DNA from: Isoetes taiwanensis
Lineage: Eukaryota > Streptophyta > Lycopodiopsida > Isoetales > Isoetaceae
Direction: 5' to 3'
Assembly (NCBI GenBank): GCA_021234155.1
Contig: JAJEKV010000035.1
Span: 6,819,891 to 6,883,890, forward strand
DNA: 64,000 bases
The position numbers were made by a program, and so were the translations under genes. The notes beneath the pieces are model-generated. The model worked only from the letters and a program-made list of their open reading frames with translations. It ran no database searches and was not told the DNA's origin. Of the stretch, positions 1 to 64,000 are shown piece by piece. Numbering within the stretch: position 1 is the first letter of the stretch; each line of letters opens with the position of its first letter.

Positions 1-104
1 TCGTTAGGAAGATCTTCTTGTGATCTATAATGTTTGTGAAGACAACTTTTGCATTTGAGGAGCAACAAAAACTCTATTACCTTTTTTCCAAAACTGCACT
101 TCAT

Positions 105-158
105 TTGGAGGGTATTTTTGGAATTTTCATAAACTTGAGGGGTATATTTGGAATTTTC
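105..158. repeat. Two-copy 24-bp direct repeat
   Basis: Two near-identical copies of a unit built around GGTATNTTTGGAATTTTC lie about 30 bases apart, in AT-rich DNA that leads into a poly-A run near 285-310. No gene is seen before about position 330. Confidence 0.5.
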
Positions 159-331
159 CCTAAATAAGACCCCCAAAAAAAAAATTTGTTTTTACTGGTA
201 TTCGTGCAGGGCGTCCAATGGTTGGCGAGGAGCCCTAAATACATACGCCAATATATGTGTACCATACATGTGTACAATGCACCCCAAAAAAAAAAAAAAA
301 GAAAAAAAAACTTCCACGGCTCTTTCTTGGC

Positions 332-1350
332 TCCAAATGCCGTCCCGCTCATAATTGATATTGAAGCTACAAGAATCTGTCCAAATCAGGCCGATTTTTG
401 CATGTGGTCCAGTGATCGCTCTGTTCTGGCCTCTAGGTAAGGTTTCAGATTAGATTTGCTCTTCATTTTCAGATTCGATTTGCTCTTTCTTTTGCCTCCC
501 GCTCTGGTAAATCCAGCTCTTCCCTTATACTGTAAGGCCAGATTACTGTGAATCCCAGCTCTTCAAATCCCTTATACATCGCAGATCAGCATATCCCCTG
601 CAGGAGTTTCCAGGCACTCTTAAGCTATTTACAAAACTATATGTTCTATCATTCATGATCTGAATGCCCATTATAGACATTATTTTGCTGCATGTTTAAA
701 AGAAAGAATGAAAAATTTACGAGACAAATATGTTGTCTCCCTCTCTGGTAGATAAATTACGTTTGAATTGGAAACATATTAGAATCAGTGACTTCTGAAA
801 CTTGTTGTTACAGTTTTGTGGTTGGAAAGTTGTTTGCATGGTTGATTCCATGTTTCAGAAATTTTGTATTAAGAACCTTATACTTTATTCGTTTTAATCA
901 TACATAACCTCCCGATGCAGGGTATGAAGATATATGTCACTCACAATGCCAAGCACAAACTATTCAGGCTGCTATGAAAGTTAAGATGAATCGGGCTCGG
1001 CCTCTTGCTGACCTGACCTTCTTTCAGTTTCCAGGCAAAATCTCTTATAATAGCAACCATTATGTGACAGCTGATCAATATAACCGTTATAAGGTACATG
1101 GTTTAACAAATACATGCAAATGATTTGCAGCTTATTCTTTGATCATTTAATGCGGGTTCCTCTTTGATCATTCCTACAGGTTTTCCATTTGTTGGTCAAG
1201 AGTATTTCTTAGTAAGTATGCTTGCTATACTTCTGCCTGTACTTTTTGCACCGTTATTCAAAATTGTTGTTATTGTGGAATGGTGCAGATGGAACCGGAA
1301 AAGTAAAGGAACAAGAAGTGGAATACTACAATGATCTAATTAATTGATGC
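332..1350 (+). other. Exon-like pieces of an unidentified spliced gene
   Basis: Three or more short open stretches have good splice borders. The first ends at about 437 with CTCTAG|GTAAGG. The second begins after GATGCAG near 919, stays open for about 58 codons and ends at a GTACAT donor near 1095; it reads as a compact soluble sequence with NRARPLADLTFFQFPGK. The third runs from a CTACAG acceptor near 1180 to a GTAAGT donor near 1212. A fourth open piece follows near 1290 and stops at about 1347. I do not recognise the family. The pieces could be a small gene or a gene fragment. No start codon or promoter can be assigned. Splice borders and uninterrupted frames are seen; that they belong to one transcript is inference. 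Confidence 0.35.
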
Positions 1351-1359
1351 GCTATTGCT

Positions 1360-4300
1360 ACTAGCAAAAAAGTAAGGGCCCTTAATTTTTGTTTAGTGGG
1401 TCAAATTCAATTCACTTTATATACTTCCATGAAATCTGACATTATTTGTAAATGTTTTAGTTGCTAGTAGTAATCTAATATTTTGTGTAGTAATCTAATA
1501 TTTATACTAGTCAACATTTCAAAATGCCAAGAATCCTCATGTTGGGGTCAAAATATCTTCTTAGTTCCGATATCCTGTAAGCATTTCGGAAAAGAATGGA
1601 TGTTTTCTGTAAGACTGCGCGCAATACAGGTTTGGGTACTAAGGTAAATTTTAGTAGGTTAGACCCCAACCTAGCTTAAATCGTCCCAATAGGGCCACAA
1701 CGCCTCAAGGCCTGCTGGAAGAAAATGATAGCTCAATGATAGAAGTGGATTGCCATAGCTTGAAGCAGTATCTTGACACTTTCTTCCTCAGCAAGCTTTC
1801 AAATGTCATCGCCCTTAAATAGGTCAAGACAACACATTACCAACACCACATAAGCCCCACAGTGGACAAGGACCCCCAACACTACTTGCATATCCATTTG
1901 CCCATGAAAAAGTGCAAATTCATCGCCTCGATTCACACAAGTGCACGTCGTATCCGAATTGAGATAGGCAAATGAATTGGAGAGCCACATCAAGACAGAC
2001 TATGTCAGTGCTATCAAGTGAGAGTCGTTTAAGATGAATGTCACTCTTCAGAGTTGTCCGACGGATGATCAAATCTGGAGATGCTACGCTGAATTGATAG
2101 GCCCGATAAGCTGCTATAAGTGATATTGTGCATGGATTCAGTACAGTTGCTGGAATCATCCCTTCAAGAGGTCATGGATATAGAAACTCAGCTATGTCCT
2201 CGGACACTCACCAATTTGCCAGCATTCTTATTACTCCACATTTTTTCCCTCGAAAACACTTCAGAGCGAGGGTTTTTTAATCTAGGGAGTACTATGTCTG
2301 CTATGCTAGATGTTAAAAACTATTTAATTGCATTCAAGTCTAATATCACAGTACTGCATAGAAGAAACAAAAAGAAATTGCAAAATGAAATCAATTACAA
2401 GAAAACAAGATCTTAATAATGAGTTATCAAGGCGTCCAAATTGCCACAAGCATCGACAACATATTATGTACATGTCGTGTGAACATTGAATTGGTTAGTT
2501 GGAATTTCACAAAGCTATAAAGAAGCTATATTTATATTTACTATTCAAAGCACCTCAAAACAATTTGCCTTGAATTGGTTAGTTTGAACTTCACAAAAAA
2601 TCTATATTTAGTATTCGCTTAGAATGCCTTATGGAGAGTTTCAACATCATCCATGTGTAAGACGAGTACGCAATATGATATTGCATAATGCGTTATAATA
2701 GCAAAACATACCGAGATTTGACAAGTACGTACATCAAGAACAACAATACACAAAACAAACAACAGAGAAATTGCAAAAACATAAAAAATCCCTGAAAATC
2801 CCCCTTTTCATTATAAACCTCCAATGTTTGAGTTTGGTATTCTGGGAGGAGTTTCTAGCAATGGCTGGGACTATGATTTCGGTGATGTATTTGTATAGAA
2901 AATCGTATATCTTGCATGTTTGAGGAGCTTAATGTCATTTAGAGGTCATGTTTCTTTTTTGGGTTTTTAGATGGCTTTTCTTTTGAATGGTTAAGAAGAA
3001 TAAAAAAATTTTGGAGCCCCTTTTTTTAGGGCGTGGATAAGAACAGATGCTCCCTTCTTTTTTGGCAAGGGCAGCGGTATGATGGGCAGAGGGGCAGAGA
3101 GCGGCTTAGGCAAAGAGCGGAGGGGCAGAGGGCGGCTTGATGCGGCACATCAAGTTTTTTGAGGAGGAAGAAGCCTAGATTCTGTAATAGGGTAGCAAAT
3201 GCCTGAAACCGGTTGAAACAGAGGTTCCTGCCATGGCTCGAGCAGCCTTGATGCTTTATGTTTTTTGCAGGGTATTGCATTCAAGATGGAACTGACCGGT
3301 TTAAAAGAGAAGCCAGAAAACTTAAAAGAAGAGGAGTCTTTTCTTGCTTTGTTTCTTGGATGTAATTGGAAGGGTTCTGGTGAGGCCGTCGCGTTTCCAA
3401 CCTTGGTCGTGTTACTTTTACCAAGAGTAAAGGATTGGTTTCTGGAGACCTGGTTCAACGGAGGGTTGACTCTCACTATTAAACATTGATTAATTGTTTT
3501 TCTTTAGTACTTTTGTGTTTGCCAACCATGTATTCAATCGAGACCTTAGGAAGTGTCTGTCATTTTTTTTTTTAAAGATGATGACCGCCGATCTAGGATG
3601 ATACCCGACATATGCTGGAGATCCACGATTAGGATTCAATCTCACGAATAAAACTCATAAACATGTTTTAAACATGTCTAGTCGAAGTGATTTTTTAAAA
3701 CAGTATTTGGCCACAACCCCCCTTTGTGATTTTACAATTCAGCATCCCCGTTGTGTTTTGTTAGTGTAGTGATGTGTTTTATTAGTTTAGTGATGTGTTT
3801 TGTTAGTTCAGTTACAGTTATCGTGCCTCGCATTGCTGGGCATATGCTTAAAACTTGTAAGGGACGCCTCACATGTCAACGGCAAAACTTGCCGGACGTC
3901 AAACTGTTAGAGATGCTCAGGTGTGAACTGCTCCAGCAATTCGGGGACGAACGGCTCAGACGTCAAACCGGCCGTCTCACATTTAGTTCATGTGAATGCC
4001 TAAAAATTTACATGTGAGGCACCTCTAAGCGTAACATTCCCCGTAAACCTAACTAACAAAGCTCTAATAATTTCCTCTTTTAAGACTTTCTCTAGATGAT
4101 TTCTAAGGACACATTGAAAGGAGCTTTCATATGCACTATGCCACGTTTCATTCAAACAAAGCCCCAAAAGAGAGCCCCTCACCGGCCACGCGTCCCCTGA
4201 GTAAAAAACTGGCTGGAACTCCGATGGCCAACCATAATCGAAAACATCTGTCGGAACACAATTACGAACCCAACCTCAAATTCACTTTGCCAGAATTAGA

Positions 4301-4427
4301 CTTTACAGAAAACTTCAAAGTTCTAATGAACACGCTGTGGATCATGCGTTCACATGGATTTACATTAGCTGCAATATCAAATTCACGGTTAACACGTACT
4401 TACATAGATTTACATATGGCTTGAACT
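1360..4427. other. Stretch with no recognisable gene
   Basis: Several ORFs of 60-110 codons occur on both strands (for example 2120-2416 plus and 3150-3476 minus). None shows a recognisable motif or codon continuity across splice borders. The only clear structure is a roughly 21-bp tandem repeat, listed separately. Confidence 0.5.
3751..3811. repeat. About 21-bp tandem repeat, three units
   Basis: Three consecutive units of the type TGTGTTTTGTTAGTNTAGTGA, with small differences between units. No coding role is evident. Confidence 0.6.
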
Positions 4428-5672
4428 TCAGAGCTTAATGAACACTTTAATGTACCCATCTTCTTTATTGAAAAGCTTGCTGTAGGCCTCAGGTGCATCC
4501 TCAAGTTTAATATTGTGGGTGACCATGAAGGAAGGATCGAACTCCCCAGACTGAACATGCTTCATCACAGTATCAAAGTACCTCTGGCAAGGGCACTGAC
4601 CAGATCTGATGGTGAGATGTTTCATCATCAACATGCCAATACCAAAATGGTTGCAATATCCAATATAATCTGCTATAACTGAAACACGCCCCCACTTTCG
4701 AACCGCCATCATGCACTCATTCAAAATATCAGCAGTGTCAGTTTCAAGCCCAATTGCGCGCTCCACCTTGTGCTTCAAAGTAGTGGGAAACCTAAAACCT
4801 GCGGCTTCGATCGCCACATCGACTCCGCCAGGAACAAGCTCTAGAACCTTACTAGCCACATCCTTGTGAACATTCCTATCAATAGTTAAAATCCCTAGCT
4901 TCTTCTCAGCCACATGCAACCTCTCAGGAACCAGATCAATACCAACAATTTTACTAGCACCTAAAATTTGTGCCCATCTTGCAGTGCACAATCCAATAGG
5001 TCCTAGACCCCAAATAGCAACAGTCTCACCTTTTTTTAACTCTCCAAGCATGGCAGCATGATATGAAGTACATAACACATCAGAAAGATAAAGACCCTTT
5101 TCATCAGGCACATCATCAGGAATAGGGTAACAGTTTAGATCAGCAAAAGGAACTCTAACATACTCTGCCTGAGAGCCAGGAATCCCTCCTAAGAGATTGC
5201 CATAGCCAAATATTCCACTATGTCTATGGCCATAAACTTTCTCACTTAATTTACAGTCATTCGTAGTATCACAACCAGTAAACTCACCTCTTTTGCAATA
5301 AGCACATTCGCCACAGGCTATGTCGAAGGCAATAACCACTCGATCCCCTTTTTTGAACTTCTGCACTTCTGTTCCAACATCGTCAATAACACCACAACCT
5401 TCATGCCCTAAAATAAGCCCTTTTTCTGTGGGTACGATCTCGCCGGAGTATATGTGAGAATCTGAGCCAGAACAAATTGTGCATGCAGTGATTTTAACTA
5501 TGACATCCTTTGGATGAGTGATTAGAGGCCTCGGGACGGTTTGCAAAATTACCTTCTTGCTGCCTTGCCAAGTTATGGCCTTCATCAATTCCTCGTCGGA
5601 AGTTCGGGGCTTTGTATATCCCTGTGCAACAGGGACCTTCTCGGTGTCCATCGCCTTGGCCACTAAGTTCAT
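4428..5672 (-). CDS. Zinc-dependent alcohol dehydrogenase (MDR superfamily), intronless
   Basis: Complete 414-residue protein of the medium-chain dehydrogenase/reductase superfamily, formaldehyde-dehydrogenase/threonine-dehydrogenase-like branch. Family members oxidise an alcohol or formaldehyde-type substrate with NAD(P). The N-terminal GroES-like domain has a catalytic-zinc Cys (residue 67, in TICSGSDSH) and GHE at 89-91. The structural-zinc cysteines are at 120, 123, 126 and 134. The Rossmann motif GLGPIG is at 222-227, with an Asp about 20 residues later that suggests NAD. The start at residue 1 gives a 29-residue extension before MKAITWQG; Met30 is where microbial relatives usually begin, so the extension may be plant-added, a weak transit peptide, or untranslated. 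There is no intron, frameshift or internal stop, unlike nearly every neighbour. Its sequence style resembles bacterial and fungal enzymes more than plant class III ADH. Exact substrate unknown. Localisation is probably cytosolic, by inference. Confidence 0.93.
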   Translation of the reverse strand: MNLVAKAMDTEKVPVAQGYTKPRTSDEELMKAITWQGSKKVILQTVPRPLITHPKDVIVKITACTICSGSDSHIYSGEIVPTEKGLILGHEGCGVIDDVGTEVQKFKKGDRVVIAFDIACGECAYCKRGEFTGCDTTNDCKLSEKVYGHRHSGIFGYGNLLGGIPGSQAEYVRVPFADLNCYPIPDDVPDEKGLYLSDVLCTSYHAAMLGELKKGETVAIWGLGPIGLCTARWAQILGASKIVGIDLVPERLHVAEKKLGILTIDRNVHKDVASKVLELVPGGVDVAIEAAGFRFPTTLKHKVERAIGLETDTADILNECMMAVRKWGRVSVIADYIGYCNHFGIGMLMMKHLTIRSGQCPCQRYFDTVMKHVQSGEFDPSFMVTHNIKLEDAPEAYSKLFNKEDGYIKVFIKL

Positions 5673-6196
5673 TGTGCTGACTGATGGCTATGGCTATACT
5701 CTGTTTTCTTCTTGTGCTTTGTTTGTTGTTCAAATACTTGTCTCCCAGCATGGTTTGCCACATGTCATCTTCCCGTGTAACGTGTGTTCTTTCGTGATTT
5801 GGCTCACAATTGAAACTTTTTGGGTTCAACCCTCTTGTTGGAGGGTGGAGTGACGTATAGAAGGCCTTGATTTGTTCTAAGTATAATATGCCATAGAATA
5901 TTCTATACAAGTGGGTGCGATTTGTTGGGATTAGTTAGGGTTTTTGTGACGCCCAGTGACACTTAGACGGCAACGATTTGGGTGGGATGTGTCTGACGGT
6001 AGAGATTGTTTGGGTCTATGACAGTGGCATGAATGAGCTCCTTTCTTTTCTTCTGGTTGATCCATGGCAGCGGAAGCAGAAGTGGAAGTAGGGGAAGCAG
6101 AATCTGCAGCACAATTGCAGGGTCAAACCTATCCTTCAATATATAGTTGTCATGTTCTTGAAAGGCGTTTCTGATATTTTCTAATATACAAGCATA

Positions 6197-7399
6197 GAAT
6201 ATGACAGCTTCTCAGCAAAGCCTTGCTGGACCTAAGGGACAAGTTTATGCCCTTGCGGTGCATGGGGATTCACTATTTGCTGAATGTAATCTAAGACGTT
6301 GACCTAACTGCAGATTTCATAGCATGCTTTTTTGAAATTGCGGTCTGCGCAAACTGTACACTTGGCACTTTGTATTAAGACTAGTCTATATATATTGTTA
6401 AAGGATGGAACTATTCTGGCATGGAGGTTCAATGCGACTGCTAGTGCTTTTGAATCTGCTTATGGTTTAGGTGGTCATAAAGGGTCAGTTCTTACTTTAC
6501 AAGCTGGAGGAGAACGATTATTTTCTAATTCAATGGAGAAGACAATAAGGGTAATATTGTGGTACCTTCGTATCACTTACAAAGCATATTATTATTATAT
6601 CACAACTCAAATAACTACTTTTGCATGTTGATGGCGATGAGCCGGGAGATGTTGTTGCCTTAATTGAAAGCCAATACATGGAACAAAGTAGTTTCTTGTT
6701 CAACAGGCGTTAGGCTCTCAATGCTGATAACAAACAGAAGAACAAGAATTGGAAATTATTTTGTTATGTTGTGTTTGAATAGACCTGTTTAATGGCCAAA
6801 TGATAGTTCCATAACCTAAACAATTTTACAGGTTTGGGACCTTAATGCCAGGCAATGCTTGCACGTTCTTCAAGGGCACTCATGTTATCGTGTTCTTCCT
6901 TTGTTGGAAACAATTTCTGTTCTCTTGCTCGTTGGATGGATATATGAAGGTAACACGTTTATGCATATTACAGGGCTAGTCAGACTTTAATAATTTGTGC
7001 TATCTTGGAATTGCTTATTAGGTATGAGGGCCATCTCCAACTGTACGTTTTGAGACCATTTACACGTACCCTGAAGACTCTGAAGAAGGCGATGTACTTG
7101 ATGTAAGGGTATTCTTTTCATGACATTGTGTTCTATGATGGATTATATGGAATGCAGTACAGTGTAGTTGGGATATATGTGTTAAGCTTAATTTCAAAAC
7201 AGATATAGCATCATCATGACATCTCCAATGCTCTAGCTCATGAGTATGATGAATTATTACGCTTTAAAACAGCGATTTAGTTGGCGTAATCTTAAGTCTT
7301 AACTTTTTCAAGCCTATACTGCATGGTGCCAGCATGCCAATGATGTTCACATTTTCTGGTGATAGTTGTGGGAATATGAAGGTTTGGCGCTGCTCATAG
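6197..7399 (+). pseudogene. ZFWD-type WD40 repeat gene, N-terminal half missing
   Basis: Exon pieces match the WD40 half of plant ZFWD proteins (CCCH zinc finger plus WD40). In order they are: SLAGPKGQVYALAVHGDSLF at about 6208-6285; DGTILAWRFNATASAFES and GGHKGSVLTL...LFSNSMEKTIR at about 6400-6549, ending at a GTAATA donor; VWDLNARQCLHVLQGHS after a TTTTACAG acceptor at 6832; a piece resembling the family's YTHNEEHG region near 7030-7110; and FTFSGDSCGNMKVW followed by a stop at about 7350-7399. Spacing and order agree with one multi-exon gene. No CCCH zinc-finger region is visible upstream, and the joins at 6290-6330 and 6930-6960 are disrupted. I read it as a truncated relic; a functional gene with an exotic 5' part is less likely. 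The family match is recall-based. Confidence 0.7.
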
Positions 7400-8764
7400 T
7401 GCACATTCAACATTTTGTCTTGTAATATTAATTCGTAAAGTAAGAGACTATTCTGGTCTTATCTTGTGTAATAAGGTGGGCTGTTCTTTTCGATATTATA
7501 TTTTTATAGGAAGCATCATTTTCCATATGGAAGTCTGCCTTTTCTGGAATGGTGATTGGAAGCCTTTATTCATTTTGATTTTGATGGTTTTTCTGCGCTG
7601 ATATATCAGTGTTCAAGCTGGATTAATTATCAAGAATAATAGATCAAGTAGCGGGTGGTCCTAGAAAACCCTCGAAGCGTAGGGTTTGGTTACACATCTC
7701 TCCGAAGTTGGGACTAGTATGTGTCGCAGACTCTACTCTATTGAACATGAAGTTCAAAAAGTTTACAACAATTGCAAAGCTCGATTTCCCATTGAACTAC
7801 TAAGTTTTGTGTTCAAGGGAAGTCGGATCAACAGAATTAAGATTAAAATCAGAACATGATTAAAATCTAAAATTTTTATTCATCGTATTATAAAATTGTT
7901 CCAAAGAAATGCTATAGTAACAAACATTTGATATCATTAGCTATTGTTACCTACAGATGTTCAACATCATTCTAATAATGTTAACATATGTTTAAATGTC
8001 ATAAAGCAATGGATTGGAATTGCAAGAAAGCTGGGACATGCAAGTCAAGCTGTCAATGCATCTGTAGAATCATATCATAACACCATAGAGCGGCGTTTCT
8101 TAGACATAGGCCATAAAGAATCTTGATAGCATCTAAAGATATATCACAAAATTTAAAAAGACCCAAGGAATTCTCATACTTCTTAGTTAAACATTTTTCT
8201 ACTAGACTCGATTTGAACTCCACCCCTTAGTCAACTCTCCATACTTTCATTTCCAAACATATGCTTCTCTTTTCCTTGGAAAAAGTATTTTGAACCCTAA
8301 TGGTTCTAAAATGTTCAAAGTAATTGTGCATCCATCAATGGCTCCTCTAAAGGGCAACCCATTGATGCGTTAGCATCTTGTTGGCCTTTCGAGACTCCCT
8401 TGTTGGGTGAACCTAGGCCCTTGAGGCTCATAATATTACGTAAAAGCAACTTGGGTTGTGTTCTGCCCTCATCCAGTAGCATTGCGCCACGTGGCACACT
8501 TTCTTTCCCTGAAACCCTACCCTGTTCAACAACGAGGAACTACAGCGTTCCCTTTCTTCCGATTGCTATCCAGTTTAGCGATTGCTTGCATTTACTTTGC
8601 ATTCACAAGGATTTACCACTCATTCAGACAAATTTACCTCTCATTCTAAAGATTTTATCTATCATTGTGAAAACTTTACAGGCAGGATTCCACCCCCTCT
8701 TCCACATCAAGCCCCTTGTGTGGTGTTGGACGACAGCATAGCATCCACAGCCCGGCGGGCTCTT
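7400..8764. other. Stretch with no recognisable gene
   Basis: AT-rich sequence with short ORFs only (for example 7944-8126 and 8400-8741 plus). No splice-supported continuity or family motif was recognised. Confidence 0.45.
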
Positions 8765-9027
8765 ATGCATATGGGCAAAAGTATGCTGGTGGGTATCAAA
8801 AGTAGGCGTCCGAACACATGCTGACAGCACTCATATAGCACCCCATATGGCAGCTTGTTTAAGGTGTTACTGGTACTAGCACATGTAATTAGGTAATCAA
8901 TAGAAATATGTAACAACTCCAACTAATAACAAGTGGAATACTATGATAGAATAGAACATCCAGGGTGCTGATCTAAGTGCTGGGGCCGCGTTTTTTTGAT
9001 ACCCACTAGCATACTTTTGCCCATATG
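8765..9027. mobile_element. MITE-like element with about 35-bp inverted arms
   Basis: The arm at 8765-8801 (CATATGGGCAAAAGTATGCT core) is the inverted complement of 8994-9027, with one mismatch over 34 bases. About 190 bases of AT-rich non-coding DNA lie between. The total of about 263 bp and the lack of coding capacity fit a MITE or a hairpin relic. No certain target duplication was found. Confidence 0.6.
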
Positions 9028-9049
9028 CTGCATTTAATCGGATTTAAGG

Positions 9050-9588
9050 GGTTCTAGATAGGAGCATCACTAAATCTAGATAGCCTTTATGTCTCTACCC
9101 CTTAATTCAATACAATACAGGAGGAACAGAATGAGAGAGAACAATCAGATACACAACATCCATCATCAATCACAAATAGATTATAGAATAGAATCTAATC
9201 ATCCATCTATTCAAACAAGGGTTAGAAGTACATAAACTATGCTAAGACTAACCGGTATCCTGGCTGGAGCCATTATCACGAAGAACATTCATGGTGCAGA
9301 TTTGGTTGTAGGGTTGTAGCAGCTCCTCCCTTCTCCAATCTTCCAAAAATGAAAATTGGGGATGGGAGCCCAATTTGCCACCCCAAAATGGCAAGCCGTC
9401 TCTTGGCCAATCGAACTAGGCCATGTGGCACTATCTAGTTAGTCTACATTACTAATTAATACCATTAATTAGCCTAATTAGGCTAAATTAGTTGCAATAA
9501 ACCCTTTAGGTTAGTCCCCAATGGTCCAGATACACTGGTGATGTATCAAGGTATTTATATGTGTACCATATAAATACGTAACGTCACA
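9050..9588 (-). repeat. Probable 3' LTR remnant of the 9.6-11.2 kb gypsy element
   Basis: On the minus strand a polypurine stretch (AAGGGGGGTAGAA) is followed at 9588 by TGTGACGTTACG, the usual arrangement of polypurine tract and LTR start. The far LTR edge cannot be fixed, because no second copy is in the window. Confidence 0.4.
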
Positions 9589-9589
9589 T

Positions 9590-11230
9590 TCTACCCCCCT
9601 TAGAATAATGTTGTCCTCAGCATTGAAGTTAAGTAATTAAGATTAAAGTAATTAATTAAGTCAAACGGTAACATATACTGCATAAAGTACTAAAAAATAC
9701 ATCAGGATCATAGATCACATAAGTCTAGGACCATAGTCCGTTCACAACACACTAGCATGATAACAAAACATGGAAATACAGTGGATCGTGTGGTAACAAC
9801 ACAATATGTAGGCAAAACAAACATATGTAAAAACACAGATGGCCCCTCAGTGCCATCAGAGAAAACTGCGGATCCCTGATACAAGCTGCTGGCCTGCAAA
9901 ATTACAGTTGATCAATACATCATATAATTATTTAAGAATGTGGTTGAAGGAACCACTCCTTTTGAAGACAAATGAAAAAGAAGGATATCCTATCATGCCT
10001 AAGTCTTGCAATTCATCGCGGTATATGTTCCCATTATCGCCGGGATGAATACATCCTATCATCTACATGCCCCTCCCACCTAGGATGCATCTACCCCACC
10101 AGTTCCCTGCATGACCCCTGCTGGATCAAACCTTCATTGCCTCCTGCTGGAGTCGGGATTGATGGCATCATTGATGGTGCGTCCCTGGAATTCCCGCATA
10201 AAGTCCAGGTAGATCTTATCAAGATCCATCTTCAACACCCATGTTGCATCGTCAGCCGGTGTGTTTCCACTTAACTAAATGCTGGAGGATTTGAGTCCTT
10301 CTGGTTTGCTTATATGCACGATCATGAAGAGCCTCTGGAACAATTTCCAATTGCTCGTCAGTCATTTCAAGAAGCGTGGATATATGTAATATTTCCTCCG
10401 GATCAAGAGTATGCTTCTTCAGAAGGCTTACATGAAAGACCTTATGGACCTTAAGATGAGCAGGGAGATTGAGTTTGTAGGCCTATCTCAAATGGTCCCA
10501 CCCATCGAGGTGATAGTTTCTTGCAATTGCCAATCTTGAGCTTGGCTTCTTGACCTTGATCTTTAGCCAGACAAAATCACCAACCTTGAATTCCCGCGGT
10601 GTGCGATGCTTGTTCGTAATAACTTTTTGCCTGCTTCAACACATGTCTGGAGTTAGGCATTGATAGCCATAATTAATCATAAAATGAGACATTCTAGAGG
10701 ACTCATGTTTAGTACTGTTATAAGCAAACTCTACCAAATGGATATAATTGGCCCATTTTGATTGCTTATTCCAGACATAATTACGACATCCCGTGGAGTC
10801 AAAAAATCTCCTTGGCAAACAACGGTGTCAGATATCAAGGTTTTATGATTGGTGCGGCATGGCAAGAAATGTGCCATCTTGGAAAGCTTGTCGACCACTA
10901 CCATCAAGGCGTCAAACCCCCTAAGTGTCCGTGAAAGACCGACCATGAAATCCATGGTGATGATTTACCACTTAGCATTCGTCACATCTAAAGGGTGCAA
11001 CTCTCCTGGAATGCGCGACTGTTCAGCCTTTGTCTGCTGGCAAAGCTGGCACTGCTTGATATAGCTGGCAATGTGCTTCTTCATGTCGGGCTAGAATTAA
11101 CTGGATTTTACTTAAAAATATGTCTTCATAAATCCAGCATGCCCCGCTATAGGACTGTTATGTGTGTCGTGTAGGATAAGCTTCCAGATACCTGATGTCT
11201 CAGGCACACATAATTTATTCTTATGGTAGA
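9590..11230 (-). pseudogene. Ty3/gypsy pol remnant: integrase and chromodomain end
   Basis: Read on minus from 11230: a zinc-binding segment with HDTHNSPIAGHAGF and CQLCQQTK (HHCC finger, partly frame-broken), then the integrase core start [23 protein letters not shown] (first catalytic Asp in MDF). Next are short pieces with VEFAYN and the C-terminal region, and near 10210-10310 a chromodomain-like piece (ADDATW). A GAGGACAAC and purine-rich tail near 9600 matches the usual 3' end of such elements. Many stops and frameshifts mean it is dead. Gag, protease, RT and the 5' LTR are absent, so the element is truncated near 11.23 kb. Confidence 0.75.
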
Positions 11231-12264
11231 GGAGAGCCTATTTAAGGAAGGTGGATATGGCATGAACCGGATTGAGCTTATTATCGAGGGAACGACGCCC
11301 AATAGTGCCGCCAGACTCCCTAGGGTTTCGTGTCCGTCAACTGCATCCCATTTTGGGTGACAGAGCTCCGACAGAAGAGCTCTGGCAAAATCAATTTGGC
11401 ATGGCCCTTTGGGCTACCATTTATCAGCTAAAAACGACTGAGCTGATCTTGATTCCAGCTTACACCCTGTGCATGCTCTATCTCATCCCATCTCCTGCCA
11501 TTTTTTTTATACCTGCAGGAAATTTTGGAACAGATCGGCATCTACATCTGGTGCACCTAGGTATGAATATCTTTTCTTCTTAATCGCTCTAGATATGGAG
11601 AATTGCAGCGATGGATATGGAGGACGGAGCACTCAGGAAGCAAGATTAAGGCCATGCCTGAAAAGAACAGTCCCATTAAAGGTATGTACCAAATTTCAAA
11701 ATTCCAGCATGTGCGGGCAAAAAAAAAGGCGGGGTAAACATTATTATATCTATAAAAAGCTTCGGTTGAAAAAAAGGGGAGGGTCTATTTTTTCATATAC
11801 ATATACGTAAAAAATACGTAAGATATAGTGTTATAGAAATACATAGGATATTGTGTTTATTATAAAATACAATAGATATTGTGACTAATAGAAAATACAT
11901 ATTTAAAATAAAACTATTTTTTAAAAAGCAGGCTATCTTCGAAAAAGGGGAGGGTATGCATATATAATCCATAGGATATGGCATGCATTAGAAACAAGGT
12001 GCTGCGCACGGAGGGTTGCCCTCCGTGACCCGAGGGTGAAGTGAGTTTATAATGATAAAGTTAGACTCGCACATCGTATTTGCATCCCAACAGTAGCCAG
12101 TCCACGTAAGTAGATAAATGAAATCGTAAAGCATACGATAATAGCCAGTCCACGTAAGTAGATAATTGAACAAATAAGAATATAGATTAGTTATCTATAG
12201 TCATGATTTCCTTCTATAGGGGAGGGCCATTAATGAAAGACCATGTGGATCTTATTACAAATAC
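11231..12264. repeat. Repeat-rich stretch with dispersed short repeats
   Basis: No gene is recognised. The segment GTATGTACCAAATTTCAAA near 11680 recurs near 44842. GGTGCTGCGCACGGAG near 11999 recurs near 61763. The unit TAGCCAGTCCACGTAAGTAG occurs twice within 12070-12170. The DNA is a patchwork of small dispersed repeats next to the left end of the large TIR element. Confidence 0.5.
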
Positions 12265-12268
12265 TAAT

Positions 12269-12293
12269 AAGTCGTATTTAATTAAAGTGGGAC
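12269..12293 (+). repeat. Left terminal inverted repeat
   Basis: 25 bases identical, in inverted orientation, to 24500-24524. Preceded by TAAT at 12265-12268. Confidence 0.85.
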
Positions 12294-12461
12294 AAATCTT
12301 GAATTTTGGGACTCGGACTGAAAATGGGACTCACACACCATAAAAGAAATTTCTGAATTGATTGCTTGAATAGAATTACACATGACACACATAGAATTGG
12401 GTTACTTGTTTTCCTCATAAATTTTACAAACCACTAGTTGAGAAAGTTTTCAAACTTCTCA

Positions 12462-15410
12462 ATATTATGCACCCTCATACAATGATATAGCATGGAGGTT
12501 GCTCATGGCCTTGTCCATCTCCTTTCTTGGGATCTTGTGTGTGTTGTCTTTTGCAATGTGAGAACTTGGATATGACCATACCACACACTCCACCAATTCC
12601 CTCCTTTGAGGGTCAGCATAATTTGCCCTCCACTTCTTCTCCCAGCAGTCAGTGTATTGCTCCTTCAAGTTGCCCTTCTTGTGCCTCCCAATGGGCTCCC
12701 AATATTGAATTTGGAATCCAGGACGCAACTCCTCTCCATCGAGGCATAGTGGTGGTCACATCGAGAGTGCCACCCCTAACCATATTGGACAGTCCTCATC
12801 ATCAGGCCTTACTAGCACAAAGTATCCTTCCTTGATGTCCTCAAAGGGATCCCACTCATGAAGATCAAACCACTTCGGCTTTGAGGCCTTACTTCCCACA
12901 AACCACTTGGAACCCTTGTTGGGACCCAAGTGAGCATTCTTAGACGTGCTTGCACCTTGAGAACCCTCCCATCTTGACTCGGCAAGAACCCGTCTCTTAG
13001 CTCCCTCCCACATGGTGTTCGGTTTCTAAGCATGTCACAACTTTCTCCCAAAGACTTGATTAGGAGTCCATTTGATTTTTCTTAAGAGTGGAGGTGTGCT
13101 TTCCATTTTGAACATCATCCCGGTCGTTATGTAATCCTTGATGCCCTTCACCGGGGTTGGCTAGAGTCTTTGACTGTCTTGAAGGGAGGTAGTGGTTTTG
13201 GCTGCCCTTTAGGAATGAGAACTTCACCAAGAAAGCACCCCTTTGCCACAACTTCGATACCTTGTACAGGCATCCACAACTTGTCACCGGTCTCCACTTA
13301 TATTGCATGATTGGTATTCCATCCCTAACCCAAAACTTGAATTGAAGTGGCTTTGTGTGTCTGTCAACCGGTCCTTGCCATCTAGCAAGTATCCTTCTAC
13401 AAATGATTTCCAATCTGCAACCTCATCCATCAAGAAAGCCATTGGGTTGGGGTCAATGCGCTCTCAAACACATCCATTAGTTCGGGGAGAGTGGTCACGT
13501 TTTTCTCTCTTGAGCTTGGTGGAGAAAGTTCCAAAGAATCCATCTATATCATCATCGTATGCCCAACCATCATGAATCCCACTTTCACAACTTTGAATAC
13601 TCCCACCTTCTTTGTCAAGTATGACATTGCCCCAAACATCCATCTATTCTTGTTTTCTTTCCAACAGTTGTCCAACCGAACACATAGCTCCTCGCGGTGA
13701 TTTCTCAAGTAAGGGGAAATCATCCCAAGTCCTCCTTGATTCACTAGACACCTTGGATGTGAGCTTTTTTTTATCGCCTTTGGTAACAAAGCGGTTGATC
13801 ATCCATCAAAGCCTCAAAAATGGGTCTTTGAAGGGGAATACCTCCTCCCTTCTATCGATCCTTTCTCTAGTGTTCTCGGGCACTTGAAAATAGAGCTCAC
13901 ATGGAAGTTTGGATCATCTCTCCATAGATCAAGCACAAAATGACCATATGTTCCAGTTCCATGACCATGTGTTAATACACCCGCCGGACTTACTTTCATC
14001 CGAAAAGCGTTTTTGACAACGCTTGGGTAAAGGATCTAGCTTTGGCAAGAAAGTCTTGTGTTGGTCCATCTTATCATGAATTATACACAAAAATTTGTCC
14101 TATTTGCATCTCGGAAAATGTTCTCCCGCCAATACAACCTGTCTACATGATATTTGGTCCCTTTGGTGATCTGCCAAATTGCTCCCTAATTGCCATTCTT
14201 TCTTTCTCTATTGCAGTTGATGCAAGTGTATCCTTGAGTTGAATGCAAGTGTTGCACTTTGAGAATGGCATGTGTTGTAGGACACTCACGTCCGAGAAGT
14301 GAGTGCTCCATAACTTGCTGAAATGTGATTGAGAAAGAGGCCTACCTCCAAGTAGTTTCTAGGATGGAGTTGACCTCCTTAAGGCACTCCTTTTGGATAT
14401 AGTGTTGTGGCAACACTCTTTGCACCACTCGCACACCGTGCTCGCGTTCACCTTCGACTTGTGGGGCATAGATTGAGACATGTATCTCACAAAGCTCTCG
14501 AAGACTGCATTGCTCTAGGTTTCAAAGTGAGTGCATTACCATGTTGGAACAAAGTGTGCCCTTTTCTAACCTGCTCCCAAAGATTCGTAAAAATGAAGAC
14601 TTGCTCACCCCAAGAATCCATCTCAATGCTCTCATACATACCTTCATCCCCTCAATTGATATAGCGGCCGTCCGTGTTTTCATCATATATTTGGAATTCC
14701 TACACAAGGAGTAAATGAAATTAATCCTATCTTTTTGAAGTTTGTCCAATGTATTGGGACCTTATTATTCCACGAGGTCATCCACATTGTAATGCCTTTG
14801 TGCAATCTAGGTTGCAACACTCTTGTCCCCTAATTGCCTCCGGGTTTTCTTTGGTTGGTGCCATACTTTCCATCCTTTCTAAATATTTGTCACTTCTAGG
14901 CCTCTTGGGCACCTTTTGGCTGCCTTTTATGAAAGACATAGCGTCTCTTCCTTGTGATCAAAGGATGCTCATCGACCACCAAATCTTCCACATGGCCTTG
15001 GGTGGGCCTTGGGGGTGTGTAGTTCAAGAGGGCATTCTAGAGTATCACCATTCTTGTGTGTAATAAATCTAATTGGCCATCTCAATCGAGCTTGGGACTC
15101 CAGCAGCCCCGAGCACACAATGCAATCACTAGAGCTTCCACGGGACATGATAGTATCAACCGATAAGAAGCTTCACAATGCCAACTCCAAGATGTTCATC
15201 TCCCAGCCTCTCATCATTCACACTATCAAATGGATCAACTGCAGTTATTATGCCCTCTGCAAATACCGTCTGGTTGCAAGGGTGCAACAAAAGGCAACCC
15301 ATCTTCCTCCATTGGAGCCTAGGGCAATGGCCTCCTTTGGAATTCCCTGGCTCCATTTTACTCATCTCACATGCTCCCTGAATGAAAAAGCTCACATTAA
15401 AACCATATAG
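12462..15410 (-). pseudogene. DUF7869-like transposase-type gene, frame-broken
   Basis: Read on minus from about 15410. First comes an N-terminal segment with VFAEGIITAVDPFDSVNDERLG (15160-15400). A Cys-containing block with the VCMRALRWILGVSKSSF pattern follows at about 14560-14640. Then VCEWCKECC (about 14430) and a block of the type LWSTHFSDVSVLQHMPFSKC with a CxxC (about 14240-14320). The catalytic-like core has KVSPAGVLTHGHGTGTYGHF (13940-14000), LDNCWKENKNRW (about 13650) and VGFMMVGHT (about 13560), the family's D-N-C / ENKN / FLMVGHTHEDID landmarks. The C-terminal half includes WKSFVEGYL (about 13405) and YFVLVRPDDEDCPIWLGVAL (about 12780), ending near 12462. Order and spacing match one protein of about 950 residues. 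Several frameshifts and stops make it inactive. The family is widespread in plants and animals, and a DDE-type transposase role is my inference. Confidence 0.7.
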
Positions 15411-15690
15411 CCCCAAACACCACAAATATGACCATATGAACCATATAAAACCATACAAACATATTAAATATAATCATATTAAATCATACAACCATATTAA
15501 CTAAAATCATACAACCATATTAACTAAAATCATATAACCATATTAAAGCATACAACCACACTCATTCTAAACCATATGTAAACATTGTAACCATTGAAAC
15601 CATATTAAATACAACCATTGAAACCATATTAAATACAACCATTGAAACCTTATTAAATACATAAGATAACATATATAAACATATAACCTA
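15408..15690. repeat. AT-rich degenerate tandem repeat (ACCATATTAAA type)
   Basis: About twenty loose copies of AACCATATTAAATNNA-like units run head to tail. They lie just upstream of the minus-strand transposase-type gene, so they would form part of its 5' region. Confidence 0.65.
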
Positions 15691-15699
15691 CCCTTTCAT

Positions 15700-15910
15700 A
15701 TTTTGTCATGGCCACGTGGCGCCTCTCAGGCTGAACCGCGGGTACGCCTTTAATCCAGCGCCACGTCATGGAGGGCATGGCCTGCGTGACAATGGTTTTA
15801 TTATTGCACTTTTATTTAGGTTCGAGGGTGCGGTAATTAACCGCACCCTCTTCCTCTCCCAGACCATTCTTCCTCCCCTGTTTTCTCGATCACTCTTCCT
15901 CCCCCTGTTT
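15700..15910. promoter_or_regulatory. Candidate divergent promoter with G-box and 27-bp hairpin
   Basis: This GC-richer stretch lies between the minus-strand transposase-type gene and the plus-strand cargo. It has a CACGTG G-box (15713-15718) and a second GCGCCACGTC near 15760. A perfect inverted repeat lies at 15824-15850 (arms GAGGGTGCGGT and ACCGCACCCTC around AATTA), followed by CT-rich sequence typical of plant 5' leaders. Promoter function is inferred from position and motifs. Confidence 0.4.
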
Positions 15911-16199
15911 CCTTAGGCTTCGCTTCATGCCGTCGAGGGCGACGATCGAACCGAGCGATTCCAGCGCCATCTTATGACAGCAGCTTGGTCGACGGATCAG
16001 GACGCTTCCAGCGCCGAAGTTCTCGCGCAGATTCATTGTTCGAGCGGGCGTTACCGCCTGAGAAGAAAGTGAGGCCCTTTTTAGTGCTGCTTTTTAGTTT
16101 TCTGTAAGTCCTTTAGTGCATTTTTACTTATATTCTGTTGTTAGAGGCTCTTATTAATCCCTGATACAATTTACAGCCCGACAAATCCTTATTCACGCT

Positions 16200-16620
16200 T
16201 TGTCAACGACTATACCCACATGGAAGCGAACTCGGAAGCCTCCTCCTCATCCAGCAAATCTTCCAGGTATGTTTTTGTAATATCATACCCTTTTTTAATC
16301 TCATTTTTCTGTACTGTTCTCCACTGTTCTCTGTACTGTTCTCCACTGTTCTCTGTTTTCTCATTAATCTCATTAATCTTTGTATTGTTTTCTGTTTTTT
16401 GTTATCTTTTTCTTGCTTGTGGTTGAATTGAATACATTGTACAGGCACAAGTGAGAATAGTGGTTAGAGTAGTAGCAAGCAACCGAGATAGAAATCATCA
16501 GAGACTGGTGTTAGGAAGTAAGATATTGCAGAGCATTAACAGAAAATAACTAGGAATGTCTTTCTCCCAAAGAAGAACTCGAATAGGAATTGCTTCCACG
16601 GAATCTCCATTTCTAACTCA
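16200..16620 (+). other. Possible first exon of the plus-strand cargo unit
   Basis: An ATG at 16220 opens a short Ser-rich stretch (MEANSEASSSSSKSSR) that ends at a consensus GTATGT donor at 16268. A pyrimidine-rich tract and a TACAG acceptor follow at 16440-16444. The acceptor side reaches a stop after three codons, so the coding role is doubtful; a spliced leader is possible. Confidence 0.25.
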
Positions 16621-18060
16621 CAAGAAATCCTTTAGTAGGAGACATGCGAAGGGAGTGGCGAGTTGAGAATACTTCAGCTTGCCAACGGTCCGGGAAGTAC
16701 GGGCCTTCTTCTCGACTTCATGAGTCGAGAACTTCTCGATTTCAGGGCAGAAGAGGGAGTGTACACTCTGGATGTTGGCGAGGTTGAGGGATTCTCGACT
16801 TCGCGATTGGAGGCCGCGGCTACCCAATGTCTTCACATTCTTTAGAACCCTGTTTGCGGCCTTCACCATTTCGTGAGTGAGAATGTGATACCCGCCAATG
16901 GCCCACAGGTGCCTCCACCCGTCCTGAGCCACTCTCCTTCGAACCATGCTCGCCGAATATTGCGAAGAGGACTGCTCAAGCCCCGGGTGGAGGCCTCGAC
17001 GGCAACCCCCGAGGTGCTGGCGGCTTTCGACTTCGTGAGTCGAAAACGCGAACTCTAGTGCACTCTAGAGCTGGCTGCCGGGCGATCTCAACCACTCTCC
17101 TTCTATCTTCCTCGGACATTGCGAAGGGAAGTGGCGGATTTGTCTGCGGAGCCAACTTTAACCAATTCTCACGTTGTGATGCGGTGGCCTCTACCCAATC
17201 AAAAGACCGTCTCCTTCGAACCATCTTCGCCGAATATTGCGAAGGGATGGGCTCACGATTGGGTGGAGGCCTCGGCGACTAACCACAGAAGTTGCTGGCT
17301 GCTTTCTCGACTTCGTGAGAAAACGCAGCTCTAGTGCACTCTAGAGCTGGCAGCTGTGAGCCAGTCTTAAACACTCTCCTTCTATCTTCCTCGGACATTG
17401 CGAAGGGAAGTGTTTTATTTGTCCGGGCCAACTCTTAACAATTCTCTGTATTGTGGTCGTTGATGGCCTCTACCCAATCAAAGACCGTCTCCTTGAACCT
17501 TCTTCGTGAATATTGTGCGAAGGGGATGGGCTCACGATTGGGTGGAGGCCTCTACAACAACCTGAGGGGAAACCACGAGCTTGTTGTATGCATTCTCGGC
17601 TCGCCCGAGTGGGAATGCCTTACCCAACCGGCACTCCATGTGTACTAACAGGAGTTACGGATGGCCAAGGCATTCTCGACTTGCGGAGTGAGAATGTAGA
17701 AAGAAGCCAAGCATTCTCGACTACAAGTCGAGAATCCCTTAGCCGACCAATTCTCACGTGAATGCGGTGGTGGCCTCGACCCGGTCAGTCACTCTCCTTG
17801 AACCATCTTCGCCGAATATTGCGAAGGGAGGGGCTGACGGGGTGGGAGGCCTCTACAACTAACCGGGGAAACCTGAGAGAGGAAGCCAAGGCTTGCATTC
17901 TCTACAAGTCTTTGCACTTTCTATTCTCCATTTTTTAGTCCCAAGTGCCTCTAGCCACATGCGAGCCACTCTCCTTGAACCATCTTCCTCGAATATTGCG
18001 AAGAGGAGTGGTTGGACGTGGATGGAGGCCTCGGACTAACTACAAGAGGATGCATTTGAA
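16620..18060. repeat. Degenerate tandem array, about 280-bp period
   Basis: The block CTCTCCTTCGAACCATCTTC-GCCGAATATTGCGAAGGG-ATGGGCTCACGATTGGGTGG-AGGCCTC (or a close variant) recurs at about 16930, 17210, 17485, 17785 and 17970. Between copies lie palindromes of the CTCGACTTCGTGAGTCGAG type. Each block itself holds an inverted CTTCGC/GCGAAG pair. Unit lengths vary by deletions. No continuous ORF crosses the array. Confidence 0.7.
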
Positions 18061-18880
18061 CCGCATCTCGGGCCTTAGTCCTAGCCTGATCTATGTACAA
18101 CATTCAAGTAAATGTGATCCATGAAAAACACACCTAAAACGGAACTGTTCTTTACCTCGATCCATTGTTTCCTTTGCAGCATCTCTCAACCCGAAGAGTA
18201 AATCATCTATCGAAGTTGAAAATGCTCGACAAAGAAACAATGAATCCGTCGAGCTTATCGGCGGTTCCATTATTTAAACACATACGGCATGTTCTACAAG
18301 CGAAATAACATAGGCATTTCACGCGGTAATTCCTTGGGCCATCAGTATCCACGGATCCCGCAGCCTCACCCGAGTCTTTGCTTCTTACGCTTGGGTCTCT
18401 TCAAGAGTGTATTCGCATCTAATACTTGTATCAACTGCGATTTCAGTATCCCCGATTCCATGGCGCGCGTTGTAGAGTTCTGTAATGCAGGCTCCTCTCC
18501 GCTTCCTACCTTAGCTCGTGCTCATCGATCAAATCAACGCGCTTGCAATAGGACGCGGTCGGGAAAAAAACACATATGCAAAGGTATTTGTTAGCAGCTT
18601 ACCGCGTCATGGCGCCATTCAGGAAGTCGCTAGCGATTCGATGCTCCCCCTCCAAGTCGAGGTCCCCAATGCCGAGGGGAAGATAAACTACGCTCCGCTC
18701 ACTTAGTCCCTTGATGTGATTAAATTTGAAATAGTGTTTGGGGCGGGCTAAAGCCGACCGTCTTTGTACTTTAGCCCGCTTCTTTTCATAAATGATTGCA
18801 TGTCCTTAAGTTCAAACTAAAAGAACACGCCCGATCTTTTTACATGCAGGTCCTAAAACTCACAACCCAGCGGAGGAAAC
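18060..18880. other. Cargo-side stretch without an identified gene
   Basis: ORFs of about 60-100 codons (18289-18594 and 18518-18706, plus) have a coding-like GC content. Neither has a recognisable motif. They may be decayed 5' exons of the gene that follows. Confidence 0.3.
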
Positions 18881-20179
18881 TTAATTTCTGAGAGGGTGCT
18901 AAGAGGATGAGAGGGCATATAGACATGACTCCGCCCAAGAAGCTTTAGGCCGGAGGGGATGCTTCTACCAAATGGGCAAAGAAGAAGAAGAAGACAAACA
19001 CCCCTGTGAGCTCGAGGTTTTTCTTTTGTCGGAATACCTGGCGATCCATCCTTTCTTCTTGCAAAGATTCACCTCGGACTCACCGGTGATCACCGGGCCA
19101 AACTCCATTCTTCGTCATCGAGGGATTTGGAGACGAGCTTCTTGAAACAATGGCAGATTCTTGGTGGTATGTCGAGGTATCGACAAGTGGGAAGGAGAAA
19201 GATCTGTTTCTACACCAAAGGGACAAGAAGAGCTCAGGAGACAAGTACAAGAAAATCGGTGTTGTGCTCTCCGATCTCTGCGCCCGATTGAAGCATTTAA
19301 CACTACATGTCGGGGACTGCGGAAAGAGTAAGTTCTATCGCACCAAAAAATTAGCAGTTTCAAATTATTCTCACTCTTCCATGAGCAAGGCTAAGGGCAC
19401 CGAAAAAAGGCCGGCGCCTTTAAATTGTCAGAACCTTGGGTGGAAGGATCTGGAAGGGATGAAGGAGGCGGAACCCTAACATCCGGGGAGCTTGGTATGG
19501 AGATTTCAGAGTCGGGAAAAACATTTCAATACGGGGGAGCTTCACTTCTACTGTGCTGAAGACTCTACAACACTCTACAGTGGGGAATGAAGTTGTGGTT
19601 CATACACAAAAAAGTCCACCAAAAAACAAAGATGGGGATGATGACACCACACGGGAGGAATCAGATGACGAAGGAGACGAAGATATGGTCGAGTCCCCAA
19701 ACCTCGATCCAGATGATCAGATTAGGATTTCACAGAGAGGGGCACAGAAAATGGAGCGTCTAGCTCAGTATTATCCGTTGGGAATATCACACAAGCTGCT
19801 CTTTGGACATTAGGCGGCTGAAGGTTTGCACGGAGATGCCGCCTTGTTCAACCGGGGGAATTTAATCCAAACACATGCCGGAGATTCGAACACGATGGTG
19901 CGACATCCTGTTGCAGATCCAATGCCTGCGGATGTCATACCTTTTAGCAGATCGACAGGTGAGTTGTTCAGCTGGAAGTCTGAGGAAGATCTGAAGGGAA
20001 AAGAAGTCCGGTTCTGGGTTGTAGACGGTCAGCATTCAGTGAGGGCGGCTCAAGTATTGCAGACGGAGAAGGAGGTGCCGCAAAGGATCAAGGATAGATA
20101 TGCCAAGCGAGAGTGCGAGTTCTTTCGGCGGAGACGCCAAAGCAATCGGCCAAGATTAGCCAATGCCCGAACACAATAG
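18880..20179 (+). pseudogene. DGQH-motif protein, N-terminal part (transposon cargo)
   Basis: Coding-like sequence begins after a TGCAG acceptor near 18849, with a basic patch (WAKKKKKTNTP at about 18975). In another piece of the same frame come FFVIEGFGDELLETMADSWWYVEVS (19110-19185) and a Lys-rich block. After a frame change near 19500 there is an acidic segment (KNKDGDDDTTREESDDEGDED), then NRGNLIQTHAGDSN (about 19845). VIPFSRSTGELFSW precedes RFWVVDGQHSVRAAQ at about 20010-20055. The pattern of a VIPF strand followed by VVDGQHSxxAA resembles the ParB/sulfiredoxin fold and the DGQHR motif of DndB-like proteins. Interruptions: a stop near 19087, a stop at 19496 region and TAG at 19811-19813. 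Biological role unknown. DNA binding or nucleotide hydrolysis would be expected of a ParB-like fold, but that is inference. Confidence 0.5.
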
Positions 20180-20199
20180 CGCAGCGAAGTGCCGACTAC

Positions 20200-20625
20200 A
20201 CGAAGGTAAATAACTCTCGAATCTTTCCATTCTCGACTCGCGAGTCGAGAAAAGCCCCTACCATCCTAACATTTGCCGATTATCATCGGGGTTTTTCGAC
20301 TCGCGGTCGAAAGCAAAAGCAAATACAGAAAATCAAAGGATGTGGAGCTTCGACTCGCGAGTCGAAAACCCTTAGCCGATAAAAAGAAAATTAGACATTC
20401 AAAGGGACTTTCTCGACTCGCGAGAAAGCCCCCGCCATCCTAACATTTGCCGATTATCATCGGGTTTTTCGACTCACGAGTCGAGAAAGCGGTGGTATCT
20501 GAAAAAATCAAAGGATGCGAGCTTTCTCGACTTCGGAGTGAGAAACCGAGAGAAGTAAAAGAAAATTAGACATTCAAGGGACTTTCTCGACTTCATGAGT
20601 CGAAAACCCGGCTACTATTTATTTC
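20200..20625 (+). repeat. Palindrome cluster (GACTCGCGAGTC core), six to seven copies
   Basis: Palindromes at about 20230-20253, 20294-20314, 20349-20369, 20408-20428, 20466-20489, 20522-20545 and 20582-20606, all variants of TTCTCGACTCGCGAGTCGAG. Longer flanking text also repeats (CCATCCTAACATTTGCCGAT twice, and AAAGAAAATTAGACATTCAA twice). The cluster falls exactly between two coding-like blocks, so it may sit in an intron. Confidence 0.75.
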
Positions 20626-22250
20626 TTGTTTATTCGGGTGTTTGTAGATACTTTCATGCTCGACATTGGTACATTGTGCGAATGCATCCTATATCGACAG
20701 ATCATACACGCTAGGCAACAGTGGAAAGCATTGGGTTGTCCTCAGCGTCCTAAAGGAAACAGGGCTCCCTCGGATAAGTGGAAGACCTTTGAGAAACTAT
20801 GCAGATATGTTCTGCTGGAGGGACAGGAAGATGACGAGGGAGAGGAAGAAGAGGAGAAGAAGAAGAGAACACCAAGGAAAGGCAGGGAGTCTCTCTCAGA
20901 CCAATATGACCTCATTCTTAGCACTGAGGCGGTCTGGGAGAAATGGAATGACATATGGGCTCAATGGACAAGAGGCAAGTTGAAGGACAGCAATGGAGAA
21001 TTTCCAAGCAGGCCGGACCCCAAGTTGTTTGACAAGCGGTTCATGAAGAGGATACGAGGGCCTCACCGGACAAAAAACGCTTGACCTACAAGGCAAAATC
21101 TTGGAGGGAACAATCCTGCTAAGGAAGACCAGGAGTTCTAAATTGCAGGACGCAAAGGATTATGCCACAGTCCTAAAGCGACAGCGTGCGTTAGAAGAAG
21201 GCATCACGGAGTTCTGCAACGTTGCATCTAATGAATACCATGATTTTGATTATTACAAGGAAAAGGCTGCCCTTGATGAGGAAGACATGAAGGAATTGAA
21301 CCGTCTATGTCAACCCTACATCAACACCAAGCTGAAGCGTAACGTCAAAACCCTTCCTTTCCCTGAACGTGCTATGGCAATTCTGAAAAGGAAGCTTGGA
21401 TTCGGGTGGTCCCATTTAAATGACGATAGCTCCCCATTTCTTGTTACTTTGGGACACAAAGGGATTTGGTGATGCAGGCGGCACTGGACCCGTGGCACTA
21501 TTTGCCATCAATATGATCGAAGACCCCACCCTTTTTTATGACAAAGCTGACATAGAGCAGTGGTACAAGACGTGTCTGGACATGACCGACCTGGATACTT
21601 TCAGTTTCCTTGTCTTTTTGCATGCCGGGCAATCAAACAAGCGATGTCTCCCAATGGGCGGTGATATTAACTTCACCAACAAGATCATGCACTCCATATC
21701 TGAACTTGATCATGAGTGCGGACTTGGCTTGCCGAAGGCACCAAGCTTGCCAACATAGTTTTGGTTTTGATTTCAAGATCGGCGGTCGACTGGATAAGTG
21801 GTGGTCTAGCGAGCATCATTATCTCGACAAGTTCATGATCTCTCAAGAGCAGATGGAACCACGGAAGGGGCGAGGTTTATGGAGGATGTTCCATCGATGG
21901 GCGTCGGCAAAAGATGGTGCGACCGGTCCTATACATAGAATTCCTATCCGGCCAAGAGTTATCAAGTACTTCATAACCAAATTTTGGTCGAGGAAGATCA
22001 AATTGTATGCGAGTGGTACATGAATGGCACTGTTCTCTCGGGGGCTATCTTTGCATTTTGGAATGAAACCTATATCCGTGGTTGGAAATAAGGACATGGT
22101 TGAAACCATTCGGTCATACACGGATACGCTTCATGAGCATTTCAAGGGGAGGAAGACAAATGGAAGCGATAAAGGCGGCGAGGGCGAGGGAGACAAAGGC
22201 TGGCGGAGGCGAGGATGTCGAAGGTTTGGACGAGAATCTCAATAAAACAT
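20626..22250 (+). pseudogene. Cargo gene, second block (continuation of the DGQH protein?)
   Basis: Successive open pieces: 20690-21081 (an acidic run EDDEGEEEEEKKK, then STEAVWEKWNDIWAQWTRG), 21050-21471 (KDYATVLKRQRALEEGITEF; YINTKLKRNV), 21470-21758 (GGTGPVALFAINMIEDPTLF; FLHAGQSNKRC) and 21710-22020 (FKIGGRLDKWWSSEHHYLDK). The last piece reads DQIVCEWYMNGTVLSGAIFA near 21996-22055. The pieces overlap with frame changes at about 21070, 21465, 21750 and 21990. Composition is that of one large soluble protein continuing from the DGQH block across the palindrome cluster. I do not recognise the family. That both blocks are one gene is inference from orientation and spacing. Confidence 0.45.
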
Positions 22251-22567
22251 TATTGAAAACCCGAGATTGAGGTGAGTTTACTTTGCTCTATCGGTGTTTC
22301 TCGACTTCGCGAAGTCGAAAAACTCGTTCCTTTCAATACCTTTTCTTTTCATTCTCGATTTCGCGAGTCGAGAAACTTCGTTCCTTTTCGGCGGATGTCA
22401 TCATTTCGGGGAATTCCAGCTCAACGACTCGGATCATTGTCATTGGGGCGGTTCACATTGCGAGGAGAATGAAAAGGACAAAGACAATCGAGCAAGACAC
22501 GCTCCACGCCCGGAAAAGAACTTTGAAAAGATAATGATCCGCATTTAGATCCCGATGAACCGGAAAT

Positions 22568-23115
22568 ATGGTCGAGCCAAACTCCAATCGGGATCAATTT
22601 GGTCCCACCAAGCTTGTAATATTTGACGTCAATGGAGTATTAGCTGTAGTATACCACGACAAAGGCGTCCCGAGATTAACACCTCATGAGATCCCAATGA
22701 AAGCAGAGCATAAAATAGTGTATCCAAGGCCTAGAGCTAAAGGAAATTATTGGACCGGTGCCCAGCGCGACTGGATTCGAAGTGGGCATATGGTCTTGTA
22801 TGGCAAAAGAAAAATATTGTCAATGTTCTTGGTGTTCTCGGCATTTCAGTTTTGAAGTTCAAGTTCGGTTTGGGGAAACGAAAGGGTCGAGCATGTGAAG
22901 GACCTCGATCCAGCCATCACAAAGGGAAGCCTATAATGGTGAAAATTTTGGGCCGGGGTTTATGAGCAATTCGAGGACTATGGCAAACACAACACGCTGA
23001 TCATAGGCGACTCCGCCTATAAGTGCTATCATAACGCCGCATAAAATACAATCATTGCTAAGCCATATCGACCTGAAGAATATGAGGCGGATAGGTGGTT
23101 GTCCTTAGGACTCTG
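22568..23115 (+). pseudogene. FCP1/NIF-type HAD phosphatase domain (transposon cargo)
   Basis: Pieces in three frames follow the order of an FCP1-homology (HAD) phosphatase. HAD motif I region: KLVIFDVNGVLAVVY (about 22610-22660), where the second acidic position is Asn, as in some plant FCP1-like proteins. Then a YPRPRAK piece, FEVGIWSYGLVWQKKNIVNVLG (about 22776-22840; normally VGVWSS...NV), a KGKPIMVKNLG-like piece (about 22920) and NTLIIGDSAYKCYHN (about 22990-23037; motif III), then IIAKPYRPEEYEADRW. At least two frameshifts and one stop (TAA at 23042) break it. An active copy would dephosphorylate phosphoserine or phosphothreonine on a protein. It follows the DGQH gene on the same strand, so it is probably cargo of the TIR element. 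Confidence 0.65.
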
Positions 23116-23359
23116 TCTGTCTTGGCGGAATCCCTCTTCGCCATTCTTGTATGCCCGATGTGCTTTACGAACTATCCGAGCCTCACGGAACCCGATCCGA
23201 GAAACAAGCCGATCATGAAAGCTATGGGCGACAAATACTTTGGTGAACAAGAAGAGTGACCAACTTCCGGATAGTCAAATTGTGTGAATATTGTAATCGA
23301 GCGTGAACACATGTATTGACCATTTTGTAATGAATATACTTGTATATTGAGTTTTTGAT

Positions 23360-23615
23360 GCCTTTTCGACTCACGAGCCGAGAAAGGCATGCTGTCGTCG
23401 GTTGATGAAATGCTTGTACAATCTATTATGATAATGCTTGTACATTGGGTTTCTGGGCCTTTTCGACTTCGAAAGTCGAGAAAGGCATCTTGATTGTCTG
23501 ATTGACAAAAGCATTTGTATGCTTCCGTGTGTGATTGGATGCAACCATATTCTAATGAGAATGGTTGTACTTTGACTTTTATGGGCCTTTCTCGACTCGC
23601 GAGTCGAAAGACACT
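23360..23615 (+). repeat. Palindromes in the 3' part of the TIR element
   Basis: Three further copies, at about 23365-23389, 23459-23483 and 23588-23611, each following a similar run of GTTGTAC/TTGTACATTG. They lie downstream of the FCP1-like relic in non-coding sequence. Confidence 0.7.
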
Positions 23616-23739
23616 ACTCCCACGTCATTGGATGCGGTTGTATGGAATGAATGTTCTCCGTTGTAATTTGATTTCAACATTCTTTTCTTCGTTTTGACTA
23701 ATGGCACCGTAATTGTTAATCATACTCTCCTTGCTCAGG

Positions 23740-24190
23740 TGGTTTAGGCGCAGATCGACACCAGCCACAGATCCATTTCGAGGCATCCAGAGACCGCTCC
23801 CAGGCGACCACAGATCCGGCTCAAAGGCGAAGAAATACCGTTACGCACGAGATCCGATCCACGCTACACTCTTGCCCGGCCTTTGGGACAAGGTTGCTCT
23901 TGAGTCGAGAGGTTGCTCGCTACACCACAGGGATAAAGAACGGCGAAGAACAAAGAAAGTCCGGGAAGCTCAAGGCATATTGCAAGCATTGCATAACATC
24001 CACGGAGGTTGGGGAAGGAGCATATTGATGAAAGGCTGCGGGAGGCGAGTGGAGAAGTCGGGTGGACAGGTCGGTAGGTAGCTCAGGAGGCACCTCCGTG
24101 AGGCATTCCACACTCTTCAAGTTGCCCCCCAAGGCTTCAGAGACGGCATGAAGAAGCGCCCTACAAGTTAATCCCCTAAGGTGGACCACC
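23740..24190 (+). other. Coding-like tail block, unidentified
   Basis: GC-rich, partly open sequence with a piece RKSGKLKAYCKHC near 23950-23990, where CxxC hints at a zinc-binding end. It is followed near 24224 by CCGCCATGGTCTCTGCGTCC, which recurs in changed form at 34460, and by AT-rich sequence with AATAAA at 24276. It may be the last exon and 3' region of a cargo gene. Confidence 0.3.
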
Positions 24191-24499
24191 TACCAAGATG
24201 ATGTAAGCAGAGGACGGCCAAGACCGCCATGGTCTCTGCGTCCGATGTAAAATACATTGTATCTGTTCAATTTATTAATAAAAATTCTTTTTCAACTACA
24301 TCTTTGGTTTCAAACTTTAATGAATTTCCTTTGTTTCAGTTGCATTGTTTTTGTTCTCGACTCGCGAACCTGGGAAAACTGCAGCACAGCTCGGATTCAG
24401 AGTTTTATTCAAAAATTCGAATTAAGGATAGTTTTCGGGTCGGGGTGCTACTTTTTATGTAAATTAACCGGGTTCCGAAAAAAAATGGGAATGGAATGA

Positions 24500-24524
24500 G
24501 TCCCACTTTAATTAAATACGACTT
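24500..24524 (-). repeat. Right terminal inverted repeat
   Basis: 25 bases, the exact inverted complement of 12269-12293. Followed by TAAT at 24525-24528. Confidence 0.85.
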
Positions 24525-24977
24525 TAATACATTTTCTATTGAAAAGATAATTTTCGCCAATTGGATCAAACTCTACATGTTCTATGAACTTAAAGACCAC
24601 AGATGAAGTAGATAAAATAAGTGGGTTCAATCTGACCGTCAATCTTGATCCACAATAGGGACAGCATTTGAATGATCCCTTACTATGTTTTGATGTTGTC
24701 TTCGGATTTGTACTATAAAATTATATACCTTAATTGATCACCGCATAAAATGCCCATTACACTTTGTTTCGTGCTATTTTATCTTCATTCCAAGTTACTA
24801 AGAATACATGGAGACTTATTAATAAGAACTATAAGTTGCATTCAATGTTAATAAGAGATCCACTTAAGACGAAAAGGTAACAATTTTCCACTAACTTGGA
24901 GCAAGCAATTTTTTTTAATGAAAGCAACGTGGTGAACAAAACAAAAACCAAGGTTGTGTGCAAATTATTACAAGACA

Positions 24978-25413
24978 AACACATAACTACCATTGACATT
25001 AATAAATATAACCATTGGATCCAACACATTTAAATTAAAATCCCCCTTAAACCCCCTTTGGTTTGGGTGCATATTCACACGGGGGGTGACTCCGGGCATC
25101 GAGAGCTGTCGGATTGGCATATTCGCCCCTTATTCCATAATCTACACCGTACGTAAAATTCCTCGTTTGTGGGGTATGCAAGTACAAGATTTGCTATACT
25201 GTATAATAAGATTCGCAAAATACTATAAGATTTCAACCGGAATACTATATGGTGTTGATTTAAATGCGTCAAAAAAATACAATTATGAGGGCTCGCCGCC
25301 CTACGTCACCCGTGTGAATATGCACCCAAACCAAAGGGGGTTTAAGGGGATTTTAATTTAAATGTGTTGGATCCAATGGTTATATTTATTAATGTCAATG
25401 GTAGTTATGTGTT
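24978..25413. mobile_element. Foldback (long inverted repeat) element, copy A
   Basis: Arms of about 110 bases (24978-25087 and 25310-25413) are inverted copies of each other; they contain CCCCCTTTGGTTTGGGTGCA. The central 220 bases (GGCATATTCGCCCCTTATTC and onwards) are closely similar to the centres of two other copies, at 46.6-47.5 and 55.0-55.7 kb. No coding capacity beyond chance ORFs. Copy A is the shortest; its arms lack the outer GGGACG and GAAGGGGCC segments. Confidence 0.8.
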
Positions 25414-27409
25414 GGTTATTATACTAAAAATTTTTTGGCCCTTGGGCCATAAAAAAAAAAAAGCAGACGATGAGAATATAAAAAAAGACATTTAAAACAT
25501 GTAGCAATATGTGTTATGTGTTTATGTTAATAATGTTAATTTATTATAATAGTGGAGTCTCCAAACTAAAACATATTTGTAAATTATGCACTTGAACAAT
25601 TATATTAAATTTGAGAATACACCATTTCATTGTGTCTAATAATAAACCAACCTACTGTACAATAACCTCTCCAACTTGTTTGCTCATGAGAAACTTTTGT
25701 AGCTTGTTTCAAAGCAATAAATGTGTCAATGTTTTATCGATTGTCAACACAACGGTAGCTTTCACATTCTAATAGAGTTAAAAATTAAAGGCCACTAAAA
25801 TATTGGTTGAATTCACGCCAAACAATGTGTGAACAATGAAATAAAAGAAATGAATAACAATATTAAGAGATCTCAAAAATGGTGAAACACACAAATCTTA
25901 CCTTGACATGACAATAGCATCGATCTAGGTCTCCACCATAGGTCCACCATAGGTGCCCTGAATGTTCTACAATTTCATACCACCATCATAATATGGCAAA
26001 TGTAGAAGAATCGAGAACTTAAGGTTTTACCAAAGCACTTGCAAAGTAATTGTGTGCAATAGCTTGCCATATGAAAACAGACTTGCTTTGCCGCCATCGT
26101 ACTTTGACCACCTAAATTTCCTCAAATATGTTTTGAGCTTGCTCTTGTGTTGCAAACCCGCAAAAGCTTCCGCTTCCTAACCTGGTTTGTTGCCGAACGC
26201 CATTTGCGAAGACGATTTGCCACTTGAAGAGCTTGAATCCCTGGCGTTGTGCATTTGATTAGGAGAATCATGGTGTGCATTTGATCAGGAGAAGCATAGG
26301 CAGTCTGTGCTACAGCACCTGATGATGATAGCAGAAGAGCGAAGTCAAGTCCCAGTTACTTAAACAAACAAACTTTTCTGCGCTCCCAAGAATTGAAGAT
26401 AAGCTCCCAAGAATTGAAGACAAATGTTTGCAATAACAAAGGTGGATTAGGCACCATTGCGCCAAGTCCAATGAAGCCTACTTTAGAATGGGCCATGTTG
26501 ATTCACCTATGCAGGTCAAAGAATGTCATTCACACAATAAATTCACACTGGGCACTTTGGATTCACACAATAAGATGTACTGTTCCTTAGTCGCCAAACC
26601 AGGTATTCCATTGACATGTAACCTCTGAAGATAGTTAACAATCCAGATGGGTCATTACGACGGGCAGCCATGACACAGTCTGCATTTGCAAAGGACGGGA
26701 GGGAACTAAGGGAGCAACAACAGAGAACAATGCTGGATTCGATACCTAAAGATTTGAACAGGCCATTTGGAGGATCCCATGGATTTAAGGGGTGTTGGCC
26801 TTTCAGCCTATAACATGCCTGATTGGAAGAGGGATGCACCAATTTCGGGATAAAAAAAAAGCTCAAGAAACATTCCAAGAGGAAAATCAAGGCCATGCAT
26901 TAATTACCTTTTTTTCGTTGGAACTCCAAGCGGCTCCATTCGCACCCTCTCAAAAGCACAAACAACAAGCGGCGATTTGGTCTTGTAATACAAGGATCTA
27001 AGGACCATCGTTTGAATGGGTTAACCAAGGCTGCACTTTTTCTCTTCCATCTTCCAAACAGTCAAATCCTCAGTATTGCTTGTGTAAACCCGCTTACAAG
27101 AAGCTGAAAATCGGGGCTTGGTTGTATTCTGTTCATAAGAAGCAGTAACCCTAAAACATTATTGCAAGAAGGCTGCATGCCCGCCTAAAGGAAAAATAGG
27201 GTGTTCGGGCACCTGTGCTGGTGCGGTTCTTCTGGAGACACTGTCGGATGCTGAAAGAATCCAATAATTTCCCAACACATAACCCTAAAATGGGTTGTCT
27301 CGAGGCTTGCATGTCGAGCAGAATATGATACTACAAGAAAATATATAATATATTAAGAAATATATGACATATGGGTCTAAACCATTGGAATTAGGCATCA
27401 AAATTAGTT
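25414..27409. other. Stretch with no recognisable gene
   Basis: Short ORFs on both strands (for example 26543-26896 minus and 26792-27001 plus), with no family motif recognised. A minus-strand segment near 26150-26260 reads SSSSSGKSSSQMAFGNKPG and could be a gene scrap. Confidence 0.4.
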
Positions 27410-27535
27410 TAAGCGTATGCGCACTCTAGATATACTAATCAGTATGCCTCATCAAATACATCCATGAAATCATATAAAAACCTTAGGAAAAAACGTACAA
27501 AAATACAAAAGAAACCCCCTGTTATAATGCTACAT
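27410..27535. repeat. Dispersed repeat ending ACCCCCTGTTATNNTGCTAC
   Basis: About 120 bases similar to 48385-48505. The last 30 bases are also found at 47578-47610. Shared landmarks are GCACTCTAGANATACTA and GAAATCATANAAAAACC. The common right edge (GCTACATAT) suggests a defined element end. Confidence 0.55.
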
Positions 27536-27936
27536 ATGAGAGATTCAAATTCAGATTCAGATTTAGATAGATATAAAGGAGATGAAAGGTTGACAGGAAA
27601 GAATGATAATAAAGAAATGACTTGAAATTTGAATGTGTAAAATTAACCCAAAGAATGGAGACATGGTATAAGGTTTAGATCCCAATGAAAACATTGGACA
27701 TACTTCAATACTTGAAAGTTGTTCCAATGTTGGAAGAACTTTTTACATTCATTAGAGGCAAGAGGAAGTGAACTTGTTTGATCAATTGACCACAAGATCA
27801 GTATCAAAAGATTGATCTATAGAATTGATCGGTCGATGGTGATCAATGGATAGAAGATAAATGCAAGTTTGATCTAGAAAGGCAAGGAATCGGTAAGGCC
27901 AATGTCTAGCTTGCAAGGCTCTTCAGACCAAGTATC

Positions 27937-28510
27937 TTATAACAACTTAAGTAGCCCAAGAGCCCTTTTCTTTGTTTGGCCAGAAATGGTAGCTTGTGCA
28001 AGAAGCAGGAGATGAGTAAAAGCCCTTGCTTGCACTGCACATTGCAACACATATTGGCATTGATTTGCATTACAAATAGCCCATAAAATATTCACAACAT
28101 GGTCAGTGGCCAAATTAGATACTGCCAGAATCGTCTTCACCAGAACCGCCATAGTGAGAGCATGCTCGACCACCTCCATCCTTCCATCTGCGCAGCTGCA
28201 AAAATTCTCCAATACCGCCAAACCTGCTTCTACATTTCTCTTGCTTGCATCGATCAGTAATTCTAGCACTAAAGGTATGGCTCCTGCTTCGATCGCTTTC
28301 AATTTGTTGTACGGATTTGTGCATATGTTTTGTAACGCTACCAGCCCTGCATTTAGAGTTTTTGGTAAAGATTATATCACAGTAAACCTACCAATCCAAA
28401 AACCAGATCTTCTGTGCTTCCTATCTGCTGCTTTTGATCAACGGCTATGGCAGACAGAAGCTTTTCCGTATTTACCTTCCCTTTGCAGCTGCCTCTGAAA
28501 AGAATCCAAG
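27937..28510 (-). pseudogene. U-box (PUB) E3 ligase ARM-repeat C-terminus
   Basis: On minus, an uninterrupted stretch to the stop at 27937 reads AGLVALQNICTNPYNKLKAIEAGAIPLVLELL, then VEAGLAVLENFCSCADGR and a final ARM unit ending KKRALGLLKLL. This is the C-terminal armadillo pattern of plant U-box ubiquitin ligases of the PUB22/23/25/26 type. Upstream (28377-28500) another ARM-like piece, KLLSAIAVDQKQQIGSTEDL, is in a different frame, separated by stops. The U-box and the N-terminal ARM units are missing. In full-length proteins the U-box recruits an E2 and the ARM repeats bind substrate. I call this a truncated relic. Confidence 0.75.
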
Positions 28511-28565
28511 AAAATAAAGAAAGCTGTTGGTCTCCTATTATCCACGTGCTACCTCTGGTATACAC

Positions 28566-28678
28566 ATATTCAGGCCTATACATATATTCAGGACGTAACC
28601 CACTGGGATCTTGAAATTCATAATATTCAGGCCTATACATATATTCAGGACGTAACCCACTGGGATCTTGAAATTCAT
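28566..28678. repeat. 57-bp tandem duplication
   Basis: Two perfect or near-perfect copies of a 57-base unit (28566-28622 and 28623-28678) that itself contains CCTATACATATATTCAGG. The length is a multiple of three, so minus-strand frames stay open across it (PEYMYRPEY), probably by chance. Confidence 0.85.
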
Positions 28679-29843
28679 GGAAATTACCTTATTGCTTTAT
28701 TTGCAGGAACCTTGTTCTGTTGATAGAATTTTAGGTCTCATGAATCACGGATTATAGCCTCCTATTTGTTGGAGGTCACCCGTGGGCAAACCCACATCAC
28801 ATACGACAATCCCACCATGTGGGTTTACCACCGGTAACGTCGTCCTCCACCCAGAAGGTTACTTTGCACAAATAAACCATTGAAAAAGTGTAAAAACAAA
28901 ATCGAAATATAACAAACAACCGAAACAATGAAATAACACCCCCTCAAAAAAAATCTCTAGTTTCTCCTTTCGCCAGACCCATCTTCTCAGTCTCACCGAC
29001 GTGTTCCCTATAGCCAATGCTCCTTCAAAGTTCATTCATTTCAATCCTCTTACTCCCGCCCCCATATAGGACGTACCTAATCCTTAAAGAACGACCCCTT
29101 GTTGGGTCAAAACCTCCTAAAGAACGTCCCCTTCTTGGGTCAAACACCCATAGCAACATCAACAATATTACCAGAATACCAATTCATCAATTCGGCAACA
29201 TTATCCAACTATGCCTTAACTCTTCAAAGGACCACCCATTATTTAACCACAAGCATTACAATCATCAAGGGGCTAGATACAATGTTGGAGAAGGGAGCAT
29301 CGTCCTCTTATGTGATCACAATTTTAGTCAAGCCCGCTTCAATTCTTTATTCTTTGCAAGATTCGCCTTCAAGAATGGCTCAACATTCACTATACCTCAT
29401 TTCTTCGTTTTTTGCATATTGTTATTGATACCAAGACAGCACAAAGTCAATGGTGTACTGAAGAGACAACTTTGATGACTTCTATTTAGTTTTCATCCCA
29501 TCCCTCGATAATTGTGGTCAACACCTCAACTTTAGCTCATAACTATGCACAGATGTTATTTTGGTCAAGCTGGTCAAATCTATCTTTAAATAAAGTCCAT
29601 CTATCCAAACAGCGATTTGCTCACTGCTTATCAAAACTGCTTATAGCTGGTTAAACGTTTACATCCTTGATAAGCCACCATCAAGATGGTAACTATGTAA
29701 TAATTTGCTAGCTAATAAGTTCGTCACCAATAATGCACAATGATTCTAGGGGCTGGCTTGACCCTAAAGATATACAAGAAGAGACTTAATCCTAGGCCTC
29801 ATGATGAAACAGATAATTCCTTCACAAAATCACCAGAAGTATC
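28679..29843. other. Stretch with no recognisable gene
   Basis: A 152-codon plus ORF at 29017-29475 is low-complexity and Ile/Asn/His-rich, with no family motif. It includes a small duplicated phrase (ERPL-GS). Considered a chance ORF. Confidence 0.4.
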
Positions 29844-30745
29844 TCACTGGCTTCCTAATTCGGAAGGTAAATACTTGCGGCAGCAGAACATCATAGCTGA
29901 ATGAAATGCAGTGGGGTTGTCCAAGAAAGCAAAATGACCCGACAAGCAAAACATAATTTTACGCTTTCGAGAAAAAGCTGAAAACAGATGGTGTAAATGA
30001 GGGTCACGCATGCTTACTTGAGGTATTCTTAATATCTCTGTAGGTGTACTCATCAACTTGCTTGCGCTCATAGCTCCTTGATAGTCCATCCAATCATTTA
30101 CACCATCTATAAAGGTTGTAGGTACCTTCCAATCAGGAGCTCTGAAAAAACTTCCATCAGGATCTTGTGTATGTATATGTTGTTAACAATGAAAGAATAA
30201 GTTGTCAGGGATGGGAAAACACTACAAGACCAAGGGTCTCACCTTTGTATCAAGGGTGACCGAGCAAATGCTCCCAACGAGAAAATATACTTCAGACATA
30301 ATTCTCCACTTGCTTTTGCAGCTAAAGTGTGATAGATATAATCTATAACAAAAAACAACTTGATTTTTGAACTCTGAAACTCAATTTGTAGGACTTGAGT
30401 GGGATTTCTCACCAGAAAGCAACTTGGACTCTTGGTCATCAAGGGCCTGTCCAACTGTATATGTACCAAAACGAGCTCCTGTGTACCTGCGAACTAAATT
30501 GGGACCCCATGGGCCCAAGCCTCTGCAAACAACAAAACAAAGGCCTTCATAAATGCTATGGAATGCTAAGGTGTAAATATTTTTTAATAACCTCCAATCA
30601 AGTGCAGCACAAGTACCTTATAATTGGGGTGTGACATTTGACTCCCATACGAAATTAAGCAGTGCTCCTTTCCAAGTTGACCTGAATTGCATGATCCTAT
30701 CAGATTCCGCTGAAAACCCTGTTGGTGCTTTCAAATGCATGGACA
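29844..30745 (-). pseudogene. CGI-58/ABHD5-like alpha/beta-hydrolase, 5' exons missing
   Basis: Four exon-like blocks on minus match, in order, the C-terminal two thirds of plant CGI-58 (At4g24160-like; lipid-droplet and lysophosphatidate metabolism). They are: PTGFSAESDRIMQF..STWKGALLNFVWESNVTP (about 30740-30624); GLGPWGPNLVRRYTGARFGT (about 30520-30405); DYIYHTLAAKASGELCLKYI..GAFARSPLIQ, with a GTGAGA donor (about 30350-30240); and APDWKVPTTFIDGVNDWMDYQGA (30166-30050), continuing to SGHFAFLDNPTAFHSAM and a stop at 29844. The GHF His would be the hydrolase-triad histidine. Between IPQ and SGHF lies extra sequence with a GTAAGC donor but no acceptor at the expected place. The 5' exons with the nucleophile elbow are not found upstream. 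Most likely a truncated relic. Confidence 0.75.
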
Positions 30746-31429
30746 TGATCATGCTTATCGGTTTCATTTTTACTTTCCCCTGGACTGCAGTGAGAATGCA
30801 AAGTTTAGGGACAAACAAAGTAATACCAAATTTAATGGAAATGACCAAAATTTACATATACAAGCATTTTGATGGGGCAAATAGGAAATTTGGCATTTCC
30901 ATGTTCCTTGTGTCCTCTAAACTTGATGATCCCGAAGCCCAGTGCATTTATTTCCTAGTTAGGCAACATCGATAGAAATAGTTGCTGAAACATAACATAA
31001 TAAGGTAAATATAGCTAGACAAGAATGTGTATAAGTCGAAGGTAGCATCTCACCTGTCATGAAGATAAGAAAAGGCAGCTATCGAGTTTAAACATCAGGT
31101 AATGTAGCTGCAGTACAAGAAGGTTGTTGACTAAGCATTATACAATGCGTATATCTTTGTCCCTTATACCTATAATAGAAAGTCCCTACCTATACATGTC
31201 ATCTTCCTTGCGTATCAATCTAATTTGTCCACTGCAGACCCCAGCACAGAACCACATGGTAAGATGGTTTGTTATAAAAAATGATACGGCCCTCACGAAA
31301 AACCCAGCTTGCTCTAGCCATTTGCCAACAATAGTAAACTTATAGATGAATTTGTGGTTGAATTCAGAAGCTCTTTAAAGTCTTGAAATAGGAAGTTATA
31401 AAATATGTACCAAAGCTCTTTTTGACGCT

Positions 31430-32715
31430 CCAATGTTGGGGCATTTATGAAACTATTCAGCCATTGTTCCTGGCAAGTGCAGACTAATGGATCATGCTCC
31501 ATACTGAAGGTAATTAGATAGTTTATATTCGTACCTGGCAAGTGCAGACTAATGGATCATGCTCCATACTGAAGGTAATTAGATAGTTTATATTCGTACC
31601 TTTCCTGTTATCTGCATTTGCAACATCCACAACAGTTATACTCATGTTGTTCCTTATAATACAAAGCTTACCCCCAAGGGGGAAGTAGCCTTTGCCCTTT
31701 GAATTTCCTAAATGCAGCTTGCTATCCATCGCACTATTCCATGAATCGGTTGTCGATTATAAATCCGCAGATTTACATCCATCCATACAATCCGAGCATA
31801 CAAACGGGATGTTTAAGGAAGCACTAGGATTGGCGCCACCCACTAACCATGCCATCCTAAACAGGACCCCAATGATTTGTTGATGGGACATAAACCTCAC
31901 TCATTACTTGTTGATGATTTCCTAATCCTTTTAAAACCATACGCCTTCATATACAACACCAATAAAGGGAACCATGGCCGTGCTCATTTCTGAAATATAG
32001 CACCATTTGTTCTTATTTGGATCATACACTTCAAGCTGACTTTAGTGAAGCGAAAGTGCCTTCACATTCCCCTCCCCGCAACATAAAGACAATTGTTGAT
32101 AACACAAAGAACAAAAAGCGACGGCGGGCGGAGCATATCGGGGCTTGATGCCATTTGTTTGTCCTTGCATCGTAATATATAACTTTCCTCATTGAGCCTT
32201 TGCCGGGATCCTTGCCACCAAACAAGTATAAATGACAACCACTCAAAAGCTGCGCGCAACCAAATCCCAATGCCTCACAATATTCGGTGGGGACAGAGGC
32301 AACGGTTGCCAAAGATGATATATAGGATCAAAAGCATGCCATGCTATAACGACCATCACGATCTCTTTTGATAACATATATCCACTCTTCTGCCATCCCT
32401 AGACCTTTCCTCTCGTGAAAAAAGAAGTTCCCACCAACAATCTATACCATCTCACGCACACTACTCGTAATTTTCGATGATATATTCGTGGAACCCTTAC
32501 TAGACATGCAATTGCCAAATCATCCGGAAGACCGAGTGAATTAGTTTCGGATGGTACTTTGTTCCTTTCACCTCTAGAAGCACGCGTGTTTTGGAGTAAC
32601 AATGGTGGGCTTTATATCGATGAATACAATGTCTTGTTCGGGGACAAATCTCCTTGCCCCAGCCGATGGTGAGACTTGTATCAACCCCCCATAACAACAT
32701 GCTGCAGTTCTCCAA
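31430..32715 (-). pseudogene. F-box/kelch-repeat gene (At1g55270-like), frame-broken
   Basis: On minus, in order: CPRTRHCIHRYKAHHCYSKT (about 32650-32590), the F-box LPDDLAIACLVRVPRIYHRK..RVVCVRWYRLL (about 32530-32430), LGMAEEWIYVIKRDRDGR (about 32400-32350), WHAFDPIYHLWQPLP, VPTEYCEALGFGC..LLSGCHLYLFGGKDPGKGSMR (32290-32190), kelch pieces TNKWH, CVINNCLYVAGG and YDPNKNKW (to about 32000), then degraded repeats and DSKLHLGNSKG..GGKLCIIRNNMSITVVDV (31730-31600). A tail near 31450-31380 is weak. Shifts between all three frames and internal stops occur. Intact relatives form SCF ubiquitin-ligase receptors through the F-box and bind targets through kelch blades. A 65-bp tandem duplication lies in its 3' part. 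Confidence 0.85.
31469..31598. repeat. 65-bp tandem duplication inside the F-box/kelch relic
   Basis: Units 31469-31533 and 31534-31598 are identical or nearly so (start CCTGGCAAGTGCAGACTAAT). Confidence 0.85.
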
Positions 32716-33530
32716 ACTGGCAATGGAACATTATAGTCCTGAGTGCATCAGAAATAGAAAAATAATTTGATGACTGGACCCAATAGACAACTTATCCTCT
32801 TGGAAAAACACGCACAAGACAGACATAAACAAATTAATGTATGTGTTTCCTTAACAACATAAAGCAATGCAATGGTTGCACATTAGAAAGACTTTGAGAC
32901 AAAGAGTTAGAATGCGAAAGAAAAAGTTTTGTATGGTGATAAAAATTATGAACATGCAACTCATCAATACAATTAGGCAGGTTTAAGAAAGGGGATTATA
33001 AAGAAATGCATCAGGATTTCAGTTAAGCTTCCAAACATACAAGAATGCATGTACAAATATGATACAACGAATCGACATGATAACTCTTTGTTCAGAATAA
33101 GCTCAAACCTGGATGGGTACAGTTCGATGTGCTTTCACAGGCTTGTCACTTCATCTAATCCAATTTAACGGGCAAGCCTTCAAAAACCAGGCCTTTCAAT
33201 CCTAACTCTTAGACAGGAGATTATTTCAGCTTTGTGTCTACTTCAGGTTCAACATTCTGGTGCTCCAGAACCTGGCATCCGAACCTCGAAGTACTCCAGC
33301 TCCAATCGCATCCTAACAGACATGCAATGCTTCTATAAGTCTTGTTTCTTTACTCCAGCTCCAATCGCATCTTTACAGACATTGCATGGTAAAAGTTGCA
33401 AGCAGGATGGTTGCAGGGCCTGCAACCTTCAATTTCCAACCCTTGAGCCTAACTCCAGCTCTTATCACAAGCTAATAGGGCGTCGTATGCTCTGCCCTCT
33501 GCAAAAAAAAAACCCAAATCGTTCAGACCT
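32716..33530. other. Stretch with no recognisable gene; includes a duplicated 37-bp phrase
   Basis: ACTCCAGCTCCAATCGCATC occurs at 33293 and again at 33353, each followed by (A)ACAGACATGCAATG-like sequence, so a short segment was duplicated at a 60-base spacing. No gene motif found. Confidence 0.5.
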
Positions 33531-33705
33531 CTCCGGTTAGCCGGTTTCGAGAGCGGCTGCCCACCAACAGAAGTGACCTAGCATTTACAGCCAATCCTAA
33601 GTTTTTAGCAGTCACCAGCATATCCTAGGGATATTCTAGCATATGCCTAGGATATGCAAAAAGCCCACATAAACAAGGGTTTGCCCCCCTAGGGGCAACC
33701 CAAAA
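33531..33705 (-). mobile_element. Small hairpin element, copy 1
   Basis: Contains CATATCCTAGG ... CCTAGGATATG inverted arms (33610-33657). Flanks GGTTAGCCGGTTTCGAGAGC and CCCCCTAGGGGCAACCC match, in opposite orientation, the element at 61130-61345. Non-coding. Confidence 0.6.
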
Positions 33706-33714
33706 ATATTGAAA

Positions 33715-33830
33715 ATATATAGGATATGGTGTCCATTAGAAAATACATTGGATATGGTATCCATTAGAAAATACATAGGATATGGTGCCCCATTTTTTAC
33801 GACCTAAATTCACATTCAATCGAATATTCT
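33715..33830. repeat. Three-copy repeat GGATATGGTGTCCATTAGAA
   Basis: About 33-base units in tandem with slight changes. The last copy, with GGTGCCCCATTTTTTAC, is also found near 45220-45265. Confidence 0.6.
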
Positions 33831-33949
33831 ATTATTTAACCTTGAGGCTTGTCAGTTAGTAAGTTATTAATTTCGTTAAATTTGAAAATGGGGCATGTTA
33901 GAAGAATTAGGTCTAATTAGCCATATGTGGTTCACGATATTGGAGATTG

Positions 33950-34825
33950 AAAATCATGTTTTTCACAGTCCAAAGAGGCCCTCAGACTTGAATTTTTCAC
34001 TCTGAGCTATCTTCCTCGCCTGCAAGTCGAGAAAGACCCCCGAACCTGCTTTTCACTTTGACCTGCCTTTCTCGATTCGCAAGTCAAGAAAAGCCCTCAG
34101 AACTGTGTTTTTCACTCTAAGATGCCTTTCTCAACTCGCGAGTCAAGAAAGGCCCTCAGGCATGCATTTTTTCACTCTGAGCTACCTTTCTCAACTTGCG
34201 AGTCGAGAAAGACCCTCAGGCCTGACTTTTTCACTTTGAGCTGCCTTTCTCGAGAAAGGCTTCCTAACTTGCATTTTTCAAAAATGGCCTTTAAAACTGG
34301 TTTCATATTTTACTTGTCATGTATGTAGCATTACTCTAACTTGATTCTATCTTTGATAGGCCTTATCCCGTGCCTTAGAATAGGTCAGAGAGTGCTGAAC
34401 ACAACATTGGCATTAGGTGGTTCATGTGTGAAGAGGGTGTAGTCGTTGTCACATCACGGCCGCTATGGTCTCTTCATCCACTGTAATATATATTGTAATG
34501 AACCCAATTATAAATATGAATTCTTAATTTTTGTTGGAGTTTGTGATTTCTTGTCTACGCATCTCAGAAAAAAGGGTCGAAATGTCTTGGCAGAGGGATT
34601 TTCCCTCATATGAAAAAATTGTTATGTTCAACGACTCAACTTGTCATCCGAGAAAAAATTCGCGAAATATCTTCGTGAAGGGACCGAACCTCACATGGAA
34701 AAACTCGTCTTTTCAATAATTAATTAGGCGAAAAAAACTTTACACGTCGTGTAAAATAAGAGGATTCCCAAAAAAAAAAAAAAAAAAGGGAATCGCATGT
34801 GACCCACTTTAATCAAATGCGACTT
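33950..34825 (+). mobile_element. Right-end relic of a second copy of the large TIR element
   Basis: Five palindromes of the TTTCTCGACTCGCGAGTCGA family lie in tandem at about 34013-34250, with a roughly 57-base spacing. Then come GGCCGCTATGGTCTCTTCATCC near 34459 (counterpart of CCGCCATGGTCTCTGCGTCC at 24224) and a terminus at 34801-34825 that matches the right TIR at 24500-24524 with three mismatches. Neither a left end nor the transposase-type gene accompanies it. Confidence 0.65.
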
Positions 34826-35880
34826 TTTTTCTTCAAATAGATTTTTAGCCCTACTAAACTCAACAAATTTAACTTAACGCTTGAATGAAGTGATCTATGC
34901 AATGGTATTAAATTGAATCAAAGTTCAAGATACTGCTTAATTTTCTAAGATTAGAGGACCATGTCCAAACATGATAATAGGAGCCATTCAAGGACTATAG
35001 GAATGATCAATAACTAGGGAAATAACATGTGTTGTGATGTATACTAGAGACAATATTGGCATTCAAACAATGCACAAGTCCAACGCAAATAGAAACACGG
35101 AGATAAGCATGGAACCTAAGGCCTAAGACAATGCTAGAAAATATTAGATCAATTGAACAAAAGTTCCATGCAATCGATTAGAACTATATAGATTCTCCAA
35201 GTTCCGAAGGGCATGTTGAAATAATATGTTCCCAATAAGCCTGGATGTTGCATCTCCGACTCTCAATTAAATGATCAAATGTTGGAGATGTCTGAACAAA
35301 GTTTAAAATGAAACGCACTAATTTGCTCCAAACGCACTTTAAAAGGAATCTTTGAAAGATTTCCTAAAATTCCCCAAAAAAGATCAATTTTCTCGGTATA
35401 GTTGTGACATGTGTGACAATTTGAATATTTTAGGCACCATTTTTGAGGGGGGATTTGAACTCAGCTTCCATTAAAAAAAAAATTGATACCCTTTTTTGGC
35501 CCCCTAGTTTGCTTTGAGAAATAGTAACATTTTCAAGGACTAAAAAAAATAGACATTGAAAAAAAACAACAAGTCTACTAGAGTGCCAAAAAGGTATTAT
35601 ATTTAAAGTTTTTAAAATCATTACAGGATTATGAACAAAATTGTAAAAAATTCAACATATTTTGACATTGTCTCACTGAAGCTCACTGTTGCCTTATATA
35701 CATGCTCTTATTTGCTCTGCCGGCTCGCTATAGACTTCTGTATACCGAGATGGCCATGTAAGTATCCAACCTTGATTTTTTCAAAATTTATAATGTATTT
35801 ATTTTTTGTAGTCCATAGTGTCTTCCAAACAAATTTCTAGGTGGTATACATTCATACCACAATAGATAGTAATATGTGGA
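34826..35880. other. Stretch with no recognisable gene
   Basis: AT-rich. The segment AGTTTAAAATGAAACGCACT at 35301 recurs inverted near 39237-39256, a sign of another dispersed repeat. No gene motif. Confidence 0.4.
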
Positions 35881-35903
35881 CATAGTACGCCAGATAGTTC
35901 ACA

Positions 35904-36170
35904 CGGTATAAATTTATACCGCAAGAGGACTCAAACGGTATATATTTATACCGCTCTCTCGGTATAAATTTATACCGCGAGAGTTCTCTCGGTATAAACT
36001 TATACCGCGAGAGTTCTCTCGGTATAAATTTATCCCGGATTTATATATTTTTATGTATATATAGTATATATATACTATATATATAGTATATAACAAAAGT
36101 AAAAAAGTCAACTCTTGCCGTATAAATTTATACGGTAAGAGTTCTAGCGGTGTAAATTTATACCATTTTT
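35904..36170. repeat. Array of GGTATAAATTTATACC palindromes
   Basis: At least six hairpin units: CGGTATAAATTTATACCG or variants at about 35908, 35938, 35959, 35991 and 36020, then after an AT-rich gap 36118 and 36149. Between them GCGAGAGTTCTCTCG spacers are themselves palindromic. Some units have single changes on one arm (TAAACTTATACC; TTTATCCCGG). An internal (TA)-rich stretch (36040-36090) also folds back. Confidence 0.85.
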
Positions 36171-38021
36171 TTTTATAGGTACGAACGCTAAACCCTCTCT
36201 GACTTCGGTGGGGCAACCAAGTTAGTGAAAAAATTTTGTCGGATCAGGTCCCGGTAAAAACGTTAATATATATATACTATATACTATGCAATCATTTTAA
36301 GATATGCTCAAAAGGCGGCAACGGGAAGGCGGCAGGGCGGCAACGGCCATAAGCTCAGTTGATCATTTCGTATAACCCATTCCCATCCCCATATGTTTCT
36401 ATGTGATTCATCTGTGATCTTTATAGCTCTTCTTGAGAGCTCGAAGCCTTAATCTTGTGGAATTTTTCAGTTTCAGTTTCAGATCTCTGCAGGGAATATA
36501 TTCTAGGTTGAAGCATAACTTAGCTGCAACGCCAGGCAATCAGAGCACGGGACGCCTATGCAGTCGGCATAAAGGAGGCTTTGCCAGATCTGAGGAAGGA
36601 ACAAATCCCGTTGACACAGTATGCAGATCATGAATCAGGACAATGACAATCCGAGAACAAATCTGAGACAACGCTTTCGGCGTAGAGAAGGGATTTTGTT
36701 GAACTTCACGCTTTGGCAGTAAGGTTTTTGGGGTTTTTTGATTTTGTACATGATTCCGATGTTTTGGGCTTGAAGGCGGTTGTGGATTGGGTTGCATCTC
36801 CCATCGTGTTTATGCACAGTAGAGATGTAACGCAGGAACAACAGACAAATTTTAACCCACGAAAAATTTTTGTATTTCCCTATTCTGTAATGTAATTTCG
36901 TATAACCCATTCACTTTTAGTTTTCAGATCTCTACAGGGTAACTCGCAGTACTTGTGTAGGAAATAGGCTCTACAGACAATCTCAACACAGCAACAAAGG
37001 CATTCTACGAAGCATCCGGCAGAGCTGCAGTTGTAGCAAGCATTGATTCCATAGGCAGGGCGGCAATTCAGGGATACCCATGAGATCGTCATGCTCGGAA
37101 GGGAATTTGATGCCCAGGGACGAATATTGTGAGGCTGGATCAGATAATAGATACGAAAGGCAGGGGGTTGAGTATTTAAGAGACGGTTATCAGGGGCCCT
37201 AGTTGCTGAGCGTCAAGGAAGGGAGTCCAGCTAAGGACTTTCAAATCTGGGCAAACTCCGGGCGGCAGGAGATGGTGGTGGCAGCAGGCTATAAGAATGG
37301 ATGTTCGAGAGGTAGCAGGCTATGGGGATAACGATAAGGGGACAGAATATTGTGCCAGAATGATAGATAAGGATGAATGGCAGCATGGGATTCCAAAATC
37401 CAACAGATGGAAAAAGGATGAGGCATCGGAAATCCAAAATCCCACATGATGGGAAAAGGATCTGAGAATAATTTTGGGCATTAGCGAGCCCATTACTATT
37501 AAGGTTTTTCCCCGAAAACCCTTCGGGGCGGGGTTTTTTAATCCTGATAGTAATCGGCGTCACTAATGTAGTCCAGGTCAGTGCAACTCTGTTACCGCTG
37601 GGCACCACTATTGGGCACCAAGAACATGCGGAATAATTGTAAAAAAGGAAAGGAACTAAGTGTCGGGACAGTGAGAAGCCTCCGACCGACCACCAGGATA
37701 GAGCGGGTTCAACCTGCCGGCTGGTGTTCTATTTCCACATTCGAGTTCAGGTGCACCAAAAACTAAGGGTTCATAATCTGACCCACTATTAAAGGTGGGA
37801 CAGTGGAATCCACAATGTGTACAGCTCAAAGCTGTTGATAGCGAAGCATTCTCGCATGGCCACGAAGCCAAATATAAGCGGGGTGCCGGTACCAATAGAG
37901 AAAAGTTAAGCCTTCAGAAAAGGCTACATTGTAAATCAGCATGATGTGCTAGTAGCACCCGTAAGGGAGCTCGCCCATGCTACATAAGTCCACGGGCCTC
38001 AGGGTACAAGGGACAATAATG
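36171..38021. other. Unassigned stretch with coding-like scraps
   Basis: Plus-strand scraps read ARDAYAVGIKEALPDLRKEQ (about 36545-36605) and NTATKAFYEASGRAAVVAS (about 36985-37045), each ending in stops. They look like former exons, but I cannot name the family. A GC-rich hairpin with AAAACCCTTCGGGGCGGGGTTTT lies at about 37515. The 37560-38000 portion is GC-richer and non-coding. Confidence 0.3.

Positions 38022-38080
<59 letters not shown>
38022..38080. repeat. (TATC)n microsatellite
   Basis: About fourteen uninterrupted TATC tetranucleotides, followed by a TA-rich run. Confidence 0.95.
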
Positions 38081-39560
38081 ATATAAAATATATATATACA
38101 TATATAATATATACCGTGTCCTTGTGGAGTCATTCTTGCCCCCCAAAGGTTTTGCAACTTAATATTGATGAAATAACACACTTAAGGGATAATTTTATAC
38201 ATTAATATTAGTTTTTTAGTTCAAAAAGTTCTAAATCGATTCTAAAATTTCTGAGCTTGTAATGCAATACTAGAGCATAAATTAGTCAAATCATGTTGTT
38301 ATTTTTACTTTTTTTACTCTACACACATGCTAACTTCACTTTAACAGCTTAAAAGTTGCTACTAAAAGCAAGAAACCCCAAAAAGAACCCCAAAATGTTA
38401 CGGAGACACGAAAGTTCTAAGAAGGAAAGCACATGATTTGTCTAAAGGGGTGCGAAAGTAGCAACCCCTCGGAAGTTTACCTATTCATTTGCAAAACAGA
38501 CGAGGAAAGGGCAAGACAGATAAACACTTTGTTGGTAAAGAAATGAGCAAATGACACCATCGCTACTGAGATGACAAAATTGCGATGAAGATGCTCAACA
38601 TTGACAAGGAGGATGACTATCTTTCGAGCATCACCACGATTGTGATTGGTTTTGTGCAAGCCTAGAGGCGTGTACTAATACATCTTCGAGAACAACAACG
38701 AAGGGCATGGAAGCACAAACCTTCATTCAACTTTTGCTTCCTCGGTGTAAATTTTATATCGGCATCCTCAACCCGAAACTTCAAAGCTAATTGTGAAATA
38801 TTGTGGATGTATTAGCGTCTGTAATACTATGTGATGCAAAAACAATGGTTTGTCATTCAAGCGGTTTGTTCAACCGGCTCGGATGTGTTTTAAGGTCAAC
38901 TAAGGCGTTTAGCCAAAGCGGTTGTAAAAAAGAATTTTTTTTTCCTCTATAAGCGCCAACAAAAAATTTTCAGGGGACAAGGTACAAAAGCATTTAATTT
39001 TTTCATATGAATTTGCCCCATAATAAATCTTTGGCTTTCGTAGCAGTTCTTTTCCCCTCCAAAATGTGATTTTTTTTTTTGGTTTCCTCCATAACGTTAA
39101 GCCTTCCTAAAATGTCTGTTTTCATGAGCAGTTTTGTAAATATTTGGACTAAAGATAATAAAAGGATCCTTTTTAGGGGGATTTTAAAATTTTGTAAATT
39201 TTCAGAAGGAATCTTTCAAACGCACTTCTTAAATAAGTGCGTTTCATTTTAAACATTGTTTCTGCAAGTAGTTTAATGAACGTAATATAGTAAGAAGCCG
39301 TGCTTGGTTGTCTTCAGGATTTACTCTCACATCGAATCCATAAACATTGAAAGAAATTGTTCTAAGCTTCAAAACTACGAACAAAGCTTTCAAAGTTAAC
39401 AAAGTTCTGACATGTTTTGGCAATAGCACGCACAAGACTTGCTTCATTTATCTCTTGGAACCTAGCATTAGAAAAAAATATGGTGCTGATGAACAAAACT
39501 CAACTACTAGACAAAAGGTACAGACATTATACCATCCATTACATTAAAGTGGGGCTCATG
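38081..39560. other. Stretch with no recognisable gene
   Basis: AT-rich DNA with short ORFs only. Around 39186-39256 lies an inverted match to 35300-35355. Confidence 0.4.
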
Positions 39561-39564
39561 CAAT

Positions 39565-39690
39565 TTCCACTTTTTTCCAGAACCTTGTTATTTCAATCCG
39601 AAAGGACGTGTAAATCAGTTGAGGCCCCATTATTGTCTAATAAGAAGACTTATTTCTCGTGTGAATAAAAAACTTAAAGAATACAAATGG
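39565..39690 (+). repeat. Dispersed repeat, copy 1
   Basis: About 125 bases match 60943-61085: CCAGAACCTTGTTATTTCAA, then GGACGTGTAAATCA and CCCATTATTGTCTAATAAGA. Non-coding. Confidence 0.65.
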
Positions 39691-40007
39691 CCTCCATTTC
39701 TTGGATGAGGAGTCGAGAAACTAAAAACACATCTAAAACCAATGAAATAGTTTATTTTCTCCAAATAAAGTGCTAGTTTTCAATGAATTTTTATTCATAA
39801 ACAAGATCATTATAATATAATTTATAGTGCGATGAGATCATAGCGGCTGTGCTGTCACATACAACCTTTTTGCACATGGACCAACTAACGGGAACAATGC
39901 ATGGAGCACCTCCGACATGTTCCAAGCCACAGGAACAACTAAGACGATAGAAATCTGTACGAGGTAACATCTAACTGTCCTTATTTCAGATGCTACCTTT
40001 TCAACCC

Positions 40008-40085
40008 TTGGCCTCCTTGGCCTAATGGTTACGGGAAATTATTCTAATTTTCTCAAGGCCAAGATTTAGGGGTTCAAACTTTCTT
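40008..40085 (+). mobile_element. Possible tRNA-derived SINE head
   Basis: TGGCCTAATGGTTACGG (about 40019) resembles a pol III A box. GGGGTTCAAACTTTC (about 40069), about 50 bases on, resembles a B box. Spacing fits a tRNA-like promoter, but no cloverleaf with an acceptor stem is evident. A SINE head is more likely than a tRNA gene. Confidence 0.3.
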
Positions 40086-40321
40086 TATATTATTGTAGCT
40101 CCATGGTGGAGGTATGAATCCTCCAAGGGCAGTACATTAAGAAGCTTTTTGATTTGGTATGTTTATTTCTATTCATATAACATTTCACAAACACCACAGT
40201 AAGAAGAGGATCCATTCCGCTATTTCTTCTCAAATTTAAAGGGCATTTAAATTCTTTCTCCTGCGAGGGAGATTTGTCAAAGGAAAATTCAATCCTTCTT
40301 GATCTATTGATCAAGGGGGAG

Positions 40322-40538
40322 TGTTAGAATATAGAAACATGGTCAATTAGGTCAAGGATTGATGACATGGCAAGTGCCATATGATCACGCTTAGATGGCA
40401 ATCCAAATCATATGAGGAGTCATAGCCTCTAGTGTAGAGACGTGTCCTTTTGTAGGTTTTTACCTATATATGTACACATTTGGCTCATATAAGCTAATTC
40501 AATCTATTCTATATGGTTATCTTAATTTAAGAAATTAG
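40322..40538 (+). repeat. Candidate LTR (Copia-like)
   Basis: A polypurine stretch AAGGGGGAG is followed by TGTTAGAATATAG, and about 215 bases later by TGGTAAGCAGGTTATGAGCC, a disturbed version of the TGGTATCAGAGCC primer site for initiator tRNA-Met. This arrangement suggests an LTR whose internal region is largely lost. A minus-strand scrap near 40860-40990 does not clearly belong to it. Confidence 0.35.
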
Positions 40539-41423
40539 TGGTAAGCAGGTTATGAGCCAAAGTGGAGGATATGATAAATATCTCATCCACTGCAATTCTC
40601 AGTGGCTCATACAAAAAATTAGGAGGTTTCCCCAAGGCTTGAAAAATATCTTAAGCTCTACCAAATTTTTTGTCGCTTTTCTTTAATATATACCGGATAT
40701 AACATATAACAAGATAAATTTACCAGATTTTATACATTAAATTACGTTATTTTCTATCAAAAATTTTTCAGCACCACAAATTTAGACCAGTAGTTTTTAA
40801 TTGGACCAGACAAACAAAGGGGTTTACCAAGTACTTTTTGAACACTAGATCTCTCTTGACCTTGCCTTTTTTGTCTATCATTTCTCTCCCCTAAACCTTG
40901 TTCTTACCACCATCTTGATCTCTTTTCACCATAGCCACCTCTAGAATCTCCATATTCCTTAGAAACTACAGCATATTGATTAAAAGCCTCTCTAAAAAGA
41001 CAATGCTACGAAATGGGAGAAATGAACGCAAAGAAAAGCGGGCGCGAGACGGGTAAGCTGAAGAGTCCCCCAATGGCCTGGTTATCCAATGCAATGTACC
41101 AAAGGACCCTCTGAAATATACCACTATCACTGTTAATAGAATCTCCGTCACGTTAGCGTTACTACCATCAGAGAACAGAATCTCCAATGGGAATGGATTC
41201 TCAGAGATTGGAACTGAATATTCACTGTTGTCTTTGGGAGCCATTGGGAGCATAGCACCTTCTTTTTTTCTTTCGCCTATTCGGATCTTCCCTTCCCAAT
41301 AACATTTGCAGTTTTGGGCTTCAGCTTCAACTTCTTTTCTTTTACCTGCTCGATGTTGCCCTTCGAACTGCCTCTGCCAGTTTCTGTTTCTGTTTTGCAT
41401 GTCTTGTTTAGTTTTGAAGGATG

Positions 41424-43065
41424 TTTGTTATGCTATTAATGGCTGCTTTAAGCATAAAATTAAACGGCCGATTGGTGATGAGCTGCAACGTGTTGAGGCT
41501 TCTTTCCGATGAGCTAGTGGCCTACTAAATTGTTAGGTGCCATTGATTGCACACATGTTGATATTAATAGGCCATTTATAGGTGGTGCAGATTATTATGA
41601 TAGAAAGCAACGTCACTTAGTAATTTTGCAAGCAATATTTGACACAATAAAAGGTTCACTGATGTAGTCATTGGCTTCACTGATGTACTCATTGGCTTAC
41701 CAGGCTCTGTACACAATGCTCGAGTTCTTAGACTTACAAAATTTGCACATAGAGCACAATATCGGCAGATATTATATGCATAGCTACCCTGAACGAGAAC
41801 GGGAACTCGGACCCAAAATTCAGAACGGGAACGGGAACGGATGGGAATGGGAACGTCCAACCTTCAAATTTTTTAAAAATTCAAACGGTTTTGGAGTTCC
41901 CTTTGCATGTAGATCATCATAGAATACTTAGAATAGAAAAAAGTGAAATATATAGTGATGTGTAAACGTCTGTTTAATGCTCATTTAAAGTTTGAAAACA
42001 ATAATTTTAAGAAGTTATAAGCTTTTAGAAAAAACATATAACTAGAATATAGTAACTGAAAACACATAAAACTGAAAACACCTTTAATACCAACATAAAA
42101 CTTTAGTTTGGGAAGATTTCAAATTGCAAAAATATGGAAACATGACTTGGAAACGATTTTTATTGCAAAGTTAACAAATTATGTGGCAAAAGGTTGCATT
42201 TAGCAGATGCTTTAATTTCACAGTGAAGAATAAATCTTAATCCTTGTAAAAAACTCGTATGAACAAAAACGTTTAGTGGGCTTGCAGGTAGGAGGTAGGC
42301 AACAAAGTGCAAGCTCCAGCAGCAGATCCGATCATCCGATAACAGTGTCGACCGCCCAAAATACAGCAGGCCAAAAAAATAGGAGGAAAAAAATAGCATT
42401 GTTTTAAATCATATTCGACGCTTTCTTTTTTCCATTCCTTTGTGAATTTAGTTCCCAAAAAATTTTCTACCGGGAACTCAAGTTCCCATTTATGGGAACT
42501 TCGTCCAAATCGAAGTTCCCGGTAGCACATGTAGTGGGAACTTGGCTAGGAGTTCCCGGAACTCAGGATGCTCGGGAACGGAGTTGGGAACGGGAACCAA
42601 GTTCGGAACTTGGTTCCCGGTAGCTATGATTATATGAGCCACGCATCCCAATCAATGGGAACTATAGTTTACGTCCTTATGTTGTTGGTGATAAGGGCTA
42701 TTATCTTACCTCATGGCTCTTGACTTCGTATGTAGGAGATCCATCCGATCTTGATGCGCTTAAAAATTTCTTTAGCATGAAGCACATTCAAGCAATATTG
42801 TTCAACGAAATGCTTGCATTCTACTTTGGCTATGGACATCGACTTCGTACCGCCTCTTATATTCTCATGTTGTTTACTTCACAACCTATTGCTTGAGATG
42901 AGAGAGATCGATGTTGAATTTGAGCTTGAAGAGCTTCGACGATTGGCCGAAGAGGAGGAGTCGTCAGATGATGACGAGGAGGAAGAGGCACAACAGGTTC
43001 AACAAGTGGATGATGCGGCGGCCATACGATCCAGCTTTGCGCAATATCTTGTATTTAATGCATGA
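41424..43065 (+). pseudogene. PIF/Harbinger transposase, split by an inserted element
   Basis: Pieces: RPIGDELQRVEASF (about 41470), then AIDCTHVDINRP and YYDRKQRHLVILQAIFDT (41541-41650; first catalytic Asp in DCTH), and after a frameshift/stop LIGLPGSVHNARVLR (about 41690; second catalytic region GxPGSVHDxRV, with Asn in place of the usual Asp) up to RQILY at 41778. The protein resumes at 42637 with YSLRPYVVGDKGYYLTSWLL, an abbreviated third-acid region, CCLLHNLLLEM (42862) and the acidic tail EEEESSDDDEEEEA to a stop at 43065. Removing the inserted 850 bases plus one target copy restores one continuous frame across the join. The enzyme would cut and move DDE-type elements. Internal stops and the lost region make it inactive. 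No Myb-like partner is seen. Confidence 0.8.
41779..42628. mobile_element. 850-bp hAT-like non-autonomous element with 8-bp target duplication
   Basis: Ends are CATAGCTACC (41779-41788) and GGTAGCTATG (42619-42628), perfect inverted complements. They are flanked on both sides by ATTATATG (41771-41778 and 42629-42636). Subterminal regions are rich in GGGAAC/GTTCCC repeats on both sides. An 8-bp duplication is the hallmark of hAT elements. No transposase coding sequence is seen inside, so it is a MITE-like passenger. Confidence 0.85.
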
Positions 43066-43665
43066 GGTCATTTTTTTCACATCAAACTATATTTCTTCCA
43101 AAATGCTAGCAAAACGTCCACACATAAGGCTAAAATAGGGCTGAAATAGGCTGAAACAGTCTGCACATAGGGCTGAACTCCTGCAAATAGTTGCTTGAAA
43201 TGGGTTTCCAAAATTGAATGCCTGATAGCAGTCAAGTCTCCAGCCCAATTGTGGTCTTGGATGTAAAGTCACTTTTTCTTAATGGAAATAATAAATTGGG
43301 GGCTTTGTGATGAAAGAGAAAGGACATTTGGTATAAAATCCAAAAGTTTGTGAACCTCAAATCCCTGCTCATGACAAACCTCTATTGTCCCTCTATCTTC
43401 CCACTATGTTCTTAGATAAATCAATCTATGTTCTATCTTCCCTCTATGTTATTTGGAAAATGTAGGTGCCAGGGCTCTATTCCTTCCCTTCAGGTGTGTG
43501 CACAAATTGCCTATCTACTGCTTAATTTCAGAAGTATGCACATAATGCGTATTTGTTGCCTTTGCATATGCACAATTTGTCTAATTACTGCGGTAATTTT
43601 TCTTTGATCTTGTTGTGGGCATGTACCTCAGACAGAGAACTGTTGGAAATATAATTTCGTGGCAA

Positions 43666-43762
43666 ATCTAGGTTGTTGGAGAAATGGATATCTTTTGGTG
43701 AAACAATAAAATATCTAGGTTGTTGGAGGAATGGATACCTTTTGCTGAAACAATGGAATACC
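43666..43762. repeat. 47-bp tandem duplication
   Basis: ATCTAGGTTGTTGGAG begins at 43666 and again at 43713, each followed by (A/G)AATGGATA(T/C)CTTTTG. Confidence 0.75.
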
Positions 43763-44453
43763 TTTTGCATGAACATCGTTTTTGGAAATTCCATAGTTAT
43801 ATTTTACTATTGCTTTTTAATATTGCACTCTTGTTGCACTATTGTAGTTGATCTTGTAACTGAAAGAGTATAGATGAAAAAGCACTGAAGCTCAGATTTC
43901 TAATGTAAGGTTATGATTTTATGAGTAAACATTGTAATGTCCGATGTGAATGCTATCTTTAACCAATTATGTTATGTTATTAAATATACCATAACTAAAT
44001 AGGTGTCCATGCATCTTAACGGATTCTGTTATGTATAAAATTAACATAACAATTCCAGTCTGCATTCAGTCTTAACGGAATCCGTTAGATTAATATTAAG
44101 ATAACCAGTGGTGCGTAAGAGGCATTATGTTAACCTTAGTTTAAGATAATAAAGTGGGGTTAAAATCTATTTTTTAAGATAATTTAACCAATGGTGTGAA
44201 AGTCCCTAACTCCAATAACTTTTGACGCTACAACACACAACGCCATAGCTGGTGCCTTAGATAAGGATTGTTTTTGCTAGAGCATCTGGATAGGGATTGG
44301 TTTTGCCAGATTGCTCTGTGCAATTCATAAGAGTTCTCTTGGTGAGGGAAAGAGGCTCTGACAGGCCACTAGATTTGGCTCGTAAACACAGTGCCGGCAT
44401 ATATTCCCGCAAACCCTTCCTTTGTTTACTTTCTGAATCAAAACAGAAACTAG

Positions 44454-44641
44454 AAGCTGGAGCATGAGGTTCCATAGTTATAACTAAGCTGAAATAGATA
44501 TGGCTCCAAGAATTAAAATCTTCGGACCAAGAAAAGCATAGCGCCAAAAGCTGGAGCATGAGCTTCCATAGTTATAACTAAGCCAAAATAGATATGGCTC
44601 CAAGAATTGAAAGCCTGGGACCAACAAACGCATAGCGCCAA
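44454..44641. repeat. 94-bp tandem duplication
   Basis: Units 44454-44547 and 44548-44641 share AAGCTGGAGCATGAG and CCATAGTTATAACTAAGC and differ at about 10 % of positions. Confidence 0.8.
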
Positions 44642-45269
44642 GAATTGGAGGCATGGCGATTTGGAGATTTCTTCCATTTTCGGTATCTTCGTCCATTATC
44701 CACTACAACCATCATATTTATCATATTTTTGGCTATTGAACAATGTAAGCTCCACTATGGAGACGTAGCATGGGTATGGAGGATGTAGCGTAATCTCAAA
44801 GCAATGAATTAGAGGCATGTCGGAAAATGAAAGGCCCAAAGGTATGTACCAAATTTCAAATTTCAAATTGGGCGGAAAAAACAAATATAGGGTACATTAA
44901 TGTATAAAAAAAATCAAGTTTGAGAAAGACAAAGGTTTTAATAATGGCTATATTTCGATATACGTAATTAAGAGAGTTTTCTATTTTTACCACATAATAC
45001 AGAGTCTAAACAGAAGGGCTCCATCAATCTCAAGCCCCCATAGCCAGATCCAATGCTTAAACCCTGTAATTCTTTTTCTCAAATGGGTTTCGTAGAGGCA
45101 AGAAGAAGTTGTCACATACAAAGGGAAAAATGCTCTCCACATCTTCCCGAAAAAGTCAGCCTGTTACAAAGAGTTTCTAATTCCAAAAACTAGTAATCAT
45201 ATATATAGGAAGAATAGCGCCATTAGAAAATACATAGGAGATGGTGTCCCATTTTTTACTAGTTCAATT

Positions 45270-45507
45270 CGTATTCAATGGTTTAATGCATATGTTTAAT
45301 GCATAGCTTTCATAGGTTTTGCATAAGTTTACATAGGTTTAATGAATAGGTTTACATAGGTTTAATACATAGGTCTGATATGCTTTCATAGGTTTAATGC
45401 ATGGGTTTACATGATGCATTTCAATAGGCTTCCATAGGTTTAATGCATAGGTTTACATAAATTTAATGCATAGCTTTTATAAGTTTAATGCATAGGTTTA
45501 CATAGGT
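45270..45507. repeat. Minisatellite CATAGGTTTAATG
   Basis: About fifteen degenerate 13-16-base units (CATAGGTTTAATG / CATAGGTTTA). The array stops exactly where the truncated gypsy sequence begins at 45508. Confidence 0.8.
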
Positions 45508-45807
45508 TTGGTGCCCTTGTGTATTCAAGGTTACCAGGAAAAGCTTGATTTTGACCTCTTGGATGTTGGCCAGTATGATGTGGTGCTGGGGATAACATGG
45601 TTGCAACGGGTTAAGCCTACTGCAATAGATTGGAACACTCACCAGGTGACGCTGAAGCATGACGGACGTGAGATCTATCTGCAGGGGAGTCCTTTGACGG
45701 GAGCTTCCAAGATCGTGTCGTCGCTTCAGGTCAAGAAACTGGTACGTAAATCTTCCAATCAATGTTTTCTTCTATTTATTGATGAATGTTATCCTGCTGT
45801 TGAGTGA
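45508..45807 (+). pseudogene. Gypsy body 1: end of aspartic protease region
   Basis: The open frame starts abruptly at the minisatellite border and reads DFDLLDVGQYDVVLGITWLQ, the C-terminal half of the retropepsin domain. It ends at an in-frame TGA (45805-45807) before the RT frame. The active-site half is absent here; compare body 2 at 53733. Confidence 0.85.
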
Positions 45808-45813
45808 TGTCAT

Positions 45814-46609
45814 ATGAGTGCTGATAGTGAGGTCATTGAGAATTCAAAAGGTCAAAGAGAGTTGCAGGATTTGTTATCTGAATTTCAGGATGTGTTCCCT
45901 GAGGAACTACCTGAAGGTCTTCCACCTAGTAGAGAGATTGAACATGAGATTGATTTAGAGCCTGGATCCAAACCTGTGTTTCGTAGCCCTTATAAATTGT
46001 CCATATTGGAACAAGAGGAGGTAAAGAAGCAGGTTCATGAGCTGTTAGCCAAAGGGTTTGTGAGACCTAGCAAATCCCCTTATGGTGCTCCTGTCATTCT
46101 AGTTAAGAAAAAGGACGGATCAATGCGGATGTGCATCGATTATCGGGCCTTGAATAAGATCACGATCAAGAATAGGTATCCTTTGCCTAGGATTGACGAG
46201 ATTATGGATAGATTAACAGGAGCTAAATATTTTTCGAAGTTGGATTTGCGCAGTGGTTATCACCAGATAAGGGTGAAGGAGTCGGATGTGCATAAGACTG
46301 CCTTCAGGACCACCTTTGGTCATTTTGATTTTTTGGTGATGCCTTTTGGACTAACGAATGCTCCTCGCTACTTTTTTTCGAGAATGATGAATGAGGTTTT
46401 TGCAGGATGTCTTGATACTTTTGTTGAAGTATTTCTAGATGATATCCTGGTTTATAGCAAAACCTTGGATGAGCATTTGAATCATTTGCGTTCTGTGCTA
46501 ACTCTGCTCAGACAGCATAAGTTGTATGCAAAGATGTCAAAGTGTGAATTTTTGAAAGCACAACTGGAATATTTGGGCCACATTGTATCTGCTGAAGGTG
46601 TAGCTGTGT
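45814..46609 (+). pseudogene. Gypsy body 1: reverse transcriptase
   Basis: The RT domain continues in the same frame as the protease piece after the TGA. Motifs in order: [55 protein letters not shown] (first catalytic Asp present, GAT at 46243-46245), FGLTNAP and FLDDILVYS (catalytic DD). Beside FGLTNAP there is a three-base insertion and changed residues (RYFFSRMM against ATFSRMM in body 2). The frame runs on into the inverted-repeat insertion after SAEGVAV, so the polyprotein is cut there. Confidence 0.9.
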
Positions 46610-47541
46610 ATCTGCTCTATCTTTATGGTAACTTTTACTTATGTTCTATTTGTTTTATTGTGATCAAATTCAAAAGCTACAGGTGATGAAATTTTTTCTG
46701 GTTTGAATTCTAAAGTTTTTGTCATTATAGGGGCGTCCCTAAGGCCGAAGGGGCCAAAAATTTTTTTTTGCAACACAAACCATTAACATCCAACATATAA
46801 AAATTAAATCCTCCAACACATAACAACCAACACATAACAACCATTGACATTAACAATCAACACATAACTACCATTGACATTAATTAACACAACCATTGGG
46901 TCCAACACATTAAATTAAAATCCCCTTTAAACCCCCTTTGGTTTGGGTGCATATTCACACGGGGGGTGACTCCGGGCAACGAGAGCTGTTGGATAGGCAT
47001 ATTCGCCCCTTATTCCTTAATCTATACCGTACATAAAGTTCCTCGTTTGTGGGGTATGCAAGTACAAAATTTGCTATCTTTGTATAACAAGATTCGCGAA
47101 AAAATACTATAAGATTTCAAGCGAGAATACTATATGGTGTTGATTTTGCATATGCAAAATACAATTATGAAGGCTCTCGCTGCCCTACGTCACCCCCCGT
47201 GTGAATATGCACCCAAACCAAAGGGGGTTTAAAGGGGATTTTAATTTAAATGTGTTAGACCCAATGGTTGTGTTAATTAATGTCAATGGTAGTTATGTGT
47301 TGATTGTTAATGTCAATGGTTGTTATGTGTTGGAGGATTTAATTTTTATATGTTGGATGTTAATGGTTTGTGTTGCAAAAAAAATTTTTTGGCCCCTTCG
47401 GGGCCTTAGGGACGCCCCCCCTGGCGTGACAAAAACTTTAGAATTCAAACCAGAAAAAATTTCATCACCTGTAGCTTTTGAATTTGATCACAATAAAACA
47501 AATAGAACATAAGTAAAAGTTACCATAAAGATAGAGCAGAT
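46610..47541. mobile_element. Foldback element, copy B (in gypsy pol)
   Basis: Arms of about 390 bases: 46610-47000 is the inverted complement of about 47150-47541. The outer end is ATCTGCTCTATCTTTATGGT. The arms contain GGGCGTCCCTAAGGCC, GAAGGGGCC and short subrepeats of CATAAC(T/A)ACCATTGAC. The centre of about 150-200 bases is shared with copies A and C. It splits RT from RNase H; about eight codons of pol seem lost at the site. No transposase is encoded. Confidence 0.85.
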
Positions 47542-48500
47542 TGGTCCCTTATTCTGAAAGTCATAAAGTTTGCAACACAAAGAAAACCCCCTGTTATTAT
47601 GCTACATATTGTTACTTCCGCTACAACTATTTCTCTTTCACAATGACACCATTGTTTATCAATCCATATAATTTTGGATGCTCCATCTCTAGCTTAAAGG
47701 TAATGCATGATTCACCTTACGGTTCGATTAAAGTTCCAAACCTACAATATAAATGCATTCTTGTGGCCCTTTGTTTGACCGGGATCTCATTGACATGGAA
47801 AAGGGCGTGGAATAATCCGCCTGTTGTGTGCATAAGAATCCATTTGTTGATTGAAGCTAAAGGCTGGCTGCTATGAACAATCCGGCAGCCAGGAATATCC
47901 AAGAGTTGGAAGCAAACAGAGGGCCTAAACTTGAATCTGCAGCAAATCTTAGGAAGGAAACAAAAGGGGGTTTTGCAGCACTACATTGTAGAATCAGGAA
48001 ACCAATACCTTGTAAAAAAAAACATTATGCTAACTGAAGAAACATTAAAAAACAAATACCTTTGTAAGTGTGAGCAAAAAATCCATCTCGTGGTAGTAAA
48101 ATCCACTTCGGCAATAAGAATCCAAGAGGGCAAGTACACATGCATATGCACACATGCACATACATGTACACATGCACATGCACTTGCACTTGCACTTGCA
48201 CTTGCACTTGCACTTGCACTTGCACTTGCACATGCACAATACACATGCACATGCACACACATGCACATGCATGTGCACATGCACATGCATACACATGCGC
48301 AGTGTTCATGCACAAACACATGCAGAGAAAGACAACAACCCTCGGATTGTTCCCACCAACGAAAATCAACGGCCCATAAATGGTGCACTCTAGAAATACT
48401 ATTTAGTACACCTCAACGAATACAACAACGAAATCATAGAAAAACCATGTGAAAAAGCGTATAAAAATCTAAAAGTAACCCCCTGTTATTGTGCTACATA
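47542..48500. mobile_element. Further inserted segment in gypsy pol, with hexamer repeat
   Basis: Non-gypsy DNA between the foldback end and the resumption of pol at IQSWPMPKN (about 48500). It contains ACCCCCTGTTATTATGCTAC near 47588 and ACCCCCTGTTATTGTGCTAC near 48478; the right end equals the right edge of the dispersed repeat at 27410-27535. It may be one element of about 0.9 kb or several. Confidence 0.55.
48140..48316. repeat. (TTGCAC)n / (CACATG)n hexamer tract
   Basis: About nine uninterrupted TTGCAC hexamers at 48181-48232, flanked by CACATG-type hexamers. Because the unit length is a multiple of three, long ORFs of Thr-Cys, Leu-His, Ala-Leu or Cys-Lys type arise on both strands; these are artefacts. 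Confidence 0.95.
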
Positions 48501-49860
48501 TTCAGTCTTGGCCTATGCCAAAGAATGTGTCTGAGTTGCGTAGTTTCTTGGGATTGGCCAGTTATTATCGCAGATTTGTCTGGAAGTTTGCCAAGATTGC
48601 AGCTGCTTTGACTATGTTGTTGAAAACTAATGTCCAGTGGCAATGGACGGTGAAGCAGCAGCAGGCAATGGATATGCTGAAGAGGTTGCTAACCTCGGCG
48701 CCTATTCTGTTGATTCCAGACATGAGTAAACCTTATGAGGTTTACACGGATGCATGTGGTTATGCCATTGGTGCTGTTCTTATGCAGGATGGTAGAGTAG
48801 TGGCGTACGAAAGTCGCCAACTCAATGCTGCTGAGAAGAACTATTCCACCTATGAGCAGGAGTTACTGGCAATGGTTCATGCGCTCAAAGTCTGGAAACA
48901 TTATCTCCGCAACAAATGTGAGTTTGTGGTCTATACCGATCATAAACCGTTAAAATTCCTGCAAAGCCAGGCCGAGGTAAGTCCAAGGCAAGCTAGATGG
49001 TTGGATTTTCTTTCTCAATTTCATTTTCATGTTGAACATCTTCTCGGGAAAAAGAATCCTGTTGCTGATGCTCTTTCTAGGGTTCGGGAAGTAAATGTGA
49101 TGGTTCAATGTGAAATTGCTTTGGTGTCACAGATTAAGCGAGCATATGACTTGGATGCCTATATTTCGAGTATGCAGCATCTATCCAAATTACCTGATGC
49201 TTGGGATATCCAGAATGGACTCTGGTATCATAAGGGACGTATTTATGTTCCTGCTGTGGACACATTGAGAAAGCAATTATTGAGCGAGTTCCATGATGCA
49301 CCTTATGCTGGGCATGGAGGTGAATGGAAAATATATGAATCGCTCAAGAGAATGTTTTATTGGCCTAGCTTGAAAGAAGATGTGCAGGAATATGTAAAAG
49401 TTTGTGAGACTTGTCAGCAGGTTAAAGCGGGTCGAGGCAAGACTCCAGGACTTCTGCAACCTCTGCCTGTGCCAGAGGAGAGGTGGAGTGAAATCTCCAT
49501 GGATTTCATTGTGAAGTTGCCTCGTACCATACATCACTATACTCATATACTTGTCATTGTTGATAGGTTGACGAAGTATGCACGCTTTATACCTCTGACA
49601 AAGAATGCTGATGGCTTGGCGGTGGCCAAGGCTTATATGCAGCATATATTTCCTATTTTTCGATTACCCAAAGCTATTGTAAGCGATCGTGATGTGAAAT
49701 TCACTGGGAATTTCTGGCATGAATTGTTCTCTGCATTAAAATGCACTCTTCAGTTCTCTAGTGGAGATCCGGAAACGGATGGCCAGACTGAAAGAGTAAA
49801 TCAGATTCTGGAGGATTTGCTGAGATCTTATGTGGCCACTCAGCAATCTATTTGCCAATT
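48501..49860 (+). pseudogene. Gypsy body 1: RNase H and integrase
   Basis: Resumes at IQSWPMPKNVSELRSFLGLA (connection domain). RNase H follows with TDACGYAIGAVL, AYESRQLNAAEKNY and YTDHKPL. The integrase finger has HDAPYAGHGG and CETCQQVK. The core reads SMDFIVKLPRT (catalytic Asp), IVSDRDVKFTGNFW (second Asp) and DGQTERVNQILE (catalytic Glu). The usual HPQTDGQTERVN is here DPETDGQTERVN. After SYVATQQS a small deletion shifts the frame; the protein continues in the next frame at 49852. Apart from that shift and the upstream insertion, the domains look well preserved. Confidence 0.9.
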
Positions 49861-50553
49861 GTGGAGTTTGCTTACAATAATGGGTTCCAACAGAGCATCA
49901 AGACTAGCCCATTTGTGGCTATGTTTGGGAGAAATCCCAAAGGACCTGTATCACTTGGTTTTGATGGGCTGAAAACTGATGCTGCTATAAGTATGCTGGA
50001 AGGCATGGATGTGACACTTGGGTTGTGTCAATTACATATGAGACAGGCCCAGGATCGGGCAAGGGCACGTGCCAATTTGTCAAGAGCCCCGATCGAGCTG
50101 CATGAAGGTCAGATGGTGTACCTTCGTGTGGTCTTTCCTGCAAATCTGAAAAGAAAAGCAATATTGCCATTACTTGCAGGAAAGAAACCAAAGCTCTCCC
50201 CAAGATACAGTGGTCCTTATAAGATTTTGAAGAAATATAGTGATGTTGCCTTCAAGTTGCAACTCCCACCGAATGTGGACATTCATCCAGTTTTCCATGT
50301 GAGCCAGTTGCGACCAGCTCTGGGGAAAGCTGCGAATGTTGTGCCTTCTCAGGAACACATGGTGGAGTTGGATATAATTCCTACCCCTGAAAGAATATTA
50401 AATTCCCGGATAGTGCGGATCCGCCAAAGAGACCAGATGGAATTTCTGGTGAAGTGGAAACATAGACCTGTCTCAGAGGCGACGTGGGAGAGTCGTCGTT
50501 TCATGACTCAATATCCGGATGTTATGGCTCAATGGTCTGGAGCCGATTCTTGA
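49852..50553 (+). pseudogene. Gypsy body 1: integrase C-terminus and chromodomain
   Basis: VEFAYNNGFQQSIKTSPF, then the GRNPKGP and LHEGQMVYLRV region, the KLSPRYSGPYKILKK conserved block, HPVFHVSQLRP, and a C-terminal chromodomain (FLVKWKHRPVSEATWES). The stop at 50551-50553 is followed by GAGGACAAGAATCCCAGGGG and the purine tract before the LTR. Chromodomains in this group (chromoviruses) direct integration to marked chromatin, as known for the family. Confidence 0.9.
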
Positions 50554-50579
50554 GGACAAGAATCCCAGGGGGGGAGTAA

Positions 50580-52426
50580 TGTTATGCCTTAATATTTTTA
50601 TAGACCATTGTTTAAAATGTTGCATGCATGCTAATGTTTGGGGCATAATGAAATGTTCTATGGTATTTGGGCCATAGAAGTGTAATGGTCGCATGTTGTT
50701 CTCTAGCCTAGGGTATGGGGTATGATGCACCTAGTAGATCCTAGACTAGGGGCGCAACTGTTTCTGGATGATAGATTTAGTTGCGTGGTCATTATGAAAA
50801 TAATGCATAGGAAGGGCAATGCCTTAATGGGTTAAACAACCCATGAAATAAAAGTGAGCTTATGGTATATTAAGCTAAGGCAAGAAATATATTAAATGGT
50901 TTAAAAACCATTTGACATTAAGGTGTAAGCACCCCTTAATCGGGGCAACCGGAATCGTGGCTTAGCCACGATCCGGAGGCGCCGTGACCGCCGAGATGGG
51001 TTCTTCGCGGCGACCAGACCTACCTCGAGGAAACCGCCTGGCCGATTAGATCTTTGCCGTGGTGTTCCCACGTTATTTGATAGCGCATCAGCAGTTGGCG
51101 GTGGTTTGAACCGGCGGATTGCGGATAGAAGAACCGGGGTAGGCGGATTATGGATCCGGCTTCACCGCCTGCGGGAGGGCACCGCCGTGGTTAAGCCATG
51201 ATGGGCGTGGCCTCGGTCCTAAAAAAGGGAAGCCGGTTACAACAGAGGGGAATCGGGTCGAGGAACAACACGTGCATCGAGTAAGAGGAGAAGGGAGAAC
51301 GGATTTGAACAAAGCCGAGCAGCCGAATTGCCCACAAACTATTTCGAATACAAGGGATTACCGTGTGAGTTCCGTAAGAAATTGGCCCGCCATGATTGGG
51401 TGGTGGTGTCACCACCGATGGAACTATGGCATGCGGAACCCCTTGTATTGTATAATGGTAATGGGTAAACGATCCTTCCGGTGAAGGAAGCGGCTTGCAT
51501 AACTCGGCCTTGATAATTAAATTCCAGTTACGCCCTTTATGCTTACTCCCTAGATGCTAAGCCGAGTGTTACAGAAATTATATTCTTAACTCGGGGATGA
51601 TGAGTTAATGTAATAGTTCCAAAGTAAGGGTAATTATAGAATTACCTTATACTCGTGCTATGTGTGCTCTAAAGGCCGTGAATGACCCCATTCAGGGCTT
51701 AGAACATTATGGAGACACCATGGTATTAGTGAGGATGCAAGGAGGGCAATGGTATGGGACATTGCCGCGCACTTTGCCAACGAACTAGTAGCGATGGATG
51801 GTCACTAATGCACCGCACGCGCATCTTTGGATGCTAGCGTGATGGGTGATGTTCTTGGCGGATAGACATTTAAGGTTTATCACGGGGAGTTTTATGCATG
51901 GCATAGTTATAGATAAGCGTGGCTTTGTCCGAATAGAAACAAAGGTGCTTGTGAGGTAAAGCTTTGTATTTGGTATGGGACGCTGGCATGCGTAACCAAC
52001 AGATCTAGTGGCCCGAGTCCTTATGATGCCTGCGGTTTCTCCCTTACACCGGATCCACCGGGCAGGGGGGTTCTAGACGACGCATCTTGTCTAGATATGG
52101 TGGGGTGTGTCCGCTTGGCGGATGCTATGGTGCGTGTGGTGGATTCCATATGTGTGTTCTTGCAACCGTCCGGATCATTGCTTCGTGTTGACATCTTGGA
52201 TAACTCTTATGCATGTTACTAACACGCGTGGAAGCTTCAGGCAGCCGTTTGATAGATGGGCGGAGCGACGCGTGTGCATTAGTTATCTTGTGTTGTCATC
52301 TTGTTATCTGTATACGTGGCTTTCATGTATATAGCCTCGTAGGAGGCAGTACTTGTTCTGTGTACTCTGATGGTTTGATGTGAATACAAATCGAAATTTT
52401 TGGTACTAAAATTTTGGTTCGTAACA
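50580..52426 (+). repeat. LTR A (shared, 1.85 kb)
   Basis: Begins TGTTATGCC right after the polypurine tract (CCCAGGGGGGGAG) and ends TTCGTAACA directly before the primer site, giving TGTTA/TAACA termini. It serves as 3' LTR of body 1 and 5' LTR of body 2. The 3' 1 kb is closely similar to LTR B, with many one- to four-base gaps. The tail includes TATATAG and the GTACTTGTTCTGTGTACTCT region before the end, a likely transcript start and R zone. No gene is assigned inside. Confidence 0.85.
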
Positions 52427-52427
52427 G

Positions 52428-52440
52428 TGGTATCAGAGCC
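52428..52440 (+). promoter_or_regulatory. Primer binding site for initiator tRNA-Met
   Basis: TGGTATCAGAGCC, one base after the LTR end, matches the standard plant LTR-retroelement primer site. Confidence 0.9.
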
Positions 52441-52471
52441 TAAGTTGCAGCTTGGACCTTGAGTAGCTGAG

Positions 52472-53551
52472 ATGGAGCACGGCGAGACTGGTGCAGGCGC
52501 ACATACTGTAGCAGGACAGGCGACTCCTATGGAGGAGGAACCTAATATACGAGGGCTAGCTGCCGCTGCGTCTGAAACCCGAACAACCCGGAGACCATGC
52601 ACGGGTGGGGTGAGGATTTCTTTGGGTGTCTGCAGAAACCTCAAGGCTGTATTGGATACTCAGACTGCTATGAGAACTGTTTTGGAGACCCTTGCTGGCG
52701 CGGATGGCCTAGGGAAGTCTGCGGAGAAAGGGAAGTCTCCGGCAGTTGTGGTGGTGGACCCGGATGTACCTGGGGCTAGTGCTGCTGTGGAGCAGTCACT
52801 GAAGAGTTCCGGATTGAGCAAGGAGGACATCCGCAGTCTCGAGCGCACGAAGATCCCGGATTGGGATGGGAAGGGCACTGCTGAGGAGGCGATGGCTTGG
52901 ATTGACAAGCTTGAGACCTTCTTTTAGGCTACCAATAAAGGGGATAAGGCGCGATTGTTTATTGCGCAGATGCGGCTGAAATCGGACGCCTATAGTTGGT
53001 GGAATGGTCCTACCATGAAAAAGGAGGTGAATACCTGGTCCGATTTCAGGAAGTACTTTATTGGGGAATATGCACCTCAAAGATGATGCTCGTGGATGCT
53101 TTGAGAAGGCGTGACCGTAAGTAGAGACGTGTTCTCTCAGTGCTTATATCAATAAGGTACGGGGTTATATCCACAGGGTTGGAGACTTGTCCGAGGCTCG
53201 GCAGGTTGATTTCTTTCTAGGTGGCCTATCCAATGTTGCTCTCAAGAAGCAGATAATCGGATTGAAACCCGAGGATTTTGAGAGGGCAACGATGTTGGCT
53301 CGTCAGCTTGGGGAAGAGGATGAGTCTTTTAAGAAGACGTCCCGGAAGTTCTCAAAGAGGAAAAGCAGGTTTTTCAAGAAGAAAAAGTCTGAAAAGTTTG
53401 AGCAGCCTAAATCTAAGTCTGCAGGTGGAGAGTCCAAGAAGCGTAAGGCGGACTCTAAGTCCGGTGGTCCCAGGAAGAAGATATTCTGCTATAGGTGTGG
53501 GGAGCTGGGCACATTAGTCGCGGAATGCTCACCACGTAACAAGAAAGCCTG
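52472..53551 (+). pseudogene. Gypsy body 2: gag, interrupted
   Basis: The ATG at 52472 opens 151 codons, including AMAWIDKLETFF, then TAG at 52925-52927. The frame continues with FIAQMRLKSDAYSWWNGPT (a retrotransposon gag core pattern) until a frameshift near 53095. It resumes from about 53187 with FFLGGLSNVALKKQI, a Lys-rich stretch and a zinc knuckle CYRCGELGTLVAEC, in which the usual His is Thr because of a small change (GGGCACATT is still present in another frame). Dead as it stands. Confidence 0.85.
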
Positions 53552-53732
53552 ATAACAAGAAAGCAAACGCGGATGAAAAAGGTCAAGAAGTATTGGAATC
53601 TAAGACGGTTTCAAAGCCATTGCCATGGAAGAGTTGCGGGCGCTTTGATAAGGCCGCAAGCAAGCGACATCATGGATATGTTCTTTGGACGTGTGATTAG
53701 ATTCTTGGCGTAATCTTGGGCCAAACGTTGTT

Positions 53733-54176
53733 GTGTTATTGGATTGTGGCTCTTCTGACATGTTTGTATCTTCTAAGTTGGTGGAAGAACTGCACCTACC
53801 TTGTGTAAAGACTAATAAGTACAAGGTAGATGGGCCTTTTGTGAATGATTCTCAGGTGGAGGATCGGAAAGCTATTGGGGTGCCCTTGTGTATTCAAGGT
53901 TACCAGGAAAAGCTTGATTTTGACCTCTTGGATGTTGGCCGGTATGATGTGGTGCTGGGGATAACATGGTTGCAACGGGTTAAGCCTACTGCAATAGATT
54001 GGAACACTCACCAGGTGACGCTGAAGCATGATGGACGTGAGATCTATCTGCAGGGGAGTCCTTTGACGGGAGCTTCCAAGATCGTGTCGTCGCTTCAGGT
54101 CAAGAAACTGTTACGTAAATCTTCCAATCAATGTTTTCTTCTATTTATTGATGAATGTTATCCTGCTGTTGAGTGA
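53733..54176 (+). pseudogene. Gypsy body 2: aspartic protease region
   Basis: VLLDCGSSDMFVSSKLVEEL carries the retropepsin active-site position as D-C-G rather than D-S/T-G, followed by the flap and C-terminal part ending in FLLFIDECYPAVE and an in-frame TGA (54174-54176). The RT frame continues in register afterwards. Body 1 has the same TGA. Confidence 0.85.
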
Positions 54177-54182
54177 TGTCAT

Positions 54183-54975
54183 ATGAGTGCTGATAGTGAG
54201 GTCATTGAGAATTCAAAAGGTCAAAGAGAGTTGCAGGATTTGTTATCTGAATTTCAGGATGTGTTCCCTGAGGAACTACCTGAAGGTCTTCCACCTAGTA
54301 GAGAGATTGAACATGAGATTGATTTAGAGCCTGGATCCAAACCTGTGTTTCGTAGCCCTTATAAATTGTCCATATTGGAACAAGAGGAGGTAAAGAAGCA
54401 GGTTCATGAGCTGTTAGCCAAAGGGTTTGTGAGACCTAGCAAATCCCCTTATGGTGCTCCTGTCATTCTAGTTAAGAAAAAGGACGGATCAATGCGGATG
54501 TGCATTGATTATCGGGCCTTGAATAAGATCACGATCAAGAATAGGTATCCTTTGCCTAGGATTGACGAGATTATGGATAGATTAACAGGAGCTAAATATT
54601 TTTCGAAGTTGAATTTGCGCAGTGGTTATCACCAGATAAGGGTGAAGGAGTCGGATGTGCATAAGACTGCCTTCAGGACCACCTTTGGTCATTTTGATTT
54701 TTTGGTGATGCCTTTTGGACTAACGAATGCTCCTGCTACTTTTTCCAGAATGATGAATGAGGTTTTTGCAGGATGTCTTGATACTTTTGTTGAAGTATTT
54801 CTAGATGATATCCTGGTTTATAGCAAAACCTTGGATGAGCATTTGAATCATTTGCGTTATGTGCTAACTCTGCTCAGACAGCATAAGTTGTATGCAAAGA
54901 TGTCAAAGTGTGAATTTTTGAAAGCACAAGTGGAATATTTGGGCCACATTGTATCTGCTGAAGGTGTAGCTGTGT
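54183..54975 (+). pseudogene. Gypsy body 2: reverse transcriptase, catalytic Asp lost
   Basis: Nearly identical to body 1 RT. The motif-A Asp is replaced by Asn ([15 protein letters not shown] at 54612-54614), which should abolish polymerase activity. [18 protein letters not shown] and FLDDILVYS are normal. The frame runs into the same inverted-repeat insertion after SAEGVAV. Confidence 0.9.
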
Positions 54976-55727
54976 ATCTGCTCTATCTTTATGGTAACTT
55001 TTACTTATGTTCTATTTGTTTTATTGCGATCAAATTCAAAAGCTACAAGTGATGAAATTTTTTCTGGTTTGAATTCTAAAGTTTTTGTCACACCGGGGGG
55101 GGGACGTCCCTAAGGCCCCGAAGGGGCCAAAAATTTTTTTTTGCAACACAAACCATTAACATCCAACATATAAAAATTAAATCCTCCAACACATAACAAC
55201 CAACACATAACAACCATTGACATTAACAATCAACACATAACTACCATTGACATTAATTAACACAACCATTGGGTCCAACACATTTAAATTAAAATCCCCT
55301 TTAAACCCCCTTTGGTTTGGGTGCATATTCACACGGGGGGTGACTCCGGGCAACGAGAGCTGTTGGATAGGCATATTCGCCCCTTATTCCTTAATCTATA
55401 CCGTACATAAAGTTCCTCGTTTGTGGGGTATGCAAGTACAAAATTTGCTATACTGTATAACAAGATTCGCAAAATACTATAAGATTTCAAGCAGAATACT
55501 ATATGGTGTTGATTTCGTACATGCAAAATACAATTATGAAGGCTCGCATCGCCCACGCCACCCCCCGCGGTGAATATGCACCCAAACCAAAGGGGGTTTA
55601 AAGGGGATTTTAATTTAAATGTGTTAGACCCAATGGTTGTGTTAATTAATGTCAATGGTAGTTATGTGTTGATTGTTAATGTCAATGGTTGTTATGTGTT
55701 GGTTGTTATGTGTTGGAGGATATGTGT
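54976..55727. mobile_element. Foldback element, copy C (in gypsy body 2), right end deleted
   Basis: Left arm complete from ATCTGCTCTATCTTTATGGT. The centre matches copy B. The right arm is cut after the CATAACNACCATTGAC-type subrepeats (TGTTATGTGTTGGAGGATAT) and joined directly to LTR sequence at GGGTGGTGGTGTCACC. The insertion site in pol is the same as in body 1, so copies B and C descend from one insertion. Confidence 0.85.
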
Positions 55728-56747
55728 TGGGTGGTGGTGTCACCAGCCTGATGGAACTATGGCATAAGCCGGAACCCCTTGTATTGTATAATGGTAATGG
55801 GTAAACGATCCTTCTGGTGAAGGAAGCAGGCTTGCATAACTCAGTCTTGATAATTAAATTCGGTTACGCCCTTATGCTTACTCCCTAGATGCTAAGCCGA
55901 GTGTTACAGAAATTATATTCTTAACTCGGGGATGATGAGTTAATGTAATAGTTCAAAGTAAGGGTAATTATAGAATTACCTTATACTCGTGCTATGTGTG
56001 TCCGCCGTGAATGACCCCATTCGGGCTTAGAACATTATGGAGACACCATGGTATTAGTGAGGCTGTATGAGGCAATGGTATGGGACATTGCCGCGTGCAC
56101 TTGCCAAATGACTAGTAGCGATGGATGGTCACTAATGCCTGGCACGCGCATCTTTGGATGCTAGCGTGATGGGTGATGTTACTGAGCGGATAGACATTTA
56201 ATGTTTATCACATGGGAGTTTTATGCATGGCATAGTTATAGATAAGCGTGGCTTGTCTGAATAGGGACAAAGGTGCTTGTGAGGTAAAGCTTGTCAGCCG
56301 GTATGGGACACGCTGGCATGCGGAACCAACATCTAGTGGCATGAGTCCTTATGATGCCCGCAGTTTCTCCCTTTACACCGATCCACCAAATACGGGCGTT
56401 CTAGACGACGTAATGTCTAGATATGGTGGGGTGTGTCTGCTTGGCAGATGCTATGGTGCGTGTGGTGGATTCCATATGTGTGTTCTTGCCGTCCGTCAGT
56501 CATTGCTTCGTGTTGACATACTGGATAACTCTTATGCATGTTACTAACACGTGGAAGCTTGTGCAGGCTATTTGATAGCTGGCGGAGCGTACGTGTGCAT
56601 TAGTTATCTTGTGTTGTCATCTTGTTATCTGTATACGTGGCTTTCATGTATATAGCCTCGTAGGAGGCAGTACTTGTTCTGTGTACTCTGATGGTTTGAT
56701 GTGAATACAAATCGAAATTTTTGGTACTAAAATTTTGGTTCGTAACA
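55728..56747 (+). repeat. LTR B, 3' portion only
   Basis: Matches LTR A from about 51399 to 52426 and ends TTCGTAACA at 56747. The first approximately 820 bases are missing, removed by the deletion that also took RNase H and integrase. It is followed by unrelated sequence (ATTTATGTGG), the right host border. Confidence 0.85.
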
Positions 56748-58250
56748 ATTTATGTGGCAACATAAAGACCAATGACGTAGATTTCTTGGCATCCTCCCAA
56801 TTCAAGGGTGATACATCTCAATCTCAATCATTCATTTATTGTTATCTAACCAACGATCAAGTTTTGCATATACATTATGGGCATCTATATCATCTTTGCA
56901 TTAACCTTCAAAAATACTCAACTAGTGGGAATAGAATAGTGGGAATCAAGTCCATGCCTAGCAGTGGACATGCCAACCTCTCCTGCCAGCCTCTAGACTT
57001 AGTGCAAAAGATCAACTTAGTACCAAGATGTTATTTCAAACTTGATGTATACATATGGGGTCCATATAATCTTTGCATTCACCCTCGGAAGTACTCTTTC
57101 TGTGGGAATCGAGTTCATAGAATCAATATCAACATCAATTTTTTTACTATCAAGATGTTATTTCAATTTTATTGAGGGTTTAATCGTCCACGCATCCAGC
57201 TAAATGGTTAAGGTGATAGATATTATTGATGGAAACCTGAGTTACTAGTGTACACACAATTGTCAAGCATTAGTAGGTAAATCTTTGGGTTACAAAGCAT
57301 GACGTAGTCCACTGAGTATATGCACATATCTATCACACTTGTTGAATCTTGGGCCCACAATACAATGTGACAGACGCTTTTGCTATAAGCATTGATATAA
57401 GCATTGATATATAGCGACATGAAAAGATAGCCATAGTCTTTAATTCTTAAAGGTTAATAACATGTATATTATGATAGTTGATTAAAAAAGATGTGATATA
57501 TGAGTTAAACTGAGTAAAAATAATCGAGAATGTTAACATACCTGAGAACATGCTTAAGACACAAGCATGCAACAAAACAGACTACATGGGTGTCCACGAG
57601 AAAAATGGGATGGGATACGTGTCTCACATGCCGGTACATTACATTATTTCATTAATTCTAGGCCCCTGAAGACATCTGAGTAATGTAGTGGGTGGCGGTT
57701 GGAACATAATAGGGAAGGAATAATGGCAGAAAGAAAAAACAGAGAAGAAAAACTGGTCCATTTTCTTTTTGGTGTGGAGAAAAGCAAGCGGTGCTTGACA
57801 ATTTGAACAGGTCATTGTCTTATTATCGGCACCATAGATAAAGGAAAGAATTTAGAAGAGTTCGCTAAACAAGCATTGCAAAAATCAACTTAAAATGCTT
57901 CTTAAAGAGGATTTTATAGGGAAAGTGACAAATTTCTTTGGTTCATATAAGTCAAGATAAAACATGAACATGAATACAGCTGTTGCCTTAGACTTATACT
58001 TATAGAGATGCCAACACTGTTAGAAGTATATCCTTTACAAGGGTCTTGGGTGGTACCTTTTATAAATATACTAAAAATAAATATGTGGATTCAACAACCT
58101 GAAAGGCCTTTTTTTTTAAAACAAAAATATGCCACGTATAGTACATAGCAGGTGGAATACTTGCTCTATAAACGGGAGAAACGGTTTCCAAATATTTAAC
58201 CAAAAATAGCGTAAAACCTCGTGGGTAAAATAAAGGTTATATATCAATTG
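56748..58250. other. Stretch with no recognisable gene
   Basis: AT-rich flank of the gypsy tandem. The ORF 56735-57175 contains two loosely repeated blocks (HIHYGHLYHLCINLQKYS and VYIWGPYNLCIHPRKYS), a DNA-level duplication of about 170 bases rather than a protein family I recognise. Confidence 0.4.
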
Positions 58251-58269
58251 ATTTGTTATAGGGCAAAAA

Positions 58270-60400
58270 GGGACCCGGGACCCAGAAGCAAGTCCAAGGG
58301 AACCCAAAATCAAGGGCAGACCACTGCCATATTAGACCCGGACACGGCGAAGAACAGAGCCTGCCTTCTTCTACAGCGCCTTAGGTTTGCTCCGGCATCA
58401 GATCACCTGTAGTAAGTCTTATTTCTTCCTTTAATCTGATGTGGGTTGTGGTTTTTTGGCCTTTTTCTTCGATCTGGTGCTTGTTCTTCATCTGGGTATG
58501 TGGATTTTTTATTTTTATCCGCCCGAGAAGTCTAGATCTGTAAACTTGGGACAATGCCACATGCAGTTTAGGCACCGTAGTTGTTGTTTTGGTGGAATTG
58601 TTTTTTGTTTCTTGTGTTTCTGACTCCGTATGTGCTGGATCTGTTTTTTTGTGAATCTTCCGTGTGTTTCATTCATAGCTCTCAGCTTTTGCGTAATATT
58701 TTTCGTAGCTGCCTAAGTTACCCGTTGAAATTGTGATCTGAAGATTGGAATGGTATAGAGTTGACAAGCCATGGCCTTTGGAACGCATTGTGTTGTAGCC
58801 GTTTATATAGATGCATCCCTCCAGAAAAAAACAGATCTCTCACTGAAAAATAGAATTTGACAGTCCTTGCTCCAATTGCATTATTTGCTGCAAAGTTGGT
58901 TGCACAAAATAGGACGTTCCCCTTTTAAAATAAGCAGGACAAATAATAATCTTAATGCATGTCTTAGCCTCTACAAATCCCACCTTTCTGAAATCAAGAA
59001 ACCAACTGTGATGTTTTGTTCCATTGTCTGAAAACATAAAGGGTTTGAGAAGGACTACTTCTGTGTGCACTGTGTCAGATGGCGCTTGTTGGTATTTCTT
59101 CTGCTAGCGTCATTTCTTTCATCTCAATGCCATATTGTGGTAGTAAACATTCTATGACATGAGCGATATGTATGCTAAGGTTTCATGGTTATTTTCAACT
59201 GGTGCATAACAAAATCTTTTAATTGCAGAATATTTTTTCAAATTTTGGACCCATGGCTTAAAGGGTCTGCTGGTGGATTGCCTGCCAACAGCAATCTCAT
59301 CAGGAAAGTTGTTTTAAGCTATACATATGTGGCTATATGGATCTTCTTGAGCTTTACGGTGATCATATTCAACAAATACATTCTTGACAAAAAAATGTAC
59401 AATTGGCCTTTCCCTATCAGCCTCACCATGATTCACATGGCTTTCTGTTCAACGCTTGCATTTCTGCTAGTTCGTGTCTTTAAACTTGTTGAACCAATCG
59501 GCATGACCCGGGAGGTGTACTCTTCCTCAATCATTCCTATTGGTGCACTGTACTCCCTTAGCCTTTGGCTGTCAAATTCTGCTTATATCTACCTGTCTGT
59601 CTCATTCATTCAGATGTTGAAGGCATTGATGCCTGTTGCAGTGTATTCAATTGGAGTGTTTTTTAAGAAGGAGACTTACAAGCCAGCAACCATGACAAAC
59701 ATGATTGGGATCTCCATTGGGGTGGCAATTGCAGCATATGGTGAGGCACAATTTAATTTGTTTGGTGTCCTCTTACAGCTAGGTGCAGTAGCTTTTGAAG
59801 CAACACGCCTGGTCATGATCCAAATTCTTTTAACATCCAAGGGCATTACTTTGAACCCTATTACTTCTCTTTATTATGTCGCTCCATGTTGTTTTGTGTT
59901 CCTCTGCATTCCATGGATATTTGTCGAGTACCCTGTTCTCAAAGCGACTTCCTCCTTCCATTTTGACTATCTTACTTTTGGAATTAACTCAGTTTGTGCC
60001 TTTGCGTTGAACTTGGCTGTTTTTCTTCTCATTGGGAAGACATCTGCCCTGACCATGAACGTTGCTGGCGTAGTCAAGGATTGGTTGCTAATTGCATTCT
60101 CGTGGTCAGTAATTATGGATAGAGTGACAGCAGTTAATCTGATTGGATATGGCTTGGCCTTTTTGGGGGTATGCTATTACAACCATGCAAAGCTTCAAGC
60201 AATGAAGCTGAAAGAAACTCAACAAAAGAAGGCTCAGCAAGGAGATGAAGAACAGGGCCAATTACTTGAGCAGAAGTTAGAAAGGTCTGATGAGGATATT
60301 CTTGGCAAGAAAAATGAGGAAGCATAGAGAGTTTCTTCCTTGTTCTATATTTAATGAGTGTTTACAAATCAAACTGCAAAGGAGGTAATCCTGATCTGTA
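58270..60400 (+). CDS. Probable sugar-phosphate/phosphate translocator (TPT/NST family)
   Basis: Single coding exon (open from 59185 to the stop at 60327, 380 codons) for a drug/metabolite-superfamily carrier of the At2g25520/At4g32390/At5g11230/At5g25400 group. About ten membrane helices are visible, starting [20 protein letters not shown]. Conserved landmarks are [91 protein letters not shown] and [20 protein letters not shown]. The C-terminal tail is charged and cytosolic, [20 protein letters not shown]. Members sit in Golgi, ER or plastid-related membranes; substrate uncertain. An untranslated first exon probably lies near 58270-58411, before a GTAAGT donor, with an acceptor TTGCAG at 59223-59228. 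The start is unclear: no ATG lies in frame between that acceptor and 59395, so translation may begin at 59185 through another acceptor. A poly-A region is near 60350. The coding exon has no breaks. Confidence 0.93.
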
Positions 60401-60804
60401 ACTGTTATTGTTTAATTCACTCTGAAACATGCTGAGGCTGCATTGTTAGATGATAAGACAATTGCTTTAGGGTTGAATGATTTTGGGAACCTTCAGTTTT
60501 TGTCACAGCTCTTGATATTATTAATCATTAACATCGTTGTAAACCATTTTTTGGTGGCATAAAATCATGGATATATAAGAACAAGTGCATTTGCTAGTAT
60601 CTTTGGTTGCTGTATAGTGTATACTACTAATGTATCTGTTATAAGCTTAACAGAATCTTAACAACTTGGTTAGAATCTTGTAATTGCAACTTGTCCCTTT
60701 AAATGAACAAATAAGCAATATAAGGCTGAACTTTCGTTTTTAATTGAACAACAATAAGAGCCAAATGGCAGACACTATGATGCATATATAACTGGAAGTG
60801 ACGT

Positions 60805-60949
60805 TAGAGTCTGATGATTATGCATGTCGAGTCATCCACTTGTTGGCATCATTATATATACAATTTCCACTTTATAGAGTCTGATGACTATGCATGTTGC
60901 GTCATCCACTTGTTGTTGGCATCATTATATATACAACAATTTCCACTTT
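60805..60949. repeat. 70-bp tandem duplication
   Basis: TAGAGTCTGATGANTATGCA begins at 60805 and again at 60875, each followed by GTCATCCACTTGTTG, CATCATTATATATACAA and TTTCCACTTT. Confidence 0.85.
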
Positions 60950-61085
60950 TTTATTATCCAGAACCCTAGAACCTTGTTATTTCAAACCAAAAAGGACGTG
61001 TGAATCATTTTAGGGCCCATTATTGTCTGATAAGAAGACTATTTCTTGTGTGAAGAAAAAACTTAAAAGAATACAAATAACTCAA
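60943..61085 (+). repeat. Dispersed repeat, copy 2
   Basis: Matches 39565-39690 over about 125 bases (CCAGAACC, CTTGTTATTTCAA, GGACGTGTGAATCA). Confidence 0.65.
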
Positions 61086-61124
61086 AGTGAAGAACGCGGT
61101 TCTAAGGGCCAGAGGTTATTTTTG

Positions 61125-61345
61125 GGTTGCCCCTAAGGGGGCAAGCTCTTGTTGAGGTGGGTTTGTGGCATATTCTAGGCATATGCTAGTATATGCCTAG
61201 AATATGTCAATGACTGCTCCAAACCCATAATAGGCTGTAAACTCTCGGTTGCCCCTGTTTCTAGACAGCCACTCTGGAAACGGGCTAACCGGGAGCATGC
61301 CCCGAGGCGAGCTCGCTCCAACTGGGTATGGCTAAAGCACTTTTG
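61125..61345 (+). mobile_element. Small hairpin element, copy 2
   Basis: Central perfect inverted repeat with arms CATATTCTAGGCATAT and ATATGCCTAGAATATG around GCTAGT (about 61169-61206). Outer sequence GGTTGCCCCTAAGGGGGCAA on one side and CGGGCTAACCGGGAGCATGC on the other matches copy 1 at 33531-33705 in opposite orientation. Non-coding, about 200 bases. Confidence 0.65.
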
Positions 61346-61382
61346 CGCAACTGTTGTCTTCTAGGCTGATGACACTGGTTAG

Positions 61383-61610
61383 AAATGGCAGATCAATCAA
61401 CAGGATTTTACAGAGATGTCGTGGCAAGCTGTTGTTGGTGCAATTGAAGTTGCCAAAAAGAGTAAACAACAAATTGTTCAGACGGAACATCTAATGAAAG
61501 CCCTCCTTGAGCAAAGAAATGGATTGGCACGGCGGATTTTCACTAAAGCTGATGTTGATAATACTGCTCTCTTGCAAGCTACTGATTATTTCATACAGCG
61601 TCAGCCAAGG
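61383..61610 (+). CDS. ClpB (plastid ClpB3-like) N-domain exon, isolated
   Basis: Between GGTTAG at 61377-61382 and a GTAAAG donor at 61611 lies a 76-codon open exon, KWQINQQDFTEMSWQAVVGA to DNTALLQATDYFIQRQPR. It matches the first Clp N-terminal helix repeat of the plant organellar ClpB disaggregase (EFTEMAWQ...EVAK...QIVETEHLMKALLEQ..GLARRIF). ClpB is an AAA+ chaperone that pulls proteins out of aggregates with Hsp70. Neither a transit-peptide exon upstream nor the next exon with the AAA domains downstream is found within the window. The exon itself has no defect. It is either part of a gene with a very long intron running past the window or a captured exon; the hairpin element right before it favours disruption. 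Confidence 0.75.
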
Positions 61611-61756
61611 GTAAAGAATATTATCTAATAAAATCAATTTCTGCCCCAGTACAATCTTAAGGATAAATATAGTTTTCGTAGGTCTATTCATGTACTATTT
61701 GCCAGTAAGAGTTTAATAGGTTTAATAGGTTTAATATTTTAGAATGGTACCTATGT

Positions 61757-61812
61757 AACAAGGTGCTGCGCACGGAGCGTTGCCCTCCATGGCATGAGGG
61801 TGAAGTGGCTTA
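61757..61812 (+). repeat. Dispersed short repeat, copy 2
   Basis: ACAAGGTGCTGCGCACGGAG and the following GTTGCCCTCC...GAGGGTGAAGTG match 11995-12044, with a few changes. Confidence 0.6.
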
Positions 61813-62750
61813 AATGATACTTTAGTTTCATCACAATCAATCTTAATTGTTACTCCACAATACAATACTTGATACCCTGACATTATGAAGATTGACATTA
61901 TGAATAGTAACTGTAGTAAGCCTTAACTAAGCAATACTGCTGATTTCTAGAAGAAAATTGCTCATAAATCCTTTGTAAGCAGACTATAGTTAATGAACAT
62001 TAAAGAAAGATTGCTTATATCTCATGTCCAAAATCTTATCTGAATTGATGAATAAAAGTTCGGAACTGCTTAGCCAAAGGTAAATATAATATGCATGCCC
62101 CGCAGAATAAGTTTTTGCAAGCTTTTAAAAACATGGCTTTAGAACTACAAGAAATTTATCGTGGCAGCCAAGGTCGCCACGAACATTTCTCTTTCTCGAC
62201 TCCCTTCCGTGAATATTTTACTTTCCTGACTTTAGATAGTCGACACGTGTCACTGATCAAAGGCTATTTTTACACCACCTGTTTACAATCTAAGCCACAT
62301 ATAATGTATATATCTCTTCCATCGGCAATCATTGAAACGAAGTCTATCTCGACAATTGACATATGTCATTGCCTTCCTTCTGCCATGTGTTCACATTTTA
62401 AGCCACATGTAAGTGATATTAAATATCATTAATATAATCATGATATGTGCCTTTTTCATTTATAATATTGGGTGTTTTTTTAATTGAGGTGTACAAAAAC
62501 GCGAAATTTCAAGACGCCATCGCGACCTATATTTTGGTCTTTGGTTCGCTCTGACGGGCGCGTGTTGAAGTTTTGAAGTGTGCCGGACGGCGTATTGAAG
62601 TTTTTCGCGGCCACCGGGCGTCGTACGGATGCGGTGCAGTGGTTTGTGAGCGAGCCGAACGGTGCGCGAAATGATCGAACATGCAGATAATCATTCGAAC
62701 TGGTCGTAAACTTTTAATTCCCTTACATTTCGAATTCCAAACCGCCTCCT
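61813..62750. other. Stretch with no recognisable gene
   Basis: Apart from a weak CTTTCTCGACTCCCTTCCGT near 62200, reminiscent of the palindrome family of the large TIR element, and GC-richer sequence at 62500-62700, no structure was found. Confidence 0.35.
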
Positions 62751-62753
62751 TGC

Positions 62754-63728
62754 TTGCTCGAAGCCGATTCTTTGCTTGATCGATTCCCTTGCTTGCTTGC
62801 TTGCGGAAGCCGATGGATTCCGGGAGGTCGTAAGGTGAGTCGCGGCCTGCAAGTTTGGTTTTTTCTTTCTATTTCGTTATCCTTTTCTAATTCATGTGAT
62901 CTCTATTGTAGGTATTTGCCAGAACAGAATTTGAATTCGAAAAATTCCAGGGTTTACCCTCTTCTGGCAGAAAGCCGAAGCAGATCAAGGCAGAAGAAGT
63001 CCCTGAATCCGACTTCTTATCCGTATGGAAAGTTCCGCTTCATAACGGAAAGATCAATGTGAAGGAGATTAAACACAGCTTTAAGCAGGAATTATTGGAT
63101 CTTGTGCTTAAAGTTTATCAAAAGAAGTTGCCGAATAATGAGGTGCGAACTCAATTTTTCTCGGGCATTTGCTTGGCAAAGATCAAAGAAATTTGCATTG
63201 GCTCGGAAGAAGGAGTTTAGAGTCAATTGGGCCTCCTTTGCTGCCGATGCCTACCAGGACTCCTTGAAGAAGAAGGCCAAAAGGACACCTCTGAATACTT
63301 TCGACATGAACATACAGAGTGTTCTTGCACAGGTTAAGAAATTGGAGGAAATGAAGTTTGAAGCAGAAGGGAAGCTTTGCAATTTGGAAAATGATGCTCT
63401 TAGGTTAGAGGGCAGCATGGCTACAGCCAAGGCATCTTGGCGATGGTTTGGCGATGCCATAGCGTAAAAAAGGAAGACTAGAATGGACATGACATTAACA
63501 TTTCGATGATCCGTAAAATGCAAAGGATTTGCGGTATTATGAAGTGTGAGGAAGATGTCCGGTAGGCTTCTTGGACAAGACACTCTCTTCTATGGGAAAG
63601 GATGATTCAAGAACATAAAAAAGAACAGATCAAGATGACAAAGAATGATGTAAAATCATATGAGCAAGCCATGGAATTGTGGCATGCAAGAGCAGCCCGA
63701 TTTCTTCAGCACTTAAGAACAAGAAGGT
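62754..63728 (+). pseudogene. Unidentified coiled-coil gene, partly frame-broken
   Basis: A short leader with ATG near 62812 and a GTAAGG or GTGAGT donor is followed by a TTGTAG acceptor at 62912. From there RTEFEFEKFQGLPSSGRKPK, then ESDFLSVWKVPLHNGKINVK and KQELLDLVLKVYQKKLPNNE stay open to about 63140. A frame change near 63180 leads to FRVNWASFAADAYQDSLKKK and a heptad-rich LAQVKKLEEMKFEAEGKLCN to a stop at 63467. A third piece, 63505-63728 with one TAG, reads EHKKEQIKMTKNDVKSYEQA and MELWHARAARFLQHLRTRR before a GTAAAC donor. The overall picture is a nuclear or structural coiled-coil protein, family unknown. It may belong to another mobile element that continues beyond the window. Confidence 0.45.
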
Positions 63729-64000
63729 AAACCCCATTAACATCACAATGGGTATTTACAATTTTCTTTTAGCTCTGCAAAGACTTGTGAGATATGTGGT
63801 TTTTCCTTCGATTGATGAATATGCTATGCATATTGAACCGAAGTGCACACATAAATTCCATGTTTTTGTTTTTCTCACGTGCTTGAGTCCATGCATTGTA
63901 TTGTTTACGGTTGTGGTGAATTGCGTGCCACATTCACTTACGGTCGAGCTCGGCCATGTGAGTGAAACAGGAAGAATATTATTGATGTTGAAGAAGAGGT

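Follow-up and report, generated by a model that had tools for sequence, protein, structure and literature searches.

Sola transposons, which Bao et al. are said to have described in 2009, reportedly combine 4-bp target-site duplications with a DDD triad. In the sections of the literature drawn on here, Sola2 is described as having passenger genes, terminal inverted repeats (TIRs) 12-21 bp long and AT-rich 4-bp duplications (AWWT, ATAT, AAAT and ATTT) (PMC3627910), whilst Sola1-1_Ec32 from Ectocarpus is a 21.5 kb DNA transposon that encodes a transposase and, from its other strand, a protein combining ParB-like and N4/N6 DNA methyltransferase domains (PMC12477816). Pfam describes DUF7869 (PF25273) as a family of unknown function, and a literature search by that name found no mention of it. 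Here we analyse a 64,000-nucleotide stretch of DNA (the window) from a genome that is most likely that of the vascular plant Isoetes taiwanensis. Taken as a whole, the evidence is best explained, with high though not full confidence, by a 12,256-bp Sola1-like DNA transposon with a DUF7869 recombinase, a ParB-like partner and a NIF phosphatase-like gene that was probably captured.

Element borders and genomic copies

The two 25-nt TIR arms of the element lie 12,206 nt apart and are 100% complementary, with TAAT directly outside each (Table 1), just as the initial annotation had described. Allowing up to 3 mismatches, the TIR 25-mer was matched three times in the window, compared to none in 100 shuffles, the third match (34801-34825) belonging to the right terminus of another, diverged element related to this one. 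The same borders recurred in copies fetched from elsewhere in the genome, with the right TIR present in 16 of 17 right pieces and at least four matching flanking bases in all 23 copies with both ends located (window copy included), which answers the earlier call to look for 4-bp duplications at other copies. Nine flanking bases match in copy L015, whilst the duplications of copies L048 and L056, the latter sitting in a microsatellite, were read by eye, the left TIR of both carrying a mismatch. Perfect or near-perfect TIRs, fixed borders in many copies and a duplication of fixed length are among the features by which DDE/D TIR transposons are recognized. The window element is a bounded mobile element, as had been claimed, with many copies in the genome.

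Table 1. Coordinates of the features of the element and of its diverged relative within the window
Feature	Position	Strand	Basis or remark
Target-site duplication, left copy TAAT	12265..12268	.	Directly outside left arm; 4-bp duplications in 23/23 copies
Left terminal inverted repeat, 25 bp	12269..12293	+	First base identical in 20/20 fetched copies
DUF7869 gene, probable transposase	12468..15392	-	Ends approximate; frame broken in assembly; ~890 aa or more read across copies
Window ORF with LDNC..ENKN and VGHT motifs of DUF7869	13547..13798	-	PF25273, 4.4e-14
Short palindrome-like repeats of the TTCTCGACT..AGTCGAGAA type, first cluster	16707..17744	.	Between the two gene sets
Gene for ParB-like (DGQH) accessory protein	19015..22200	+	Right end approximate
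VVDGQHSVRAA motif	20018..20050	+	Motif in sequence; weak ParB-like PHROG match around motif
Palindrome cluster in probable intron, including perfect TTCTCGACTCGCGAGTCGAGAA at 20230-20251	20224..20607	.	Repeat search
Palindrome pair	22296..22375	.	Repeat search
HAD/NIF phosphatase-like gene (FDVNG motif)	22463..23215	+	Possible captured host gene
Palindrome cluster	23357..23612	.	Repeat search
Right terminal inverted repeat, 25 bp	24500..24524	-	TIR comparison; right pieces of copies
Target-site duplication, right copy TAAT	24525..24528	.	Directly outside right arm
Diverged relative, right end (TIR with 3 mismatches and same kind of palindromes)	33940..34825	+	Left limit approximate; outside element

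The DUF7869 gene and its broken reading frames

Profile searches bore out the proposal that the left gene is DUF7869-like, with PF25273 matching both a single window ORF (52.9 bits) and a pieced-together reading of the gene (6.7e-43, 147 bits), against a Pfam curated cut-off of 26 bits. For homologues of the protein, to which the structure prediction applies, an RNase H-like core with three acidic residues was predicted. As regards a DDD as opposed to a DDE triad, the third conserved acids, D209 and D211, were found in all 37 alignment rows, and position 208 was E in 32 rows and D in 5; the longest homologue spans 1334 aa. We therefore regard the DUF7869 protein as a probable RNase H-fold recombinase with a putative catalytic role, in line with its earlier designation as the transposase. 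No sequence relatives were found in the PDB at E <= 1. In viral contigs, 87 pattern matches gave no confirmed DUF7869, and the figure for prokaryote genome contigs was 3 of 49 pattern matches, these three probably representing eukaryotic DNA in bacterial bins.

Mobility is read here from sequence, and in the assembly no copy of the 21 has an uninterrupted reading frame for the transposase, which would also suit a non-autonomous carrier that another enzyme moves and in which DUF7869 is a passenger. However, a recombinase fold with conserved acids is predicted for DUF7869, the domain was found again in a second family with inverted termini, and no other recombinase was recognized among 13 pieces scanned against Pfam (9 + 4), making a passenger role very unlikely. 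A provirus or Polinton was also considered and rejected, no gene of such kind having been recognized in the Pfam-scanned pieces.

Neither in the window copy nor in the 20 others does the transposase gene stay open for more than 295 aa, and indel runs number between 24 and 77 per 3.3 kb in every one of the 21 copies. Such counts, together with the lack of any open transposase frame among these copies, could indicate decayed fossils of a dead family, but we consider this distinctly unlikely given how the breaks are distributed. The indels gather at fixed sites, with 455 of 640 indel-bearing row-blocks falling in 34 of 98 blocks, in which 6 to 21 different strings occur among the 21 copies, whilst the bases beside the indels were nearly identical between copies at the six spots inspected. 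Because this pattern points to assembly error, the broken frames look mostly like artefacts of that kind. Systematic base-calling error in repeats also fits the assembly method given for Isoetes in the portion of the genome report consulted, namely ONT v9.4.1 flow cells with miniasm, racon and pilon (PMC8566536).

Accessory genes and other DUF7869 families

The right gene set begins with a gene carrying the DGQH landmark already noted in the initial annotation and probably interrupted by an intron at 20224-20607. The sequence around the motif weakly matched the ParB-like PHROG 1033 (E 0.011), whilst the C-terminal part gave no Pfam match and, with PF01555 not detected, no recognizable methyltransferase. 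None of 7986 scored candidates drawn from 5.8 billion proteins was a DGQH homologue, and the literature found on DGQHR and transposons comprised bacterial work only.

A second DUF7869 family in the same genome, 23% identical to the window family, encodes divergently from DUF7869 a ParB-like and then an N6/N4 DNA methyltransferase sequence on the same strand, read separately from the DNA as two coding stretches. The methyltransferase stretch matched PF01555 (1.5e-16) and the ParB-like stretch gave a sub-threshold match to TIGR03764 ParB at E 0.041 (13.5 bits versus a cut-off of 143.75), and the window DGQH protein is colinear with this ParB-like part. Since DUF7869 of another, highly diverged family is accompanied by related ParB-like coding sequence in divergent orientation, the DGQH protein, previously listed as cargo, appears better read as an accessory gene. 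That it is instead unrelated captured cargo, resembling the second-family protein by chance, seems fairly improbable.

Other DUF7869 loci suggest that many further families exist in this genome, first-look candidates for PF25273 numbering 9903 versus 1537 and 1749 for the DNA ends of the window family, although the numbers come from unscored lists and are not directly comparable. As a sample bearing on whether DUF7869 genes lie mostly outside such termini, three other loci were fetched and two of them followed to both ends; both had inverted termini that by eye resembled those of the window element, and neither showed a readable 4-bp duplication. At the second-family loci L080 and L081, no 4-bp duplication was read by eye, whichever end was assumed. 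At locus L076 the DUF7869 frame is intact over 947 aa and there are two palindromes of 27 nt, but its palindromes barely exceed shuffles (3 versus 0 to 1; in a second control, 1 versus a mean of 0.4), and no TIR pair spanning its DUF7869 gene was identified. Loci L077 and L078 showed no clear partner gene.

The remaining gene had been called HAD phosphatase-like, and a pieced-together reading upheld this by matching PF03031 (NIF) at 2.5e-10 (40.7 bits versus a cut-off of 21.8), whilst its window ORF alone had no Pfam match. NIF/FCP1-like phosphatases usually carry a DxDx[TV] motif, which reads FDVNG here, so phosphatase activity is doubtful; the gene may be captured cargo.

Palindrome clusters

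In bacteria, ParB binds parS. The window element resembles that system in encoding a protein with a ParB-like motif beside repeated ~22-bp palindromes, but differs in being a eukaryotic transposon whose protein has no library match at the curated level and whose binding is putative. The window family and the second family each repeat their own ~22-bp palindrome, and these family-specific repeats are parS-like candidates, possibly new. By analogy, the clusters may be bound by the ParB-like protein as putative sites. We tentatively propose, as an idea with a reasonable chance of being right but a greater one of being wrong, that DUF7869 (Sola1-like) transposons carry a self-made partition-like system, in which a regularly spaced, family-specific palindrome would serve as the loading site for the ParB-like protein, bridging or spreading would bring together termini separated by 8 to 12 kb or else mark element DNA, and palindrome and protein would form a matched pair in each family.

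Classification and proposed mechanism

Large cargo-bearing transposons of this kind had been presented as an undefined group, whereas a Sola1 element with an opposite-strand ParB-like/methyltransferase gene was already on record for Ectocarpus in the sections of PMC12477816 drawn on here. Since the same pairing of a transposase with a ParB-like/methyltransferase gene is published there for Sola1-1, the window element is probably a Sola1-like DNA transposon and not a new kind, an assignment made by gene pairing and duplication. The window family shows the 4-bp duplication of Sola1. For the opposite-strand gene, a trait known from one published case, the candidate counterparts are both stretches in the second family, where they lie divergent to the transposase within ~8 kb, and the ParB-like part only in the window. 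Compared to Sola1-1_Ec32, the window family is shorter (12.3 kb), has no recognizable methyltransferase, includes an extra NIF phosphatase-like gene and most likely has a vascular plant as its host; palindrome arrays go unmentioned in the parts of the Sola1-1_Ec32 description consulted.

A true DDD/E transposon in which DUF7869 marks Sola2, or a superfamily of its own, is a possible but clearly less likely classification. Sola2 shares with the window element AT-rich 4-bp duplications, short TIRs and extra genes. Nevertheless, its passenger is Fanzor and the part of its description considered (PMC3627910) includes no ParB-like gene, unlike the window element, and the divergent ParB-like/methyltransferase pairing is the one reported for Ectocarpus Sola1-1 in the excerpts used (PMC12477816).

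Under the Sola1-like assignment, the DUF7869 protein would pair the 25-bp ends of the element, cut them via acidic residues (the first in DKMD, the second in LDN and the third in GHTHxDID) and insert the element at 4-bp staggered sites. With greater reserve, the ParB-like protein might bind the element's own repeated ~22-bp palindrome, much as ParB does parS, and once bound might help to join the distant ends or mark the element.

Overall, the uncharacterized domain DUF7869 is placed in a mobile context and gains a probable function, and one genome, most likely that of the vascular plant Isoetes, shows a pairing described in the available excerpts for transposons of brown, green and red algae, that of a DNA transposon with a prokaryote-type ParB-like/DNA methyltransferase partner. 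With the family-specific palindromes, the general idea of such proteins binding the element that encodes them becomes a precise question, namely whether the palindrome is bound and whether the repeats aid the mobility of a 12-kb element. Ultimately, if the proposed partition-like system is real, it would keep large elements mobile, and matched pairs of palindrome and ParB-like protein would prevent cross-reaction between families.

Borders, copies and target-site duplications

Searches of the genome (1,658,258,908 bases, 1110 contigs) with the two ends of the element returned 1537 candidates for the left end, of which the 40 scored were all near-identical, and 1749 for the right end, 40 of them likewise scored. 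All 20 other copies in our first set aligned to the element and shared its first base, with an early stop in two (L023 and L024) and an internal deletion in a third (L019). The right terminus was present in 16 of the 17 right pieces obtained for these copies, and a matching duplication accompanied every one (4 bases in 15, 9 in L015); L019, whole within its piece, carried the duplication ACAT. As this set was chosen by a query that contained TAAT, the common AT ending of its duplications reflects selection. In a second set of 10 copies, chosen by a query without flank, both ends were found in five, each with a 4-bp duplication (AAAG, CTTA, ATAC, AGAA and ATTT); CTTA and AGAA were read by eye because their left TIR carries a mismatch, and AGAA sits in a microsatellite. 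The left TIR was absent from the pieces of the remaining five copies, the left match in L062 being a chance one. From the duplications the target looks AT-rich, with only the five second-set copies free of selection.

The bounded mobile element with a 4-bp duplication proposed in the initial annotation is thus borne out by the fixed first base (20/20) and by a duplication in all 23 copies with both ends located, window included. The window family is a real, multicopy, Sola1-like transposon family, and probably a young one. The window also contains the right end of a diverged relative (see table), for which no transposase piece was found within the window. A 51-base stretch at 39543-39593 matches the element's right end at 80% in inverted orientation, and is probably another remnant.

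Features of the window element and of related DUF7869 loci
Feature	Location	Description	Context
Window element TIR arms, 25 bp	12269-12293 and 24500-24524		TAAT outside both
Right end of diverged element relative	33940-34825	TIR at 3 mismatches	
L079, L080, L081	Contigs C1018, C1034, C1081	Second DUF7869 family, long open frames	Same genome
L076 DUF7869 frame	L076:595-3438	Intact, intronless, 947 aa	Contig binned as cyanobacterium

A second DUF7869 family

Searching the genome with PF25273 yielded 9903 first-look candidates, and all 150 loci scored exceeded the cut-off, with open frames of up to 987 aa. Loci L079, L080 and L081 form one family, whose transposase is approximately 23% identical to that of the window. 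Here, a ParB-like stretch (VLGGNHSFKARRQL) divergent to the transposase is followed on the same strand by DNA methyltransferase coding sequence (PF01555, 1.5e-16 in L080; MTase_II, 1.6e-6 in L081), the two being separate open frames and presumably exons. Once extended, L080 and L081 both terminate in inverted termini (..GCATTTGAAACGGGAG) that, judged by eye only, are alike to those of the window (..GTATTTAATTAAAGTGGGA); no 4-bp duplication was readable at either locus with both ends of each inspected. L076 is probably eukaryotic contamination of a cyanobacterial bin.

The basic architecture, a transposase with a ParB-like/methyltransferase partner, is already published for Sola1-1 of Ectocarpus (PMC12477816). 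The DUF7869 link, a vascular-plant case and palindrome arrays were not found in the literature searched, which is weak evidence of absence. By prediction, the DUF7869 protein holds as the transposase. The initial annotation had considered both right-hand genes cargo; we now take the ParB-like (DGQH) gene for an accessory gene, and still regard the NIF gene as cargo, putatively of host origin. Between the gene sets, at 16930-18020, lie diverged repeat blocks approximately 280 bp apart (CTCTCCTT..GAATATTGCGAAG).

Recurring palindromes

Perfect palindromes with arms of at least 7 numbered 7 in the element (0.57 per kb) versus a shuffled mean of 1.7, and 3, 1 and 11 in three other window parts (0.24, 0.11 and 0.38 per kb) versus 0.6, 0.5 and 2.1. 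A second count was similar (element, 11 versus 0 to 1 in shuffles; downstream, 20 versus 3 to 6). Density is therefore not special in itself; the recurrence of one sequence, the TTCTCGACTCGCGAGTCGAGAA-type palindrome, is. Allowing up to 2 mismatches over approximately 9.9 kb, the 20 copies carried 0 to 11 each (0 in two) and the window copy 5; spacing was partly approximately 60 bp in L011, as between the three altered versions in the diverged relative. Three long palindromes on TATAAATTTATA, flanked by TCTCTCGG or TTGCCG and unrelated to those of the element, occur at 35954-36143.

Family 2 repeats a different 22-bp palindrome, AAGTGTATTCCGGAATACACTT, between genes and in or beside the ParB-like gene, several sites being 41 or 42 bp apart. 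Its 16-bp core has 6, 7 and 7 sites in the three loci and 0 in 50 shuffles of each, and the palindrome is kept in both L080 and L081 despite only 66 to 77% identity in aligned stretches. Neither family contained the palindrome of the other. L076 has a third kind, two of 27 nt, in a number hardly above chance. These palindromes are putative binding sites of the ParB-like protein.

Broken reading frames

When each of 21 copies was compared with their majority over approximately 3.3 kb, substitutions amounted to 1.55 to 3.84% and indel runs numbered 24 to 77 per copy. The indels cluster at fixed sites, with 455 of 640 indel-bearing row-blocks falling in 34 of 98 blocks, where 6 to 21 different strings occurred among the 21 copies. 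The six spots inspected showed short garbled patches flanked by nearly identical stretches; across L009-L028, such fixed-site patches were garbled differently in many copies. We read the frame breaks as systematic nanopore base-calling error, beyond mending by short-read polishing in repeats, and assembly frames therefore tell little about whether the genes work. With assembly error of this kind, many of the genome's transposon genes would appear dead.
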